The notes beneath the pieces are model-generated. The model did not search any database. It had not been told where the DNA came from and saw nothing but the letters and a program-made list of their open reading frames with translations. From Desulfoplanes formicivorans (GTDB lineage: Bacteria > Desulfobacterota > Desulfovibrionia > Desulfovibrionales > Desulfomicrobiaceae): a stretch of 64,000 nt of DNA. A program made the translations under genes and the position numbers. This document shows, piece by piece, positions 1 through 64,000 of the stretch. Positions within the stretch are counted from its first letter, which is position 1. Each line of letters begins with the position of its first letter. The stretch is taken from NCBI RefSeq assembly GCF_001748225.1, contig NZ_BDFE01000015.1:487437-551436 (forward strand), written 5' to 3'.

Positions 1-2877
1 AGTCGTCGGCAGTTCCGAAAGGCCATGGACAATATCGGGCTGAAGGTTCCCCGAAGCGGGATCGCCCGGACCATGGACGATGTCCGGGAGTGGGCTGCCA
101 AACTCTCCTTTCCGATCATTGTCCGTCCGGCCTTCACTCTGGGAGGAACCGGCGGCGGCGTTGCCTACAATCGGGAGGATCTCGAGTCCATTGCCGCCCA
201 GGGGCTGGCGGCCAGCCTGACCACCGAGGTCATGCTGGAGGAGTCCCTGCTCGGATGGAAGGAGTACGAACTCGAGGTCATGCGGGACAAAAAGGACAAT
301 TGCGTGATCATTTGTTCCATTGAAAATCTTGATCCCATGGGTGTGCATACGGGCGATTCCATCACGGTGGCGCCTGCCCAGACCCTGACGGACCAGGAAT
401 ATCAGATGATGCGCGATGCCTCCCTGGCCATCATGCGTGAGATCGGGGTGGAAACCGGGGGGTCCAATGTCCAGTTTGCCCTCAACCCGGCCAACGGGGA
501 GCTCATGGTCATTGAGATGAACCCGCGTGTTTCCCGGTCCTCGGCCCTGGCCTCCAAGGCTACGGGGTTTCCCATTGCCAAGATCGCGGCCAAACTGGCC
601 ATCGGATACACCCTGGACGAACTGCCCAATGATATCACCCGGGAAACCATGGCCTCGTTTGAGCCGGCCATTGATTACTGTGTGGTCAAGATCCCCAGGT
701 TCACCTTTGAAAAATTTCCGGGCACCAAGGACTATCTGACAACGGCCATGAAAAGCGTGGGTGAAACCATGGCCATTGGCCGGACTTTCAAGGAGGCCCT
801 GCAAAAGGGAGTGCGCTCCCTGGAAACCGGGCTTCCCGGTCTTGGCAAATATTTTTATGCCGAACGGCCTGACAGGGAAGAGCAGTTGGCAACCCTGCGC
901 CAGCCAAGCTCCAACCGTCTCTATCAGCTCCGCTGGGCACTGCTTTCCGGCATCACAGTTGATGAGATTGTGGAAGCCACCTCCATTGATCCCTGGTTTT
1001 TGGATCAGATTCAGCAGATCATCGATCTGGAGCGGGAGATCAAGCAGGGCGGCCTGGACCATAATGTTTCCGCAGACAATGAAACCATTGTGGCCCTGCT
1101 CCGGAAGGCCAAGAAGAACGGGTTTTCGGACAAACAGCTGGCCACCTTGTGGAAGAAGGATGAAAACGACATTCGCAGGATGCGCAAACAGGCCGGTATC
1201 CTGCCCACCTACAAACTGGTGGATACCTGTTCGGCCGAGTTCGAGGCCTATACACCCTATTTTTATTCCACTTACGAGCGGGAAAACGAGGCACGGACAA
1301 GTGCAGGCAAGAAGGTGGTCATCCTGGGGGGCGGACCCAACCGTATCGGCCAGGGGATCGAGTTCGACTACTGCTGTGTTCATGCCTCCTACGCCCTCAG
1401 GGAAATGGGCGTGGAATCCATCATGGTCAATTCCAATCCCGAGACCGTGAGCACGGACTACGACACCTCTGATCGTCTCTATTTCGAACCCCTGACCCAG
1501 GAAGATGTCCTGAACATCATCGAACAGGAACAGCCCGACGGGGTGATTGTCCAGTTTGGCGGGCAGACGCCCCTGAATCTTGCCGTTCCCCTTTTGAGGG
1601 CCGGGGTGCATATTCTGGGAACATCTCCGGACAGCATTGATCGGGCCGAGGATCGGGAACGCTTCCAGGCCCTCATCCAAAAACTCGATCTTCTCCAGCC
1701 GGAAAACGGCACGGCCATGTCCGTGGAGCAGGCCGTGGCCATTGCCGAGAAAATCACCTATCCCGTGGTTGTCCGTCCCTCCTATGTGCTGGGCGGTCGG
1801 GCCATGGAAATCGTTTACGACGAGAGTGAACTGCGAACCTATTTTCGCGAGGCTGTTGTGGTCTCTCCGGAACACCCCATTCTGGTGGACAAGTTTCTGG
1901 AAAACGCCATCGAGATGGATGTAGACGCCCTGAGCGATGGTGAAGATTGCTATGTTGCCGGCATCATGGAGCATATCGAGGAAGCAGGCATCCACTCCGG
2001 AGATTCGGCCTGCGTGCTTCCGCCCCATACCGTGGACGATGAATTGGTGTACGAAATCCGCCGTCAGACCAAGGCCCTGGCCAGGGAGCTGGGGGTCGTG
2101 GGGCTCATGAACATCCAGTTCGCCATCAAGGACAACCAGATTTATATCATCGAGGTCAATCCCCGGGCCTCGCGAACCGTCCCCTTTGTGAGCAAGGCCA
2201 CGGGCGTGCCTCTGGCCCGGTTCGCCACCAAGGTGCTTCTCGGAGAAAAACTCAAGGACCTTGATCCATGGGCCCTTCGCAAACGCGGCTATTACTCGGT
2301 TAAGGAGGCCGTGCTCCCGTTCGAACGTTTTCCCGGGGTGGATGTCATTCTCGGCCCTGAAATGCGGTCCACGGGCGAAGTCATGGGCATTGATCCTTCT
2401 GTGGGCCTGGCCTACATGAAGAGCCTCATGGCTGCGGGGCTCTATCCGCCCACTTCGGGAACCATCTTCATTTCGGTGAACGACAAGGACAAGGCCGAGA
2501 TTGTGGAACCGGCCAGGATTTTTAGTGATCTGGGATTTCGGATCATGGCCACCCGTGGAACCCGGGCCTATTTGATGGAGCATGGCGTTGCCACCGTGCT
2601 GGTGAACAAGGTGTATGAGGGGCGGCCCAATGTGGTGGACGCCATCAAGAACGGTGAAATCCAGTTTGTGATCAATACGTCTTCGGGCAAGAAGACCATT
2701 CAGGACTCTTCTGCCCTGCGCCAGGCTGCCGTGCTCTACGGGTTGCCCTATACGACCACCCTTTCCGGCGCCAAGGCTCTGGCCTGGGCGGTCAAAAAAC
2801 GGGCTTGCTGCGAGATGGAGGTCAAGTCCCTGCAGGAGTATTACCGAGAGAGCGAGCTCAAGCGGCGGCTCATGTAA
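1..2877 (+). CDS. carB: Carbamoyl-phosphate synthase large chain (5' end cut off)
   Basis: Makes carbamoyl phosphate from bicarbonate, ammonia supplied by the small subunit, and two ATP, for arginine and pyrimidine synthesis in the cytosol. The frame is open from base 1 and reads into the first ATG at 25, so that ATG is internal. About 958 residues remain of the usual ~1,070, and roughly the first 110 lie outside. Seen: the rest of the first ATP-grasp domain, the oligomerisation region, a second ATP-grasp half beginning near [20 protein letters not shown], and a C-terminal MGS-like allosteric domain (from about [20 protein letters not shown]) where UMP and ornithine act in the E. coli enzyme. 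It ends in tandem stops (TAATAA). No carA is visible. The next gene, purF, starts 260 bp later; I see no clear gene or terminator in that gap. Confidence 0.97.
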
Positions 2878-3137
2878 TAATGTTATTCCATGCCAGCATG
2901 GTTTCTTGCCCCTTTGAGACGCAAGGCCGACATGGCAGAGGTCACGGGCATCTTGCAAGCATTGAACCGCAACGACCGGATCATGTCCGGATTCATGCGC
3001 GGTGCTGCGGGTGTTTGTGCAAACGGTGAAAGAGCTGTACTCAACAGTTGGGTGAATACGATGTGCTGGCAGAGACACCTTCCTGTCTGCTGCGTACTCA
3101 CTGACTATCCCTTCAAACGTGTTACCACTTTCAATCC

Positions 3138-4532
3138 ATGAAAAAAGAATATTGCGGCCTGTTCGGCATTTACGGGCATGAAGAAGCGGCTAGAATGACC
3201 TATTTCGGGTTGTACGCTCTGCAGCACAGGGGGCAGGAAAGTGCCGGGATCGTGACCTGGGACGGAGAAAAGCTTCGCGAACAGCGGGGCATGGGCCTTG
3301 TGGCCGATGTTTTCGAGGAACAGCATCTCGGCCACCAGCTCAAGGGTGATGTGGCCATTGGCCACATCCGGTACTCGACCACGGGTGCCTCCCTGATTCG
3401 CAACGCCCAGCCGTTCATGGTCCGGTACAAGGGCATGCACATGGCCGTGGCCCACAACGGCAATCTGGTGAACACCATGGAGATGCGCCGGGAGCTGGAA
3501 TCCACCGGATCCCTGTTCCAGACGACCATGGACAGCGAGATCATCATGCATCTCATTGCCAAGTACCTGAACGGATCGACCATTGAAGACGCCGTGGCCA
3601 AGGCCTGCCGGGAAATCAAGGGGGCCTTCAGCCTGCTTCTGCAAATTGACAACAAGCTCATTGCCATCCGCGATCCCTGGGGATTTCGGCCCCTGGCCCT
3701 TGGCAGGGTGGGTACTTCCTATGTCCTGGCTTCGGAGACCTGTGCCTTTGATCTGCTGGAGGCCGAGTACATGCGCTGTGTTCGCCCCGGGGAGATGCTG
3801 GTCGTTGAGGAAGGGGGCTTGCACAGTATCCAGTACGCCGAACCGGCCATGAGCGCTTCCTGTGCCTTTGAGCTCATTTATTTTGCCCGACCCGATTCCA
3901 TTGTCTTTGATGAAGAGGTGTATGCGGCCAGAAAACGCATGGGCGCCATTCTGGCCCGGGAAGCCCCTGTCAAGGCCGATTATGTGATGCCTTTTCCGGA
4001 TTCCGGGATGTATGCGGCTGTGGGATATTCCCAGGAGTCGGGTCTCCCCTATGAAAACGCCATGATCCGCAACCACTACGTGGGCAGAACATTCATCCAG
4101 CCCACACAGGGCATGCGGGATTTTGCCGCCCGGGTTAAACTCAATCCCGTCAAGAGCATGATCAAGGGCAAGAAGATTGTCATTGTGGAAGATTCCATTG
4201 TCAGGGGAACGACCATCAAAACCCGGGTCAAAAGTCTCAGGGAAATGGGGGCCAAGGAGATCCACATGCGGGTCAGCTGCCCGCCCATCAAGCATCCCTG
4301 TTATTATGGCATTGATTTTTCCTCCAAGGGCGAACTCATTGCCGCCAATCATGCCATTTTTGATATCGCCAAGTTCATTGGCCTGGATTCCCTGCATTAT
4401 CTTTCCATTGACGGGCTCAAGCAGGCCCTGGGCCGCAATGATGGATATTGTCTTGCCTGTTTTGACGGAGCCTATCCGGTTCTTCCCGGACAGGGGTGCG
4501 GCAAAATGTGTCTTGAATGCACGGATGAGTGA
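3138..4532 (+). CDS. purF: Amidophosphoribosyltransferase
   Basis: First committed step of purine synthesis: PRPP plus glutamine gives phosphoribosylamine. The 464 residues start with a five-residue propeptide (MKKEY) before Cys6, the N-terminal nucleophile of the Ntn glutaminase. The second half is a type I phosphoribosyltransferase fold with the PRPP loop IVEDSIVRGTT near residues 348-358. Cysteines in SASCAF, RVSCPP and the C-terminal CLAC suggest the Fe-S-bearing Bacillus-type enzyme. The start has no good Shine-Dalgarno sequence but is fixed by the propeptide and Cys. The gene is followed after 15 bp by kdsD, so the two are probably cotranscribed. Confidence 0.97.
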   Translation: MKKEYCGLFGIYGHEEAARMTYFGLYALQHRGQESAGIVTWDGEKLREQRGMGLVADVFEEQHLGHQLKGDVAIGHIRYSTTGASLIRNAQPFMVRYKGMHMAVAHNGNLVNTMEMRRELESTGSLFQTTMDSEIIMHLIAKYLNGSTIEDAVAKACREIKGAFSLLLQIDNKLIAIRDPWGFRPLALGRVGTSYVLASETCAFDLLEAEYMRCVRPGEMLVVEEGGLHSIQYAEPAMSASCAFELIYFARPDSIVFDEEVYAARKRMGAILAREAPVKADYVMPFPDSGMYAAVGYSQESGLPYENAMIRNHYVGRTFIQPTQGMRDFAARVKLNPVKSMIKGKKIVIVEDSIVRGTTIKTRVKSLREMGAKEIHMRVSCPPIKHPCYYGIDFSSKGELIAANHAIFDIAKFIGLDSLHYLSIDGLKQALGRNDGYCLACFDGAYPVLPGQGCGKMCLECTDE

Positions 4533-4547
4533 TCCGGGAGGCAAGGT

Positions 4548-5564
4548 GTGACCGAGACCGGTATTTCTCCCAAAACCTCGAAGGAATGGATTGACCTGGC
4601 ATCCCGGGTTCTGACCATTGAGCGCGAAGGGCTTGCAGCGGTACAGGCCGCCCTGGGCCCTGATTTTGTCACGGCTCTGGGCTGGATGGCCACCTGCACG
4701 GGCAGGGTCGTGATTACGGGCATTGGCAAGTCAGGTCTGGTTGGCCGGAAAATTGCGGCCACCTTGAGCAGCACGGGTACCCCTGCGTTTTTCCTCCACC
4801 CGGTGGAAGGTGCTCACGGGGATCTGGGTATGATCCGGCCCGAAGACGTGGTGGTGGCCATTTCCTACAGCGGTGAGACCGATGAACTCAACGCGATTCT
4901 TCCCACCCTCAAGGGACTGGTGCACAGGATCATCGCCCTCACCGGGAACACGGATTCGACCATGGCCGGGCTGGCCGATGTTTCCCTGTGCGTGAAGGTT
5001 CCGCGCGAGGCCTGTCCCATGGGGCTTGCTCCCACGGCAAGTACCACGGCCACTCTGGCCCTGGGTGATGCCCTGGCCGTATGTCTCATCGAGTGGAAGT
5101 CCTTTGATGCCTGTGATTTCAAACGGTATCACCCCGGGGGTGCCCTGGGTCAGCGGCTGAGTACCAAGGTCGCCGAACTCATGCATCACCCCGAGATGGT
5201 AACGGTCCGTACGGGCACCCCTCTTGCGTTGGCCCTGACGGTTTTGAACAAGGGCGGATTCGGAACAGTGGTGGTTGTTGATGGGCGCGATCACCTGCAA
5301 GGCATTCTGACCGACGGGGATGTCCGGCGCATGGTCTGTGCCGACGAACTCGACCCGGACAAACCCATTGAGGAATGCATGGTGGCACATCCCCTGAAAG
5401 GGACTCCCGATCAGCCAGCCGCTGAAGTTCTCGACCTCATGGAATCCCGGGAAATCACTGTTTTGCCCATTGTGGACAACAATATGGTCCTCAAGGGCAT
5501 TGTTCACATGCACGATCTTTTGGGCAAGGGGCGTTTGCGGTTCGCCTCCATCCGTCCCTCCTGA
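4548..5564 (+). CDS. kdsD: Arabinose-5-phosphate isomerase (SIS-CBS)
   Basis: Converts ribulose 5-phosphate to arabinose 5-phosphate, the precursor of the lipopolysaccharide sugar Kdo, which points to a Gram-negative envelope. The 338 residues show an N-terminal SIS domain (GIGKSGLVGRKIAATLSSTG, then HPVEGAHGDLGM and the SYSGET sugar-binding motif) and two C-terminal CBS domains (about 210-330). This order and length are those of the KdsD/KpsF/GutQ family. GTG start with a GGGAGG-type ribosome site just upstream, 15 bp after purF. KdsD and KpsF cannot be separated by sequence alone; without a capsule cluster KdsD is the likelier role. Confidence 0.93.
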   Translation: MTETGISPKTSKEWIDLASRVLTIEREGLAAVQAALGPDFVTALGWMATCTGRVVITGIGKSGLVGRKIAATLSSTGTPAFFLHPVEGAHGDLGMIRPEDVVVAISYSGETDELNAILPTLKGLVHRIIALTGNTDSTMAGLADVSLCVKVPREACPMGLAPTASTTATLALGDALAVCLIEWKSFDACDFKRYHPGGALGQRLSTKVAELMHHPEMVTVRTGTPLALALTVLNKGGFGTVVVVDGRDHLQGILTDGDVRRMVCADELDPDKPIEECMVAHPLKGTPDQPAAEVLDLMESREITVLPIVDNNMVLKGIVHMHDLLGKGRLRFASIRPS

Positions 5565-5716
5565 ATTTCCCCTTGACACAAGCCTGCCTTCCGGCTTTTG
5601 GCCGGTCCGGCAATGATGAAGCTGATTCACGAGCATGCGGGCTGCTGCGCGCAGCCCTTTGATCCGCACATGAATTGTGCGTTCACGGCCATGATGGTGG
5701 CATGAAGGAATATGGC

Positions 5717-8074
5717 ATGAGAGTATTCAAGATTGTAGGGTTTGTCTGTCTGTTACTCGTTTTGATCGGGGTGTCGGCCGGGACGGGAATCTATTTCTGG
5801 GCCGTCAGGGATCTCCCCGGGTTTACAACGATTACGGATTACAATCCCCCCCTGGTGACGACTGTTTTTACCCGAAACGACAATGTCCTTGGCTATTTTT
5901 ACAAGGAAAAGCGTTTTCTGGTTCCCTTGAGCGAGATGTCCCCCTTTGTGGGCAAGGCGTTTCTGGCAGCCGAGGACAGCGGGTTTTACGAGCACGAGGG
6001 GGTGGATATTCCCGGGATTTTCAGGGCTGCGGTGAAGAACGTGTTGGCCGGAGGGATTGTTCAGGGTGGAAGCACCATCACCCAGCAGGTCATCAAGTCC
6101 CTGCTGTTGACTCCGGAACGAAGCTATGCCCGCAAGGTCAAGGAGGCCATCCTGGCCTATCGTCTGGAAAAATACCTGACCAAGGACGAGATCCTGACCA
6201 TCTATTTGAATCAGATTTACATGGGATCGGGTGCCTACGGCGTTGAGGCTGCCGCCCGGGAGTATTTTGCCACCCATGCCTCGGATCTGACCCTGGCCCA
6301 GGCAGCGCTTTTGGCCGGGCTTCCCAAGGCCCCTTCCAGATATTCGCCCCTCAATCATCCTGCCAAGGCCATCAAGCGGCAGCATTATGTGCTCAACCGG
6401 CTGCGGGATCTTGGATGGATCAGCGAGCAGGCCTTTCAGGAGGCCATGGAGACCAAGCTCGTTTTCAAGAGCATGGCCGATCCTTCCTGGCAGCAGGGGG
6501 CGTATTACCTGGAAGAGGTGCGCCGGCGTCTGCTGGACAGGTTCGGAGAGGACGTGGTCTACAATGGCGGATTGAACGTACACACGGGTATGGATTTTGC
6601 GCACCAATTGCCGGCGGAAACCGCCCTGCGAAACGGCCTGCGCGCATCCACCAAGCGCAGGGGATGGCAGGGTCCCATCAAGAATCTGAAGCCTTCGGAA
6701 TACAAGGATTTTTTTGGTAACGCCACGTTTGTGGTTGATGCCCTGGTGCCCGGGGAATGGTTGCAGGTGCTGGTGGAATCGGTGGACAAGAGCGGTGCCC
6801 GGGTTCTGTTTGGAGAGCATGAAGGCTTTATTGGTGTGGGGACCATGGGATGGGCCAGGGTTCCCGATGTGACCAAGGCCCCCGAGGATGTTCCCAGAAT
6901 CAGGGATGCCCGCAAGGTGCTCCACCCCGGAGATGTTGTCTGGGCCTCTATTGCAACCCCGCCCAAAGACAAGGGCGTGTGGCAGCTGGCCCTGGAACAG
7001 GAACCCAGGGTGCAGGGAGCGTTGGTTTCCCTGGACCCCCATACCGGAGACGTCCTGGCCCTTGTGGGGGGGTACGATTTTTTCAAGAGTCAGTATAATC
7101 GGGCGACCCAGGCCTCGCGGCAGCCGGGGTCAGGGTTCAAGCCCATTGTTTATTCTACTGCCCTGGATAACGGGTTTACCCCGGCTTCGGTGGTTTTGGA
7201 CGCGCCCATTGTGTATGATGACCATTCCACCAATTCCACGTGGAAGCCCGAAAATTTCGAGGGTGTGTTCTATGGGCCGACCCTGCTGAGAACTGCCCTG
7301 GTCAAATCGAGGAACCTGGTCACCATTCGCATTGCCCAGCAGCTGGGGATCAAGAAGATCATCAAGCGGGCCCACGACCTTGGCCTTGAAGGCGATTTTC
7401 CTGAAGATCTTTCCGTCAGCCTGGGCTCCCGACCCGTGACCCCCATGGAATTGTGCACGGCATTTACCTGCTTTGCCCGTGGCGGAACCACTGTCCAACC
7501 CCGGTTGATAACCAGGGTGGACGATGCCTGGGGCAAGGAATTGTATGCGCCCGAGGTGGTTCCGTCCCAGGCCATGAGTCCGCAGACCGCTTACATCATC
7601 ACCAATCTACTGCAGCAGGTGGTCAAATACGGGACCGGATGGCGTGCCCGGGTATTGAAACGCCCCGTGGCCGGAAAAACAGGAACTTCGAACAACGAGC
7701 AGGACGCCTGGTTCATGGGATTTACCCCCTATCTGCTTACGGGTGTGTATGTGGGCTTTGATCAGGTCAAGCCCATGGGCAAATACGAAACCGGCTCCAG
7801 GGCGGCTTCGCCCATCTGGGTGGAATACCGCAAGGCTGTTGAGGACAACTATCCGGTTCAGGATTTTGCGCAGCCTCCCGGGATCGTCATGGCACGGATT
7901 GATCCCAAAACGGGCAAGCTGGCCCGTCCTGGAAGTTCCAACAGCATTTTCCTGCCATTCAAGCAGGGAACCGAACCAACCCAAACGGATGCGGCCCCCT
8001 TGCCGGGGGAAACATCCGGACCCTCCATGCTGGATTCCGGGGCCGATGAAAATCTTCTCAAACAAATTTTCTGA
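5717..8074 (+). CDS. mrcA: Penicillin-binding protein 1A (transglycosylase/transpeptidase)
   Basis: Bifunctional peptidoglycan synthase anchored in the inner membrane and acting in the periplasm. Start chosen at the ATG giving MRVFKIVGFV, because AAGGA lies 7 bp upstream; the frame is open further back, to a TTG at 5675 and an ATG at 5702. One membrane helix (about residues 5-27) precedes a GT51 transglycosylase domain (EDSGFYEHEG, GGSTITQQ, YLNQIYMGSGAYGVEAAA) and a transpeptidase domain with SGFK (SxxK), SRN (SxN) and KTGTS motifs. At ~785 residues it matches the PBP1A family, which carries an extra OB-like insert between the domains. The region 5565-5716 upstream shows no gene. An LpoA-like lipoprotein at 35926 could be its partner (inference). 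Confidence 0.95.
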   Translation: MRVFKIVGFVCLLLVLIGVSAGTGIYFWAVRDLPGFTTITDYNPPLVTTVFTRNDNVLGYFYKEKRFLVPLSEMSPFVGKAFLAAEDSGFYEHEGVDIPGIFRAAVKNVLAGGIVQGGSTITQQVIKSLLLTPERSYARKVKEAILAYRLEKYLTKDEILTIYLNQIYMGSGAYGVEAAAREYFATHASDLTLAQAALLAGLPKAPSRYSPLNHPAKAIKRQHYVLNRLRDLGWISEQAFQEAMETKLVFKSMADPSWQQGAYYLEEVRRRLLDRFGEDVVYNGGLNVHTGMDFAHQLPAETALRNGLRASTKRRGWQGPIKNLKPSEYKDFFGNATFVVDALVPGEWLQVLVESVDKSGARVLFGEHEGFIGVGTMGWARVPDVTKAPEDVPRIRDARKVLHPGDVVWASIATPPKDKGVWQLALEQEPRVQGALVSLDPHTGDVLALVGGYDFFKSQYNRATQASRQPGSGFKPIVYSTALDNGFTPASVVLDAPIVYDDHSTNSTWKPENFEGVFYGPTLLRTALVKSRNLVTIRIAQQLGIKKIIKRAHDLGLEGDFPEDLSVSLGSRPVTPMELCTAFTCFARGGTTVQPRLITRVDDAWGKELYAPEVVPSQAMSPQTAYIITNLLQQVVKYGTGWRARVLKRPVAGKTGTSNNEQDAWFMGFTPYLLTGVYVGFDQVKPMGKYETGSRAASPIWVEYRKAVEDNYPVQDFAQPPGIVMARIDPKTGKLARPGSSNSIFLPFKQGTEPTQTDAAPLPGETSGPSMLDSGADENLLKQIF

Positions 8075-8087
8075 ACCGGGGACGGGC

Positions 8088-9125
8088 GTGATCGCATCAA
8101 GTATGGCTTCCCTCAAGTCCCTGCTTGTTGAGGCCTTGAGCGTGACCCGTGATCTGTTCCGGATCATGATCCCCATCATCGTGGTGGTGAAGGTGCTGCA
8201 GGAGTGGGGCGTCATTGGCCTGCTGGCCGATCCCCTGTCCGGCATCATGGGGTATGTGGGCCTTCCCGGGAGCATGGGATTGGTCTGGGCCACGGCCATG
8301 ATCAACAACATCTACAGCGGGATCATTGTCTACGCTTCCCTGGCGCCCCAGGAAAGTCTGAGTGCTGCCCAGACTACGGTCCTGGCCACCATGATTCTGG
8401 TGGCGCATTCCCTGCCTGTTGAGTTGGAGATTGTTCGCAAATCCGGTCCCAAATGGTGGTTTCAGGCTCTCATGCGTGTGGGTTCAGCCTTTGTGCTGGG
8501 CATGATTCTGCATCATGTTTATGCGTGGGGAGGATGGCTTTCCCAGGAAAGCGTCCTGCTCATTGGGGTGGATCCGGGCGCGCAGGATCTTGTTTCCTGG
8601 GGGATTGGCCAGATCCGGAACCTGGCCTGGATTTTCGTGATCATTCTGGGCCTTCTCGTGCTCATGCGCCTGCTGTCGGCCATGGGCATTACCAGGCTGC
8701 TCATTGGACTGCTCGGTCCCTTGCTGCGGGTATTGGGCATTGGCAAGGAAGCTGCGCCCCTGACCATCGTGGGCATGGTCATGGGCATCGGGTACGGCGG
8801 GGGACTCATCCTGCACGAGGTCAAGAAAAAACGCGTGGGCCAGCGGGATATCTTTTTTGCCCTCTCCCTCATGGGACTTTCCCACAGCCTGATCGAGGAC
8901 ACTCTGCTCATGATGTCCCTGGGCGGCGGTCTGTCCGGCATCCTGGTGGGCCGGGTGCTCTTTTCCCTGATTTTCGTATTTGGACTGGTGCGTCTGGTCG
9001 GCTGTCTGTCTGAAAAGACGTTTCTGAGATGGCTGTTTACTGCCCGGGAGGGAGATGGAGGCGGGAGCACAAAGGCCTGTCAATCTATGCCGTCGGGAAT
9101 CCCGCCATTGCGGTCGAACCAGTAG
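8088..9125 (+). CDS. Two-Gate (nucleoside recognition) membrane protein
   Basis: A polytopic membrane protein of about 345 residues with two related halves, each resembling the Gate/nucleoside-recognition domain found in SpmA/SpmB and nucleoside transporters. Repeated elements include MGYVGLPGSMGLVWATAMINN in the first half and MGIGYGGGLILHEVKKK in the second. The substrate is unknown. GTG at 8088 follows GGGGACGG and lies 13 bp after the PBP1A stop; the ATG at 8103 is a possible alternative. The C-terminus (46 bp) overlaps the end of the convergent radical SAM gene. Close spacing suggests cotranscription with PBP1A, but a functional link is only inference. Confidence 0.75.
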   Translation: MIASSMASLKSLLVEALSVTRDLFRIMIPIIVVVKVLQEWGVIGLLADPLSGIMGYVGLPGSMGLVWATAMINNIYSGIIVYASLAPQESLSAAQTTVLATMILVAHSLPVELEIVRKSGPKWWFQALMRVGSAFVLGMILHHVYAWGGWLSQESVLLIGVDPGAQDLVSWGIGQIRNLAWIFVIILGLLVLMRLLSAMGITRLLIGLLGPLLRVLGIGKEAAPLTIVGMVMGIGYGGGLILHEVKKKRVGQRDIFFALSLMGLSHSLIEDTLLMMSLGGGLSGILVGRVLFSLIFVFGLVRLVGCLSEKTFLRWLFTAREGDGGGSTKACQSMPSGIPPLRSNQ

Positions 9126-10054
9126 GGACGGTCATTCGCCTTGCCGGAAAGCTTGCCCTGCCAGAGATCACGGTCTTCAAGATGTCGGACAATTTTCTGT
9201 ATGATTTGTGATTTGGACAGGGCCCAGTTGGGGGCCACCAGCTCGCCAGGTTGGGGATCGCCATTGATCCTGTGGATAACAATGTCCGGTCTGAGACGAA
9301 TCAATCCCTGAACCACCCATTGGGTGTACTCATCCATGTCAAGGGGACGGTAGTCCCCCCGTTGCCACCAGCGGACCAGACCGGAACCCTTGCACACATA
9401 GAGGTTGTGGATTTTGATGCCTCTGACCGGGAGTTGGTTGACGAATCCGATGGTTGCCAGGAAATCGTCCATGTTTTCTCCTGGCAGACCGGCAATGACA
9501 TGCGCACAGATCTTGAGCCCCATGGATCCGGCCATGCGGGCGGCCCGGGCAAAACATTGGGCGTCATGGCCCCGGTTGATGCGTTCCAGGGTCTGGTTGT
9601 TGGATGACTGCAGACCGAGATCGAGCCAGTTTTCTGTTCCCGGAAAGGCGGCCAGGGCCGCAAGTTTGGGTTGGTCCAGACAATCCGGTCGGGTGCCGAG
9701 GCAGATCCCCTCAAGTTCCGGCAGGTCGTGCAGGGCGTCGAGCACTCTGGTCAGTTTGGTCAGCGGTCCATAGGTATTGGAGAAGGATTGCAGATAGGCC
9801 AGGAACGCGTGTGCCTTGTATTTTTGCTGGAATCGGGTGCGCCAATGGGCATATTGATCCGCCAGGGGAATGTTGGCAATGCTCTGTCCTGTTCCCGAAC
9901 CCAGCGGATTACAAAACAAGCATCCCCTGGACGAAAGGGTGCCGTCCCGGTTGGGACATGAAAACCCTGCGTCCAGGGGGATTTTCTGAATTCGTTTTCC
10001 GTGTCGGTTGTGAAAATAGGTGGACAGGGTAAAATATCGGGAAAATGTTCGCAT
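9080..10054 (-). CDS. TIGR01212-type radical SAM protein (YtqA/YhcC family)
   Basis: A radical SAM protein of 324 residues with its iron-sulfur cysteines near the N-terminus (SCPNRDGTLSSRGCLFCNP, residues ~32-50), the usual arrangement of the YtqA/YhcC branch of Elp3-like radical SAM proteins. Later motifs include LDLGLQSSNNQTLERINRGH, which fits the SAM-binding barrel. The biochemical role of the family is not something I can state from sequence; RNA or tRNA modification has been suggested for relatives. It is convergent with, and overlaps by 46 bp, the Gate-domain gene. The region 10055-10277 between its start and mreB must hold two divergent promoters; no convincing box was found. Confidence 0.85.
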   Translation of the reverse strand: MRTFSRYFTLSTYFHNRHGKRIQKIPLDAGFSCPNRDGTLSSRGCLFCNPLGSGTGQSIANIPLADQYAHWRTRFQQKYKAHAFLAYLQSFSNTYGPLTKLTRVLDALHDLPELEGICLGTRPDCLDQPKLAALAAFPGTENWLDLGLQSSNNQTLERINRGHDAQCFARAARMAGSMGLKICAHVIAGLPGENMDDFLATIGFVNQLPVRGIKIHNLYVCKGSGLVRWWQRGDYRPLDMDEYTQWVVQGLIRLRPDIVIHRINGDPQPGELVAPNWALSKSQIIQKIVRHLEDRDLWQGKLSGKANDRPYWFDRNGGIPDGID

Positions 10055-10271
10055 GGATACGTGGTCCTTGGCAGGTGGTCAAAGCGTGTCGGTCTTGATC
10101 GCAAGCTCAGGTTCTATCGTGTTGCCTGACCCGGTCTCTTTTGGTAGGTGACACATGTTTTTTATGCAGCCAATCGGCTCGGACCGGCGTGACACCTTGC
10201 GCGCAGGCCCGCCTCGTGGGATCAGCCATCTCGGAAATGATCCTCAACGAAGTGCTTATGCAGGGAAGTGA

Positions 10272-11318
<1,047 letters not shown>

Positions 11319-11352
11319 ATCTCTTTCCTTCAGCCCTCGTAAGGCAGTCTTT

Positions 11353-12210
11353 GTGGCGTTGGCCTGCCTCGCCACCTACATCACCATTTATACCTGGAAT
11401 GCCAAGACCGGCGTTCTGGACAGATTTGTTACATCTACTGGTCTTGAGGCTGTAGGTGCAGTGCTTGTGCCAGGCAAGTCGGTGCATCGGGAAGTGGTTC
11501 GTTTCTGGGAACGGTATGTCTATCTGGTGGGCGTGCGGCAGGAAAACGAACGGTTACGCCAGGAGATGGATGATCTGCGCATGACCCTCCATGATCTGCG
11601 CGAAAAGGAATTCCGGGTTGATCGGCTCGAAAACCTCCTCGGGTTCGATCCCCCTTCTGGATGGAAGAGGATCGGGGCCAGGGTTGTTGGCCATCGTATC
11701 GGCGGCAATGCAGTCTTGCAGTCTCTCGTTATTGACAAGGGGAAGCGTGCGGGACTGCGTTTTGATACTCCGGTCATCTCTCCGCAGGGGGTCATCGGTC
11801 GGGTGCATCGTCCGGGGCTGCATTTTTCCACGGTTCTTCTTCTTGTTGATCCCAACAGTCATATTCCGGTCATGGGCGCAACAAGCAGGATCCCGGCCCT
11901 TGTTGAAGGTCAGGGTGAGGGCCAGCCTCTTCTGGTGAAATATGTCCCTTTGAACGACGTTTTGTCTGAAGGCGAGATCCTGGTCACTTCGGGCCTGGGG
12001 GGGATATTCCCCAAAGGTCTTCCTGTTGCGCGTGTCAGCCAGGTGACCCGTTCCTCCATTTCGCTTTTTCAAGATATTCTCGCGCAGCCTCTTGTGCGGG
12101 CACAACGTCAGGAGGAGGTTCTTCTGCTCGTCCCCGAAGCCAATGCAACGCGAATAGATGACCGGATCGACAACATGGATGTGAGCCGACAGCAAGTGGG
12201 TGGCACGTGA
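11353..12210 (+). CDS. mreC: Rod shape-determining protein MreC
   Basis: Bitopic inner-membrane protein with a periplasmic coiled coil and beta domains; it activates the PBP2-RodA complex. A short membrane segment is followed by a coiled coil (about residues 55-95, rich in RQEN/LRQEMDDLR) and the MreC fold (GVIGRVHRPG, LVTSGLGGIFPKGLPV). GTG at 11353 is the conventional start, but it trims the basic stretch (SPRK) that normally precedes the helix. The frame stays open back to an ATT at 11314, which overlaps the mreB stop and follows an AGAGGT site, so the true N-terminus may be 13 residues longer. The stop overlaps the start of mreD by 4 bp. Confidence 0.92.
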   Translation: MALACLATYITIYTWNAKTGVLDRFVTSTGLEAVGAVLVPGKSVHREVVRFWERYVYLVGVRQENERLRQEMDDLRMTLHDLREKEFRVDRLENLLGFDPPSGWKRIGARVVGHRIGGNAVLQSLVIDKGKRAGLRFDTPVISPQGVIGRVHRPGLHFSTVLLLVDPNSHIPVMGATSRIPALVEGQGEGQPLLVKYVPLNDVLSEGEILVTSGLGGIFPKGLPVARVSQVTRSSISLFQDILAQPLVRAQRQEEVLLLVPEANATRIDDRIDNMDVSRQQVGGT

Positions 12211-12665
12211 GTGTTTGGTTGTGGTGGTCCATGTATACCGTGCTGGCCATTTGGGCCCAGGAATGGTTTGGCGGCATTGATTTTTTCAGCCCGGGGCTGA
12301 TTGTCTTCCTCCAGGCCGGTCGGTGGAAAAGCGCGCTCTGGTCCGCCTGTATCTGGGGGATCATGCAGGAGGGGGCGGGTTCCTTGTCCTTCGGCTCGGT
12401 GTTGCTTTTCGACGTGGGGCTTATCGCGTTGTTCTTTGCAGGGAGATGGTTGCTGGAACCGGAAAATCCCGTTTTCGTTATGGTTCTTGCTGGCATTACC
12501 GTTTTGTGGCGGGAAATGGTTGTGTGGGGGTTGGGTACCTTGCAGGATCTTTCTATTTCCCTGACGCCGTTTCCTCTCCTGGCCGTGCAATTTTTTGCTT
12601 ATGTCCTGACCTGGGCATGCATCTATCCATTGTACTGCAGGGTGGTGCCTTATGCCCAGGGTTGA
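12207..12665 (+). CDS. mreD: MreD-like rod shape membrane protein
   Basis: A 152-residue hydrophobic protein with about five membrane helices (for example VLLFDVGLIALFFAGRWLLE and FVMVLAGITVLWREMVVWG). Sequence similarity to MreD is hard to see by eye, but size, topology and position between mreC and mrdA make MreD the obvious call. MreD is part of the membrane elongasome. GTG start in a GTGA overlap with the mreC stop implies translational coupling, and its own 3' end overlaps mrdA by 14 bp. Confidence 0.82.
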   Translation: MSVWLWWSMYTVLAIWAQEWFGGIDFFSPGLIVFLQAGRWKSALWSACIWGIMQEGAGSLSFGSVLLFDVGLIALFFAGRWLLEPENPVFVMVLAGITVLWREMVVWGLGTLQDLSISLTPFPLLAVQFFAYVLTWACIYPLYCRVVPYAQG

Positions 12666-14457
12666 GAGCGATCATTTACAGGGAATGCCGGGAAATACGA
12701 CCCTTTTGTATGTCCTGGTCATTTTTCTGTTCTGTCTTTTTGGGCTGCGTCTTTGGTATTTGCAGGTGTACAAGGGGGAATACTTTGATCGCAAGTCCCG
12801 GGACAACAGAATTCGCAGGTACAGTCTGTATGCGCCCCGGGGGCTGATTCGCGACACACATGGTGTTTTGCTGGCAGAGAATCAGCCTTCTTATGCCCTG
12901 AGTCTGGTCAGGGAAGATTGCCCCGACATCGATGCAACCCTCAGGCAGGTTGCCGCATGGACCCGCATTCCCCTGGAACAATTGCGCAAGGATTACGAAA
13001 GGGGGAAAAAACGGGTCAAGCCTTTTGATAATCAGATCCTGGTTCCCCATATTTCCTTTGATCAGGTGGCAACAATCGAGTCCCATGCCATTGACTGGCC
13101 GGGCCTGAATATTGTCGTTCGTCCCAAACGATATTATCCTCAGGGACCGGGAATGACGCATGTCCTCGGCTATGTTGCCCAGGCCAATGAAGAAGAACTC
13201 AATGCTGATCCGCAGTTGGCTCTGGGCGACAATATCGGCAAGCTCGGTCTGGAATTTGTCCTGGAGAATGTCTTGCGTGGCAAGAAGGGGCTTAAGGAAT
13301 GTGAAGTGGACGCGGCAGGCAGAATCCTTGCCCAAAAGGAGTTGGCTCCTCCTGTTGCCGGTCAGGATGTTCTTTTGAGTATTGATCTGGCCCTGCAAAA
13401 CGTGGTCACCGAGGCCTTGAAGCCCCACGCCGGCGCTGTTGTTGTGCTTGAAGCCGAAACCGGCAAGGTCCTTGCTCTGGTGAGTGAGCCTTCCTACGAC
13501 AACAATGCGTTTGTGGGCGGTATCGGCGTCAGTGCATGGAAGGCTCTGCTTTCCAACCCCAGGCATCCCCTGCAGAACAGATCCATCCAGAGCACCTATC
13601 CTCCAGGCTCGGTGTTCAAGCTTGTCATGGCGGCATGCGGGCTACAGCAGCATGCGGTTCGCCCTGAGGACAGGGTTTTTTGCCCGGGCAGCTACCGCCT
13701 AGGCAACCGGGTATTCAGATGCTGGAAACGTCAGGGACACGGTTTCGTCGACATGAAACGGGCCCTGGTCGAATCCTGTGATGTATATTTTTACCAGCTG
13801 GGAGAATCCCTGGGCATCGAACAGATCAGCGCTTTTGCCAAACGATGCGGGTTCGGCAAGGCCACCGGCATCTCCCTGCCCCATGAAAAAAACGGGTTGA
13901 TTCCTGACAGGGCCTGGAAATGGAAGCGATATGGGCGTTCCTGGCAAAAGGGGGAAACCCTCAATGTGTCCATTGGACAGGGGTCAGTCCTGGTCACTCC
14001 GCTGCAGGTTGCGGTGTATCTGAGCGCCCTTGTCAATGGCGGACGTCTTGTGCGCCCCAATCTGCTCAAGGAAGAACCCGTGCTGTCCAATGGACAGCTT
14101 CCCTTCGGGGATATGACAAGGCAGCGCATCCTGGATGCCATGATCGCAACGGTTGAAGATCCCCATGGTACAGCCCGGCGTCTGAAGATGAAGGGGTGTC
14201 GGATCGGCGGGAAGACGGGAACCGCTCAGGTGGTCAATCTGCAGGAAAAATACGAGAAAAAGGAGACCCATGAGATCCCCTATCAAATGCGGGACCACGC
14301 ATGGATGGCAAGCTTCGGCATGTGCAGGAGCAAAAAGTACGTCGTGGTTGCTCTGGTGGAACACGGTGGCCACGGTGGTTCTGATGCCGGTCCTGTGGTC
14401 AGGACCGTGTATGAATATCTTTTTGCGGGCAAAACGGCATGTTTGACCGACGATTGA
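12652..14457 (+). CDS. mrdA: Penicillin-binding protein 2 (elongation transpeptidase)
   Basis: Class B transpeptidase that crosslinks peptidoglycan during rod elongation, working with RodA. The 601 residues have one N-terminal membrane helix (about 15-37), a dimerisation/pedestal domain (RRYSLYAPRGLIRDTHG) and the transpeptidase domain with SVFK (SxxK), SCD (SxN) and KTGTAQ motifs. ATG at 12652 follows an AGGGTGG site and lies inside the end of mreD; an internal ATG at 12685 is less likely. It overlaps rodA by 19 bp, a common arrangement for this pair. Confidence 0.97.
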   Translation: MPRVESDHLQGMPGNTTLLYVLVIFLFCLFGLRLWYLQVYKGEYFDRKSRDNRIRRYSLYAPRGLIRDTHGVLLAENQPSYALSLVREDCPDIDATLRQVAAWTRIPLEQLRKDYERGKKRVKPFDNQILVPHISFDQVATIESHAIDWPGLNIVVRPKRYYPQGPGMTHVLGYVAQANEEELNADPQLALGDNIGKLGLEFVLENVLRGKKGLKECEVDAAGRILAQKELAPPVAGQDVLLSIDLALQNVVTEALKPHAGAVVVLEAETGKVLALVSEPSYDNNAFVGGIGVSAWKALLSNPRHPLQNRSIQSTYPPGSVFKLVMAACGLQQHAVRPEDRVFCPGSYRLGNRVFRCWKRQGHGFVDMKRALVESCDVYFYQLGESLGIEQISAFAKRCGFGKATGISLPHEKNGLIPDRAWKWKRYGRSWQKGETLNVSIGQGSVLVTPLQVAVYLSALVNGGRLVRPNLLKEEPVLSNGQLPFGDMTRQRILDAMIATVEDPHGTARRLKMKGCRIGGKTGTAQVVNLQEKYEKKETHEIPYQMRDHAWMASFGMCRSKKYVVVALVEHGGHGGSDAGPVVRTVYEYLFAGKTACLTDD

Positions 14458-15545
14458 TCTTTCATATCAACTGGGTGTTTCTGGGAACGACTGTGGTGTT
14501 GTTGGCCCTTGGCGTTCTTAATCTCTATTCGGCCAGTGTGTTGCGTACCGAAAGCGGCATGGCCCTGGATTCGTACTATCAAAAGCAGCTGGTATGGGGC
14601 GGGGTCGGTGCCCTGGCCATGTTCGTAACCATGCTTTTCGACTACCGGCACCTCAAGTTCCTTGCCTGGCCCATGTTTTTCATTATGATTCTGCTGCTCT
14701 TGGCTGTGCCGGCTTTTGGAAAGACCATCTATGGCGCAAAAAGGTGGATCAGTCTGGGCCTGTTCAATCTGCAGCCCAGCGAGCTGGCCAAGATTTGCGT
14801 GTTGGTGCTTGGGGCCAAGTGTCTGGCCAAAATTCCCGGCAAACTCGATTGGCTGTTGCTGATTCAGGTCATGTTTGTGGGACTGTTGCCGGCTGCCCTC
14901 ATTGCCTCGCAGCCGGATCTCGGGTCAGCCCTGACCGTGCTTCTTCTTCTGGGCGGGATGGTCTTTTACAAAGGGATTGAAGCCAAGATTCTCAAAGTGT
15001 TGTTGATCCTCGGACCGTTGCTGCTGCCTTTTGGATGGTTTTTTCTGCATGATTACCAGAAACAGCGTATTTTGACCTTTCTCAATCCCGGCAGGGATCC
15101 CCTTGGTGCGGGATACCATATCATCCAGTCTCAGATAGCCATTGGCTCGGGTCGTTTCTGGGGCAAGGGGTTTCTCGAAGGTACCCAGAGCCAGCTCAGT
15201 TTTCTGCCGGAAAAACATACGGATTTTGCCTTTGCCGTGTTCGGGGAAGAATGGGGTTTTGCCGGGGCCCTGGTGCTTTTGATCCTGTTTTGCGTGTTTT
15301 TGTACCAGATTGTGCTCAGTTCCCAAGAGGCCAAGGATCGTTTCGGGGCCCTTTTGTGCACTGGGGTGTTTTTCTATTTTTTTCTGCAGATTCTCATCAA
15401 TATGGGGATGGTGTTGGGGCTTATGCCGGTTGTGGGAATACCATTGCCCTTCATCAGTTACGGGGGGAGCGCCTCGGTGGTCAATTTCTGTCTCATCGGT
15501 CTGGTGCTCAATGTTTCCATGCGTCGGTACGTGTTCAAGCAGTGA
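14439..15545 (+). CDS. rodA: Rod shape-determining protein RodA (SEDS glycosyltransferase)
   Basis: SEDS-family peptidoglycan polymerase of the elongasome. The 368 residues have about ten membrane helices and SEDS signatures: GAKRWISLGLFNLQPSELAK, the PDLGSAL loop with the catalytic Asp region, the PGRDPLGAGYHIIQSQIAIG loop and the C-terminal GIPLPFISYGGSA. The start lies within mrdA. Downstream, 98 bp separate it from the bactofilin gene. A weak GC stem followed by seven T residues (about 15565-15587) might act as a leaky terminator. Confidence 0.97.
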   Translation: MFDRRLIFHINWVFLGTTVVLLALGVLNLYSASVLRTESGMALDSYYQKQLVWGGVGALAMFVTMLFDYRHLKFLAWPMFFIMILLLLAVPAFGKTIYGAKRWISLGLFNLQPSELAKICVLVLGAKCLAKIPGKLDWLLLIQVMFVGLLPAALIASQPDLGSALTVLLLLGGMVFYKGIEAKILKVLLILGPLLLPFGWFFLHDYQKQRILTFLNPGRDPLGAGYHIIQSQIAIGSGRFWGKGFLEGTQSQLSFLPEKHTDFAFAVFGEEWGFAGALVLLILFCVFLYQIVLSSQEAKDRFGALLCTGVFFYFFLQILINMGMVLGLMPVVGIPLPFISYGGSASVVNFCLIGLVLNVSMRRYVFKQ

Positions 15546-15643
15546 CGGTTGGTGCACAAGCTCGCCCCGACGGGAAGCGGGATTTTTTTGATTCGGCAGG
15601 CATGGGCCGGGTCGACACGTTAAGGTTATGAGGAAGATACAAC

Positions 15644-16054
15644 ATGGCGCGAGATCAGATAAATGCGTTTTTGGGGGTGGGCACCAGCTATGAGGGCAAA
15701 CTGTCCTTTCAGGGAGCAGTGCGCATTGACGGGGACTTTCGTGGAGAGATTTCATCCGAGGGGACGTTGGTGGTTGGCAAGGATGCCCGTCTCGAGGGCA
15801 TATTTCATGTGGGGCAGTTGATTCTCAACGGCACCGTTCATGGCCAGGTCACGGCAAGCAAAAAAGCTGTCTTGAACAAGCAGTCGCATTTTCACGGCAT
15901 CCTGCATGCGCCGGCCTGTGTGGTTGAAGAAGGGGCCGAGTTGTGTGGAAAAGTGAATTTTGATGAAGAGGGAGGGAACATGTCCGAGGCCTTGGAGGGG
16001 CAGGATTCCCGGGATCCTGCCCGGGAGGGAATAATCAGCATAGCGAACACGTGA
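15644..16054 (+). CDS. Bactofilin (DUF583)
   Basis: A 136-residue cytoskeletal protein. Residues ~8-100 form the repetitive bactofilin core of short beta strands with glycine turns (SYEGKLSFQGAVRIDGDFRG, GTLVVGKDARLEG), predicted to fold as a right-handed beta helix that polymerises without nucleotide. Bactofilins localise cell-wall enzymes and shape appendages. Its place right after mreBCD-mrdA-rodA fits a cell-shape role. The tail (SEALEGQDSRDPAREG) is polar and probably disordered. GGAAG site upstream of the ATG. The 142 bp after it hold the likely atp promoter. Confidence 0.9.
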   Translation: MARDQINAFLGVGTSYEGKLSFQGAVRIDGDFRGEISSEGTLVVGKDARLEGIFHVGQLILNGTVHGQVTASKKAVLNKQSHFHGILHAPACVVEEGAELCGKVNFDEEGGNMSEALEGQDSRDPAREGIISIANT

Positions 16055-16122
16055 AAATGAGAACTTGCAGGAATGACAAGGGTTGAAAGGCGATTTCAAG
16101 GTCAAACAATTTGAAAAAGCCT

Positions 16123-16151
16123 TTGACAGAAAATGGGAAATTGGCTAGTAG
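16123..16151 (+). promoter_or_regulatory. Putative sigma-70 promoter of the atp operon
   Basis: A perfect -35 hexamer TTGACA (16123-16128) lies 17 bp before a poor -10, TAGTAG (16146-16151), 46 bp upstream of the first atp start. Position and spacing are right, but the -10 matches only half of TATAAT. Read by eye only. Confidence 0.4.
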
Positions 16152-16196
16152 GCGCGCTGACATTGAACAAAAATTCACATAGTCAGAGGGGGCTGC

Positions 16197-16619
16197 ATGA
16201 TTGAACTCAATGTAACGTTTTTTATTCAGTTCGTGAACTTCCTGATCACGCTGATGGTGTTGAACCTGATTCTCTACCGGCCCATCCGGGGTATTTTGAA
16301 GCGGCGGGCAGAGCATCTGGCCAATAGGTTGGCTGAAGTCGAGGGCTTCAATGCCGAGGCCGAGCAGAAGCTCAAGAACTACGAAGAGGCATTGGCAGCT
16401 GCACGTGGCGAGGCGCAAGCCGTTCGCGTGAGCAGACAGAAAGAAGGGTATGGGGAAGAACAAACCATTGTCGAAAGTGCATCCAAGGAAGCTGCTTCCT
16501 TTCTCGGCACTGCGCGACAAGAGATCGCTTCCGAGACCGAAGCGGCCCTGGCTACCCTCAAAGGCAAAGTCGATGAGTACGCCAAGGCGGCTACCGGCAA
16601 AATTCTAAGTAAAGCCTAA
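16197..16619 (+). CDS. atpF': ATP synthase subunit b' (first b-type subunit)
   Basis: Peripheral-stalk subunit of F-type ATP synthase. The 140 residues have an N-terminal membrane helix (FFIQFVNFLITLMVLNLIL, ~8-27) and then a long charged coiled coil, with no signal sequence. It is shorter than the second b-type gene that follows, matching the b'/b pair seen in photosynthetic and some deltaproteobacterial operons. It is the first gene of atpF'-F-H-A-G-D-C; genes for subunits a and c are absent. Confidence 0.9.
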   Translation: MIELNVTFFIQFVNFLITLMVLNLILYRPIRGILKRRAEHLANRLAEVEGFNAEAEQKLKNYEEALAAARGEAQAVRVSRQKEGYGEEQTIVESASKEAASFLGTARQEIASETEAALATLKGKVDEYAKAATGKILSKA

Positions 16620-16643
16620 ACCAAGAAAAAGGAGGGCGGAGCA

Positions 16644-17213
16644 TTGAGAACGCTGAAGATGGTGGGGATGGCTTTCCTTCTGGTGCTCGTTTCTGCGGGA
16701 GCGGTTGTGGCAGCAGAGCACGGTGGGGGAGACTCTTCCAAGTGGCTCAACTTGCTATACAGGTTCATCAATTTCGTGATCCTGGCCTGGATTCTGTACA
16801 AGATCGCAGGCAAGCGGGTGGGCGAATTCTTTTCGGGACGGAAATATCAGATCGAGACCGATCTTAAGGATATGGACGCCCGCAAGGATGAGGCCGCCAA
16901 AAAGTTGAGCGATGTGGAAGCGAGTATTGCCAACCTCGAGGCTGAAAAGGCCCGGATCCTCGCAGATGCCGAAGCGCAGGGCAACGCGCTCAAAAAGGCC
17001 ATTATCGATCAGGCCCATGCATCCGCGAAACAGATCAAGGCACAGGCAAAGGTCGCTGCTGAACAGGAAGCCAAGCTGGCTGTCGAGTCCATCAAGGCCG
17101 AAATGGCAGAAAAGATCGTCGAAGCCGCAGAAATCATGGTGCAGAAGCAGCTGAAGAAAAAGGACCATGAAGGTCTGATCAATGAGTATCTAACCAAGGT
17201 GGTGCTAAATTGA
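16644..17213 (+). CDS. atpF: ATP synthase subunit b
   Basis: Second stalk subunit, 189 residues. TTG start after a strong GGAGGGCGGAG site. The N-terminus has an extra hydrophobic stretch resembling a signal peptide (LVLVSAGAVVAAEHG, ~11-25) before the true membrane helix (LLYRFINFVILAWILYK, ~37-53), then an Ala/Lys/Glu-rich coiled coil to the end. Such a cleavable-looking leader is unusual in E. coli b subunits but occurs in deltaproteobacteria. The stop overlaps the TTG start of atpH by 4 bp. Confidence 0.92.
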   Translation: MRTLKMVGMAFLLVLVSAGAVVAAEHGGGDSSKWLNLLYRFINFVILAWILYKIAGKRVGEFFSGRKYQIETDLKDMDARKDEAAKKLSDVEASIANLEAEKARILADAEAQGNALKKAIIDQAHASAKQIKAQAKVAAEQEAKLAVESIKAEMAEKIVEAAEIMVQKQLKKKDHEGLINEYLTKVVLN

Positions 17214-17761
17214 CAGGGAACATAGTTGCACGAAGGTACGCCCGAGCACTCTTTGCCATTGGTCAGGAACACGGTGAGGCCGAGCTGAAGAAGTATGGCA
17301 GCGATCTTTTGCAGCTCACGGAGGTGCTGGAAAGCGCTCCGGAACTCATGAAGTTGTTTCGTAATCCTGTCTTTACGGTTGCAGAGAAAAAAGGCGTCGT
17401 TTCAAAGGTAGTGGCCAAGACCAAGTCCTGCAAGCTGGTCAAGAATTTTTGCTTTTTGCTGGCCGACAAGAATCGCTTGGATTGTCTGCCCGATATTCAG
17501 GCCTACTTCAGTATTCTTCTGGATGAAGTGCAGGGCATTGTTCGCGGCGATCTTGTCACGGCCATCGAGTTGAACGAACCCTTGAAGAAAAAGATCAAAG
17601 AGCAGCTCGAAGCGCAGTCTGGTCAGAAAATTGTCTTGGAATACGGGGTCGATCCCGACATTTTGGGAGGCCTGAAACTCAAGGTCGGGGACAAGGTCCT
17701 GGATGCCAGCATAAGGGCCCAGCTAGACATTTTGAAAGAAAATATAAAGAGGGGTAAGTAG
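17210..17761 (+). CDS. atpH: ATP synthase subunit delta
   Basis: Joins the peripheral stalk to the top of the F1 head. The 183 residues match the OSCP/delta family: [12 protein letters not shown] at the N-terminus and the C-terminal [21 protein letters not shown] motif. TTG start inside a TTGA overlap with atpF. Five bases separate its stop from atpA. Confidence 0.95.
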
Positions 17762-17766
17762 AGGCT

Positions 17767-19275
17767 ATGCAAATCAGAGCAGAAGAAATCAGCCAAATCA
17801 TCGAAGGCCAGATCAAGGATTACGATAAAAAGGTTGAGATGAGCGAGACAGGCGTTGTCCTGTCCGTAGGTGATGGAATCGCCCGCGTCTATGGTGTTGA
17901 AAACGCCATGGCCATGGAGCTTTTGGAATTTCCCGGCGGCGTCATGGGTATGGTCCTCAACCTCGAAGAAGATAGCGTTGGTGTTGCTCTTCTCGGTGAG
18001 GACAAGGGAATCAAGGAAGGCGACGCTGTCAAGCGTACCGGCCGCATCGTCCAGGTGCCCGTTGGTGAAGCCGTTCAGGGTCGCGTGGTTGACGCCCTTG
18101 GTCAGCCCATTGACGGCAAGGGCCCCATCGAGGCCAAGGAAACCCGTCTCATCGAGATCAAGGCTCCCGGTATCATCGCCCGTAAGTCGGTACACGAACC
18201 CATGTACACCGGTCTCAAGGCCATTGACGCCATGACCCCCATTGGCCGCGGTCAGCGTGAGCTGATCATCGGCGACCGTCAGGTCGGTAAGACCGCCGTT
18301 GGTATCGACGCCATCATCGCCCAGAAGAACACTGACGTTCACTGCTTCTATGTTGCCATCGGTCAGAAGAAGTCCACGGTGGCCCAGGTTGTTGACACCC
18401 TGGAAAAGTACGGTGCCATGGAATACACCACCGTTATTTCCGCCACCGCTTCCGAGCCTGCTTCCCTGCAGTACATTGCTGCCTATTCCGGCTGTACCAT
18501 GGCCGAATACTACCGCGACAACGGCAAGCACGCCCTGATCGTATACGATGACCTTTCCAAGCAGGCTGTGGCCTACCGCCAGATGTCTCTGTTGCTCCGT
18601 CGTCCTCCGGGACGTGAGGCTTTCCCCGGCGATGTTTTCTATCTCCATTCCCGGCTTTTGGAACGTGCCGCCAAGGTCAACGATTCCCTGGGTGCCGGTT
18701 CCATGACCGCCCTGCCCATCATTGAAACCCAGGCTGGTGACGTTTCCGCCTACATCCCGACCAACGTTATCTCCATCACCGATGGTCAGGTTTACCTGGA
18801 GCCCAACCTGTTCAACGCTGGTGTTCGTCCGGCCATCAACGTTGGTCTGTCTGTTTCCCGAGTGGGTGGTGCCGCCCAGATCAAGGCCATGAAAAAGGTT
18901 TCCGGTACCCTTCGTCTGGACCTTGCCCAGTATCGTGAACTGGCCGCGTTTGCCCAGTTCGGCTCTGACCTGGACAAATCCACCAAGCTGAAATTGACCC
19001 GTGGTGAACGTCTGGTGGAACTGCTCAAGCAGCCCCAGTACAAGCCCATGCCGGTGGAAAACCAGGTGGTTACCCTGTACGCAGGCACCAAGGGTTTTCT
19101 GGACGAGATCCCCGTGGAAGATGTTCAGAAATTCGAGGCTGCCATGCAGGAATTCATGAACACCCAGAAGGCTGACCTGCTCAAGGAAATCAAGGATACT
19201 CAGGAATTGGGCAAGGAAACCGAAGAAAAGCTCGTGGCTGCCATCGAAGAGTTCAAGAAGACCTTTAAAGCCTAG
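17767..19275 (+). CDS. atpA: ATP synthase subunit alpha
   Basis: Non-catalytic nucleotide-binding subunit of F1; 502 residues. Walker [12 protein letters not shown] lies at ~169-179, with the VYDDLSKQA region and the ATP synthase alpha/beta signature [12 protein letters not shown]. Codon choice differs from flanking genes: arginine is mostly CGT/CGC and glycine mostly GGT, with few CGG or GGG codons, as expected of a very highly expressed gene. A long antisense open frame here is a by-product of that bias. Confidence 0.99.
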
Positions 19276-19293
19276 AGAGACAAGGAGAAGTAA

Positions 19294-21593
<2,300 letters not shown>

Positions 21594-21621
21594 GAACCTG
21601 TGACCAGAAAGGTAAGTTGAT

Positions 21622-22050
21622 ATGGCTAACACGATTCATTTCGAAATAGTAACTCCCGACAGGAAGTTGCTCAGTGAAGACGTCGAGTACGTTGGTGCTC
21701 CTGGCATCAATGGGGAGTTCGGCGTTTTGCCCAATCACATACCTTTTCTGTCAGCTCTTGGCATCGGGAGCCTCTATTACAAACAGGGCGGCAAAAAGTA
21801 CTATGTGTTCATTGCCGGCGGGTTTGCCGAGGTATCTCCCGAAAAGGTATCTGTACTTGCTGAAGTTGCAGAAAAGGCCGAAGAGATTGACATTGAGCGT
21901 GCTCGGAAATCAGCTGATCGGGCGGAAAAGCGTCTTGCTCAGCAGAAGGAAAAAGTCGATTTCGCTCGGGCCCAGGCCCAGCTCGCACGGTCCGTGCACC
22001 GCATGCGGTGTCGCGAGTCCGCCGTTGCCGAAGGAACGTGTCGTATGTAG
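21622..22050 (+). CDS. atpC: ATP synthase subunit epsilon
   Basis: Rotor subunit that couples gamma to the c ring and can inhibit hydrolysis; 142 residues. N-terminal beta sandwich ([39 protein letters not shown]) and C-terminal helical pair ([16 protein letters not shown]). The final ~15 residues ([14 protein letters not shown]) do not look like the usual ending but no frameshift was evident. Last gene of the operon, followed by a perfect terminator. Confidence 0.95.
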
Positions 22051-22079
22051 TTTCTGAGGGAACACGAATCGTCAATCAG

Positions 22080-22109
22080 GGGGCGGGCCTTCGGGCCCGC
22101 CCCTTTTTT
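22080..22109 (+). terminator. Intrinsic terminator of the atp operon
   Basis: A perfect 10-bp GC-rich stem (GGGGCGGGCC at 22080-22089 with GGCCCGCCCC at 22094-22103), a stable TTCG tetraloop and six T residues. It lies 29 bp after the atpC stop. Confidence 0.95.
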
Positions 22110-22238
22110 GGTAGACAGGCCAAGGGAGTTTATCTACAAGAGTCTATATTTTTTCCAGAAATTCTGATGTATACCCGTTTCTACCCATCCATATTGTTGC
22201 CACGAACGGACAAAGACTCGGAAAGAGCGAGAAACCAT

Positions 22239-23603
22239 ATGTTTGATGCTTCCATAGGTGCACTGATCCTTGCCGGGGGAAAGGGAACCCGGCTGTATTC
22301 GACGCGGCCCAAAGTTCTGCAGACCATTCTAGAAACGCCCCTTCTGGAATATGTTTATGCGCGTTTTGATCCTTTGTTCGGCAAGAGGGTCTGGACCATT
22401 GTAGGATTCGGGCATGAAGCCCTTGAAACGGCATTTCCCCATGCCAAGGAACGTTTCATCCTCCAGTCGCCCCAGCGGGGGACCGGCCATGCCCTGCAGG
22501 TTGCCTGGCCGACTATCCGCAACTCCGGTGTGTCCCATCTTGTGGTTGCCAATGGGGATACCCCTTTTGTGTCCGAGCAGGCCCTTGAGGACCTCGTGAA
22601 CCTGGGCCTGGAAGAGAACGCGGACATTGCCTTTTTGAGCATTGTCATGGACGATCCCGGGAGTTACGGTCGGGTGGTGCGTAAATCAAACGGAAGTGTG
22701 AGCGCCATTGTGGAGGCCCGGGATTTTGAACGCATGGATCCGGGAGATGAAATCCATGAAGTGAATTCAGGTATTTATCTGTTACGTGTGGACGCGGTGA
22801 ACAAGCTGTTGCCCTTGTTGACCGATGATAATGCGCAACAGGAACTGTATATCACCCAGCTGGTGGATCTTGCCTGCAGTACGGGCATGCGGGTGGTTGC
22901 CATTGAACAGGGAGATGGTCCCGAGCTGTTCGGCATCAATACTCCCCAGGAGCTGGTGGATGCGGAAAACCGCTTGTGTCCGCATATTGTGCAGGACTGG
23001 ATCGACCAGGGCGTTATCATCCGCAACAGGGAGGTGGTCCGTATCGGCCCCAAGGTGGAGCTGGCCCCGGGGGTGGACATTACCGGACCTTGCGAAATCT
23101 ATGGGCATTCGGTTCTTGGCCCCGGAACACGGGTCCATTCCCATTGCAGGATTGAAAATAGCCAACTAAATGGTTGCCAAGTGCATTCTTTTTCACATAT
23201 ACACAATGCACAGGTTGGAAAAGACTGCTCGGTTGGCCCGTATGCGCGGCTGAGGCCTGGTACCGTTCTTGACCGGGATGTCCGCGTCGGCAACTTTGTC
23301 GAGATCAAAAAGGGCGTCATGGGTGAAGGCAGCAAGGCCAGTCATCTGACCTATATTGGAGACGCGGTCATCGGGAAAGGGGTCAATATCGGTGCAGGGA
23401 CCATTACCTGCAATTACGATGGCACCAACAAGCATATGACCCATATCGGTGACGGCTCCTTTATTGGCAGCAATACCGCCATGGTGGCACCCGTGCGCAT
23501 TGGGCGTGACGTTCTTGTGGGGGCGGGCACCGTGGTAACCAAAGATGTTCCTGATGAATCACTATGCATAGCCCGGGCGAAACAAAAAAATCTGAAAAGA
23601 TGA
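22239..23603 (+). CDS. glmU: Bifunctional GlmU (GlcNAc-1-P uridyltransferase / GlcN-1-P acetyltransferase)
   Basis: Makes UDP-GlcNAc for peptidoglycan and lipopolysaccharide. The ATG at 22239 places the nucleotide-binding motif LILAGGKGTRLYS at residues 8-20, and the ~454 residues match the family; longer open frame upstream is rejected because it runs into the atp terminator. The C-terminal half is a left-handed beta helix of hexapeptide repeats (VGPYARLRPGTVLDRDVRVG, KASHLTYIGDAVIGKGVNIG). The loop has GG where many GlmU enzymes have AG. Its stop overlaps a possible upstream start of the zapB-like gene. Confidence 0.95.
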   Translation: MFDASIGALILAGGKGTRLYSTRPKVLQTILETPLLEYVYARFDPLFGKRVWTIVGFGHEALETAFPHAKERFILQSPQRGTGHALQVAWPTIRNSGVSHLVVANGDTPFVSEQALEDLVNLGLEENADIAFLSIVMDDPGSYGRVVRKSNGSVSAIVEARDFERMDPGDEIHEVNSGIYLLRVDAVNKLLPLLTDDNAQQELYITQLVDLACSTGMRVVAIEQGDGPELFGINTPQELVDAENRLCPHIVQDWIDQGVIIRNREVVRIGPKVELAPGVDITGPCEIYGHSVLGPGTRVHSHCRIENSQLNGCQVHSFSHIHNAQVGKDCSVGPYARLRPGTVLDRDVRVGNFVEIKKGVMGEGSKASHLTYIGDAVIGKGVNIGAGTITCNYDGTNKHMTHIGDGSFIGSNTAMVAPVRIGRDVLVGAGTVVTKDVPDESLCIARAKQKNLKR

Positions 23604-23647
23604 GATGGCTTGATTTTGCCCGAGCCGCTACAAAACATACCAAACAC

Positions 23648-23827
23648 ATGGAAGTACTGACTCAGCTTACCAATAAGATCGAAACATTGATCGAAAAAAA
23701 GGAAACCCTTGAGGCTGAGAACATGCTCCTCAGGGATCAACTCGACAAGGAACGGCAGGTCAAGGAAGCCGTGCTTGATAAAATTGAACACCTTCTGGGC
23801 AGGATTCAGGAGGTCAACCTCGACTAG
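23648..23827 (+). CDS. ZapB-like small coiled-coil protein
   Basis: About 59 residues, almost entirely one coiled coil (EVLTQLTNKIETLIEKKETLEAE, then LRDQLDKERQVKEAVLDKIEHLL). Size, heptad pattern and position two bases before zapA point to a ZapB-type cell-division factor. Two starts compete: ATG at 23648, where the coiled coil begins, and ATG at 23600, which overlaps the glmU stop and would add 16 residues. Neither has a good ribosome site; the shorter one is shown. Confidence 0.72.
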   Translation: MEVLTQLTNKIETLIEKKETLEAENMLLRDQLDKERQVKEAVLDKIEHLLGRIQEVNLD

Positions 23828-23829
23828 GA

Positions 23830-24105
23830 ATGGCTGGGTATAGGATTAGCCTGCTTGGGCTGGATACTTCCTTCAAGACGGACGCAAGTCCCGAGAGGGT
23901 AGACAAGGCCCGATTGCTTCTGGAGGAGAGATTTCAGCCCCTGTTGGAAATGGGACGGAATCTGAGCAAGGAAAAATTGCTGGTTGTCTTGGCGCTGAGC
24001 CTTGCTGATGACTTTCTGCAATGTACTGATCGGCTGCAGGAACTTGAGCAAAAGCTCGAGCAGCTGTTACATAAGATAGATAGTATCAATCAGAAAGATT
24101 TGTAG
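23830..24105 (+). CDS. zapA: Cell division protein ZapA
   Basis: A 91-residue ZapA-family protein: an N-terminal beta/alpha domain (YRISLLGLDTSFKTDASPER) and a C-terminal coiled coil (DRLQELEQKLEQLLHKID). ZapA crosslinks FtsZ filaments at midcell. It starts 2 bp after the zapB-like stop, so the pair forms a small division operon behind glmU. The structured RNA after it fits the known zapA-ssrS neighbourhood. Confidence 0.9.
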   Translation: MAGYRISLLGLDTSFKTDASPERVDKARLLLEERFQPLLEMGRNLSKEKLLVVLALSLADDFLQCTDRLQELEQKLEQLLHKIDSINQKDL

Positions 24106-24150
24106 ATGTGAAATTTTCCTGGGAAGTGCGTGATCATGACTGTTATTTTT

Positions 24151-24316
24151 GAGCCAATAACGTTGTCTAGGGAGCCAAATCCGATTTCTGTGTGCAGGCC
24201 CGCCACATTGGTGGGAAGCCTGATGGATCGGGGAGGTGCCCACCTCTGCATAAGAGGTTCAAATTGACACATGACACGGCTTCCCGGGTAATCTAACCCT
24301 ACCTGAACAATGGCTC
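24151..24316 (+). ncRNA. ssrS: Putative 6S RNA
   Basis: The 455-bp gap between zapA and rny has no credible gene but is rich in pairing. A closing helix joins GAGCCA (24151) to TGGCTC (24311), continued by TTGT/ACAA and TAGGG/CCCTA. Inside is a perfect 8-bp helix, GGGAAGCC (24213-24220) with GGCTTCCC (24278-24285), and between the two helices are large open strands. This long, single-stem layout with a central bubble is that of 6S RNA, and ssrS follows zapA in many proteobacteria. A -10-like TGTTAT (24141) fits a 5' end near 24151. Exact ends are uncertain, and a long rny leader is the alternative. Confidence 0.52.
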
Positions 24317-24560
24317 CCTGCCGGGGGGCGATTGTTTCCCTCTCCTTGCCAAGGCTTTCCGCCACCTTCTCCATTCCCAGTGAGCTGCCCACGCGGGTTT
24401 GTTCGTTCATGCTTTGAGGTCGCTTGCATGCCCGAGACGGGCTTCTGCGTCATCATGTCCAACACACAAGCCTCAAGGAGTCTCTTGAGGCATCATTATA
24501 AATCTTTCCGCGACATCAATTGGTTAGGAGGTGCTCAGCGGGAGGTCATGGAGGGCTGTC
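24317..24560 (+). other. rny leader region with one hairpin
   Basis: Non-coding stretch before rny. The only clear structure is an 8-bp hairpin, GCCTCAAG (24470-24477) with CTTGAGGC (24484-24491), loop GAGTCT. It is followed by AT-rich sequence containing TATAAA (24497-24502) but no T run and no matching -35 box. I see no gene here. Confidence 0.4.
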
Positions 24561-26120
24561 ATGCTCAGTTCGATTATCATCACCGCGTTTATCTGTATTG
24601 GGATCGGTGCGGGTATTGGTTTTGTTGTCCAGCGCCAATTATATATAAAACAGGAAAACGATGCCAGGGATCTGGCCGAGCGAATCCTTGATGAGGCGCG
24701 CAAGGAAGCTGTAGCGCACAAGAAGGAGGTCCTTCTCCAGGGGCAGGATGAAATTTTCCGTCAGAAAAAGGAGATGGAAGAGGACATCAAGGCCAGGGAA
24801 CGCGAGGTCAAGAAGCTCGAGGCCAGGATTCAGGAAAAGCAGGAACGTCTGGAAAGCAAGACGGAAGCCATGACCAGACGTGAAAGCGAGCTGGTCAGCA
24901 CGGAAAAGAAACTGGCCAAGCAGGAACAATCCCTCAGTGACAAGTCCAAGCACCTGGACCAACTCGTTCTTGAAGAGGAACGCAAGCTTGAGCAGATTTC
25001 CGGACTGACAGCCGAAGAGGCCAGACAGCGCATCATGAAGGAAATCGAAAGCAAAACGCGGCATGAAGCGGCCAAGATGATTCGGGTTATTGAGATCGAA
25101 GCCCAGGAAAAGGCAACGCGCAAGGCCAGGGAAATTTTGGCCACGGCCATTCAGCGGTATGCCGGGGACTATGTTTCCGAGCAGACCGTTTCCACGGTGG
25201 AGTTGCCCAGCGAAGACATGAAAGGGCGGATCATCGGGCGTGAAGGCCGGAACATCCGGGCCATTGAAGCGGCCACAGGTGTTGATCTGATCATTGACGA
25301 CACGCCCGAGACCGTTGTTCTTTCAGCATACAGCCCTCTGAGGCGGCAGATTGCCAAGCAGGCCCTGGAACGTCTCATCAGTGACGGCCGCATTCATCCG
25401 GCCAGAATCGAGGATGTGGTCAACAAGGTCGAGCAGGAAATGGACGTCAAGCTTCGGGAAATCGGCGAGCAGGCCACCTTTGACGTGGGGGTGCACGGCA
25501 TCCATCCGGAAATTGTTCGTCTACTGGGTCAGCTCTATTACCGGACAAGTTATTCCCAGAACGTGTTGCACCATTCCCTGGAAGTGGCCTTTTTGTGCGG
25601 GGTCATGGCCGCTGAACTGGGCATGGATGTCAAAAAGGCCAAGCGGGCCGGTTTGCTCCATGACCTGGGCAAGGCCGTTGACCATGAGGTGGAGGGGCCG
25701 CATGCCCAGATCGGTGCCGATCTGGCCAAGAAATATGGCGAGTCCAAGGAAATCATCCACGCCATTGCAGCCCATCACGAAGATGTGCCGCCCCAGACGG
25801 TGCTGGCCGTGCTTGTTCAGGCAGCCGACTCCCTGTCGGGTGCACGTCCTGGTGCCCGCAAGGAATTGCTGGAAAACTATGTCAAACGCCTCGAAGAGCT
25901 CGAAGGCATTGCCACCAGTTTTGACGGGGTGAATCGGGCCTATGCCATCCAGGCGGGCCGCGAGCTTCGGGTCATGGTTGACTGTGAACAGGTCAATGAC
26001 GACAGAATCTATCTGCTCTGCAAGGACGTGGCCAAGAAAATTGAAGAAAAGATGACCTATCCCGGACAGATCAAGGTGACGGTCATCCGGGAAAAGCGGG
26101 CCGTGGGGTATGCCAAATAG
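24561..26120 (+). CDS. rny: Ribonuclease Y
   Basis: Membrane-bound endoribonuclease that starts mRNA decay. ATG at 24561 follows GAGGG and gives 519 residues, the family length; a GTG at 24531 is rejected. Order: N-terminal membrane helix ([21 protein letters not shown]), long coiled coil (~25-170), KH RNA-binding domain ([19 protein letters not shown], ~215-235) and HD phosphohydrolase domain with the metal ligands in LHHSLEVAF and [12 protein letters not shown]. Confidence 0.97.
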
Positions 26121-26151
26121 GCGGCTGGCCGAGTCGATACTTTTCTGTTGG

Positions 26152-26174
26152 ACCATCCCGGTAGCGGGGATGGT
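26152..26174. other. Hairpin between rny and the ubiA homologue
   Basis: ACCATCCCG (26152-26160) pairs with CGGGGATGGT (26165-26174) with one bulged G and a GTAG loop; short flanking GTTG and CAAC could extend it. No T run follows, so it is not a classical terminator. It could stabilise the rny 3' end. Confidence 0.35.
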
Positions 26175-26206
26175 GGAGACAACCCAGTATGTGAGGCAAA
26201 TGCACC

Positions 26207-27121
26207 ATGCGTTTTGATCCCAAAAAAAGGCTGTTGCCAGGCTTGCACACATTGATCGTCCTTTCCCGGATGATCAAGATAGAACACTCCATCTTTGCTC
26301 TCCCCTTTGCCTATGTCGGCGTGTTCTGGGCGGCCGGAGGATGGCCCGGGACCAGGGTTTTCGTTTTGTTGACCCTGGCCATGGTCCTGATCCGTTCCTT
26401 TGCCATGGGCTTCAACCGGCTGGCTGACGCGGCCATTGACGCGGCCAACCCCCGGACCCGGAATCGGCCCCTGGTGACGGGGGAACTCACCCCTTTGCAA
26501 ACCAAGATGTTTTTGCTGGTTTGTGCCCTGGGGTTCTGGGCCGCGTGCTGGGGTCTCAATGAGCTGTGCTTTGTGCTTGCCCCCTTTGCCCTCATCTGGT
26601 CGGCCTGCTACAGCTTTGCCAAACGATTTACTCCGCTGTGTCACTATGCCCTTGGTTCGGTCCACTTTCTGGCTCCCATAGCCGGCTGGATCGCTTTTGA
26701 ACCTGTTATTGCCCCGGTTCCCGTGGTTCTTGGGCTGGGAGTCCTTTTCTGGGTGGCCGGATTTGATATCCTGTATGCCTGCCAGGATGCTGATTTTGAC
26801 AGGGAACACGGTCTTTTTTCCGCACCTGCCCGTTGGGGAATTCCGGCTTCACTGACCCTGTCGACCTTCTCCCATGTGAACACCGTGATCTTTTTCGGTC
26901 TGGCGGGGTGGCTCCAGGGGGCAGGGTGGTTGTATCATGTTGCCTGGGGACTTGTTTCCATCCTTCTTCTGTTTGAGCATACCCTGATCTCGGAAACCGA
27001 CATGCGCCGGGTGAACCTGGCCTTTTTCACCCTCAACGGCGTGGTGGCCATCATTTTTCTTCTCGGTGCGCTGGCTGACCTGTTTATTGCTCCGGTCAGT
27101 CCCTTGTCCTTTATTTTCTGA
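26207..27121 (+). CDS. UbiA-family prenyltransferase (probable menaquinone route, MqnP-like)
   Basis: A 304-residue membrane protein with about eight helices. Both Asp-rich motifs are present: NRLADAAIDAANPRTRNRPL (~72-91) and the second, DILYACQDADFDREHGL, which bind the metal-diphosphate of the polyprenyl donor. These attach a prenyl tail to an aromatic acid. Because MqnE is encoded at 49544 and a UbiD-type decarboxylase at 45142, the likely substrate is the futalosine-pathway naphthoate (MqnP) rather than 4-hydroxybenzoate; that choice is inference. GAGG site upstream of the ATG. Confidence 0.85.
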   Translation: MRFDPKKRLLPGLHTLIVLSRMIKIEHSIFALPFAYVGVFWAAGGWPGTRVFVLLTLAMVLIRSFAMGFNRLADAAIDAANPRTRNRPLVTGELTPLQTKMFLLVCALGFWAACWGLNELCFVLAPFALIWSACYSFAKRFTPLCHYALGSVHFLAPIAGWIAFEPVIAPVPVVLGLGVLFWVAGFDILYACQDADFDREHGLFSAPARWGIPASLTLSTFSHVNTVIFFGLAGWLQGAGWLYHVAWGLVSILLLFEHTLISETDMRRVNLAFFTLNGVVAIIFLLGALADLFIAPVSPLSFIF

Positions 27122-27147
27122 ACCATTCACCCTTTTATCTCTCTGCC

Positions 27148-28605
27148 ATGAATCAGACAAACGAATTTCCCTCCTACCGGGGGACCATGCGCTACAAGTG
27201 TCTGTCCTGCGGCGCCACGTACCCCATTGATGCCCTGTATTACACCTGCCCTGACTGTGGCGGGGTTTTTCTGCTGGAAGACACCTCGTTTTCCAGCCTG
27301 GCCGAAAAGCATGACGGGCCGGGATGGCGGAAAATTTTTGATGCACGGGCCGCGACCAAAAATACCGCCTTGCGCGGCATTTTTCGATTTTACGAACTCA
27401 TGGCTCCGGTTCTCGAGGCTGAGGACATCATTTACCTGGGAGAGGGCAATACGCCCATTGTGAGAGCTTCCCGGGAGCTTGAGGCCTATGCTGGTCAGCC
27501 CCTAGCGTACAAAAACGACGGACAAAATCCCAGCGGATCTTTCAAGGATAGGGGCATGGCCTGCGCCTTCAGCTATCTTCGTCACCTTGTGCGCAAACAT
27601 GGCTGGAAAGATGTCATCACCATCTGTGCTTCCACCGGGGATACCTCGGCAGCGGCAGCCTTGTATGCCTCGCACGTGGGCGATCCCCTGAAATCGGTGG
27701 TCCTGCTGCCCAAGGGCAAGGTGACGCCGCAGCAGTTGGCGCAACCTCTGGGGAGCGGCGCCCTGGTGCTGGAAGTTCCCGGCGTGTTTGACGACTGCAT
27801 GAAGGTTGTCGAGTATCTGGCCGATCATTACCGGGTTGCACTGCTCAACTCCAAAAACGGCTGGCGCATTCTCGGTCAGGAGAGCTATGCCTTTGAGGTG
27901 GCCCAGTGGTATGATTGGAACATGGGTGACAAGGCCGTATTCGTGCCCATTGGCAATGCCGGCAATGTCACGGCGGTCATGTCCGGCTTCTTGAAATTGC
28001 ATCGTCTCGGAATCATTGAAGACCTTCCCAAAATCATCGGGGTCCAGTCCTCCCACGCCGATCCTGTTTTCAAGTACTATGACCAGCCTGCCGAGGCGAG
28101 AATCTATGCCCCGGTCAAGGTGCGGCCGAGCGTGGCCCAGGCAGCCATGATCGGCAATCCGGTTTCCTTCCCCCGGGTCAGATTTCTCGTGGACCAGTAT
28201 GAACAGCTGGGAGGCGTTTTCCATGTTGTTCAGGTACGGGAACAGGAGATCATGGAAGGCATGCTTCGGGTCAACCGGCATGGTCACATTGCCTGTACCC
28301 AGGGCGGGGAATGCTTTGCCGGGTTGCTCAAGGCCAGGGAAAAGGGGTTTCTCGACCCCCATGATCTGGCCATTCTCGATGCAACGGCCCATGCCCTCAA
28401 GTTCATCGGGTTTCAAGACATGTATTTTTCCAACTCCTTTGCCCGTGAGTATGAAATCACGCCGGGCAGGGAACTGCACAACGCCCCCCAGGAACTCATT
28501 GCTGCGAGCCGCAAGGAGGACCTGGACGAGCAGGCCTTTACGCGGGAGGCTGCTGAACGGGTTGTCGCCCGGCTGGGCCTTGCCGACAAGCACGATCATT
28601 ATTGA
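27148..28605 (+). CDS. thrC: Threonine synthase
   Basis: PLP enzyme that turns O-phosphohomoserine into threonine. The 485 residues begin with a zinc-ribbon-like Cys4 element (C18, C21, C34, C37) seen in one branch of threonine synthases. Then comes the PLP fold with NPSGSFKDRGM (catalytic Lys ~133) and the phosphate-binding glycine run PIGNAGNVTAV. It starts 26 bp after the ubiA-like gene and ends before a bidirectional terminator. Confidence 0.94.
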   Translation: MNQTNEFPSYRGTMRYKCLSCGATYPIDALYYTCPDCGGVFLLEDTSFSSLAEKHDGPGWRKIFDARAATKNTALRGIFRFYELMAPVLEAEDIIYLGEGNTPIVRASRELEAYAGQPLAYKNDGQNPSGSFKDRGMACAFSYLRHLVRKHGWKDVITICASTGDTSAAAALYASHVGDPLKSVVLLPKGKVTPQQLAQPLGSGALVLEVPGVFDDCMKVVEYLADHYRVALLNSKNGWRILGQESYAFEVAQWYDWNMGDKAVFVPIGNAGNVTAVMSGFLKLHRLGIIEDLPKIIGVQSSHADPVFKYYDQPAEARIYAPVKVRPSVAQAAMIGNPVSFPRVRFLVDQYEQLGGVFHVVQVREQEIMEGMLRVNRHGHIACTQGGECFAGLLKAREKGFLDPHDLAILDATAHALKFIGFQDMYFSNSFAREYEITPGRELHNAPQELIAASRKEDLDEQAFTREAAERVVARLGLADKHDHY

Positions 28606-28630
28606 GTTCCCTTTCCACACAACGTGTATC

Positions 28631-28671
28631 AAAAAAAGCGCTGTCTTCTTCATGAAAACAGCGCTTTTTTT
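28631..28671. terminator. Bidirectional terminator between thrC and mlaA
   Basis: A perfect 14-bp stem, seven A plus GCGCTGT (28631-28644) with ACAGCGC plus seven T (28658-28671), and a 13-base loop. The A and T runs lie on opposite sides, so it can stop transcription from thrC (+) and from the mla operon (-). Confidence 0.93.
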
Positions 28672-28697
28672 GATGGTTTTGGGGAAAGTCGAGATGG

Positions 28698-29642
28698 TCA
28701 TTCCCTGACCAGATGGCGGCGGTATTGGAGATAAAAGTCCTTGAGGGCCTCGTAAGGGTCAAAGGCCGCCTCCTTGAGGTCTTCGTACTCCCCAAGGTGC
28801 AGGGATGTGTAGTTGAGGGTATCTGCGCCCTTGATGGCCCAGCGGATTTCCCATTCATCAATATAATTGATGGGATCAAGAAAATATTCTCCGATTTTTC
28901 CGGTGGTATCACGCAGGGTTGAAGGGCCGAACACCGGCCAGACAATGTAGAATCCGTCACCAATGCCGTAGTGGGCCAGGGTCTGGCCCATGTCTTCGGG
29001 AGAAATATCCTGAAGGGGTTCGATATGGTCGGAAACCTTGACCAGTCCACCGATGCCAAAGGTGGTGTTCATGGCAAAGGCGCCCACCTCTCTGGCGGCC
29101 TTGTCCAGTTTGAGCTGGAGAACACTGCTGACAAAGCGGATGGGAAAGGCCAGATTGTGGAAGACATTGTAGATTCCGGTACGCATCTGCTGGGGAAAAA
29201 CAGCCGCGTACACATTTGCAGTGGGTTTGAGAATCCAGAAGTAGAGCTTGTCGTTGACAACAAACATGGCCCGGTTGAAGGGCTCCAGGGGATCTGCAAT
29301 CGTGGATGCGGGATCTTCCGCCTCCATCAATGCCTCATCGTCCAGTTCATCGTAGTCCGTCTCCCAGTCGTCTTCCAGCTCATCGTCCCAGACATCCGTG
29401 TCTGTTGCAGAAGCCTGCAGGCCTGCATCCGTGGCGGTTCGGGCTTCCGGTGAAGGGGGCGTGTCTGCTTGAGATACAGCCGTTTGGGACGACAGGGGAA
29501 CGGGCTCGGCAACAACAGACGCTGACTTGGATCCGCAGGCCGTACACAGCGCCAGGCATATCAGCAGTGCCAGGTACCTCCCGAAACGGGTACAACGATG
29601 ACACCAAGAAGGCGTGGCCATGAAAAACACCTGGGAGATCAT
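28698..29642 (-). CDS. mlaA: MlaA-family outer-membrane lipoprotein
   Basis: Outer-membrane component that removes phospholipids from the outer leaflet and passes them to MlaC. The 314 residues have a signal sequence ending in a lipobox-like CTAC, a very acidic low-complexity stretch (~75-105, DELEDDWETDYDELDDE) and the MlaA domain (DPLEPFNRAMFVVND, then FAMNTTFGIGGLVKVSDHI). The acidic insert is not part of the usual domain. ATG overlaps the mlaC stop (ATGA); an ATG at 29621 is a possible shorter start. Last gene of mlaE-F-D-C-A. Confidence 0.93.
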   Translation of the reverse strand: MISQVFFMATPSWCHRCTRFGRYLALLICLALCTACGSKSASVVAEPVPLSSQTAVSQADTPPSPEARTATDAGLQASATDTDVWDDELEDDWETDYDELDDEALMEAEDPASTIADPLEPFNRAMFVVNDKLYFWILKPTANVYAAVFPQQMRTGIYNVFHNLAFPIRFVSSVLQLKLDKAAREVGAFAMNTTFGIGGLVKVSDHIEPLQDISPEDMGQTLAHYGIGDGFYIVWPVFGPSTLRDTTGKIGEYFLDPINYIDEWEIRWAIKGADTLNYTSLHLGEYEDLKEAAFDPYEALKDFYLQYRRHLVRE

Positions 29643-30241
29643 GACGGGTCCGCGGGTTGTTCGATTTTTTTTCTGACCTGTTCGAGCAGAACGTCTGGAG
29701 GATTTTTGGACAAAATGGAGCTGAACTGGGAACGATAGTTCTTGACCAGGCTGACGCCTTCCACAATGACGTCATACACTCGCCACTGGTCGTGTTTGAA
29801 ACGCAACATGTAGTCCAGGGGCACTTCCTTGTCGTTCCACAGGATATGGGTATTCACCCTGGCCTTGGTGGACGAGAGCATGATTTCCTTGTCAAAGACC
29901 ACTGGTTCGCCCTTATAGGCCCGGACTTTGTCCATGTAGATCTTTTGCAGCAGCTGGGCAAAGAGATCCCTGAACTGGTGACGCTGCTCACTGGAAAAGG
30001 ATTTCCAATACCGGCCGACAGCAAGACGGGTGACATCATTGAAGTCGAACAGCTGTTCACCCACCAGAACCAGCATCTCCTCCTGCTTTGTGAGGTTTGC
30101 TTCGTTTTTGTATTGTGGATCGGTCAGGATGAACAGGGCCTGCTCCACATGGGTCTTGACATGCTCCATGGGCCCGGTGGCAGCCCCAAGGGGCGTTGAA
30201 AGGGTCAAAAGGAACGCGAGAATGCAGAAGATTCGTGGCAT
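29639..30241 (-). CDS. mlaC: MlaC-family periplasmic phospholipid carrier
   Basis: Soluble periplasmic shuttle between MlaA and the MlaFED complex. The 200 residues start with a signal peptide (MPRIFCILAFLLTLSTPLGAA) and match the Ttg2D/MlaC family (LVGEQLFDFNDVTRLAVGRYW, LRFKHDQWRVYDVIVEGVS). ATG at 30241 is preferred over a TTG two codons earlier because GAGGA lies upstream. Coupled to mlaA by a 4-bp overlap. Confidence 0.93.
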   Translation of the reverse strand: MPRIFCILAFLLTLSTPLGAATGPMEHVKTHVEQALFILTDPQYKNEANLTKQEEMLVLVGEQLFDFNDVTRLAVGRYWKSFSSEQRHQFRDLFAQLLQKIYMDKVRAYKGEPVVFDKEIMLSSTKARVNTHILWNDKEVPLDYMLRFKHDQWRVYDVIVEGVSLVKNYRSQFSSILSKNPPDVLLEQVRKKIEQPADPS

Positions 30242-30291
30242 GAACAATATTCCTCGTTGTCAAAAGGTCCGCATGTCTGCGAACGGGTTGG

Positions 30292-30747
30292 TCATACCTT
30301 GCCGAAAATGTATTTGCTGATCAACTCTTCGAAATCGACCGTGGACTCGGTATCCACAATGACGCCGCCTTCGGGAATGGGTTCAAGACCCCCGCCCGGG
30401 GAGATCTTGATGTACTTGTCGCCGATGAGGCCGCTGGTTTTGACCGAGGCGATGGCGTCTTCGTCAATGGGCACGTCTTTCTGGATCTTCATGGACACCA
30501 TGGCCACCTGATTTTCCGGATCCAGGGTAATGGATTGCACCTGGCCGATGGGAACTCCGGCCATCTGGACAAAACCACCGGTCTTGAGGCCGGTGACATT
30601 GGTGAACCTTGCGGTGATTGTATAATAGTCGCCGCCCAAAAGCTCCATCTTGCCGAGCTTGACCGTAAGATAGGCAACACAAAGGCAGCCGATGATGAAA
30701 AAGATGCCGACAATGGATTCCTGTTTGAATCGTTTCATGGATGACAT
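30292..30747 (-). CDS. mlaD: MlaD-family MCE protein
   Basis: Inner-membrane-anchored lipid-binding ring of the Mla transporter. About 151 residues: one membrane helix (IVGIFFIIGCLCVAYLTVKLG, ~13-33) and one MCE domain (TGLKTGGFVQMAGVPIGQV, LIGDKYIKISPGG). ATG at 30747 follows GGGAG; two other in-frame ATGs are nearby. The C-terminus (VDFEELISKYIFGKV) is short, so there is no extra helical barrel domain. 18 bp after mlaF. Confidence 0.93.
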   Translation of the reverse strand: MSSMKRFKQESIVGIFFIIGCLCVAYLTVKLGKMELLGGDYYTITARFTNVTGLKTGGFVQMAGVPIGQVQSITLDPENQVAMVSMKIQKDVPIDEDAIASVKTSGLIGDKYIKISPGGGLEPIPEGGVIVDTESTVDFEELISKYIFGKV

Positions 30748-30765
30748 GACGCGATCTCCCAACCG

Positions 30766-31995
30766 TTAGTTCCTGCGACCGGTGCATGCGACTTCGGTCA
30801 CGGTGATGTGATTCGCCCTGCTGCGGGCAATGTGCCTGTCCAAATTTTCTTCGGGATCGCCAGGGGCGCATCCCATTTGTAGCGTGGCCGTGACGTCCTT
30901 GTCCTTGAACCCCTCGATGAACAGCTCGTGTCCCTGATGGGGAGCCCGGGCAATGACCGTGGCGATGTCGTGACATTCCTTTGTCGATATCCCCGGCAGC
31001 ACTCCCACGGCTGTGTAGCGGCCATACAAGGCCACGTGGATGTCCCGGGCAAGGATGGTCTGCCATGTACGGGCAAACGTTTCCATGACACGGTGCGCGG
31101 CAAGGGCGCCTATGCGTTCGGTCACGGCGTCAAGACCATGCATGTGCATGGTCAGGATGCAAAAGGGTTTGTCCTGTTCAACGCATTCCCTTTGGGCCAG
31201 TTCGAAATGGTTGTGAAGCTGGCTGTTGGTGCACAGGCCGGTCAGGTCATTTTTCAAAAGCTCCAGGCTGTTGATGAATTCGTCGATGACCGGTTGACGG
31301 GTCTGCTCCAGCTGCAGGGGAGATCCGTGAAACAGAATTCTGGCCTCATCAATGATGGCAATGCGGTCGGAAATGTAGAAGACATCCGGGATGTCATGGG
31401 AGACAAGGACAGCCGAGAAATTGAACTTCTGCTGGTAGTGGGCGATCATGGAAAGAACCGCGTTTTTCCTGATGGGATCAAGGCCGGTGGTTGGTTCGTC
31501 AAACAGAACGATCTTGGGCTCATTGATCAGGGCTCTTGCCAGGGCAACCCGTTTTTGCATGCCCCCGGAAAGTTGGGTCGGGTATTTGTGGCCCACTTCA
31601 CCAAGCTCCAGCTGTTCCATCTTGTCTTTTACTTTTTGGGCTATTTCCCGGGGATGCAGGGTGGTTTTTTCCCGCAGGGGCAGGGCGATATTTTCAAACA
31701 CCGTCATGGAATCGAACAGGGCGTTGTGCTGAAACATGTAGCTGCATTGGCGTTTCATGGCCTGGCGTTTTTTGCGGCTCATGGCGGCCAGAGGCTGTCC
31801 CATGAAAACGATTTCTCCGGCATCCGGAGTGAGCAGACCAATGATGTGCTTGAGAAAAACACTTTTGCCAACACCGCTTTTCCCGATGATCGTGGTGATC
31901 TCGCCTTCGTAGATGGTCAGATCGATCCCGTCGAGGATGGTTCGTTCCCCGAAACGTTTGGTAACGTTTTTGAATTCTACAAGAGGTGTGGGCAT
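30766..31995 (-). CDS. mlaF: MlaF ABC ATPase with C-terminal degenerate GGDEF-like domain
   Basis: ATPase of the Mla phospholipid transporter. Residues 1-~245 are a normal ABC domain: Walker A GKSGVGKSV (~38-46), signature LSGGMQKRVALARAL, Walker B IVLFDEPTTGLDP and switch VLVSHD. MlaF proteins usually end near 260-270 residues; this one has 409. The extra ~155 residues (30766-31245) follow the order of a GGDEF domain: NDLTGL, a four-helix stretch, LYGRYTAVGVLPG where an active enzyme has RYGGEEF, and a final VTATLQMGCAPG. The GG(D/E)EF residues are lost, so it should not make c-di-GMP; a sensing or regulatory role is inference. It sits 7 bp after mlaE and 18 bp before mlaD. Confidence 0.92.
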   Translation of the reverse strand: MPTPLVEFKNVTKRFGERTILDGIDLTIYEGEITTIIGKSGVGKSVFLKHIIGLLTPDAGEIVFMGQPLAAMSRKKRQAMKRQCSYMFQHNALFDSMTVFENIALPLREKTTLHPREIAQKVKDKMEQLELGEVGHKYPTQLSGGMQKRVALARALINEPKIVLFDEPTTGLDPIRKNAVLSMIAHYQQKFNFSAVLVSHDIPDVFYISDRIAIIDEARILFHGSPLQLEQTRQPVIDEFINSLELLKNDLTGLCTNSQLHNHFELAQRECVEQDKPFCILTMHMHGLDAVTERIGALAAHRVMETFARTWQTILARDIHVALYGRYTAVGVLPGISTKECHDIATVIARAPHQGHELFIEGFKDKDVTATLQMGCAPGDPEENLDRHIARSRANHITVTEVACTGRRN

Positions 31996-32002
31996 AACTG
32001 TT

Positions 32003-32818
32003 TTACAAGAGGAAGGAAGTGAGTACGTAATCGACGATGAGGACCCAGACGCAGGAAATGACCACTGCCGAGGTGGTGGCCATACCTACTCCCTTGGCTC
32101 CGAAACCGCCTTGACGGGTGTGGGTGAAATATCCCTGGAAGCTGCAGATGGTCGAAACCAGAAAGGCAAAGGCAATGGACTTGATGAACCCGCCGGTAAC
32201 GTCCTGCATGACGACGCTTGATTCCACCCGGTAGAAATAGATGCCCTTGTTCAGGCCAAGAAGCACGACTCCGGCGATGTAGCCGCCAATGATGCCGACC
32301 ACGTCGTACAAGGCCGTGAGCAGCGGAAAGGATATCAGGGACGCGGCCAGTTTGGGGCTGATCAGAAAGCGGATGGGATCAATGGCCATGGTGTCCAGGG
32401 CGTCGATCTGTTCGGAGATGCGCATGACCCCGATTTCAGCGGTCATGCTCGAACCTGCCCTGGCAGTGATCATGATGGCGGTAAGCACGGGTCCGAGTTC
32501 CCTGACCAGTGAAAGGGCCACGGCCGACCCCAGGGCCCCTTCGGAACCGAATTGCGTCAGGGTGTAGTAAAGCTGAAGTCCCAGAACCATGCCGGTAAAC
32601 AGGGCGACCAGGGCGATGATGGAAACGGATCTGGCCCCGATGAAATAGATCTGTTGCAGAATTTTGGAAGCCTGAAAGGGCAGGGAAAAAATTTTCACCA
32701 GTCCCTGGGCAGAAAAAATGGCATAGGCCCCGCACGCATTCATGATGCCAATGAGCAGCCTGCCAGCCGAGGCAAAAGGGGTCAGCATATGGATGGTAAA
32801 TGGGGACATGATTTTCAC
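32003..32818 (-). CDS. mlaE: MlaE-family ABC transporter permease
   Basis: Membrane subunit of the Mla transporter; 271 residues with five to six helices and the family signature (LVRELGPVLTAIMITARAGSS, then ISEQIDALDTMAIDPIRFLI). GTG at 32818 or ATG at 32809; neither has a strong ribosome site. First of five contiguous mla genes on this strand, 102 bp after mnmA, with a modest 7-bp hairpin in that gap (32869-32893). Confidence 0.95.
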   Translation of the reverse strand: MKIMSPFTIHMLTPFASAGRLLIGIMNACGAYAIFSAQGLVKIFSLPFQASKILQQIYFIGARSVSIIALVALFTGMVLGLQLYYTLTQFGSEGALGSAVALSLVRELGPVLTAIMITARAGSSMTAEIGVMRISEQIDALDTMAIDPIRFLISPKLAASLISFPLLTALYDVVGIIGGYIAGVVLLGLNKGIYFYRVESSVVMQDVTGGFIKSIAFAFLVSTICSFQGYFTHTRQGGFGAKGVGMATTSAVVISCVWVLIVDYVLTSFLL

Positions 32819-32920
32819 GGTAGAAGGTGGAACAGGGAGAAGGACAAGGCTTCTGAATAGCTGAAACGGGCAGGAAAGACAATAGCTCCTGCCAAAGGAC
32901 GAGCCGTTGTCGCGCCAGGT

Positions 32921-33952
32921 TCAGACGATGATCCCTCCTGCCAGTACCTGGCCCTCACGGGAATAGACCGTGAGTACCTGCCCGGGCGTGGGCACCTCCT
33001 GGGGGGTGATGAATTCGACTTCAAGGGTCTTCCCCACGAGCCTGACCCGGGCCCGGCCGGCCTGCTGGCGATAGCGGGTCTGTACCAGGGGATGCTCGGG
33101 CCAGTGCGCAGGGGGAACCATGATGTTCGCATGGATGGCGGTACACGTTGATGCCCAGAGCTGGTCCCGGGAGCCGACTATCAGGGTGTTGGTCCGGATG
33201 TCCTTGTCAATGACGTACAAGGGATGGGCATAGGCGATCTTCAGCCCCCGGCGTTGCCCCTGGGTGTAGCGCCACAGCCCCTGATGGGTTCCGATCTGTT
33301 TGCCTTCGCGGGTCACCACAGGACCGGGGCCGGGAAGAAGGATGCCCCGGCTGGACAAAAACGACCGGTAATTATCGGGTATAAAGCAGATTTCCTGGCT
33401 TTCCTCCTCGCTGGCAGCGTTGAGTCCGCGTCGCTTCAGTGCTGGGAGAACGTCTTTCTTGAAGCGTTCCCCAAGGGGGAAGAGAACCTGTTTCCAGGCT
33501 GAGGCCCCGACAAGGGACAGAAAATAACTCTGGTCCTTGGATGGGTCCAGCCCCCTGAACAGTCCGGGTCCGGCAACAGAGGGTTGGATACGGCAGTAGT
33601 GACCCGTGGCCAGTTGGTCGGCGCCGAGTTTGCGGGCCGCCTCAAAGAGAAGGCCGAATTTCATGTCCCTGTTGCACCAGGCGCAGGGATTAGGGGTTTT
33701 GCCCTGTGTATACGCCCGGATAAAGGGCTGGATAATCTGTTTTTCAAACGCGTCGCTCAAATCAATGGTTTCAAGGCGCACTCCCAGAAGCCGGCATTGT
33801 GTCCGCAGGTTGCTGATGCGTTCGAGGTCTTTGGCGGTCGCAGGAAGAAACAGGGCGTGGAGACCAAAGACGTGGGCGTTTTGTTCCTTGAGCAGGGCCA
33901 GGCTCAACAGGCTGTCGGCTCCGCCGCTCAGGGCCAGGGCAATGGATGTCAT
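32921..33952 (-). CDS. mnmA: tRNA-specific 2-thiouridylase MnmA
   Basis: Thiolates U34 of Lys, Glu and Gln tRNAs. The 343 residues have the PP-loop ALSGGADSLL (~7-16), the first catalytic cysteine in NPCAWCNRDMKFG, the second in SQEICFIPDNYRSF, and a C-terminal beta barrel. Slightly shorter than the E. coli protein. The N-terminal motif reads SGGADS where many have SGGVDS. Located between gatA and the mla genes on the same strand. Confidence 0.93.
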   Translation of the reverse strand: MTSIALALSGGADSLLSLALLKEQNAHVFGLHALFLPATAKDLERISNLRTQCRLLGVRLETIDLSDAFEKQIIQPFIRAYTQGKTPNPCAWCNRDMKFGLLFEAARKLGADQLATGHYCRIQPSVAGPGLFRGLDPSKDQSYFLSLVGASAWKQVLFPLGERFKKDVLPALKRRGLNAASEEESQEICFIPDNYRSFLSSRGILLPGPGPVVTREGKQIGTHQGLWRYTQGQRRGLKIAYAHPLYVIDKDIRTNTLIVGSRDQLWASTCTAIHANIMVPPAHWPEHPLVQTRYRQQAGRARVRLVGKTLEVEFITPQEVPTPGQVLTVYSREGQVLAGGIIV

Positions 33953-33989
33953 GATGAAGGGGGTTGTGCGTGAGACGAACAGGCAATCA

Positions 33990-34017
33990 GGGGTCCGGCA
34001 CCTTTGGTGCCGGCCCC
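33990..34017. other. Strong GC hairpin between gatA and mnmA
   Basis: CCGGCACC (33995-34002) pairs perfectly with GGTGCCGG (34006-34013) around a TTT loop, flanked by GGGG and CCCC with one bulged T. No T run follows on either strand. It may be a processing site or partial terminator inside the operon. Confidence 0.5.
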
Positions 34018-34026
34018 CTGCAAAGG

Positions 34027-35508
34027 CTATTTGAGAACATCTTCAATCCCTTGGGGACGAGGCAAGGGGTCCATGGCCTGCTCCAGAACATGGGCAATGG
34101 CCAGAAGACGTTCTTCCTGGAATCCCGCTCCGAAAAGCTGGAGACCAACCGGAAGACCGGAGTCTCTGCCCACGCCCACGGGCAGGCTCAGGCCGGGAAG
34201 CCCGGTCAGGTTCAGGGAGGTGGTGAAAATATCGGTCAGGTACATCTGCAGGGGATCGTCCGTGTTCTGACCCAGGCCGAATGCCGTTGTCGGGCAGGCT
34301 GGACCGCCCAGGACGTCGCAGCTTTGCAGGGCCTTGAGAAAATCCTCCCGGATAATTCGTCTGACCTGGGCCGCCTTCTTGTAATACGCATCGTAATATC
34401 CGGCAGACAGAACATACGTCCCCAGCATGATCCGTCGCTTGACCTCGTCGCCAAAGCCCTGGGAACGGGATTTGGTGTACATTTCCAGAAGATCCTGGGC
34501 GTCCTTGTCCCTGAAACCGTAGCGAACTCCGTCAAAGCGGGCCAGGTTGGAACTCGCCTCGGCCATGGCGATAATGTAATAGGTGGCAATGGCATAGGAG
34601 GTGTGGGGCAGGGAGACCGGAACGATTTCCGCTCCCTGCTGCCTGGCCGTGTCCATGGCCCTGGTGCAGGCTTCGGCCACTTCCGGGGCAAGACCCTTGC
34701 CCCAGTATTCCCGGGGCATGCCGATGCGTACTCCCGAGAGGTCCTTCATGGCAGAGAGACCTGCGACATAGTCGGGCACAGGGGTGTTGACGCTGGTGGA
34801 ATCCCGGGGGTCATGTCCGGCAATGACGGAGAGGATGATGGCCGCATCTTCCACGGTTCGGGTCAAGGGGCCTGCCTGGTCCAGGGAACTTCCATAGGCA
34901 ATGAGACCGAATCTGGAAACACGGCCATAAGTGGGCTTGAGCCCTACAATGCCGCAGAAGGATGCCGGCTGGCGGATGGATCCGCCCGTGTCCGTGCCGA
35001 TGGAGGCGAATGCCTGGCAGGCGGCCACGCTGGAGGCCGATCCGCCGCTGGAACCTCCTGGAACGTGGTCCAGATTCCACGGATTTCTGGTGGAGCCCTG
35101 GGCGGAATTTTCCGTTGATGAACCCATGGCGAATTCGTCCAGGTTGTTCTTGCCCAGGATGATGGCTCCCTGTTCCTTGAGTCTGGTCACCAGATGGGCG
35201 TCGTAGCAGGGGGTGAAGTTTTGGAGAATTTTTGAAGCACAGGTGGTGGGCATGCCCTGGGTCGCCAGGATGTCCTTGAGGAGGATGGGCACGCCCCAGA
35301 GTTTCTGCTGGGGATTGGGCCCTTGTTTATCCATGGCCTGGGCCTGCTCAAGGGCCTGTTCATCGTTGCGAAAGAGCACGGCATGGAGATGAGGCTCCGT
35401 GGTTTGGATGCGCTCGAGGCAGTCCCGGGTGGCTTCCTGGGCGGTGACCTCGCCTGAGGCAAGAAGATTCCTGATCTGGGTCAATGTATGCGTATGAAGT
35501 GAGGCCAT
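34027..35508 (-). CDS. gatA: Glutamyl-tRNA(Gln)/aspartyl-tRNA(Asn) amidotransferase subunit A
   Basis: Amidase subunit of the GatCAB complex, which converts mischarged Glu-tRNA(Gln) or Asp-tRNA(Asn). ATG at 35508 follows AAGGAAACT and gives 493 residues, the normal length; the longer open frame upstream is rejected. The amidase triad is visible: Lys78 in GVPILLKD, the Ser in PGGSSGGSA and the Ser in [13 protein letters not shown]. gatC lies 97 bp upstream; gatB is not in the window. Confidence 0.97.
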
Positions 35509-35605
35509 GGAGTTTCCTTGTGGCAACGGTTGCGTGATCGAAATGGCTTGGCCCGAGCAGGATGTACATGGATCCGTATGGGCAAGCAGGGGGCATGGAG
35601 AGAGA

Positions 35606-35890
35606 TCAGACGATCTTGGGCACAATGAAATACCGGCCATCCTCTTCCGGTGCATTGCCCAGGATCGCCTCCCTGGAGGTGGTCTGGACCACGTTGTCAT
35701 CCCTGAAGACGCTGACATGGTCCACGGGGGAATACATGGGCTCGACCGAAGAGGTATCCAGTTCGTTGAGTGTATCCATGTAGGCCAGAATGGTGTCCAT
35801 CTGGGTGGCGCAGGAAGCGGCCTGCTCTTCTGTCATGTCCAGTCTTGCCAATAGTGCTATTTTATTGACTTCATCTATGGTGATACCCAT
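35606..35890 (-). CDS. gatC: Glutamyl-tRNA(Gln)/aspartyl-tRNA(Asn) amidotransferase subunit C
   Basis: Small helical subunit that holds GatA and GatB together; 94 residues with family motifs [16 protein letters not shown] and the C-terminal [11 protein letters not shown]. Follows the LpoA-like gene after 35 bp and precedes gatA. Confidence 0.95.
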
Positions 35891-35925
35891 GAGGTGCTGT
35901 CCTTGATACTGGTTGGTGAGGGGTG

Positions 35926-37998
35926 TTACTCGGAAATCCGGATGTCCGTAACCGGTATTCGTGAACCGGAATGTACCGGCTTACTGGAAAACGTGTTCGG
36001 GGAGCTGTTTGGATCCGGGTTGTCGTCGGCTTCAATCGTCGCATTGAGGGCGGCCATTCGCGCCTGACGGCGCGCTTCCCGCTGGGAGCGTTTGTGGGTG
36101 ATGCGTTCTGGATCTGCCGGAAGTGGCCCCTTTTCGGTTGGCTGGAAGACGAAATAGTCCTGTGTGGCCACGCCCCTTTCGTCCCAGGAGAGGGGCGCTA
36201 TTGTCCAGGAAAAGGCTTGCTGGGACCGCAGGGCTTCGTTGACCGTTTGCGGATCAAGAGGAGATCCTAGAAAACCCAGCCCGGCGGCAAAGCGGGTGAA
36301 GTCAAAACCCAGGGCGGTCCAGAATTCGGGATCGTCCTGTCCGGTTTTCTGGAGAATGCGGTTGAGTTCCTTCATCCCCAGGCCCGGATTGTTCTTCCAC
36401 CATCCTCCCGGATACACGGCCAGATCAAAGTAACTCGCTTCCAGGGGGGAATCGGGATTCTTGCCCTGTTCCCAAAGCTGCGATCCCAGAAAGAGCATGC
36501 GGTTTTCATTGTAGAAAAAGAATTGGGGGACAATGAGCTTGGCGTTCTTAAGGGTGTCGGGCAAAAAGACCGCCTTGAAGTCCGGTTCCGGGTTGAGATC
36601 GTCCTTGTTGTGACTATCGGCCTCAAGCAGTTCGGCAACGGTTTTTCCCCAGGCGGCTGGTTGTCTGGGGTCATAACTTTCCATGCCGTTGATGGTTCCG
36701 CCCTGGCTTGTGGCCTCTTCCCAGAAGTGTCTGGCCATGGCACGACCATAGGGTTCCCTGGGATATAAAATGGCAAACCGGGTAATGTCGTTGGCCAGGG
36801 CGGATTTGACCATGGCCCGAACCTGATCCCGGGGACTCCCGAAGAATCTCCAGGCCTTGGCCCCTTCCTCGTCTATTGTGGACATGAACGCGAAAAATGC
36901 CCGGTTTTTTACCAGACCGTGTTCAAGAACGGATTCCCAGGCTGTTTTGCGCAAGGGACCACCCACAACGCGGCACGTGGCATCAAGTTGTTCCAGTTCC
37001 TTTTCCCAGCCCGGCATCGAGGAATTGATAATGGTCACCTCAAGATCCATTCCCTGACTGGTGAGGTACCATTGACCAGCCCCGACTCCTTGGGCGATGC
37101 GCCAGCCGATGGAGGCGTAGGGCCCCTGGAGGGGAATGACCAGGGCAATGTGCTGCCGGGGATGACCCATTCGGGTCAGCAACGCATCAAGATCCCGGCC
37201 AAAAGGAAAGGGGCCGGCCCATTGGCTCTTGTCCCTGAGGGCAATGAGATTCTGCCAAACCTGTGGCCAAAGGGTCGTGTCCTCTTCCAGCCGTTTCAGG
37301 TCGTAAACGCCGGTGAGAACATTCTTGGGGAAGGTGGTGATGGAATCCTGTCGGGTGGCGTTGGCTGCCTCTGCCAGAAGAGAGAGGGGTTTGCCCTGTA
37401 CCAGCTGGAGGACTTCGGTTTCCAGGGATTGTCGCTTTTGGGCGGTGGTTTCCAGATCGTATTGCAGACCGTAGATGGCAAGAGCGCTGGCGAGTTTGTC
37501 TTGCTCACTGAAACGACGGATGAGTTCCGTGGCGACATTGGCTCTGGTGGTCCGGGGCAGGGCCGTATCCTTGAGCAGGGACATCAAAAAGTGCTCTGCG
37601 GCAGGAGCGCCTTGGCGTTTTTCCGTCAAGGCGGTCTTGGTCGCGTTCCAGGGCCAGGAACTCATGGCTTCGGGGATGGCCTGTGCCCATTGGCCAAGGG
37701 CTTCCTGGGCCGTGTTCCAGTCGTGATTGTGCACGGCGCTCATGGCCAGTCGTTCCCAGGCAACGGGCATGAGCTGCCTGGACAGGGAGGGTTCCTTGAG
37801 CAGGGCAGCATAAAGGCGCTGGCTTTCCGGATAGTTGGCTGCCTGCCATGCCGCATCGGCCCTGGTTGCAAGGTGTATTCTGTCCGGCAAGGTCGCCTTT
37901 TCCATCTGGGGCCCGGGTTGGGTGATGGTTTTTTTGCCGCATGCCAGGGAAAAAATCAGGGGCACGAGAAGCAGAACAACAAGGATATGTGTTTTCAT
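35926..37998 (-). CDS. LpoA-like lipoprotein (penicillin-binding protein activator family)
   Basis: A 690-residue exported protein with a signal sequence ending at a probable lipidated Cys20 (FSLACGKK). Residues ~45-260 are helical and repeat-like. From ~280 there is a type-1 periplasmic-binding fold (HIALVIPLQGPYASIGWRIA), as in LpoA/LppC, which activate PBP1A in gammaproteobacteria. A PBP1A is encoded at 5717, but the interaction is inference, and an amino-acid-binding-like role cannot be excluded. It lies between the dnaK terminator and gatC. Confidence 0.75.
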   Translation of the reverse strand: MKTHILVVLLLVPLIFSLACGKKTITQPGPQMEKATLPDRIHLATRADAAWQAANYPESQRLYAALLKEPSLSRQLMPVAWERLAMSAVHNHDWNTAQEALGQWAQAIPEAMSSWPWNATKTALTEKRQGAPAAEHFLMSLLKDTALPRTTRANVATELIRRFSEQDKLASALAIYGLQYDLETTAQKRQSLETEVLQLVQGKPLSLLAEAANATRQDSITTFPKNVLTGVYDLKRLEEDTTLWPQVWQNLIALRDKSQWAGPFPFGRDLDALLTRMGHPRQHIALVIPLQGPYASIGWRIAQGVGAGQWYLTSQGMDLEVTIINSSMPGWEKELEQLDATCRVVGGPLRKTAWESVLEHGLVKNRAFFAFMSTIDEEGAKAWRFFGSPRDQVRAMVKSALANDITRFAILYPREPYGRAMARHFWEEATSQGGTINGMESYDPRQPAAWGKTVAELLEADSHNKDDLNPEPDFKAVFLPDTLKNAKLIVPQFFFYNENRMLFLGSQLWEQGKNPDSPLEASYFDLAVYPGGWWKNNPGLGMKELNRILQKTGQDDPEFWTALGFDFTRFAAGLGFLGSPLDPQTVNEALRSQQAFSWTIAPLSWDERGVATQDYFVFQPTEKGPLPADPERITHKRSQREARRQARMAALNATIEADDNPDPNSSPNTFSSKPVHSGSRIPVTDIRISE

Positions 37999-38035
37999 GG
38001 ATGCCGGACAGGAAAAAGGGAAGGGTCAATGATGC

Positions 38036-38074
38036 AAAAAAGGCCTGGACCACGGGAACAGTGGACCAGGCCTT
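38036..38074 (-). terminator. Intrinsic terminator after dnaK
   Basis: Read on the minus strand: a perfect 14-bp stem (AAGGCCTGGTCCAC with GTGGTCCAGGCCTT), 7-base loop, then T residues (the A run at 38036-38040 on the plus strand). It lies 34 bp beyond the dnaK stop and ends the hrcA-grpE-dnaK unit. Confidence 0.93.
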
Positions 38075-38107
38075 GTACTCTAGGAAGGTGGTATGAGCCT
38101 GTCAAGG

Positions 38108-40018
38108 CTATTTGACTTCGGTGTAGTCGGCGTCCACAACGTCTTCATCGTCGGATTTACCTGCACTGCCCTGCTCGGCACCAGGCTGCTGTTGTGCACC
38201 GGGCTGGCCTTCGGAGGATTTCTGGGCGTAGAGCTTCTCGGCCACCTTGTGGGATGACTGGGCCAGTTCCTCGGTAGCCTTGGTAATGGCTTCGGCGTCA
38301 TCGTTTTCCATGGTTTTCTTGAGGGCTTCTATCTTGGTCTCGATTTCGCTCTTGAGGGCGGCGTCCACCTGCTCACCGAGATCCCGGAGGGATTTCTCCG
38401 TGGTGTAGATCAAGCTGTCGGCATGGTTGCGGGCTTCAATGAGCTTTTGACGCTTTTTATCTTCGTCGGCGTGTGCTTCGGCATCCTTGACCAGGTTTTG
38501 GATCTCTTCCTCGGAAAGGCCGCTGGAAGCGGTGATCCGGATGGACTGTTCCTTGCCCGTGCCCAGATCCTTGGCCGAAACATTGACAATACCATTGGCA
38601 TCGATGTCAAAGGTGACCTCGATCTGGGGTACGCCGCGGGGGGCAGCAGGGATACCGGTCAGTTCAAAGCGTCCCAGAGTCATGTTGTCCGCGCACATGG
38701 GCCGTTCGCCCTGAAGCACGTGGATGGAGACCGAGGGCTGGTTGTCTGCCGCCGTGGTAAAGGTCTGACTCTTGCGGGTGGGAATGGTGGTGTTGCGTTC
38801 AATGAGCTTGGTAAATACGCCGCCAAGGGTTTCTATGCCCAGGGACAGCGGGGTGACGTCGAGGAGCAGAACATCTTTGACATCACCGGCCAAAATGCCG
38901 CCCTGAATGGCCGCACCCATGGCCACCACTTCGTCGGGGTTGACGCTCTTGTTGGGATCCTTGCCAAAGATGCCGGCAACCTTGGACTGGACCAGAGGCA
39001 TGCGGGTCTGACCGCCAACCAGCAAGACTTCGTTGATTTCGTTGGGCTTGAGGTCAGCGTCGTCCAGGGCCTTGCGACAGGGGCCTTCGACCCTGGCGAC
39101 CAGGTCCTGACACATGGATTCCAGTTTGGCCCTGGTCAGCTTGATGTTCAGGTGCTTGGGACCGTTCTGGTCGGCAGTGATAAAGGGCAGGTTCACGTCC
39201 GTTTCCATGGATGATGACAATTCCTTTTTCGCTTTTTCAGCAGCTTCCTTGAGGCGCTGCAACGCCATGTTGTCTTTGCTCAGGTCAATGCCATTATCCT
39301 TCTTGAATTCGTCAACCAGGTAGGAAATGACGATTTCATCGAAATCTTCACCGCCCAGAAAGGTGTCGCCGTTGGTGGACCGGACTTCGACGACGTTGTC
39401 GCCTACTTCCAGGATGGAGATATCAAAGGTACCGCCGCCCAGATCGAAAACAGCGATTTTTTCATTGGCCTTTTTCTCGGCGCCGTAAGCCAGGGAAGCG
39501 GCTGTGGGCTCGTTGATGATACGCTTGACTTCGAGGCCGGCGATACGCCCGGCATCCTTGGTGGCCTGGCGCTGGCTGTCATTGAAATACGCGGGAACCG
39601 TAATGACCGCTTCGCTGACGGTTTCACCCAGGTAGGTCTCGGCATCCTTTTTGAGCTTTTGCAGGATAATGGCCGAAATTTCTGCAGGGCTGTATTTTTT
39701 GTCGTCGATCTGCACGTAGGCGTCACCATTGGGGCCAGCAACAATCTTGTAGGGGCTTTTCTTGGCCCAGGCCTGGATCTGCGGGTCGTCAAATTTTCTA
39801 CCCATGAGTCGCTTGACCGCGAAAACAGTCCTTTCCGGGTTGGTGACTGCCTGACGCTTGGCAATTTCGCCCACAAGGCGTTCCTTGTCGGTAAAGGCCA
39901 CAATGGAAGGCGTTGTTCGCCCACCTTCGGGGTTGGTAATGCATTTTGCGTCCTTGCCTTCCATGACATAGACGCAGCTATTGGTTGTTCCGAGATCTAT
40001 TCCTATAATCTTTCCCAT
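38108..40018 (-). CDS. dnaK: Chaperone DnaK (Hsp70)
   Basis: ATP-dependent chaperone; 636 residues. N-terminal ATPase domain with [17 protein letters not shown], the [15 protein letters not shown] motif and the linker [14 protein letters not shown], then the substrate-binding domain and a Gln/Gly-rich tail ending [17 protein letters not shown] ribosome site. No dnaJ follows; the next gene is beyond a terminator. Confidence 0.99.
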
Positions 40019-40166
40019 ACTGTCCTCCTGAAAAATGAATGGTATCGAAAAATGGTGTCAATGGGCTCTTCCGGCAGCAGTGAGACAAAGCAACATGCCG
40101 AGTCGGGTGGATTGTTGTCTTGCCCGTGCCGTGTCCGCAAGCTCAAGGCATTGGCGTTCGCAGTGA

Positions 40167-40194
40167 ATCATAATGCGCCAAATGATGTTGTAAA
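40167..40194 (-). promoter_or_regulatory. Putative internal dnaK promoter
   Basis: On the minus strand TTTACA (40194-40189) and TATGAT (40172-40167) are separated by 16 bp, in the 220-bp gap between grpE and dnaK. Both hexamers match the sigma-70 consensus at five of six bases. No CIRCE element is next to it. Confidence 0.42.
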
Positions 40195-40238
40195 GGGGAA
40201 GGCACGTAAAAAGTCTGGAATATGCCGTGTTCAGGACA

Positions 40239-40814
40239 TCACTTGTCGTCGGTGTCACACTGCTTGGTCACAACAACTTTGGCGGGTCGAAGCAGCCTGT
40301 CGTGGAGCTTGTATCCGGTCTGCAGAACCTGATTGACACAACCGCTGTCCATCTGGGGATCAACAACCTGGGACATGGCCTCATGGATGGACGGATCAAA
40401 GGGTGCGCCGACATGGTCCTGACCGATAATGGTCAGACCATTTTTTTGCAGCACTTCCTTGAAGATGTTCAGGGTCATTTCCACGCCCTGAACGAGATTG
40501 TCGCAGGCCTGGTCGTTTTTGCCGTGCTGCAGGGCCAGTTCGAGATTGTCCACCACAGGGAGGATGCTTTCGATGATCCCGCTGGTGGCGAATTTGCAGA
40601 ATTCCTCTTTTTCCCGGACAAGGCGTTTTTTGAGGTTTTCCGCATCCGCCAGAATGCGCAGAGACTCCTTTTTCTGGTCTTCAAGTTCGGCGCATACCCG
40701 GGCATACTCCTCTTCCAGAGAGGGTTCCTTGATCTCTTCCTCTTCCTTGATGGTTTCCTGCTTCTCGGAAGCCTGTTCGCTGGCCGACATGGTTTCCTGG
40801 TTGTTTTTTTTCAT
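40239..40814 (-). CDS. grpE: Nucleotide exchange factor GrpE
   Basis: Exchange factor for DnaK; about 191 residues from the ATG at 40814, which follows AAGGAGAAGG. An acidic N-terminal coiled coil (KEEEEIKEPSLEEEYARVC) leads to the conserved DAENLKKRLVREKEEF and the C-terminal beta wing with DPSIHEAMSQV and VLQTGYKLHDRLLRPAKVVV. The longer open frame upstream lacks a ribosome site. 164 bp after hrcA. Confidence 0.96.
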   Translation of the reverse strand: MKKNNQETMSASEQASEKQETIKEEEEIKEPSLEEEYARVCAELEDQKKESLRILADAENLKKRLVREKEEFCKFATSGIIESILPVVDNLELALQHGKNDQACDNLVQGVEMTLNIFKEVLQKNGLTIIGQDHVGAPFDPSIHEAMSQVVDPQMDSGCVNQVLQTGYKLHDRLLRPAKVVVTKQCDTDDK

Positions 40815-40978
40815 GAGACCTTCTCCTTGGGTGACAGTACCTGACGCAAGGGTAGCCTGGGGAGCGTCGAGGCCCGCTGCATGGACAATGATTGGCAACT
40901 CGCATGACAAAAAGGTTCTGTCCATGCGTGCGTTCTGAAATAAATGGTAATGATGTGATTCGTCGCCCTGAAAAAGGG

Positions 40979-42010
40979 CTAGAAACGCGACTGAAGCATC
41001 TGACTAAGTACTTGAGCTGTAAAGTCAACCATGGGGATGATTTTCGCGTAGTTCATGCGCACCGGACCGATGACGCTGATCATCCCGGCGGTCTGATCGG
41101 AAATGGTATACGGGGACGATACCAGGCAACAGTATTCGAGATCTTCCCAGGATTTTTCCTGGCCAATGACAATGCGCGAATCATCCTCATCGGAAATGGT
41201 GTCAACGAGTTCCAGAAGTCTGGAGCGTTCCTCAAGCAGTTTGAAGATATCGCGCATGGCCTCGATGTCACTGAATTCCGGCTGGGCAAGGAGGTTGCTC
41301 GCGCCTTCCACGAAGATTTCGCGTTGGGTGTCGGTGGCGCATGTCTTGTTGGCAAGGATCAGGGCACGTTGGTACAGGGCGTCGAACACCTGCTTGGCGG
41401 CACGCATCTGGGCGCGGATTTTCTCCCGCACCGTACCAAGAGGCTGCCCCTGGAAATGGCTGTTGAGATAATTGGCGTACTTGACCAGTTCGTCAGAGGT
41501 GATCTCCATGTCCACGTCAATGATCTTGTTCCGAACAATGCCGCCCTGGAGCACCAGAATGGACATGATTTTGCCCGGGGTAAGGAGCACAAAATCAATG
41601 TGTTTCCACTGCACGTGGCCCTGACTTGGTCCCAGAACAAGGCATGCCTGTCTGGAAATGGAGGAAAGCACCCGTGAGGTGTTGCGGAAAATATCTGAAG
41701 GATCCGAGCCAACGTGACCCAGGTTGTCCGAAATGGCATCCATTTCGTGCCCGGAAAGGGGGGGGATCTGGAGAATGGTGTCCAGGAAGTAGCGGAGTCC
41801 TTTTATGGTCGGGACACGGCCGGCAGAGGTGTGCGGTTGATCAAGGAATTCCTTGTCGGCCAGGTCGGCCATGGTGTTGCGGATGCTCGCAGGGCTGAGC
41901 TTACTGCGTGATTTTTTGGCCACAATCCGCGAACCCACTGGCTTTGCCGTGGCAATGTATTCGTCGACAACGATCGTCAGGACATCGATTTCTCGGGGAG
42001 AAAGTTCCAT
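40979..42010 (-). CDS. hrcA: Heat-inducible transcription repressor HrcA
   Basis: Represses class I heat-shock genes by binding CIRCE. The 343 residues have an N-terminal winged helix (SRSKLSPASIRNTMADLADKEF, ~34-55) and the GAF-like HrcA domain. A CIRCE element lies 12 bp upstream of its start, so the operon hrcA-grpE-dnaK is autoregulated. GroESL is outside the window. Confidence 0.96.
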   Translation of the reverse strand: MELSPREIDVLTIVVDEYIATAKPVGSRIVAKKSRSKLSPASIRNTMADLADKEFLDQPHTSAGRVPTIKGLRYFLDTILQIPPLSGHEMDAISDNLGHVGSDPSDIFRNTSRVLSSISRQACLVLGPSQGHVQWKHIDFVLLTPGKIMSILVLQGGIVRNKIIDVDMEITSDELVKYANYLNSHFQGQPLGTVREKIRAQMRAAKQVFDALYQRALILANKTCATDTQREIFVEGASNLLAQPEFSDIEAMRDIFKLLEERSRLLELVDTISDEDDSRIVIGQEKSWEDLEYCCLVSSPYTISDQTAGMISVIGPVRMNYAKIIPMVDFTAQVLSQMLQSRF

Positions 42011-42020
42011 GATTCACCTG

Positions 42021-42049
42021 TTTGGCACTCATTAAGATAGAGTGCCAAA
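42021..42049. promoter_or_regulatory. CIRCE operator upstream of hrcA
   Basis: A perfect inverted repeat TTTGGCACTC-N9-GAGTGCCAAA. It matches the CIRCE consensus TTAGCACTC-N9-GAGTGCTAA with one symmetric substitution per arm (A to G and T to C). It overlaps the expected transcription start of the promoter at 42052-42080. Confidence 0.95.
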
Positions 42050-42051
42050 TA

Positions 42052-42080
42052 TAAATACGCATTCATTATTTTGCTGTCAA
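42052..42080 (-). promoter_or_regulatory. Sigma-70 promoter of hrcA-grpE-dnaK
   Basis: On the minus strand a perfect TTGACA (42080-42075) and TATTTA (42057-42052) are 17 bp apart. The start point would fall inside the CIRCE element, so HrcA binding would block initiation. Confidence 0.72.
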
Positions 42081-42121
42081 GACAGTTGGGGAACCGTCAT
42101 GTTCTTTTGGTGGGCAAGGGA

Positions 42122-43039
42122 TCAATCTCTTGGATCAGTGAGGCAGGCATGGTCTTTTTCAAACAGATAGGCGCGCAACGCCTGAATCCAGGGGCGCGGT
42201 GTCAACCCTGTGGCGCGGACAAAATCCGAACAGTCCAGAACCGAGTAGGCTGGCCGGACGGCCTTTTGGGGAAAGTCGGCCGAGGAGATGGGCCTGGCAT
42301 GGCAGGGGACGCCCGTGCAGGCAATGGCTTCGGCTGCCAGCTCGCACCATGAGGCGTGTCCCGTGTTGGTGAGATGGAAGATGCCCTGTGCTCCTGCCTT
42401 GACCAGGGCAAGGGTGTTGCACGCCAGGTCCATGGTGTACGTGGGGCAGCCGACCTGGTCGTGGACAATGTCCAGGGAACGGCGGGTGGCGGCCAGGGTG
42501 AGAATCTTGTCCACGAAATTGGTCTTGTAGGGGCCAAAGAGCCATGCTGTCCGGATGATGAGGGTTTTGTCCCATCCAAGGGCCATGACGCCCTGTTCGC
42601 CTTCCAGCTTGGTGGTTCCGTACACGGACAGGGGATTGGGTTCGTCCTGGGGAAGGTAGGGGATGGATTTTTTACCGTCGAACACGAAATCGGTGCTGTA
42701 GTGGATGAAATACAGGTTACACGATTTGGCGATGCGGGCCAGGAGTATGGGTAAACTGGTGTTCAGCCTGGAGGCTGCCCTGGTTTCCTCTTCGGCCTGA
42801 TCCACCTGGGTGTAGCCGATGGTATTGAAAAGGTGGCTTGGTCGGTGCCGTTCAATATACGCTTCCAGGCTGGTCTGATCAAAAACGTCCAGATCATCCC
42901 GTCCGGGGCAAAGCAGGTCCCAGTGTTGTTCCTTGAGAACGTGGGCAAGGGCCTGCCCGAGCAGCCCGGTTTTTCCTCCGAGGACCAATGCCTTTCTGGC
43001 GGCTGAAGGTTTGTGTTGCAGGGGGTTGTCTGGTGTCAT
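42122..43039 (-). CDS. dTDP-4-dehydrorhamnose reductase-like protein (RmlD family)
   Basis: NAD(P)-dependent short-chain reductase of ~305 residues. ATG at 43039 puts the Rossmann motif VLGGKTGLLGQ close to the N-terminus. YGTTKLEGE holds the YxxxK catalytic pair, and DFVFDGKKSIPY and WLFGPYKTNFVDKIL are typical of RmlD. The family makes dTDP-rhamnose for surface polysaccharides; the other rml genes are not here, so the substrate is uncertain. It lies upstream of hrcA on the same strand, with the heat-shock promoter between them. The 230 bp before it (43040-43269) shows no gene. Confidence 0.85.
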   Translation of the reverse strand: MTPDNPLQHKPSAARKALVLGGKTGLLGQALAHVLKEQHWDLLCPGRDDLDVFDQTSLEAYIERHRPSHLFNTIGYTQVDQAEEETRAASRLNTSLPILLARIAKSCNLYFIHYSTDFVFDGKKSIPYLPQDEPNPLSVYGTTKLEGEQGVMALGWDKTLIIRTAWLFGPYKTNFVDKILTLAATRRSLDIVHDQVGCPTYTMDLACNTLALVKAGAQGIFHLTNTGHASWCELAAEAIACTGVPCHARPISSADFPQKAVRPAYSVLDCSDFVRATGLTPRPWIQALRAYLFEKDHACLTDPRD

Positions 43040-43269
43040 GGCGAGAGTATCCGTCCTGGCGATACGTATTCTGCAAGCCCGAAAGCATATGCATGACGGG
43101 TCAACACGTCCGTTGTTCCTGGTCCTTGTTGCCCAACCGACCATCATCGCCCTTTGGTCGGTCACTGCATCCTGGCCCTGTGCTTTTGGTTCCCGGCGAG
43201 ATGGTTGTGTGCGTCGGCGTCACGCCCCGGGGAGAAACTATGGGCTCGGGTGGTATCCCGGCCGTCCGA

Positions 43270-43641
43270 TTAAGCTGTGCGTTGCACGAATTTGACTCTG
43301 AGTTCGAACAGAAGATCCCGGATCAGCCGTTCTTCCTCGCAAGTCAGGTTGCCCTTGGTTTTCTCCTGGATCATTCCCAGGATGTCGATGGTCTGTTTGG
43401 CCAGGGGGATGTTCACGGCAGCTTTGCCTGTCTGGAGGTCGGGAATCTCGCCCAGATGTACCAGAACCGTGGAGCTCAGGGACATGACAAAGGTGGAAAA
43501 GTCGAGTTTGGGCATCTGCCCGGTATCTGTTGCCTTGGCTGTTTCGTGGTATTCCTGGGCGGCTTTTTGTTCGGCCTCTCGTCGCTGGTGGGTTGCATCC
43601 GGGGATTCATGTTCCCCGCATGGGGCGTTGTGTTCGGACAT
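43270..43641 (-). CDS. DUF1844 protein
   Basis: A 123-residue protein with a polar, Cys/His/Glu-rich N-terminus (SEHNAPCGEHESPDATHQRR) and a helical DUF1844 domain (LDFSTFVMSLSSTVLVHLGE, then LAKQTIDILGMIQEKTKGN). The family is widespread in deltaproteobacteria and has no known role. ATG at 43641 follows AAGGAG; the longer upstream frame lacks a ribosome site. Confidence 0.85.
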   Translation of the reverse strand: MSEHNAPCGEHESPDATHQRREAEQKAAQEYHETAKATDTGQMPKLDFSTFVMSLSSTVLVHLGEIPDLQTGKAAVNIPLAKQTIDILGMIQEKTKGNLTCEEERLIRDLLFELRVKFVQRTA

Positions 43642-43740
43642 GAGCACTCCTTGGGCTGAATCGTTTCCGCAAGGGGCAGACTCATGGGGTCGGCTCCCTG
43701 CTCTCGTGTGTACAATCAACGGATTATTGCAAGCTGGTGC

Positions 43741-44904
43741 CTACGCGGAAACATGCTGTTCAAGCCCCTGTTCGTAGGCTTTCATGGCCAGTTCCAGATA
43801 ATTCTGACAGCCGGAATAGCCCCCGCAAGCCACATAGGACTGACGCAGGGCGTAGAGACCGGCCAGAAGATCGCTCCAGTCCACATGGCCCATGTGACCC
43901 AGCCGGATCATTTTTCCCTTCATGGCACCCTGGCCGCCTGCGGCCACGACTCCGTAATCCCGGGCCATGGTTGCGAGAACATCTGATGCGTCAACGCCCG
44001 GAGGCATGAGCAGGGAGGTCAGCCCCCAGGTGAATCGTTCCAGGGCCAGAAGTTCAAGACCCATGGCCGAGATACCGGCCCTGGCCATCATGGTCAGGGC
44101 CCATTGCTTGCGAAAGAGCTGTTGCAGTTTGTCCCCCTTGAAGTGTTCCAGGCTTTTGGCCAGACCGACCAGAAGACTGATCCCCGGGGTAAACAGTGTC
44201 TGCTGCTGTTCGAGTTGCAGCCGTTCCTTGGGCAGGTTGAAATAGAACTGTTTCGATTTGACAGTGTGCACCCGTTCCCAGGCCCGTTGGGAAAGGGCTA
44301 TGAACGCGAGACCCGGAGGGAGCATGAGTCCCTTCTGTGATCCGGTCAGCAGGCAATCAATGCCCCATTCGTCCATGGGACAGGGGGAAACACCCACTGC
44401 GGAGATTCCGTCCACCACCAGCTGGACGTCGCGTTTGCGGGTCATCTCTCCGATTTCTTGAATGGGATGGAGAACACCTGTGGAGGTTTCCGATGCCTGG
44501 ATGAGGATGCCCTTGATGGCTGGCCAGCGATCAAGGCTGTTTAAGACGTCGATGACCTTGACGGGTTTTCCCCAGGGAACCGGAAGGATGACCATTTCCA
44601 GCCCATGGGATTCGGCAATGGCGGACCAGCGCTCCCCGAATTTGCCCCCTTCGATGACCAGGACCGTTTCTCCCGGTTGAAAAAGATTGGTCACTGCCGC
44701 CGTCATGGCCCCGGTGCCGGAACAGGTCAGGGGAAGAACAGGTTGCGACGTGCCGAAAAGGTGCTGCAGCCCCTGCTGGATTTCGCCCATGATCTTTTTG
44801 AACGCGGGTTTGCGGTGATGGATCATGTCCTGGGCCATGGCCAGGCGGACGTCTTCGGGCAAGGGGGTTGGACCGGGGGTGAGCAGGCGCTGTTTATTGA
44901 GCAT
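43741..44904 (-). CDS. Class V aminotransferase (alanine-glyoxylate / serine-pyruvate type)
   Basis: PLP aminotransferase of 387 residues. The N-terminal LLTPGPTPLPEDVRLAM is characteristic of alanine-glyoxylate and serine-glyoxylate aminotransferases, and the PLP lysine lies in LLTGSQKGLMLPPG. The active-site loop around TCSGTGAMTAAVTN is conserved. ATG at 44904 is chosen because the match begins there; the upstream extension is rejected. Substrate not determinable from sequence. 44905-45141 holds no recognisable gene. Confidence 0.88.
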   Translation of the reverse strand: MLNKQRLLTPGPTPLPEDVRLAMAQDMIHHRKPAFKKIMGEIQQGLQHLFGTSQPVLPLTCSGTGAMTAAVTNLFQPGETVLVIEGGKFGERWSAIAESHGLEMVILPVPWGKPVKVIDVLNSLDRWPAIKGILIQASETSTGVLHPIQEIGEMTRKRDVQLVVDGISAVGVSPCPMDEWGIDCLLTGSQKGLMLPPGLAFIALSQRAWERVHTVKSKQFYFNLPKERLQLEQQQTLFTPGISLLVGLAKSLEHFKGDKLQQLFRKQWALTMMARAGISAMGLELLALERFTWGLTSLLMPPGVDASDVLATMARDYGVVAAGGQGAMKGKMIRLGHMGHVDWSDLLAGLYALRQSYVACGGYSGCQNYLELAMKAYEQGLEQHVSA

Positions 44905-45141
44905 GATCAATGATTCTCCATGAATCGGATGGGTTCGAAGGGGAGGATGGGTTAGAAGCAGATACACTCCAAAGGCCATTTACTCCAAAGGTTGGCGGGA
45001 TGCAACGCAGGGATGGACCTGATTTTGGCCTAGCAGAGGTGTCTGCCTGACGTGTGCTCCTTGGGATGCGGGCTGGCATGGTCTACCCAGAACCGGAAGA
45101 CAACAGGCTTGACGGGAGGATGTCTCCAGGCTCGGTAGCAT

Positions 45142-46983
45142 TTAGATGATGCCATGCAAGGGACCACCCGGCGCGCCAAGGGCATCGACCTTTTTTTCGA
45201 TGGCCGGATCAGGATCAAGAAGCGGGGCGTGAAAGGATTTGATGCGCGCATCAATGATCACCGGGCCCGTGCACCCCCAGTGTTTGCAACGGATAAAACT
45301 GCCCACGCCGTAGATGTCGGTGGCCGGATCCGAACGGGTAAAGGTGACCCAGAGAAAGTTATCCCAGGTTCGGGTGGTAAAGTCCGGGTCATCCACAATG
45401 ACCAGCAAGGGGAAGCCGAAATCGTCCCCCTGGCTTTGCAGGGTGTTGCACAAAACGTCCACAAGCGGGTCGGCTGTGTCTCTGGGAAGCTGGTGTCTGG
45501 GGCCCTGAATGACCAGCATTCCCGGTTCAAACACCCTGGGATTGGTAAATGCCCCGGGGAGATGAAACCGGGTGGGCAGCTGGGTTGCAAGGCGGTTGAC
45601 GGGCGGTCCTGCAACCGTCCACATGACCTTGGAGCCTTCGTTTAAGCCCGTTCCCGAATAGTCCAGGGTGTCCATGGTCGTTTTGGTGACAAAATGGAGG
45701 TCCCTGGTGGGGTCAAGACGTTCCAGAACATGGCGGAAGAAGGCAGGCACGTGGTGACATGACAGGGACAGATCATCTTCGCGGGCGGCAATGAACAGGT
45801 ACTTGGCCAGGGAGGTCTGGGTCGATCCCAAAAGGGCCAGTCCGTTTGTGACCAGTTCCCGGGGTTTGCGCACCGGGGCATAGGGAACGTACCGCTCACT
45901 TCCCAGGGCGAGGAGCAAGGGGTGTACACCGGCCGCATCCACGGCATGGACCTGGTGAATGCCCGAAAACACGGTGGGCACGAGATCCCTGGTGAGTTCG
46001 TGAATAAAGGTCCCGAAGATGGTGTCTTCCTGGGGGGGGCGGCCCACCGTGGTAAAGGGCCAGATGGCATGGGGCCGGTGCAGCACCGATGTCACCTTAA
46101 GTACGGGAAAGGGATGGGTCAGGCTGTAATAGCCCAGGTGGTCACCAAAGGGTCCTTCGGGTTTTTGGGCATGGGGATCCACAATGCCCGAGATGCAGAA
46201 ATCGGCTTGAGCAGGCATGGGCAGATGTCCGGATCGTGTCACCATGGGAATACGGTGCCCTGCCAGCATACCGGCGAAAAAGAGCTCGGGAAGGTTTTCC
46301 GGAAGGGGCATGATGGCCGCCAGGGTCATGGCCGGCGGGCCCCCCACAAAGATGTTGACGCGAAGTGCCTGGCTTTTTTCAATGGCCTCGGCATGATGGA
46401 CGCCAATGCCTCTGCATATCTGATAATGCAGACCGACTTCCTTGTTGGGGACAAATTCGTTTCCCGCCAGCTGGACCCGGTACATGCCCATGTTGGAAAA
46501 GCGCATTCCCGGTCGTTGGGGAGAATGGGTATACACCTGGGGCAGGGTCACGTACGGACCTCCGTCCATGGGCCAGGAGACCAGTTGGGGAAGGTCGGAA
46601 AGGGTGGTTTCGTGCTCCAGAATCGGTCCGGTAAAGACTTTCCTGGGAAGGGCGTGATAGGCGGCAAGGGCCAGGGAAGGCACCTGCCAGGGGCGTTTGA
46701 GGAGCACCGAAGGATCGGCTTTGGCCGCAAGTACGCGTCTGACCCGGGGCAGGGTCTTGCGGAAAATGAACCGGATGCGGTCCACGGTCCCGAAGATGTT
46801 GCCGGCCATGGGAAAGGAACATCCCTTGACCCGGGTAAACAGCAGGGCCGGACCGCCGGCCTGGAAGACGCGCCGCTGGATGGCCCCCATTTCCAGATGG
46901 GGATCTATCTCCTGATCAATGCGCACCAGCTGGCCGTGACGCTCCAGGTCATCCAGACATTGGGAAAGATGGGTATAGGTCAT
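45142..46983 (-). CDS. UbiD-family decarboxylase (probable menaquinone route)
   Basis: A 613-residue prenylated-FMN-dependent decarboxylase. UbiD motifs include MRFSNMGMYRVQLAG, the substrate loop KPEGPFGDHLGYYS with the catalytic acid, and CKHWGCTGPVIIDARIKSF. It removes the carboxylate from a prenylated aromatic acid. With MqnE at 49544 and the UbiA homologue at 26207, the futalosine menaquinone pathway is the likely setting (MqnL-like); this is inference. A UbiX flavin prenyltransferase would be needed and is not in the window. Confidence 0.88.
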   Translation of the reverse strand: MTYTHLSQCLDDLERHGQLVRIDQEIDPHLEMGAIQRRVFQAGGPALLFTRVKGCSFPMAGNIFGTVDRIRFIFRKTLPRVRRVLAAKADPSVLLKRPWQVPSLALAAYHALPRKVFTGPILEHETTLSDLPQLVSWPMDGGPYVTLPQVYTHSPQRPGMRFSNMGMYRVQLAGNEFVPNKEVGLHYQICRGIGVHHAEAIEKSQALRVNIFVGGPPAMTLAAIMPLPENLPELFFAGMLAGHRIPMVTRSGHLPMPAQADFCISGIVDPHAQKPEGPFGDHLGYYSLTHPFPVLKVTSVLHRPHAIWPFTTVGRPPQEDTIFGTFIHELTRDLVPTVFSGIHQVHAVDAAGVHPLLLALGSERYVPYAPVRKPRELVTNGLALLGSTQTSLAKYLFIAAREDDLSLSCHHVPAFFRHVLERLDPTRDLHFVTKTTMDTLDYSGTGLNEGSKVMWTVAGPPVNRLATQLPTRFHLPGAFTNPRVFEPGMLVIQGPRHQLPRDTADPLVDVLCNTLQSQGDDFGFPLLVIVDDPDFTTRTWDNFLWVTFTRSDPATDIYGVGSFIRCKHWGCTGPVIIDARIKSFHAPLLDPDPAIEKKVDALGAPGGPLHGII

Positions 46984-47006
46984 GACAGGACCCTGATTGC
47001 TGAGAT

Positions 47007-47405
47007 TTATGGTCCGTAATAGGTGATGGTGGGGGGATGGTTGTTCATCCAGTCTTTAAGGGCCCGCATGAGCCAGTCCTTGAATATCTTCCGGGTTGGA
47101 GGAAAGAGCAGCAAAAGGCCCAAGGTGTCGGTGATGAACCCGGGGGTCAGCAGAACCAGCCCCGCCACCAGAATGATGGCCGCATCCACAAGATCATTGG
47201 TGGGCATGATGCCCCGATTCATGCTTTCCCGGATGCGCAGCATGGTCTGCATGCCCTCGGTTCGGGCCAGCCAGGCCCCGGCAAAAGCCGATATGATGAC
47301 CAGCATCACGGTGTTCAGTGCACCGATAAGCGATCCCACGTGGATGAGAACGTAGATCTCAAGGACCGGGAGCACGGCAAAGGCGATAAAGAGTTTGGTG
47401 AACAT
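47007..47405 (-). CDS. fxsA: FxsA-family membrane protein
   Basis: A 132-residue inner-membrane protein with helices at the N-terminus (LFIAFAVLPVLEIYVLIHVGSLIG) and ~75-95 (AAIILVAGLVLLTPGFITDTLGLLLL, including the conserved TPGF(I)TD motif). E. coli FxsA relieves exclusion of phage T7 by F; its normal role is unknown. ATG at 47405 is the conserved start. It lies 23 bp upstream of the ubiD gene on the same strand. Confidence 0.9.
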   Translation of the reverse strand: MFTKLFIAFAVLPVLEIYVLIHVGSLIGALNTVMLVIISAFAGAWLARTEGMQTMLRIRESMNRGIMPTNDLVDAAIILVAGLVLLTPGFITDTLGLLLLFPPTRKIFKDWLMRALKDWMNNHPPTITYYGP

Positions 47406-47491
47406 GTTGGTGTACCTTGGGGTCAATGGCGCGAAAAGCATGGCACAAGAGCCTGGTTCATCCCCGGGAGCGCGGACAACTGATTCGCAGG

Positions 47492-47755
47492 TCAGAGCAT
47501 GACAATCCCCTGGATGGTTGCCGCCCGCTTGTAGACGTCAATGACCTGGGCGGATGATTCCATGCCGGTTTCCACGGTTATGGACATGTACTTGCCCGTG
47601 CGTGAGGCGGTCTTGCCTATGAATGCTTCAGGCCCGAACAGGCAGACCACCTCTTCCTGTCTGGCCTTGGGGACAATGAACTTGAAGGTATAGCAGCAGG
47701 GCCACTCATGGGCCTGGTCCAGACGTTGGGCAAGTGTTGTGTAATCAGTGGTCAT
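47492..47755 (-). CDS. DUF493 (YbeD-like) protein
   Basis: An 87-residue protein with a small alpha/beta ACT-like fold: CCYTFKFIVPKARQEEVVCLF and TGKYMSITVETGMESSAQVIDVYK. DUF493/YbeD proteins are thought to be regulatory but unproven. It precedes fxsA by 86 bp and follows serB; the 188-bp gap 47756-47943 shows no gene or clear terminator. Confidence 0.88.
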   Translation of the reverse strand: MTTDYTTLAQRLDQAHEWPCCYTFKFIVPKARQEEVVCLFGPEAFIGKTASRTGKYMSITVETGMESSAQVIDVYKRAATIQGIVML

Positions 47756-47943
47756 GGTTCAAAGATGTCTTAAAAAATGCATGGTGCAAGCTGACGGACG
47801 CCGGGCCGGATGTGCTCTCCTGGCCTGGATGGCAGGGTTGTTTTTCGTGGGCCAACCGCCAACCTTTGGCCAGAGGTGAGGTCGCACGCAAGGGCAATGA
47901 CGAGGCGTCCGGTCTTGGCTTCTGCCAAAAGGTGGGTTTCTGA

Positions 47944-49179
47944 TCAACCCTTTGGGGTGTGCAGGGTAAGAACGGTTTCCCTGTCCCTGATGCCCATGAA
48001 GTACAACACCGCGTCCAGCCCGAGGTTGGAGATGGCCTGCCCTGCTCCCTTGCGGACCACGGGCTTGGCATGAAAGGCAATACCCAGACCGGCCAGATCG
48101 AGCATGGGCAGATCATTGGCCCCGTCTCCCACGGCAATGACCTGGTTGAGATCAAGGCGTTCCTTGTGGGCGATTTCCCGAAGCAAACGGGCTTTGCCGG
48201 GACCATCCACGATGTCTCCGCAAATGTTTCCTGTCAACCGGCCTTCCCTGATTTCCAGATCGTTGGCAAAGACGTAATCCACACCAAGCCTTTTTTGAAG
48301 ATGTTTGCCAAAATAGGTGAATCCTCCCGAGAGGATGGCCACCTTGTAGCCCAGTTGTTTCAGGGTGGAGATGAGCCGGTCCGCCCCTTCGGTCAGGGGA
48401 AGCCGGGTTGCGATGTCTTCCAGCACGGTTGCGTCCAGCCCCTTGAGCAGGGCAACGCGCCGGGTCAGACTTTCCTTGAAATCGATTTCTCCCCGCATGG
48501 CCGATTCAGTGATGGCCACAACCTGATCCCCAACGCCCGCAGCTTTGGCCAGTTCGTCAATGACCTCCACCTGGATGAGGGTGGAATCCATGTCAAAGGC
48601 GATGAGCCTCCGGTTTCTGCGGAATATGTTGTCTTCCTGCAGGGCGATGTCCACGCCCATGGTTCGGGAAATGTCCAAAAAGTGGGCATGCATGGCTGAG
48701 AGATCCCTGGGGGTGCCGCGCAGGGAGAGTTCAATGCAGGCCCTGGGATGATCATCGGGATCGGCAAACGAGGTCCTCCCGGTGAGACGGGTCATGCCGT
48801 CGATGTTCAGAGCGTTGTCATAAACGATGGTGGCCACTGCTGCCAGGGCCTCGGCCGTGATGACCCTGCCCAGCAGGGTCAGAATGTAGCGTTTTTTTCC
48901 TTGGGCCTGCACCCATGTTTCGTACTGTTCCGGGCCAATGGGGGTAAAGGTCAGGCTGACTCCCAGGTTGTGGGCAGCGTAGAGAAGGTCCTTGAGGATG
49001 GGTGAGGATTCCGATTCTTTTGGCACCTCAATCATCAATCCCAGGGAGAGGGATTTGTGGATCACGGATTGGCTGATGTCCAGGATGTTCACCTTGTACC
49101 GGGCAAGTACCGTGGACAATGCCTGAGTCAGACCCGGCTGATCTTGGCCGGTGATGCTGATGAGGATGATTTCGCGCAT
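47944..49179 (-). CDS. serB: Phosphoserine phosphatase with N-terminal ACT domains
   Basis: Last step of serine synthesis. The 411 residues begin with two ACT-like domains (~1-180; ISITGQDQPGLTQALSTVL, then a second from ~85), followed by the HAD phosphatase with FDMDSTLIQVEVIDELAK (motif I), LSGGFT (motif II) and VGDGANDLPMLDLAG (motifs III-IV). The ACT domains suggest amino-acid feedback. ATG at 49179 follows AGGACG; the longer frame upstream is rejected. Confidence 0.94.
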   Translation of the reverse strand: MREIILISITGQDQPGLTQALSTVLARYKVNILDISQSVIHKSLSLGLMIEVPKESESSPILKDLLYAAHNLGVSLTFTPIGPEQYETWVQAQGKKRYILTLLGRVITAEALAAVATIVYDNALNIDGMTRLTGRTSFADPDDHPRACIELSLRGTPRDLSAMHAHFLDISRTMGVDIALQEDNIFRRNRRLIAFDMDSTLIQVEVIDELAKAAGVGDQVVAITESAMRGEIDFKESLTRRVALLKGLDATVLEDIATRLPLTEGADRLISTLKQLGYKVAILSGGFTYFGKHLQKRLGVDYVFANDLEIREGRLTGNICGDIVDGPGKARLLREIAHKERLDLNQVIAVGDGANDLPMLDLAGLGIAFHAKPVVRKGAGQAISNLGLDAVLYFMGIRDRETVLTLHTPKG

Positions 49180-49210
49180 GGGATACGTCCTGTTTGGCAC
49201 GGCGTGTACG

Positions 49211-49240
49211 AAAAAAGGCGCAGATTGCTGCGCCTTTTTT
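49211..49240. terminator. Bidirectional terminator upstream of serB
   Basis: A perfect 13-bp stem (six A plus GGCGCAG at 49211-49223 with CTGCGCC plus six T at 49228-49240) with an ATTG loop. It stops transcription coming from mqnE and the small membrane gene before serB, so serB needs its own promoter within the ~30 bp to its start. Confidence 0.92.
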
Positions 49241-49290
49241 CGTGGTCGATGATTCCATTGGTTTCTGTCGCCTCGGCAACAGGAAATTTT

Positions 49291-49443
49291 TTAATGATGT
49301 TCGGCTTCCTTCATCCCTTCGCGAATGCGGTAGATGGCCGCAATGATGATGGCGGCAAGATAGGTCAGAATGCCCAACACCCCGACGGTTCCGGCAATCG
49401 AGCTGTGCAGCATTCCGTTGATCAATGTGGAAAGCATTTCCAT
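49291..49443 (-). CDS. 50-residue single-pass membrane protein, unknown
   Basis: Short gene found by translating the gap between mqnE and serB. It has an exact AGGAGG eight bases before the ATG and encodes 50 residues beginning MEMLSTLINGMLHSS. One strong membrane helix spans ~16-40 (AGTVGVLGILTYLAAIIIAA), and the C-terminus is charged (YRIREGMKEAEHH). The stop is followed by a terminator. I recognise no family. The arrangement (good ribosome site, helix, positive-charge boundary, own terminator) argues for a real protein; localisation to the inner membrane is inference. Confidence 0.75.
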   Translation of the reverse strand: MEMLSTLINGMLHSSIAGTVGVLGILTYLAAIIIAAIYRIREGMKEAEHH

Positions 49444-49543
49444 GGCCAGGTCCTCCTCGAACAGGTTCGCTTGTTATCACCAGATACAAATCACTTGCTT
49501 CAAACCCCGAGAAGGGAAAAAAGTCAAGGGAAACAGCGACAAT

Positions 49544-50608
49544 TTAGACTTGGTTGAAAAAGGTATCCCGCTGGATGGGGGTAAATCCTGCTGCGGCAAT
49601 GTACTGGCAGAGCTGGTCCTGACCCAACCCCTTGGGAGATGCCGAGCCGGCAGCATGACCTATTTTTTCTTCGACAATGGTCCCGTCGAAATCATCAGCT
49701 CCGGCCCACAGGCCCATCTGGGCGGCTTTGACCCCGGCATAGGCCCAGTAGGCCTTGATGTGGGGGATATTGTCCAGGTAGATGCGTGAGATGGCGATGG
49801 TGCGCAAAAAGTCTTCCCCGTCAGGTCCACTGGCCTCCAAGGCATTGTTGTCCGGCTGGTAGGGCAGGGGGATGAAGCAGAGGAAACCACCCGTGGAATC
49901 CTGCAGTTTTCTGAGGGCATGGAGGTGGTCGATGCGATTTTCCCAGGTTTCCACATGGCCGAAAAGCATGGTGCAGTTGGAATAGATGCCAAGGGAATGG
50001 GCTGTGCGGTGGATGTCCAGCCACTGGGTTCCGGGAATTTTTTCCGGGCAGATCTTTTGACGCAGATTCGTGTCAAATACCTCGGCTCCGCCTCCGGTCA
50101 TGCACTTCAGTCCTGCTTCCTGCAGATCCGAAAGTACCTGTTGCACGGATTTATTGTATTCTTTGGCCAGAAAGGCGATTTCCACGGCAGTGAACGCCTT
50201 GATGGTGGCCTCGGGTCGGACTTCGCGGACCGTTTGGAGCATGGACAGAAAATAGTCGTAGGTCAGGGCCGGGTTGAGTCCTCCCACAATATGTATTTCC
50301 CGGATGGGTTCCTTGATACGTGCCATGAGCCGGTCACGGATCTCTTCCCGTGAGTAGACATACCCTCCGGGTTGCCCTTCCCGTTTGCTGTAGGCGCAAA
50401 AGGTGCAGGCGTTCTGGCAGACATTGGTGTAATTGAGATGCTGGTTGTAGACGTAATAGGCCTTGTTGCCATGGAGGGCCTGTCTGCGCATGTGCCCCAG
50501 CTGACCCAGGTCGTGGATGGATGCGGTGCGAGCCAGATGGAGGGCATCTTCCTGGTTGAGACGTCCTCCTTCCTGCACGTGTCGGATGATGATTGTGAGT
50601 TTATTCAT
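49544..50608 (-). CDS. mqnE: Aminofutalosine synthase MqnE
   Basis: Radical SAM enzyme of the futalosine route to menaquinone. From the ATG at 50608 there are 354 residues with the cluster motif NVCQNACTFCAYSKREGQ and the later IHIVGGLNPALTYDYF. The C-terminal DGTIVEEKIGHAAGS and RDTFF ending favour MqnE over MqnC, which has a different ending; the two are close relatives, so this is likely rather than certain. The start overlaps the sppA stop by 8 bp. 49444-49543 lies between it and the small membrane gene. Confidence 0.9.
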   Translation of the reverse strand: MNKLTIIIRHVQEGGRLNQEDALHLARTASIHDLGQLGHMRRQALHGNKAYYVYNQHLNYTNVCQNACTFCAYSKREGQPGGYVYSREEIRDRLMARIKEPIREIHIVGGLNPALTYDYFLSMLQTVREVRPEATIKAFTAVEIAFLAKEYNKSVQQVLSDLQEAGLKCMTGGGAEVFDTNLRQKICPEKIPGTQWLDIHRTAHSLGIYSNCTMLFGHVETWENRIDHLHALRKLQDSTGGFLCFIPLPYQPDNNALEASGPDGEDFLRTIAISRIYLDNIPHIKAYWAYAGVKAAQMGLWAGADDFDGTIVEEKIGHAAGSASPKGLGQDQLCQYIAAAGFTPIQRDTFFNQV

Positions 50609-51506
50609 AGCTGAGTACCCATTGCGGGCCAAAAGGGATCGCGTTTTCCGGGATGATGTTGAGTGAGGTCAGGATACGGGAAAGCAGTGGTTTTTTGACC
50701 GGGGGACCTTCAAGGAGCACGGTTTCTTTGGTAATGCCCAGTCCTTTCTTGAGACCGCGTACCGCATCTTCGAATCCGCCCATTTTGTCAACCAGGCCAG
50801 CTGCAAGGGCCTGCCTGCCGGTCATGGCCCTTCCGTCGGCCAACGGCCTGATGGTTGCGGGATCCATGTGCCGGGACGCGGCAATATCGGCAATGAACTG
50901 TCCGTGAAGATCATTGGCCAGCTCCTGGAAATACTGCTTTTCTTCCGGAGTCATGGGCCTGAACATGGTTCCGGCGTTTTTCAGGCTTCCACTGGTTATT
51001 GTCTGTTCCCTGATGCCCAGTTTCTGCATCATTTCACCGATATCCGTGAGTTTGACCTTCACGCCGATGCTGGCGGTCAGGGTGCCCGGATTGGCCCAGA
51101 TTTCCGAAGCCCCGGCAGCCACATAGTACCCTCCTGAGGCGGCCACCGCTCCCATGGAGGCTATGGTTGGCTTGTCCTTGGCAAGGCGCCTGACGGCCTG
51201 AAAAATTTCCTGTGACGGTCCGACCACGCCGCCGGGCGAATTGACCCGGATGATGACCCCCTTGACCGAGTCGTCCCGGTGCAGTTTGTCGATCCAGGCC
51301 GTAATGGCCCGGGAGGAGGCAATCACTCCGGACACATTGACCACGCCGATCTTGTCCCCTCTGCTCAGCCAGCCAGGGCGTTCGTTGGGAAAAAAGAGGG
51401 AGGCGAACAGGTACATGCTGCCCGTCAGCAGGATAACGGCCAGGAAGATGAGCAGAAAACCGAATACCAGGGGATGGCGGGCACTGAATTTCATGGATGG
51501 TTGCAT
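50601..51506 (-). CDS. sppA: Signal peptide peptidase SppA (short form)
   Basis: Membrane serine protease that degrades cleaved signal peptides. 301 residues, so the short form with one protease domain. Membrane helix ~14-36; catalytic Ser in GAVAASGGYYVA; catalytic Lys in TSGSLKNAG; VNSPGGVV substrate-binding strand. ATG at 51506 follows GAGG. Its stop overlaps mqnE. Confidence 0.94.
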   Translation of the reverse strand: MQPSMKFSARHPLVFGFLLIFLAVILLTGSMYLFASLFFPNERPGWLSRGDKIGVVNVSGVIASSRAITAWIDKLHRDDSVKGVIIRVNSPGGVVGPSQEIFQAVRRLAKDKPTIASMGAVAASGGYYVAAGASEIWANPGTLTASIGVKVKLTDIGEMMQKLGIREQTITSGSLKNAGTMFRPMTPEEKQYFQELANDLHGQFIADIAASRHMDPATIRPLADGRAMTGRQALAAGLVDKMGGFEDAVRGLKKGLGITKETVLLEGPPVKKPLLSRILTSLNIIPENAIPFGPQWVLSYE

Positions 51507-51599
51507 GAAAACCTCGCAAGATGGGCGTTGATGGCAGGGTGCTGGTTGGGAGAAACCCTATGCATAGGCAAGATGGTCTGGTTTGTCACTTTCCGAAGA

Positions 51600-52910
51600 C
51601 TACTCGACCAGGCCGACCAGATCGTAGGTCTTGGTTTCGTGGATGCGTGCCTGGACAAGTTTTCCCGGTTCAACCCCGGGGCCGCTGACATAGGTGACCC
51701 CGTCCACTTCCGGCGCCTGGAACCAGGTCCGTCCCGTAAAGAGTCCTTCCCATTCCGGACAGGGTTCGTCCACAAGCACCGGCTGGAGGGTATCGGCATA
51801 CGCGCACAGGTTTTCCCTGCTGATTTCGGCCTGGATTTCCATAAGACGTGTTTTGCGGTCTTCCTTGACCGTTTGGTCCACCTGTCCTTTCATGGCCGCT
51901 GCCGGAGTCCCTTCTTCGGGAAAGAAGGTGAATACTCCCATGTGGGTGAAGCGGATGGCCTGGACCGTTTGCACGAGATGTTGGAAATGGGCGTTTGTTT
52001 CCCCGGGATACCCCACGATCATGGTGGTGCGAATGGCTGCATCGGGCATGTGGGTTCTGATTCGGGAGACGATTTCCAGGGGGTCATGCATGAACGGGCG
52101 TCCCATGGTCCTGAGAATGTCCGGATGCGAGTGCTGGAAGGGGATGTCCAGATAGGGAACAAGAGGTTTGCCGCACGAGGCCAGAAATGCAAGACGTTCA
52201 TTAGTCAGACCGGCCGGGTAGAGGTACATGAGCCGGAGCCACTCGAGCCCGTCCAGGGGCAGTACGCGCTCAAGCAGGGTTTCCAGTCCGTGTTGCATGC
52301 CCAGATCCTTCCCGTAGGCGGTCACGTCCTGGGCAATGACCACCAGTTCTTTGACCCCTTGGGACAGAAGGTGTTTGGCCTGGTTCACGATGGTGTCCAC
52401 GGGCTGGCTGCGCAGCGGCCCCCGCAGGGAAGGAATGGTGCAGAACCGGCATGCGTTGTCACAGCCTTCGCTGATTTTCAGATACCCGTATCCCGGTGAC
52501 GTGGACAAGGCCCGGCTTCTCTCGTTGGGTATGTTCCGGTGCAGAGCCTGCTTGAGGAGGGCTGGAAGCTCCTTTTGTTGGGGAATGGTCACAAACAGGT
52601 CAACCTCCGGAAGTTCCTGACGCAGTTCCTGCTCGTAGCGCATGACCAGACAGCCGGTGACAACAAGGAGGGGTTTGGGATTGAGGTCTGCAATGGCGTC
52701 GGCCGTTTCCAGAATGGTCTGAACGGACTCCTGTACGGCGGGCTCGATAAATCCGCAGGTGTTGACGAGGACGACATCGGCCTGTTCGGGAGTGTCTACG
52801 GCCTGGATGGACGAAAGCATGGTGCCGAGCATGACTTCGGTATCGACCCTGTTTTTGGGACAACCGAGGCTTATGGTATGGATACGAAGCGTGTTCGATA
52901 AAGTGGTCAT
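51600..52910 (-). CDS. rimO: Ribosomal protein S12 methylthiotransferase RimO
   Basis: Radical SAM methylthiotransferase that modifies an Asp of ribosomal protein S12. From the ATG at 52910 there are 436 residues: N-terminal MTTase domain starting ISLGCPKNRVDTE, which points to RimO rather than MiaB, second-cluster cysteines, radical SAM motif CDNACRFCTIPSLRG and a C-terminal TRAM domain. Upstream open frame to 53000 has no ribosome site. Precedes sppA by 93 bp. Confidence 0.95.
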   Translation of the reverse strand: MTTLSNTLRIHTISLGCPKNRVDTEVMLGTMLSSIQAVDTPEQADVVLVNTCGFIEPAVQESVQTILETADAIADLNPKPLLVVTGCLVMRYEQELRQELPEVDLFVTIPQQKELPALLKQALHRNIPNERSRALSTSPGYGYLKISEGCDNACRFCTIPSLRGPLRSQPVDTIVNQAKHLLSQGVKELVVIAQDVTAYGKDLGMQHGLETLLERVLPLDGLEWLRLMYLYPAGLTNERLAFLASCGKPLVPYLDIPFQHSHPDILRTMGRPFMHDPLEIVSRIRTHMPDAAIRTTMIVGYPGETNAHFQHLVQTVQAIRFTHMGVFTFFPEEGTPAAAMKGQVDQTVKEDRKTRLMEIQAEISRENLCAYADTLQPVLVDEPCPEWEGLFTGRTWFQAPEVDGVTYVSGPGVEPGKLVQARIHETKTYDLVGLVE

Positions 52911-53075
52911 GGTGATCGTGGGTTGGAAGGTATGCGCGCACCAGGGTGATGGTCGCGTATGGTAACAGACAGCGTCCGTGAGGGTGTAGCCCTGTGCCAT
53001 CGGACGGTTGTGGCCTCATTTCAAAGAGAGCCGGTATTGCGCCATGCGCTGCATGGTCCGCATATTGACCGGTTC

Positions 53076-54122
53076 CTATTGCAGGGTGAAGAACGGGTTA
53101 GGGGTGTATTGGACCATTGTTCTGGTGATGCCCGCCCGGGCGAGTCGGGTCTCATTTCCCTTGCGGTATCCCCAGAGTTCTCCACTGTACCTAGTGGGTA
53201 CCTTCAGAGAGCGGGGCGGATGTCCCAACCTGTGTACCTGTTCTTCAATGATTTCCGCAAGGGCTCTGGATCGGACCATGTTGCCCAGACTGGGGTGCCA
53301 GGGACCGGCCAGGACATTGTCCAAAAGCAGGGGCTCGGGGGTCAGTCCTATGCGGATGACAGCAATGCCATGGGACCAGAGTTGTCTGATGGCCCAGGCA
53401 AGCTGGAAAAGGGTTTCTTCCATGTCCAGGGGAATGTATGTGCCCTGGCGAAACCAGCTCGCCAGAACGGTTCCTTCAAGTACCAGGCAGGGATAAAGGC
53501 GGATGATCTGCGGGCGGATGGTGCAGCATGTGCGTATGTCCTCCTGCCAGGTCTGCCAGTTGTGTCCCGGCAGGCCGGGAAGCATTTGCAGGCCGAGTTC
53601 GAGCCCAGCCTCCTGGATCATGGTACATGCCGCAAGGGCTGTCTTTTGGTCGCAGTGCCGCAGGGCCCGGTCAAGGATATCCTGGTCAAAGCTCTGAATG
53701 CCCAGTTCGACCATGTCCAGACCTGCCCGGGCCAATATCTGCAGCATGTCCGGCGTAATGGCATCGGGGCGGGTTGAGCACCTGATGTGGGAGATGACCC
53801 CCTGTTTCTTGTAGGTCAATCCCACGTCAAGGAACCTGAGCATCCATTCCCGGGGTATGGCCGTGAAGGTTCCTCCGAAAAAGCCCAGACCAATGGGGGG
53901 CAAATGGCGCTTTTTGCGCGCTTCCAGATCATCTGCAAGGTTCTTGAGGCGCGCGGACAGGGATTGGCTCGGCTGACCGGTTTGCAGGTTCTGGGAGCAA
54001 TAGATGCATCTTCCCGGGCATCCCTGAAAAGGCAGGAATACGGGAAAGGTTGGGGGATGCTTGCGGGAAGGTTCTGGATGGTTGAATGATATCATATGGT
54101 TATAAGTTGGCCTGCCCTGCAT
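53076..54122 (-). CDS. Radical SAM protein (Elp3/HemN-like)
   Basis: A 348-residue radical SAM protein with cluster motif GCPGRCIYCSQ (~34-45), FFGGTFTAI, and MLPGLPGH, an arrangement shared by Elp3-like and HemN-like enzymes. The substrate cannot be assigned. Two starts are possible: ATG at 54122 or ATG at 54095. Its promoter region is shared divergently with ihfA (54123-54363). Confidence 0.85.
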   Translation of the reverse strand: MQGRPTYNHMISFNHPEPSRKHPPTFPVFLPFQGCPGRCIYCSQNLQTGQPSQSLSARLKNLADDLEARKKRHLPPIGLGFFGGTFTAIPREWMLRFLDVGLTYKKQGVISHIRCSTRPDAITPDMLQILARAGLDMVELGIQSFDQDILDRALRHCDQKTALAACTMIQEAGLELGLQMLPGLPGHNWQTWQEDIRTCCTIRPQIIRLYPCLVLEGTVLASWFRQGTYIPLDMEETLFQLAWAIRQLWSHGIAVIRIGLTPEPLLLDNVLAGPWHPSLGNMVRSRALAEIIEEQVHRLGHPPRSLKVPTRYSGELWGYRKGNETRLARAGITRTMVQYTPNPFFTLQ

Positions 54123-54237
54123 GGTGCCCTTGGCTCCGAAAGCCAGGGCGGATTTTTGGCCGTTTTTCCATGTCCGGGAACAAAGATACGCCTTTTGTCA
54201 TCATAGTGGTTTAACTGCTTATTTCTCTTGAAAAACC

Positions 54238-54266
54238 TTGTCGATTTGTGTAAAGATGCCTATAAG
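54238..54266 (+). promoter_or_regulatory. Putative ihfA promoter
   Basis: TTGTCG (54238-54243) and TATAAG (54261-54266) are 17 bp apart, about 100 bp upstream of the start codon. Matches are four of six and five of six bases. A second candidate, TTGAAA with TAAAGA, was weaker. Confidence 0.4.
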
Positions 54267-54363
54267 CATGTCTTGCCACTTATTCAAAACGCATGAACGA
54301 ACACGATCAATCAACCATCCTTTGGAGCCTTTGCCAACGATTTAACCCTGTCAGGAGAAAGCG

Positions 54364-54660
54364 ATGAGTTCGAGAACATTGACCAAAGCCGATATTGTCA
54401 ACGCTATTTACGAGAAGACCAACCGCAACAGGGCTGAAGTGAAGAATCAGGTGGAAAGCCTGCTTTCCATTATGAAACGGGCCATCAAAAAGGATTACGC
54501 CCTGTTGAGCAGTGGATTCGGTAAGTTTGAGGCTTATGAGAAAAACGCGCGCAAGGGAAGAAATCCCCAGACGGGCGAAAGCATTATCCTGCCGCCCCGC
54601 AAGGTGGTCGTGTTTCGCATTTCCAGAAAGTTCAGGGCAGAACTCAATCCGCAAGAATAA
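54364..54660 (+). CDS. ihfA: Integration host factor alpha-like protein
   Basis: HU/IHF-family DNA-bending protein of 98 residues. The signature GFGKFEAYEKNARKGRNPQTGE lies at ~48-69 and includes the beta-arm proline that intercalates in DNA. The longer N-terminus and sequence resemble IHF alpha more than HU. AGGAGAAAG site upstream. Its last 17 bases overlap the end of the convergent rlpA. Confidence 0.88.
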   Translation: MSSRTLTKADIVNAIYEKTNRNRAEVKNQVESLLSIMKRAIKKDYALLSSGFGKFEAYEKNARKGRNPQTGESIILPPRKVVVFRISRKFRAELNPQE

Positions 54661-55387
54661 AGCTTGAAGGGGATTGTACCGCAAGTCGCTTCAAAGCGCT
54701 TTGGGCGTCGGCCATGGTCGCGAAGCTCCCTGCATGGACTTGCCAGAATGTTTGTCCGTTCAGGTTGATGGGGTGGATGCGGCTTTGGGCGTACCCCTGT
54801 TGCTGCATCTTGCTGCACACCTTCAGGGCGTTGTCCTTGATGGTGAATGAGCCCACCTGCACGTAGAAAGGGCCGGTTAGCCACGTTGTCCGGGTCCCTT
54901 CAGCCTGGATGCGGACCCGGGCGGTTCCCGGTCCCACAATACCCAGATCCTTGGCCGCCTGAAAAGAGAGGTCAAGGATTCTGTTTTTGACAAACGGCCC
55001 CCGGTCATTGACGCGAACCCGGGTTGTTTTGCCGTTGTCCAGATTGGTCACTGTGAGCCATGTCTGCATGGGGAGGACCCTGTGGGCGGCCGTGCGCTGA
55101 TGCATGTCGTAGACTTCGCCGCTTGCGGTCAATCGGCCATGAAATTTGCTGCCGTACCAGGAGGCAATGCCTGTTTCCGTGTAGTTGGTTGCCGAAGGCA
55201 GGGGGGTATAGGTCTGCCCCATGACCGTATAGGTTTTTTGCGTGGCCTTGTGCTTCGGAGGAGTTGACGTCCTGGGGGGCGCAGGCCGGCCATGGTCGAC
55301 GGCGATTTTTTGGCCGCAGCCCGTACCCACAAGCAGACATGCCATGATGGTGATCAACAGGGCCGGCCACGATGTTTGCTGATTCAT
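54644..55387 (-). CDS. rlpA: RlpA-like lytic transglycosylase with SPOR domain
   Basis: Outer-membrane lipoprotein that cuts denuded glycan strands at the septum. From the ATG at 55387 (AAGGA upstream) there are ~247 residues: signal peptide with a lipobox-like Cys24, a double-psi beta-barrel (TGIASWYGSKFHGRLTASGE, and VNDRGPF with the catalytic Asp) and a C-terminal SPOR domain (FYVQVGSFT, WQVHAGSFATMADAQSALKR) that binds septal peptidoglycan. The divergent amidase works on the same substrate. Confidence 0.93.
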   Translation of the reverse strand: MNQQTSWPALLITIMACLLVGTGCGQKIAVDHGRPAPPRTSTPPKHKATQKTYTVMGQTYTPLPSATNYTETGIASWYGSKFHGRLTASGEVYDMHQRTAAHRVLPMQTWLTVTNLDNGKTTRVRVNDRGPFVKNRILDLSFQAAKDLGIVGPGTARVRIQAEGTRTTWLTGPFYVQVGSFTIKDNALKVCSKMQQQGYAQSRIHPINLNGQTFWQVHAGSFATMADAQSALKRLAVQSPSSFILAD

Positions 55388-55495
55388 GTTTGTTCCTTTG
55401 TGCCGAGGAAATGGATTTGCAAGACCATCTTGAATGCCGGTCATGCCTTGGGGTAAACCTTTGACAGCATCCCGACATCGCTCTACCAAGGTTCC

Positions 55496-57295
55496 ATGCC
55501 GCAACATACCCGTATACTTTCCTGTATGCTTCTGGTCTGTCTGTTCTTCCTCATAGGGGGAACGGACTCTGCCTTTTCCGCATATCCTTCCCAGGAATTC
55601 AAGCAGGGATGGAGGGATTTTCACCGCCTGCTCGATAATCCGCGTAAGGCGAAGTATCGTTCCCACTGGTATGCGGTCAAGGACCATTTCCAGCGCGCCT
55701 ACACCCAGTCTCCCAAGGGCTCCTACGCGCCCAAATCCCTGTTCTATCTTGGTCGTGTCTATGACGAGATGTCCAAGATCTCCATGCTCAAGTCCGACGC
55801 CCTCAAGGCTGTGGATTATTACACCCGGGTGGTTCTCCGGTTTCCTGATCATTCCTGGGCTGACGACGCGTTGTTCCGCAGGGCCCAGGTGGAAATGAAC
55901 CAGCTCAAAGACAAGGATCAGGCCTACCTGTCATTGCTTTCGATCGTCCACAAGTATCCCAAAGGGGATATGGCTCCCAAGGCCAAAAAGATGCTCGAAA
56001 AGCTGGACAAAACGAATCGGAAGACGGTTCGTGCCTCCTCGTCCAAATCCGCGTCCAAGTCCGCATTGTCATCGGCTCCATCGACTTCCAGAACTCCGGC
56101 CAAGAAGACCGTTTCCCGGAGTTCGCATGCATCGCCCAAGCCTGGTACCCAAACGGCGGCTCATCTGGTCAGGGTCAGGCATTGGTCAAGTAAGGATTAT
56201 ACCCGGGTTGTTCTGGATCTTGATGAACAGACCGGGTTTTACAACCACCTGCTCAAACCTGATTCTTCCCTGAAAACACCGCACCGCCTTTTTGTTGATC
56301 TGAAAAACACGGGCGTAGGTAGGGAGATTGCAACCGAGCAGCATGTTGCCGACGGCATCTTGCGCTCCATTCGGGTGGGAAGGCATTCCAAAGAGGATGC
56401 CCGCGTCGTCCTGGACATTGATTCCATCGATAATTTCAGGGTTTTTTCCCTGTCCAATCCTTTTCGGGTGGTTATTGACGTCTATGGGGACAAGACTGGC
56501 GGGACAAAGCCTTCCCCTGCAGACACCCGCAGCGCGTCCACGAGTAACACGACCATTGTCTCCCAAAATGCCCAGAGCAAAAGTGTGGCCCGCAGTCTGG
56601 TGGAACAACTGGGATTGAAGATCAAAACGATCATGGTTGATCCCGGTCATGGAGGCAAGGACCCTGGTGCCGTGGCCAACAAGATCCGGGAGAAGGACAT
56701 CAATTTGAAGATGGCCAAGATCCTTGGAAAGAAGCTGGAGAAAAAGGGGTTCAAGGTCTTGTACACCCGAACCACGGATGTGTTTGTGCCTCTTGAGGAA
56801 CGTACGGCCATGGCCAATGCCAGAGACGCCGACCTATTCATCTCCGTGCACTGCAATGCCTGCCCGGACAAGCGGGCTCACGGGTTGGAACTCTACTATC
56901 TCAACCTGGCCAAGTCACGGGATGCTGTTCGCGTAGCTGCGCGTGAAAATGCCGTCTCGGTGAAGAAAATCAGTGATCTTCAGGTCATCCTCACCGACCT
57001 GATGCTCAATTCCAAGATCACCGAGTCCAGAGATCTGGCCAAGGATATCCATACCAAGTCGTTGAACAAGGTCCGGACCAAGTACAAAGTCAATGATCAC
57101 GGGGTCAAGGGCGCTCCCTTTTATGTGCTCATGGGCTCCAAAATGCCTGCTGTCCTGGCCGAACTGGGGTATATCACCAATGCGGCGGAGGCCAAGCGTC
57201 TGCGCTCCACGGCCTATCTGGACCGGCTCGCCGAGGGGATGGTCCAGGGGGTTCTGGCGTACCAACGTCGGATCGAAGGCCTTGCCGGTCTGTGA
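55496..57295 (+). CDS. N-acetylmuramoyl-L-alanine amidase with TPR and AMIN domains
   Basis: Periplasmic zinc amidase that splits the lactyl-amide bond of peptidoglycan. The 599 residues have a signal peptide (~1-27), a TPR/Tol-Pal-like helical region (~40-165), a Ser/Lys/Pro-rich linker (~170-220), an AMIN targeting domain (~225-330) and an Amidase_3 catalytic domain (~380-595). Zinc ligands sit in VDPGHGGKDPG, REKDIN and ISVHCNA, and the catalytic Glu in LAELGYITN. AmiC-like, but the N-terminal TPR block is not part of the classical AmiC. AAGG lies upstream of the ATG. Confidence 0.92.
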   Translation: MPQHTRILSCMLLVCLFFLIGGTDSAFSAYPSQEFKQGWRDFHRLLDNPRKAKYRSHWYAVKDHFQRAYTQSPKGSYAPKSLFYLGRVYDEMSKISMLKSDALKAVDYYTRVVLRFPDHSWADDALFRRAQVEMNQLKDKDQAYLSLLSIVHKYPKGDMAPKAKKMLEKLDKTNRKTVRASSSKSASKSALSSAPSTSRTPAKKTVSRSSHASPKPGTQTAAHLVRVRHWSSKDYTRVVLDLDEQTGFYNHLLKPDSSLKTPHRLFVDLKNTGVGREIATEQHVADGILRSIRVGRHSKEDARVVLDIDSIDNFRVFSLSNPFRVVIDVYGDKTGGTKPSPADTRSASTSNTTIVSQNAQSKSVARSLVEQLGLKIKTIMVDPGHGGKDPGAVANKIREKDINLKMAKILGKKLEKKGFKVLYTRTTDVFVPLEERTAMANARDADLFISVHCNACPDKRAHGLELYYLNLAKSRDAVRVAARENAVSVKKISDLQVILTDLMLNSKITESRDLAKDIHTKSLNKVRTKYKVNDHGVKGAPFYVLMGSKMPAVLAELGYITNAAEAKRLRSTAYLDRLAEGMVQGVLAYQRRIEGLAGL

Positions 57296-57367
57296 TGGTT
57301 TGGGTGCCGAAGCATGCTGTGAGCGGATACGGCCGCATAATGAAAATGAAGTACACGGGAGAAGGAC

Positions 57368-58054
57368 ATGATTGTACCTGTTGGTACATTGGTGAATGCT
57401 TCGGCCATAGCCTTGGGTAGCGTGGTGGGACTGGTCCTCCGGGGGCGTTTCCCCGAGCGCATCAGGATTGTTTCCTTCCAGGGGGTGGGCTTGTGTGTCC
57501 TGGTCATTGGCATGCAAATGGCCTTTGACATGAAGAATGCCCTGATGGTGATCATTGCCGTGCTTTTGGGCGGGATCCTTGGGGAACTGCTTCGGCTGGA
57601 AGAATTGTTCGAGCGGCTGGCCCTTTGTCTTAAGGGGATGATTCGGTCCAAGAACCCCCTGTTCACGGACGGATTCATTTCGGCTTCCCTGATTTTTTGT
57701 ATCGGAGCCATGGCTATTGTGGGTTCGTTTGACGAGGGTATCCGTGGAGATCATTCAGTGCTGTTTACCAAGTCTGTTCTCGATGGGTTCACCTCGGTGG
57801 TCCTGGCCACAACCTACGGTGTTGGCGTGCTTTTTTCCGCAGTGTCCGTTTTGCTGTATCAAGGGGTACTGACGCTGTTTGCCACCTCGTGCCAATCCCT
57901 GTTTTCCCCGGATATTATTGCCCAACTCACGGCAACAGGCGGGGTCCTCATCTTAGGTATCGGAATCAACATACTGGAAATCAAGCAAATTCGCATTTCC
58001 AGCATGTTGCCCTCTCTGTTCATTATCGTCCTTTTATCCATGTGGTCCGTGTAA
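57368..58054 (+). CDS. DUF554 membrane protein
   Basis: A 228-residue membrane protein with about seven helices and the DUF554 pattern: GTLVNASAIALGSVVGLVLRG at the N-terminus and ISASLIFCIGAMAIVGSFDEGI in the middle. Its function is unknown; related proteins are annotated as possible transporters. ATG follows GGGAGAAGGAC. The 171-bp gap to the next gene holds only a weak imperfect hairpin. Confidence 0.9.
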   Translation: MIVPVGTLVNASAIALGSVVGLVLRGRFPERIRIVSFQGVGLCVLVIGMQMAFDMKNALMVIIAVLLGGILGELLRLEELFERLALCLKGMIRSKNPLFTDGFISASLIFCIGAMAIVGSFDEGIRGDHSVLFTKSVLDGFTSVVLATTYGVGVLFSAVSVLLYQGVLTLFATSCQSLFSPDIIAQLTATGGVLILGIGINILEIKQIRISSMLPSLFIIVLLSMWSV

Positions 58055-58225
58055 CCCGTTTAGCAGGTTGTGAGTAGTAATCCATCGGCTTACACCTTCG
58101 GGAGCAGTAAGGCTTGTCCTTTCTGCGCGCGTGTACCTATCCGGTCAACATCAACGATTGAATGTTCGTCATTCATCGGTGTTGAATGGTAACGTATTCT
58201 TGCGGGTAGTTGTTGTGAGCATGCA

Positions 58226-59629
58226 ATGAAAAAAAGAGAATCCCTTAATCAAATCGTACGGTACTTTGTCGACAATGGTGGTGGTTTCCTGATCGTGAGC
58301 CAGGACGACGTGTTTTTGCGGATGTTCAAAGGTTTCATGAAGGTTTTGCGACTGGCTGACACAAGCATGCACCATGATCCCTTGGGCCGGCATTATATCA
58401 GGGAAATCCGCAGGATGCTTGATCGTTTCAACCGGGTTATCGTCTTTATCGAAGCCACTCTCGAAGGGCGCAACAATACGCAGTACTTCCGGCATATCAA
58501 GGATATTCTGGATGATCGGGTGACCATCATCTGCCTGTGCAACGAAAGCGGGCGCGATACTCTCAGTCTGTTTCGGGAACTGGGTGCCGACAATACCATG
58601 GTCAAGCCCGTATCCATCGATACCATCGTCAAGAAGATCGCATTTTCAATTAAGCCAAATAATTTCAGAGCGTTAGTGGCTAAATCAAAAAAAGCCATTG
58701 CTCGCGGCAATTTTCGGACCGCTCGGGTCATTGCCCAGGAGATCCTCAAGGCCAATCCCGAAAGCACCATTGCCTATATCCTTTTGGGCGATATTCACCG
58801 CCGTAACAAGGAGTTTGATCTGGCGGAACAATGCTATCGCAAGGCTTCGCAAAACGCCCGGATGCACTTGCAGCCTCTGGAACGGCTCGTGGATTTGTAT
58901 GGTGAACTCGGTCGTTTGACAGAACAGCTTAGTATATTGAAATTAATGGATAAGATTTCTCCACTCAATTTTGAACGCAAAATAGCCCTTGGCGATGTCT
59001 ATGCCAAACTCGGAAAGGCCGGGCAGTGTGTTGCCTGTTACGAGGAGGCTCTTCAATTGGTCGGTATGCAGGCCAGGGAGATGATCAGCTATTCCAGAAT
59101 GCAAGTGGGCACCAAGCTCAAGGGCGTAGATGCTCAACGCAGTCTCGCTTACATGAAGGAGGCCCTTGAGCTTAAGGCCGATGATTTGCGTGCCAGTGAT
59201 CTTTGGATGTTCACCGAAATCGGTGGCGTGTTGCGCAAGAGGGGACAATGGAAGGATGCCGTCACATACTATAAGAGGGCCATGGAGATTGTTCCTGACG
59301 ATTGGGGACTGGCGTATAATCTTGCCATGGCCTATTTTCAGGGTGAGCAGTATCAGAAGGCTCGGGAGTATATTGAAGCGGCCCTGGAGCATTATCCGGA
59401 GCTTCTCAATCTTGATGCTGATATCCCTTATAATATCTGTATGATATATTATAAGCTCGGGCAATATTCAGAAGCTTCCCAATACGCGAAGATTGCCTGT
59501 ATCAATGATCATGGTCACGTCCCTGCCAGGCGACTTCTTAATGACCTCAAGGATCATTGCGTCAGGGAATCCGGTGCCGATACCACGGCTTGCAGAATGT
59601 ATGAAGACGTGCCGGCATTTCGTCCTTAA
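58226..59629 (+). CDS. Receiver-like domain / TPR protein, copy 1
   Basis: 467 residues. Residues ~18-135 align with a response-regulator receiver fold: acidic pair D27-D28 after strand 1, the strand-3 end VFIEATLEG, GADNTMVKPVS with Lys127 near strand 5. The phospho-acceptor Asp is replaced by Glu76, a phosphomimic, so the domain is probably locked in one state or acts by other means. From ~150 to the end there are TPR repeats (ANPESTIAYILLGDIHRR, NLAMAYFQGEQYQKARE). No output DNA-binding or enzyme domain. A second copy follows 36 bp later. Possible scaffold or signalling adaptor (inference). Confidence 0.78.
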   Translation: MKKRESLNQIVRYFVDNGGGFLIVSQDDVFLRMFKGFMKVLRLADTSMHHDPLGRHYIREIRRMLDRFNRVIVFIEATLEGRNNTQYFRHIKDILDDRVTIICLCNESGRDTLSLFRELGADNTMVKPVSIDTIVKKIAFSIKPNNFRALVAKSKKAIARGNFRTARVIAQEILKANPESTIAYILLGDIHRRNKEFDLAEQCYRKASQNARMHLQPLERLVDLYGELGRLTEQLSILKLMDKISPLNFERKIALGDVYAKLGKAGQCVACYEEALQLVGMQAREMISYSRMQVGTKLKGVDAQRSLAYMKEALELKADDLRASDLWMFTEIGGVLRKRGQWKDAVTYYKRAMEIVPDDWGLAYNLAMAYFQGEQYQKAREYIEAALEHYPELLNLDADIPYNICMIYYKLGQYSEASQYAKIACINDHGHVPARRLLNDLKDHCVRESGADTTACRMYEDVPAFRP

Positions 59630-59665
59630 AGGCGTTAACACAAGAATAAGAAGGAGTTGTATTTG

Positions 59666-61006
59666 TTGGGTAAGCGGGAAGTTCTGGATCAAACCATTCG
59701 CAGTTTTGTGGACCAGGCCGGTGGGTTTCTTCTTGTCAGCGGTGATACGACGTTTGTGCGTATTTTCAAAGGATTGATTAAGACCCTGGGCATGCCCAAG
59801 GACTGCATGTACTGCGAGACGCGTGCAACACATTATGTCCGCCGTATGCATACCATGCTCAAGCGCTTTCACAAGCTTGTCCTGCTGGTGGAGGCTTCCA
59901 TGGGCGAAGTAAACAACACGATGTATTTCCGGCAAATCAAGGAGGCTTTGGGGGAGAAGGTTTGGATAATCTGTCTGAGTTCGGAACTGAATCGTGATGT
60001 TCTTTGCCTGTTTCACGAGATGGGCGCCGACAACATCATTATCAAGCCTGTTTCTGTCAATTCCATTATCAAGAAAATCGTCTATACCATCAAACCCAAC
60101 AACCTGAGGGAATTGGTCGACAAGGCAGCAGAGGCTATTGCCAAAGGTGATACGGATGCGGCCCAATCACACATTGACCGCATTTTTGAGGTCAATCCCG
60201 AAAGCTCCATTGCCAATATCCTTTTGGGCGACATGGCCCGCAAGGCCAAGCGGTATGATGAGGCGGAAGCCAGGTATAAACAGGCTGCAAGCAAGGCCAG
60301 GATGTACCTTGAGCCCCTTGAGCGGCTGGCTGACCTGTATGCTGAAATCAATGATCGTGAGGCACGCATCGCAGTCCTTGAAAGACTGGACAGGTTGTCG
60401 CCCCTGAATCACCAGCGCAAGATTCTCATTGGGGACATCTGTGCGGACCTAGGAGATGCTGTGCGCGCCCGGAAGCATTTTGATGCAGCCGTGGCGGTTG
60501 TTCGAAGGCATGCACGGGACCAGATTGTCGCGACCCTCATGAACGTGGGGCAGAAGGTTATGGCCATTGATCCCGAGCTGGGTATCGGGTACATGAATGA
60601 GGCCATGACCTTGAAATCGGATGATTTTTCCATTCAGGATATGTGGATGTTTAATGAAATCGGCCGGCATCTTCGCAAACAGGGGAAATGGAAGCAGGCG
60701 ATCAACTATTATGTAAAAGCTTTGAAGGTCGATCCGGACAATGCCGGCTTGTTCTACAACCTGGCCATGGCCTATCTGCAGGGCAAAATGTATTTCAAGG
60801 CCCTTGAGCATGCCACCATGGCCTTGGACAAGAATCCTGATCTTCTGAACGTCGATATCAGCGTACCCTTCAACCTTGCCCGTATTTATTTTCATGTCAG
60901 GCAGATGGCCGAATCAGACAAGTATGTTCGCATGGTTTTGGACAGGGACCCGACCCACCAGGGTGCCCTCAAGCTGCTGGCCCTTTTGCAGGGCAAGGGT
61001 GGTTGA
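59666..61006 (+). CDS. Receiver-like domain / TPR protein, copy 2
   Basis: 446 residues, homologous to the preceding gene along its whole length. TTG at 59666 is chosen: it lies 9 bp after AAGGAG and makes the first 130 residues align without gaps, with Glu76 and Lys127 at the same numbers. TTGs at 59657 and 59663 are alternatives. The acidic pair is reduced to Asp27-Thr28. The C-terminal half carries TPR repeats (VNPESSIANILLGDMARK, NLAMAYLQGKMYFKALE). The copies have diverged considerably, so the duplication is not recent. Confidence 0.78.
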   Translation: MGKREVLDQTIRSFVDQAGGFLLVSGDTTFVRIFKGLIKTLGMPKDCMYCETRATHYVRRMHTMLKRFHKLVLLVEASMGEVNNTMYFRQIKEALGEKVWIICLSSELNRDVLCLFHEMGADNIIIKPVSVNSIIKKIVYTIKPNNLRELVDKAAEAIAKGDTDAAQSHIDRIFEVNPESSIANILLGDMARKAKRYDEAEARYKQAASKARMYLEPLERLADLYAEINDREARIAVLERLDRLSPLNHQRKILIGDICADLGDAVRARKHFDAAVAVVRRHARDQIVATLMNVGQKVMAIDPELGIGYMNEAMTLKSDDFSIQDMWMFNEIGRHLRKQGKWKQAINYYVKALKVDPDNAGLFYNLAMAYLQGKMYFKALEHATMALDKNPDLLNVDISVPFNLARIYFHVRQMAESDKYVRMVLDRDPTHQGALKLLALLQGKGG

Positions 61007-61067
61007 CCAGCCAATAGAGAGTCCTGGCTGCAGCTGGTTTATTGATGCCTGACTGATCTTGCCACAA

Positions 61068-61115
61068 ATATGCAAACAGGCCGTTTCCCCTTGGGAAAAC
61101 GGCCTGTTTGCATAT
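61068..61115. terminator. Long hairpin between convergent genes
   Basis: ATATGCAAACAGGCCGTTT (61068-61086) is the exact reverse complement of 61097-61115, and CCC/GGG extends the stem around a tiny loop. It lies between the end of the TPR gene and the end of the cupin gene. There is no T run on either side, so it may act as a Rho-independent stop only weakly, or protect 3' ends. Confidence 0.55.
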
Positions 61116-61133
61116 GGTCTTGGTGCAGGGCCA

Positions 61134-61451
61134 TCAGATGGGCGGGGCTATGGTCACGAGAACCCGCATATCGGTGGTTGCCCGAACGCCATGGGGCGTT
61201 TTGATGGGACAAACCAGGACGTCGCCGGGCCTGGCCGGAAGGGTTTTGTCATCGGCAGCCAGGAAGACTCCTGTTCCTTCCAGGACAACAATGCTTACTT
61301 CGCCGTCAATGTCATGGGAGTGAACCGGAAGGTCCTGGCCAGCCTTGAAGTTGAAATTGAGGATCTTGAAGTTTTCGGAGTCGTGGACCAGCAGGGTCTT
61401 GAAGGCTATCTCGTTGAAGCTTCCCTCCTCGAACAAATTGATCATTTTCAT
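61134..61451 (-). CDS. Small cupin-domain protein
   Basis: A 105-residue single-domain cupin. The metal-site pattern LPVHSHDIDGEVSIVVLEG (His-x-His then Glu) and the second motif PHGVRA are visible. ATG at 61451 follows GGGAGG; the longer upstream frame is rejected. It follows the iron-sulfur gene by 91 bp on the same strand and is probably cotranscribed. Substrate unknown; such cupins often accompany Fe-S proteins in anaerobes. Confidence 0.85.
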   Translation of the reverse strand: MKMINLFEEGSFNEIAFKTLLVHDSENFKILNFNFKAGQDLPVHSHDIDGEVSIVVLEGTGVFLAADDKTLPARPGDVLVCPIKTPHGVRATTDMRVLVTIAPPI

Positions 61452-61542
61452 GGGTTCCTCCCGATGGTTGAAGGATAAAGCCGCACCCTTTGGCCGGATG
61501 CGGTGGGTGGTCACAAGGTGCCAGGCGGTTCCGGCTGCGCGT

Positions 61543-62259
61543 TTACAAAGGCTGTACTTCCCTGCCCGACGTGGACAGGGTGACGATGGAGACGGGGATG
61601 TCGGCCCTGGTTTTTTCCAGGGCTGCCTGGATCAGGCCCGGCAGGCCTCCGCAACAGGGGACTTCCATGCGCAGGACCGTGATGGAGCGGGGCGGATTGT
61701 TCCTGAAGATTTCGATGAATTTGTCAAGATACAGGGATGTGTCGTCGAATTTGGGACATCCCATCATAACCACTTTCCCCTGGAGATAGTCGGCATGAAA
61801 GGTGGGACTGGCAAGGGCGGCGCAGTCTGCAGTCACGAGCAGGTCAGCGTCCTTGAGAAAGGGTGCCTGTGCAGGAACCAGCCGGATCTGCACCGGCCAG
61901 TGGGACAGGGCCGAGCCTCCTGCCGAGCTCCCGGGACTGTCAGCGGGACAGGGCTGCAAGGTCTGCATCCGGGCCGAGGGACATTGGGACGGTGTTTTTG
62001 CCTGAGGTGTTGCCTTGGCAGCCAGGAATCGTTCCACTGCCTCGGGATCGAATGCGTCCGCTGGCCGTTCCACAATGCTCAGGGCTCCCCGGGGGCAATG
62101 TCCCAGACAGGCTCCCAGGCCGTCACACAGGTTGTCGGCAACCACTTTGGCCTTGCCGTTTATGATTTGAATGGAACCTTCGGCGCAGTTGGGTACGCAT
62201 TGTCCGCAACCATCGCACAGTTCTTCATCGATTTCTATGATTTTTCGGATTGTTTGCAT
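61543..62259 (-). CDS. 4Fe-4S cluster-binding protein (FrdX-like)
   Basis: About 238 residues from the ATG at 62259 (GGGAG upstream). N-terminal ferredoxin-like part: a full CDGCGQCVPNCAEG and a second motif CDGLGACLGHCPRG in which the second Cys is Leu, so perhaps one complete cluster plus one altered. After a Pro/Ser/Ala linker, the C-terminal domain has YLQGKVVMMGCPKFDD and VPCCGGLPGL, extra cysteines that may bind a second centre. It resembles the iron-sulfur protein found beside hybrid-cluster protein (hcp) in sulfate reducers; no hcp is seen here. An FNR/HcpR-like box lies upstream. Confidence 0.8.
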   Translation of the reverse strand: MQTIRKIIEIDEELCDGCGQCVPNCAEGSIQIINGKAKVVADNLCDGLGACLGHCPRGALSIVERPADAFDPEAVERFLAAKATPQAKTPSQCPSARMQTLQPCPADSPGSSAGGSALSHWPVQIRLVPAQAPFLKDADLLVTADCAALASPTFHADYLQGKVVMMGCPKFDDTSLYLDKFIEIFRNNPPRSITVLRMEVPCCGGLPGLIQAALEKTRADIPVSIVTLSTSGREVQPL

Positions 62260-62298
62260 GAGGCACTCCCTGGAATCGGTGTTGATGTTGTGATGCCG

Positions 62299-62339
62299 GT
62301 ATAGGGTGTTTGCCGGGAGGAAGCCTTGATGCAAGTCAA
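62299..62339 (-). promoter_or_regulatory. FNR/HcpR-like box with class II promoter geometry
   Basis: TTGAT-GCAA-GTCAA (62326-62339) differs from the FNR palindrome TTGAT-N4-ATCAA by one base. On the minus strand a -10-like TATACC (62304-62299) is centred 31 bp from it, which places the box near -41, the classical class II activator position. It lies 67 bp upstream of the iron-sulfur gene. Confidence 0.55.
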
Positions 62340-62363
62340 AAACAGCAGATGTAAACCGGTTTT

Positions 62364-63083
62364 TCAAGGGGTGTGTTGTGCCTGCATCCTTTGATGCAAT
62401 TCCCGGACAATGGCCACCCCGCTGCTCGTACCCAGTCGAACGGCCCCTGCCTGCAGCATGGACAAGGCGTCATCAAGGATTCTGATCCCGCCGGACGCCT
62501 TGACCCCCAGACCGTTTGGAGCAACCAGCTCATGGAGCAATCGGACATCTTCAATTGTTGCGCCAAACGCGCCAAATCCCGTGGAGGTCTTGACCATGTC
62601 CGCCCCTCCGGCCACGCACAGGTCACAGGCAATCCGTTTTTCCTCGTCCGTGAGCAGACAGGTTTCAATGATCACTTTGAGCAGGGCCTGCTCCTGGTGG
62701 CAGAATCCGGCAATGGTTGCAATATCCTCTTGAACCACCTTGTATTCTCTGCTTTTGAGGGCCCCGAGGTGGATGACCATGTCGATTTCTCGTGCGCCGT
62801 TTTCAAGGGCCTTTTGGGTCTCCATAGCCTTGCCGTACGGAGTCTGCGCCCCCAGAGGGAATCCGATCACCGAGATCACCCGGACAGACGAGCCCTGCAA
62901 TGCCCGGGATGCCAGGGTGACATAACACGGGTTTATGCACAAGCCAATGAACCGGTAGGCCATGGACTGTTCACACGCATGAAGGATGTCCGCATGGGTG
63001 GCATCCGGTCGCAACAGGGTGTGGTCCATGTGCTGCGCAAGCTCCAAGGGCGTTGGTTCGAAAACCTTGTCGTGTACATGCAT
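62364..63083 (-). CDS. deoC: Deoxyribose-phosphate aldolase
   Basis: Splits deoxyribose 5-phosphate to acetaldehyde and glyceraldehyde 3-phosphate. 239 residues; the Schiff-base Lys is in MVKTSTGFG and a second Lys in LGVKASGGIR, and IDMVIHLGALKSREY is conserved. No deoA, deoB or deoD nearby. It ends 105 bp before the Fe-S gene, leaving room for the promoter described there. Its own promoter must lie in 63084-63335, shared divergently with the next gene. Confidence 0.95.
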   Translation of the reverse strand: MHVHDKVFEPTPLELAQHMDHTLLRPDATHADILHACEQSMAYRFIGLCINPCYVTLASRALQGSSVRVISVIGFPLGAQTPYGKAMETQKALENGAREIDMVIHLGALKSREYKVVQEDIATIAGFCHQEQALLKVIIETCLLTDEEKRIACDLCVAGGADMVKTSTGFGAFGATIEDVRLLHELVAPNGLGVKASGGIRILDDALSMLQAGAVRLGTSSGVAIVRELHQRMQAQHTP

Positions 63084-63335
63084 TGTTCTGTCTCCTGGTC
63101 GATTGGAAGGCCCGGAACGGGTGATTGCCGACCGTCCATATGATGCAGCGTCTTTGTGGATGGTTTGGGGGGTCCCGGAAAAGTCAGCAAGCAGTGTTCA
63201 GGTGTCTGGAAGAGCCGGAAAAAATATATTCTGGTGAAAAAAGATCAAGAAAGACAAGGCCTTTTTTTTGGCATACTTTTTCTATGGGGAGGATGGTGAA
63301 AGCATTTTCCATCTCAAACCCGAAAGGAGGATTGT

Positions 63336-63977
63336 ATGCAAAAATGTCTGTTGCAATTGGTGGTGGCAAGTTGCGTGTTGTTTTTGTGTTCGACGGTTCA
63401 TGCGTCCATTGTTGTTCCTTATGATTCCTATTGGACACTTGATGATTCCGGTGAGGCAACCTTTTGCCTGAAGGCGGAATACGCCAGCTATGCGCCGATC
63501 AATACCTTTGGAATCTATCAGTTGGGAACTTCGGAAGGTCATCCTCTGTTTTATGAAATTTTTTCGGGAGAGCAAGGACCGGGAGCCAAGGCAACCTTGA
63601 CAGGGGACATGCTGGCAAGTGCAGGGTTCTCATTAACAAATGCGTTTGGTTTTTATCTGGATTCCAGTGCAGGAGAAAATGGCGGCATTTTCCTGAGCGA
63701 TCCCATGGCAGGCCATGACAACAACGGCATGGATTACATGAAGACTTCCTGGAAACATGGCAAGTACTATCTCTATTGGGAAGACATGATGATGGGAGAC
63801 CCGCAGCATAACTACGGGCCTCAGGAAAGGGGAAAGCATGGCAAGAAGATGGAGCCCGATTACAATGATATGATCGTCAAGGTGTCGGGGATGAGCCCCA
63901 CTCCGGTGCCGGGTGCCCTTTTCCTTTTGGCAGGCGGACTTCCTTTTGTGCTGTTCCGGAAAGGCAAAAAGTCCTGA
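63336..63977 (+). CDS. Secreted protein with PEP-CTERM-like sorting tail
   Basis: 213 residues: signal peptide (~1-24, VVASCVLFLCSTVHA), a non-repetitive extracellular part and a C-terminal anchor that reads SPTPVPGALFLLAGGL followed by a basic tail (FRKGKKS). That pattern (VPxPGA, hydrophobic helix, Arg/Lys end) is the PEP-CTERM/VPxxP-type sorting signal recognised by exosortases in biofilm-forming Gram-negatives. Residues ~130-165 are rich in Met, His, Trp and Asp (DNNGMDYMKTSWKHGKYY) and may bind metal. Strong AAAGGAGG ribosome site. No exosortase is in the window. Function unknown. Confidence 0.8.
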   Translation: MQKCLLQLVVASCVLFLCSTVHASIVVPYDSYWTLDDSGEATFCLKAEYASYAPINTFGIYQLGTSEGHPLFYEIFSGEQGPGAKATLTGDMLASAGFSLTNAFGFYLDSSAGENGGIFLSDPMAGHDNNGMDYMKTSWKHGKYYLYWEDMMMGDPQHNYGPQERGKHGKKMEPDYNDMIVKVSGMSPTPVPGALFLLAGGLPFVLFRKGKKS

Positions 63978-64000
63978 TGTTGTTGTCCCGGTAATGATTC

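Follow-up and report, generated by a model that had tools for sequence, protein, structure and literature searches.

The best-described relative of the locus considered here is the E. coli lipid transporter MlaFEDB (PDB 6xgy, 6xbd). Its ATPase, MlaF, depends on the STAS protein MlaB as a partner and has a C-terminal handshake extension of 25 residues. The extension (residues 247-269) clasps the partner subunit and is essential: without it the system does not work and the complex is left without MlaF and MlaB, whereas fitting a GCN4 dimerisation domain artificially at this position brings most of the function back (PMC7367683). Other ABC ATPases carry regulatory C-terminal domains that self-associate below the ATPase domains (PMC7367683). 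MetN, of the MetNI transporter, likewise has a compact alpha/beta domain at the C-terminal end of its ABC ATPase, which binds methionine. GGDEF domains (PF00990), the domains of diguanylate cyclases and of degenerate proteins such as FimX and CdgI, are usually attached to a sensor or EAL domain; fusion to a transporter subunit is found, for example, in the solved ammonium transporter chains 8qj3 and 8qpf, which belong to another transporter class than the one discussed here.

The window, a 64,000-nucleotide stretch of the Desulfoplanes formicivorans genome, encodes on its minus strand an MlaF of unusual length (30766-31995; ATG start, 409 amino acids, uninterrupted from start to stop). Residues 1-245 (31261..31995, minus strand) are an ABC ATPase domain (Pfam ABC_tran, E=2.8e-36), approximately 39% identical to that of E. 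coli MlaF, in which the Walker A, signature, Walker B and H-loop motifs are all kept as invariant alignment columns. Its closest solved structures by Foldseek are the MlaF proteins of E. coli, P. aeruginosa and A. baumannii (~39% identity), and these matches, together with the neighbouring mlaE, mlaD and mlaC genes, identify it as MlaF. The NCBIfam MlaF equivalog NF008809 is also its best NCBIfam match, with a score (200.5 bits) far below the cut-off of 441; that model appears to be tuned to the enterobacterial type of MlaF. The domain boundary near residue 245 is where the original prediction, made from the letters of the window, had placed it, and the 164 residues that follow (246-409; 30769-31260 without the stop codon, 30766..31260 with it, minus strand) take the place of the E. 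coli-type extension, which is absent. A frameshift or assembly error joining two genes, which that prediction had named as a case that would undo it, is excluded, since the same one-frame fusion recurs in dozens of independently assembled genomes.

The tail is a genuine, degenerate GGDEF domain, as had been proposed. Pfam PF00990 matches the full protein over residues 251-392 (E=1.8e-7, 31.5 bits) and the tail by itself more strongly (E=2.2e-8, 34.5 bits), in both cases above the gathering cut-off of 23.8 bits, and it also matches 33 of 35 homologous tails (E<=1). A profile built from these 35 tails finds dozens of solved GGDEF domains in the PDB, SadC, DgcB, WspR and DosC among them, with a best E-value of 7e-21. 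The tail modelled separately with AF2 (pLDDT 82, pTM 0.78) has the element order alpha-beta-alpha-alpha-beta-beta-alpha-beta-alpha-beta, as it does in the full-length AlphaFold model (pLDDT 87), and the top 50 Foldseek matches listed for it are GGDEF structures exclusively (TM ~0.7). Profile, fold, LTGL start motif and the glycine of the GH motif are shared with diguanylate cyclases and with FimX and CdgI. The likeness to MetN, in contrast, is one of architecture alone: MetN's domain belongs to another family, no sequence relation to the tail was found, and the window protein has no Pfam match to a methionine-binding domain of the MetN type.

What the window tail lacks, compared with those GGDEF proteins, is the metal-binding aspartate, the GG(D/E)EF motif and the c-di-GMP I-site. 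The motif alignment originally suggested (NDLTGL at the start, and LYGRYTA where RYGGEEF is expected) is correct, and the approximate former active-site hairpin, read directly and by alignment (30977..31016, minus strand), is now LYGRYTAVGVLPG. When 61 tails of extended MlaFs are aligned with the eight canonical GGDEF domains of the window's own genome, the metal-binding aspartate, the GG(D/E)EF motif, its second glycine and the invariant aspartate of GHxxGD are each found in none of the 61, so that the loss of all catalytic residues noted in one protein extends to the whole set. Structural positions fare otherwise: the LTGL start motif is retained in 50 of 61 tails, the glycine of the former GH motif in 59 and a late glycine in 53. 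The former GHxxGD aspartate position is occupied by His or Gln in 51 of the 61, which is a new and family-specific feature. The tail is predicted to be catalytically dead; an active diguanylate cyclase is ruled out by the complete absence of GG(D/E)EF and metal aspartate.

The gene lies in a complete shuttle-type Mla operon, mlaE-F-D-C-A, that has no mlaB. All of its genes are on the minus strand: mlaE (32003..32818; Pfam MlaE, E=4.2e-76) encodes a permease without a STAS domain, and the extended mlaF is followed by a short, E. coli-like MCE protein, mlaD (30292..30762; Pfam MlaD, E=1.4e-23), by the periplasmic lipid shuttle mlaC (29639..30247; Pfam MlaC, E=3.1e-44) and by the outer-membrane lipoprotein mlaA (28698..29642; Pfam MlaA, E=5.2e-66). 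E. coli MlaF shares the ATPase motifs and the operon with mlaE, mlaD and mlaC, and differs in its short extension and its dependence on MlaB. The order mlaE, extended mlaF, mlaD, mlaC and usually mlaA is repeated in 38 extended loci, the few exceptions being cut by a contig end or missing a neighbour (e.g. L260). None of these 38 operons has a STAS/MlaB gene or a STAS fusion, no STAS_2 match lies near the window operon in a search of its genome, and no partner gene other than mlaE, mlaD, mlaC and mlaA is conserved across the extended operons. The E. coli pairing of handshake extension and MlaB is not found here; a GGDEF-like domain stands in the extension's place and STAS is missing. STAS is likewise missing from those operons of the phylum that contain MlaC and a short-tailed MlaF, and these MlaFs also have no handshake helix. 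MlaB absence is thus not specific to the extended type, neither STAS nor the handshake helix is strictly required, and the notion that the tail strictly substitutes for MlaB is weakened.

Other Mla-like arrangements were met in the same survey. The window's genome has a second MCE system (L266, G000:C15:638000-650000), comprising a STAS-MlaE fusion, a 272-aa MlaF and a 353-aa MlaD, and a third MlaE (281 aa; L267, G000:C17:214000-226000) that adjoins an MlaD of 327 residues and near which this search detected no MlaF. Bdellovibrio-type loci (L103, L108, L120, L134, L132) contain a tandem pair of MlaF-like genes as well as a pair of MlaE genes, and in L132 two MlaF modules share a single 620-aa ORF.

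Whether the extension is common in the order had been left as a question, and it is: of 150 genomes sampled from the order, approximately 36 encode the extended frame, its ABC domain sharing 54-73% identity with the window's. In the phylum (Desulfobacterota), 34 of 297 genomes, the window's own included, give a full-length match, and a sharp E-value gap separates these (1e-137 or better) from matches to the ABC domain only. The extended form is thus present in many sulfate reducers and bacteria related to them; going by record titles, its members belong to Desulfovibrio, Desulfohalobiaceae, Desulfobacterales and unclassified deltaproteobacteria; none was found among 299 genomes of Pseudomonadota (E<=1e-105), and there was no full-length match among 195 genomes of Verrucomicrobiota, other phyla being covered by one set of 80 loci. 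A tree of the ABC domains places every one of the 39 extended rows in a single 53-row clade (SH-aLRT 99), which also contains 14 rows labelled short, of which L042 is merely cut by a contig end and L086 has an unrelated tail. This pattern is consistent with one gain and several losses or transfers, the tree leaving the direction of change unfixed; in some members of the clade the tail seems to have been lost. Some genomes of the order (L187-L192) encode an MlaF paralogue that belongs to the extended clade and has no tail, with no mlaE, mlaD or mlaC detected in the stretch around it that was covered. One locus (L212, G281:C15) has two extended MlaFs, the second a 451-aa MlaF-GGDEF-like ORF that comes after mlaA and bears a tail of the other subgroup. 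MlaFs of Opitutales and other Verrucomicrobiota (L086, L230, L238) end in a different tail of 136-144 residues, for which homology with the GGDEF-like tail is unsupported (hhalign probability 0.6%).

The tails share only 13-33% identity, with two invariant columns, and the tail surface is poorly conserved. Comparisons of close species pairs give dN/dS values mostly of 0.1-0.4 for the tail, against 0.03-0.2 for the ABC domain. Judged by these ratios, the tail evolves faster than the ABC domain yet is clearly constrained by purifying selection.

The explanation that we favour, with a probability of about one half, is that the tail serves as a dimer-bracing and possibly ligand-gated regulatory or structural domain of an Mla ATPase that has no MlaB. 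The ATPase of this MlaB-less, shuttle-type phospholipid transporter (MlaE-F-D-C-A) carries a GGDEF-derived C-terminus that has lost enzyme activity and nucleotide sites and would have been retained for its structure or for regulation. We infer that the two GGDEF-like domains of an MlaF dimer might meet beneath the ATPase domains, making both the dimer and its attachment to MlaE more stable, tasks that in E. coli fall to the 25-residue extension plus MlaB. Upon binding of a ligand or partner they might also switch the dimer between open and closed states, in the manner of MetN's C-terminal domain. An intramolecular gate, which the original prediction also raised, or a brace is plausible on three grounds that favour it together: the domain begins at residue 246, equivalent to the start of the E. 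coli extension; it comes from a family of dimers; and MlaB is absent. Dimers are the working form of canonical GGDEF domains, and strong homodimerisation was seen for two of the seven degenerate GGDEF domains of E. coli (PMC5635695). We also count in its favour the fold, the lack of STAS in the 38 operons, the alignment of the whole-protein model with MetN over ~370 columns (Foldseek), the constraint on the tail, and the fact that the second MlaE of the window's genome has a fused STAS alongside its 272-aa MlaF. Against it stand the short-tailed MlaFs that manage with neither STAS nor handshake helix, the apparent tail losses in the clade and the poorly conserved surface; most isolated E. coli GGDEF domains, moreover, did not homodimerise (PMC5635695).

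The alternative that survives best, though a doubtful one, is that the tail is a ligand sensor, binding c-di-GMP, GTP, ppGpp or a new nucleotide or metabolite and gating the ATPase, so that Mla transport responds to signalling. The host genome holds 13 other GGDEF matches, domains of the MetN type sense a ligand, and CdgI, a degenerate GGDEF protein with an intact I-site, binds c-di-GMP (PMC5635695). The I-site motif RxxD, upstream of the hairpin, is kept at its exact position in L269 and in six of the 61 aligned tails, the six belonging to one subgroup near the base of the clade; this subgroup (L070, L072, L160, L161, L169, L205, L269; e.g. HLRPNDTCSRYG) has a candidate c-di-GMP site. Relatives inside the same subgroup have lost RxxD, however, and the alignment finds neither A-site nor RxxD in the window tail, added to which the metal aspartate, second glycine and GHxxGD aspartate are gone throughout. 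The tie to c-di-GMP or GTP signalling that had been suggested for the window protein is unsupported. A bolder form of the idea has lipid recycling at the outer membrane of Desulfobacterota directly controlled by a second messenger, whether c-di-GMP through an I-site that survives or some other nucleotide, bound by the GGDEF-derived domain on the transporter ATPase; members of the RxxD subgroup would then still work as c-di-GMP receptors, the window type being a derived form. To that we give long odds.

It is also unlikely that the tail is a docking platform that brings a further protein, with or without a GGDEF domain (a diguanylate cyclase, for instance), to the transporter and does not act inside the MlaF dimer: degenerate GGDEF domains do form specific heteromeric contacts (PMC5635695), and in an uncultured bacterium a stand-alone, near-canonical GGDEF protein (RYGGEEM; L091:3775-4959) has its gene immediately upstream of a short mlaF, but the extended operons lack a conserved additional partner gene and the tail diverges rapidly. 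That the tail is an evolutionary relic, a folded spacer with no current function, would fit its fast divergence, the loss of all catalytic residues and its apparent loss in several lineages, and is improbable in view of purifying selection, a fold retained across many families, the kept LTGL motif and GH-motif glycine, and reading frames free of decay in dozens of genomes.

The original prediction knew of no described MlaF with a GGDEF-like domain, and the open literature searched likewise yielded no description of such a fusion; open papers that mention both MlaF and GGDEF name MlaF at most twice each, and none apparently deals with the fusion. The finding thus widens the range of forms known for MlaF and places a degenerate GGDEF domain in a setting new for it, while the system as such is of a familiar kind. 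The assembly and regulation of the Mla ATPase are unsettled even in E. coli, where MlaB and the short tail are both needed. Many bacteria that lack MlaB have a folded domain at exactly this junction, which makes the question of Mla assembly testable by domain deletion or swap, and an ABC lipid transporter can be added to the settings where dead GGDEF domains are known to have been put to new use.

Follow-up and report, generated by a model that had tools for sequence, protein, structure and literature searches.

What is a receiver domain for when the aspartate that should take the phosphoryl group is replaced by glutamate? The question is raised by two neighbouring genes in a 64,000-nucleotide stretch of Desulfoplanes formicivorans DNA (contig NZ_BDFE01000015.1; hereafter, the window). 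An original prediction, made from the sequence, described them as adjacent homologous genes, each with a receiver-like N-terminal half and a TPR C-terminal half, and took them for phosphorylation-independent signalling scaffolds. Both open reading frames are present where they had been placed (58226–59629 and 59657–61006), and the locus is laid out as follows:

58226–59629, + strand: copy 1 (P0001), Glu-type receiver plus TPR protein, 467 aa, ATG start
59651–59656, + strand: Shine-Dalgarno-like AAGGAG ahead of copy 2, read from the sequence
59657–61006, + strand: copy 2 (P0002), Glu-type receiver plus TPR protein, 449 aa from the first TTG
61068–61115, no strand assigned: strong hairpin (fold −39.8 kcal/mol, z −6.5) separating copy 2 from the convergent cupin gene

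The intergenic gap between the copies is 27 bp. For copy 2, the TTG codons at 59663 or 59666 appear likelier starts than TTG 59657, since the AAGGAG stretch occupies 59651–59656. The hairpin at 61068–61115 probably ends the transcription unit; it is missing from the output of the consensus terminator scan. The promoter scan gave 4 sites against 3.8 expected by chance, i.e., no excess. According to Pfam annotation of the window, genes for a DUF554 protein and an AMIN/amidase protein lie upstream of the pair, and cupin, 4Fe-4S and DeoC-type genes lie downstream; as originally predicted, no kinase or output gene is found among these neighbours. The DUF554 protein gene (57368–58054) is on the same strand as the pair, 171 bp upstream.

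The two proteins are 45% identical overall, with 67/142 aligned residues identical across the receiver part and 131/298 across the TPR part. They form sister rows in the tree (support 100/99), so that the idea of a duplicated and diverged pair held; judged by these comparisons, it is a lineage-specific tandem duplication whose copies have since diverged. They are the only family members in the source genome, where the remaining matches are weak and mostly cover the TPR region; a scan of the genome contigs with P0001 gave two weak matches only, both over that region. The dsrA gene of the same genome scores above the curated cut-off, and the source organism is therefore probably a sulphite/sulphate reducer.

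The TPR half is readily recognized. Pfam finds TPR in both copies (E 2.7e-24 and 1.4e-21), and tandem TPR helical hairpins are confirmed in the pair by Pfam, an AlphaFold2 model and a fold search; the array runs almost to the C-terminus. Both Pfam and the model give a receiver followed by TPR without any other output domain. The receiver is much fainter at the profile level: P0002 scores 18.5 bits with PF00072, below the Pfam curated cut-off of 30.2, and P0001 has no receiver row among the best 25 Pfam matches listed. The receiver profile matches 62 places in the source genome, and at E ≤ 0.001 it lists only copy 2's place of the pair, under the cut-off. NCBIfam returned only TPR-type models, far under their cut-offs, and, for copy 2, a weak PhoB-type receiver match.

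The receiver part was resolved by structure modelling. AlphaFold2, run on copy 1 using 64 family rows, gave a whole-protein model with a mean pLDDT of 93.3, comprising an N-terminal helix (residues 2–16), strand-helix elements in receiver order (19–142) and TPR helices (145–448):

58280–58654, + strand: receiver fold of copy 1, residues 19–143, after the extra N-terminal helix (residues 2–16); model secondary structure and PDB matches
58658–59569, + strand: TPR array of copy 1, residues 145–448; Pfam, model and fold search

The N-terminal domain was also modelled by itself (pLDDT 92.5), because the whole-protein fold search was filled with TPR proteins. The best Foldseek match of this domain in the PDB was to CheY (E 1.2e-6), and VIA-align superposed it on DivK, CheY, KdpE and VbrR D51E with a Z of about 15 and an rmsd of 2.0–2.6 Å over 115–128 residues (DivK, Z 15.3; VbrR D51E, Z 15.1, 2.0 Å, 115 residues). 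A profile of the domain matches CheY-type PDB sequences at E 5.5e-9, and in this alignment the Glu falls opposite the acceptor Asp. As modelled, then, the N-terminal half is a CheY-type (βα)5 receiver fold with E76, not an Asp, at the acceptor site, and the superposition on CheY proposed as a check came out in favour of the prediction. Metal, ligand and activation state are not visible in AlphaFold2 models.

The pocket residues could thus be placed in both copies:

58301–58306, + strand: Q26 (DD1 lost) and D27 (DD2 kept) codons, copy 1; sequence and alignments
58451–58453, + strand: E76 codon, phospho-acceptor position, copy 1; sequence and alignments
58538–58540, + strand: C105 codon, conserved Thr/Ser position, copy 1; sequence and alignments
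58604–58606, + strand: K127 codon, conserved Lys, copy 1; sequence and alignments
59744–59746, + strand: DD2 Asp codon, copy 2 (D30 from TTG 59657); alignment
59891–59893, + strand: acceptor-site Glu codon, copy 2 (E79 from TTG 59657); sequence and alignment
59978–59980, + strand: Ser codon at the conserved Thr/Ser site, copy 2; alignment
60044–60046, + strand: conserved Lys codon, copy 2; alignment

Copy 2 residues are D30, E79, S108 and K130 when numbered from TTG 59657 and 27, 76, 105 and 127 when numbered from TTG 59666. The acceptor Asp is absent from both copies and replaced by Glu; E76 aligns with the acceptor Asp of canonical REC-TPR relatives. The model puts D27 after strand 1, E76 and C105 at the ends of strands 3 and 4, respectively, and K127 after strand 5, which agrees with the predicted Glu76 at the acceptor position and the retained Lys127. 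One residue of the acidic pair had been described as lost in copy 2. The first residue (DD1, position 26) is indeed Gly there, but copy 1 has lost it too (Gln), while DD2 (D27) is retained in both. The Thr/Ser site is lost in copy 1 (C105) and is Ser in copy 2; the Lys is retained.

The glutamate is not a peculiarity of the pair. Relatives of P0001 occur in 47 of 61 near genomes, and the family profile matches 234 of 348 genomes (E ≤ 1e-40) of the class sampled, which we take to be Desulfovibrionia. When genomes were drawn evenly across the phylum, the profile had matches at E ≤ 1e-30 in 31 of 395, of which 16 lie outside the class and match more weakly. Alignments of 68 rows, of 116 plus 18 outgroup rows and of 184 rows were made in turn. 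The 68-row alignment left out a duplicate locus (L031) and fragments without the N-terminus (L065, L071), the outgroup alignment left out L153 (protein <250 aa), and the trees left out four family fragments, two outgroup fragments and short pieces of the split G288 gene. In the family the acceptor site is Glu in 167 of 183 rows and Asp in the other 16, with no other residue, many rows coming from near relatives, so that these and the following counts are not independent. DD2 is Asp in 182/183 rows, the Lys is present in 182/183 and E118 in 183/183; D27, E118, K127, P128 and an acidic residue 76 are invariant or nearly so. Thr/Ser is found in 136/183 rows and an acidic DD1 in 122/183. With DD2 Asp and Lys each kept in 182/183 rows, the family pocket is under constraint, not decaying.

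The outgroup consists of REC-TPR response regulators from other classes of the phylum (L136–L154), which the family profile matches at E 1e-33 to 1e-64. They share the two-domain layout of the family and, unlike it, nearly all carry the Asp, Thr/Ser, Lys, D+4 Pro and Tyr: the acceptor is Asp in 15/17 (Glu in one, Asn in one), and Thr/Ser and Lys are each present in 18/18. The D+4 Pro occurs in 1/116 family rows versus 16/17 outgroup rows, the D+8 Gly in 2/116 versus 18/18, and a Gly/Ala at T+1 in 24/116 versus 16/18; at the site of CheY Tyr106 the family has Tyr in 0/116 (Phe in 39) and the outgroup in 15/18. The tree splits family from outgroup with support of 100, and the inferred ancestral state of the family is Glu, with 5 (112 rows) to 7 (178 rows) Asp/Glu changes inside it. 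Since the outgroup rows are canonical (Asp 15/17), the change from Asp to Glu at the acceptor site most likely took place on the branch leading to the class family, with occasional switches back.

Pairs such as that of the window recur, in line with the genus-wide search that had been suggested for them. Two family members lie <1 kb apart in 33 of the 36 genomes of another genus, and a third genus has a tandem pair in one genome (G227); the window pair, the G227 pair and that of the large genus arise separately in the tree (quick method, no bootstrap). Across the 33-pair genus the Thr site of the upstream copy is Val, Ala or Ile in 33/33, and the downstream copy carries Thr there in 28 pairs and Ala in the remaining 5, of which one is a broken gene. 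The window pair has Cys upstream and Ser downstream, the downstream copy of G227 has Val, and one further pair, in G303 (contig 281), keeps Ser in both copies. At L201 in genome G288, the upstream copy of the pair is intact and the downstream one is broken into two pieces; G291 and G297 have a single family member each, of the upstream type.

A link between Thr/Ser loss and tandem duplication looked suggestive initially and weakened as rows were added. Among 112 family rows, 4 of 6 Thr/Ser changes fell in clades holding 18.7% of the tree length (binomial P 0.013, in a test designed after the pattern had been seen), and with 178 rows it was 5 of 9 changes in 28.4% (P 0.080); five non-tandem rows have also lost the residue.

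A search for co-conserved kinases had likewise been suggested. A histidine kinase gene is directly adjacent, on the same strand, at 6 of 109 class loci and at 6 of 19 outgroup loci, counts that are uncorrected for shared ancestry. They come from a profile search, used in place of a regex search that missed kinases detected by Pfam. Glu-type members lie beside kinases at L082 and L088; at L082 (3449–7317) a hybrid histidine kinase gene and the Glu-type family gene overlap by 4 bp and make a candidate kinase-adaptor pair. In the outgroup there are two overlaps of the REC-TPR gene with its kinase neighbour, of 1 or 4 bp (L147, L143). At four outgroup loci (L141, L143, L144, L147), a canonical REC-TPR gene is accompanied by a short gene resembling a receiver and by a gene from a single shared cluster, which in L147 encodes a HEAT-repeat protein (Pfam); a PAS kinase follows in L143 and L147.

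Function could not be read from synteny, and this approach was set aside because neighbours vary by lineage: clpS-clpA-aat, the S10 ribosomal operon, rpsA-sppA, phosphoglucomutase and phoU were all encountered. These neighbours were mostly named by eye from N-terminal sequences, with ClpS, PhoU, S1, Peptidase_S49 and CheB confirmed by Pfam. At L045, L047, L053, L055, L060 and L103 (family f4), the family gene lies immediately 5′ of clpS, clpA-like and aat-like genes; the clpS neighbour is Pfam-confirmed in L053, and L043 also has clpA-aat look-alikes.

We infer, with a probability of roughly 0.6, that the window pair are phosphorylation-independent (aspartate-less) receiver-TPR adaptors belonging to a class-wide family; the scaffold role originally predicted thus stands as the most likely reading. 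It is favoured because of the relaxed phosphorylation features, the kinase-neighbour pattern and the precedent of VieB, described below. Relaxation of the D+4 Pro, D+8 Gly, small T+1 residue and CheY-Tyr106 site, combined with the kept acidic pocket, points to a receiver without Asp-phosphate cycling whose pocket is still used. The Asp would have changed to Glu in the ancestor of the class-wide family, with tandem duplication following later in the window lineage, and the receiver would no longer act as an Asp-phosphate switch. Its charged pocket (DD2 Asp, acceptor carboxylate, Lys) would most likely lock one state or bind a partner or ligand. The receiver may present or position the TPR superhelix, the TPR may dock a protein partner, and the duplicated copies may divide the adaptor work. 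Given what TPRs generally do, the array is likely a docking surface; a sensor kinase as its partner, on the model of VieB, is speculative. Against the adaptor reading, neighbourhoods differ among lineages and the Glu-type members at L082 and L088 sit beside kinases; in addition, with 16 Asp rows and about 5–7 Asp/Glu changes in the family, some members might still be phosphorylated.

Alternatively, the family may still be governed by phosphorylation, Glu members being phosphomimics that are constitutively "on", Asp members ordinary response regulators, and evolution switching between the two. The 16 Asp rows and the repeated Asp/Glu changes speak for it, as do kinase genes directly beside some members, one with a 4 bp overlap (L082), and the retained DD2 and Lys. 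As an account of the family we nevertheless consider it unlikely, given that Glu is dominant and inferred to be ancestral, that the Pro and Gly of the post-acceptor loop are lost family-wide, and that a D-to-E substitution alone often fails to activate receivers (PMC4395418). Still more doubtful is a ligand or metal sensor, in which a small molecule or ion would be held by DD2, Glu and Lys and the signal passed to the TPR part. Near-invariant pocket residues in place of an acceptor Asp, and the ligand binding known for some pseudo-receivers (PMC12632262), speak for it; the lack of a conserved operon context and a DD1 that is acidic in only 122/183 rows speak against it. That only the TPR part matters, the receiver being a structural remnant, is very improbable: the receiver's scores under the Pfam cut-off and several relaxed positions would suit decay, but D27, E118, K127, P128 and the acidic residue 76 are (near-)invariant over 183 rows, and the two copies resemble each other as much in the receiver half as in the TPR half.

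Returning to the aspartate-less adaptor reading, part of the picture is familiar. It is well known that aspartate-less receivers may carry Glu, and REC-TPR proteins are known too. Like the window pair, aspartate-less and pseudo-receivers keep the receiver fold but have another residue in place of the acceptor Asp (PMC4395418, PMC12632262); pseudo-receivers often have Glu at this site (PMC12632262, PMC4395418), and it is the commonest replacement in aspartate-less receivers (26%; PMC4395418). In that set DD1 is generally retained (65%) and DD2 is acidic in only 29% (PMC4395418); the pattern is reversed in our family, where DD2 is near-invariant and DD1 relaxed. The word TPR is absent from the main texts of PMC4395418 and PMC12632262, and no description of a Glu-type REC-TPR family was found in the literature searched. 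Within that literature, the class-wide family, its near-invariant DD2, the switches back to Asp and the recurrent tandem pairs were not found in our searches and appear to be new. A 2025 review calls the on/off switching of bacterial pseudo-receivers a mystery (PMC12632262). The family offers a natural series, with canonical Asp relatives in the phylum, dominant Glu across the class, switches to Asp and repeated tandem pairs, and makes the role of a receiver without phosphate testable through single-residue swaps.

The closest studied counterpart, compared by domain layout, is VieB of Vibrio cholerae, a REC-TPR auxiliary protein of the VieSAB system that binds and inhibits the kinase VieS (PMC4352251). 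Like the window pair, it has an N-terminal receiver followed by TPR and no DNA-binding output domain. Its engineered D62E variant, which has the acceptor state native to the window pair, binds VieS more tightly (KD 0.197 vs 0.467 µM) but inhibits it more weakly (PMC4352251). One may speculate, though we hold it improbable, that the class has naturally fixed such a D62E-like phosphomimic, yielding permanently "phosphorylated-like" REC-TPR adaptors docked on a partner, e.g., a sensor kinase; repeated duplication would then have produced a two-protein adaptor with one subunit lacking Thr/Ser, in which pocket asymmetry and not phosphate carries the signal. The differences from VieB are clear: it has an acceptor Asp, which regulates its inhibition of the kinase, and is encoded in an operon with its own kinase and regulator, whereas the window pair has a native Glu and no adjacent kinase. 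VieB also carries an additional C-terminal part of no known homology, whereas the TPR array of the window pair nearly reaches the C-terminus.
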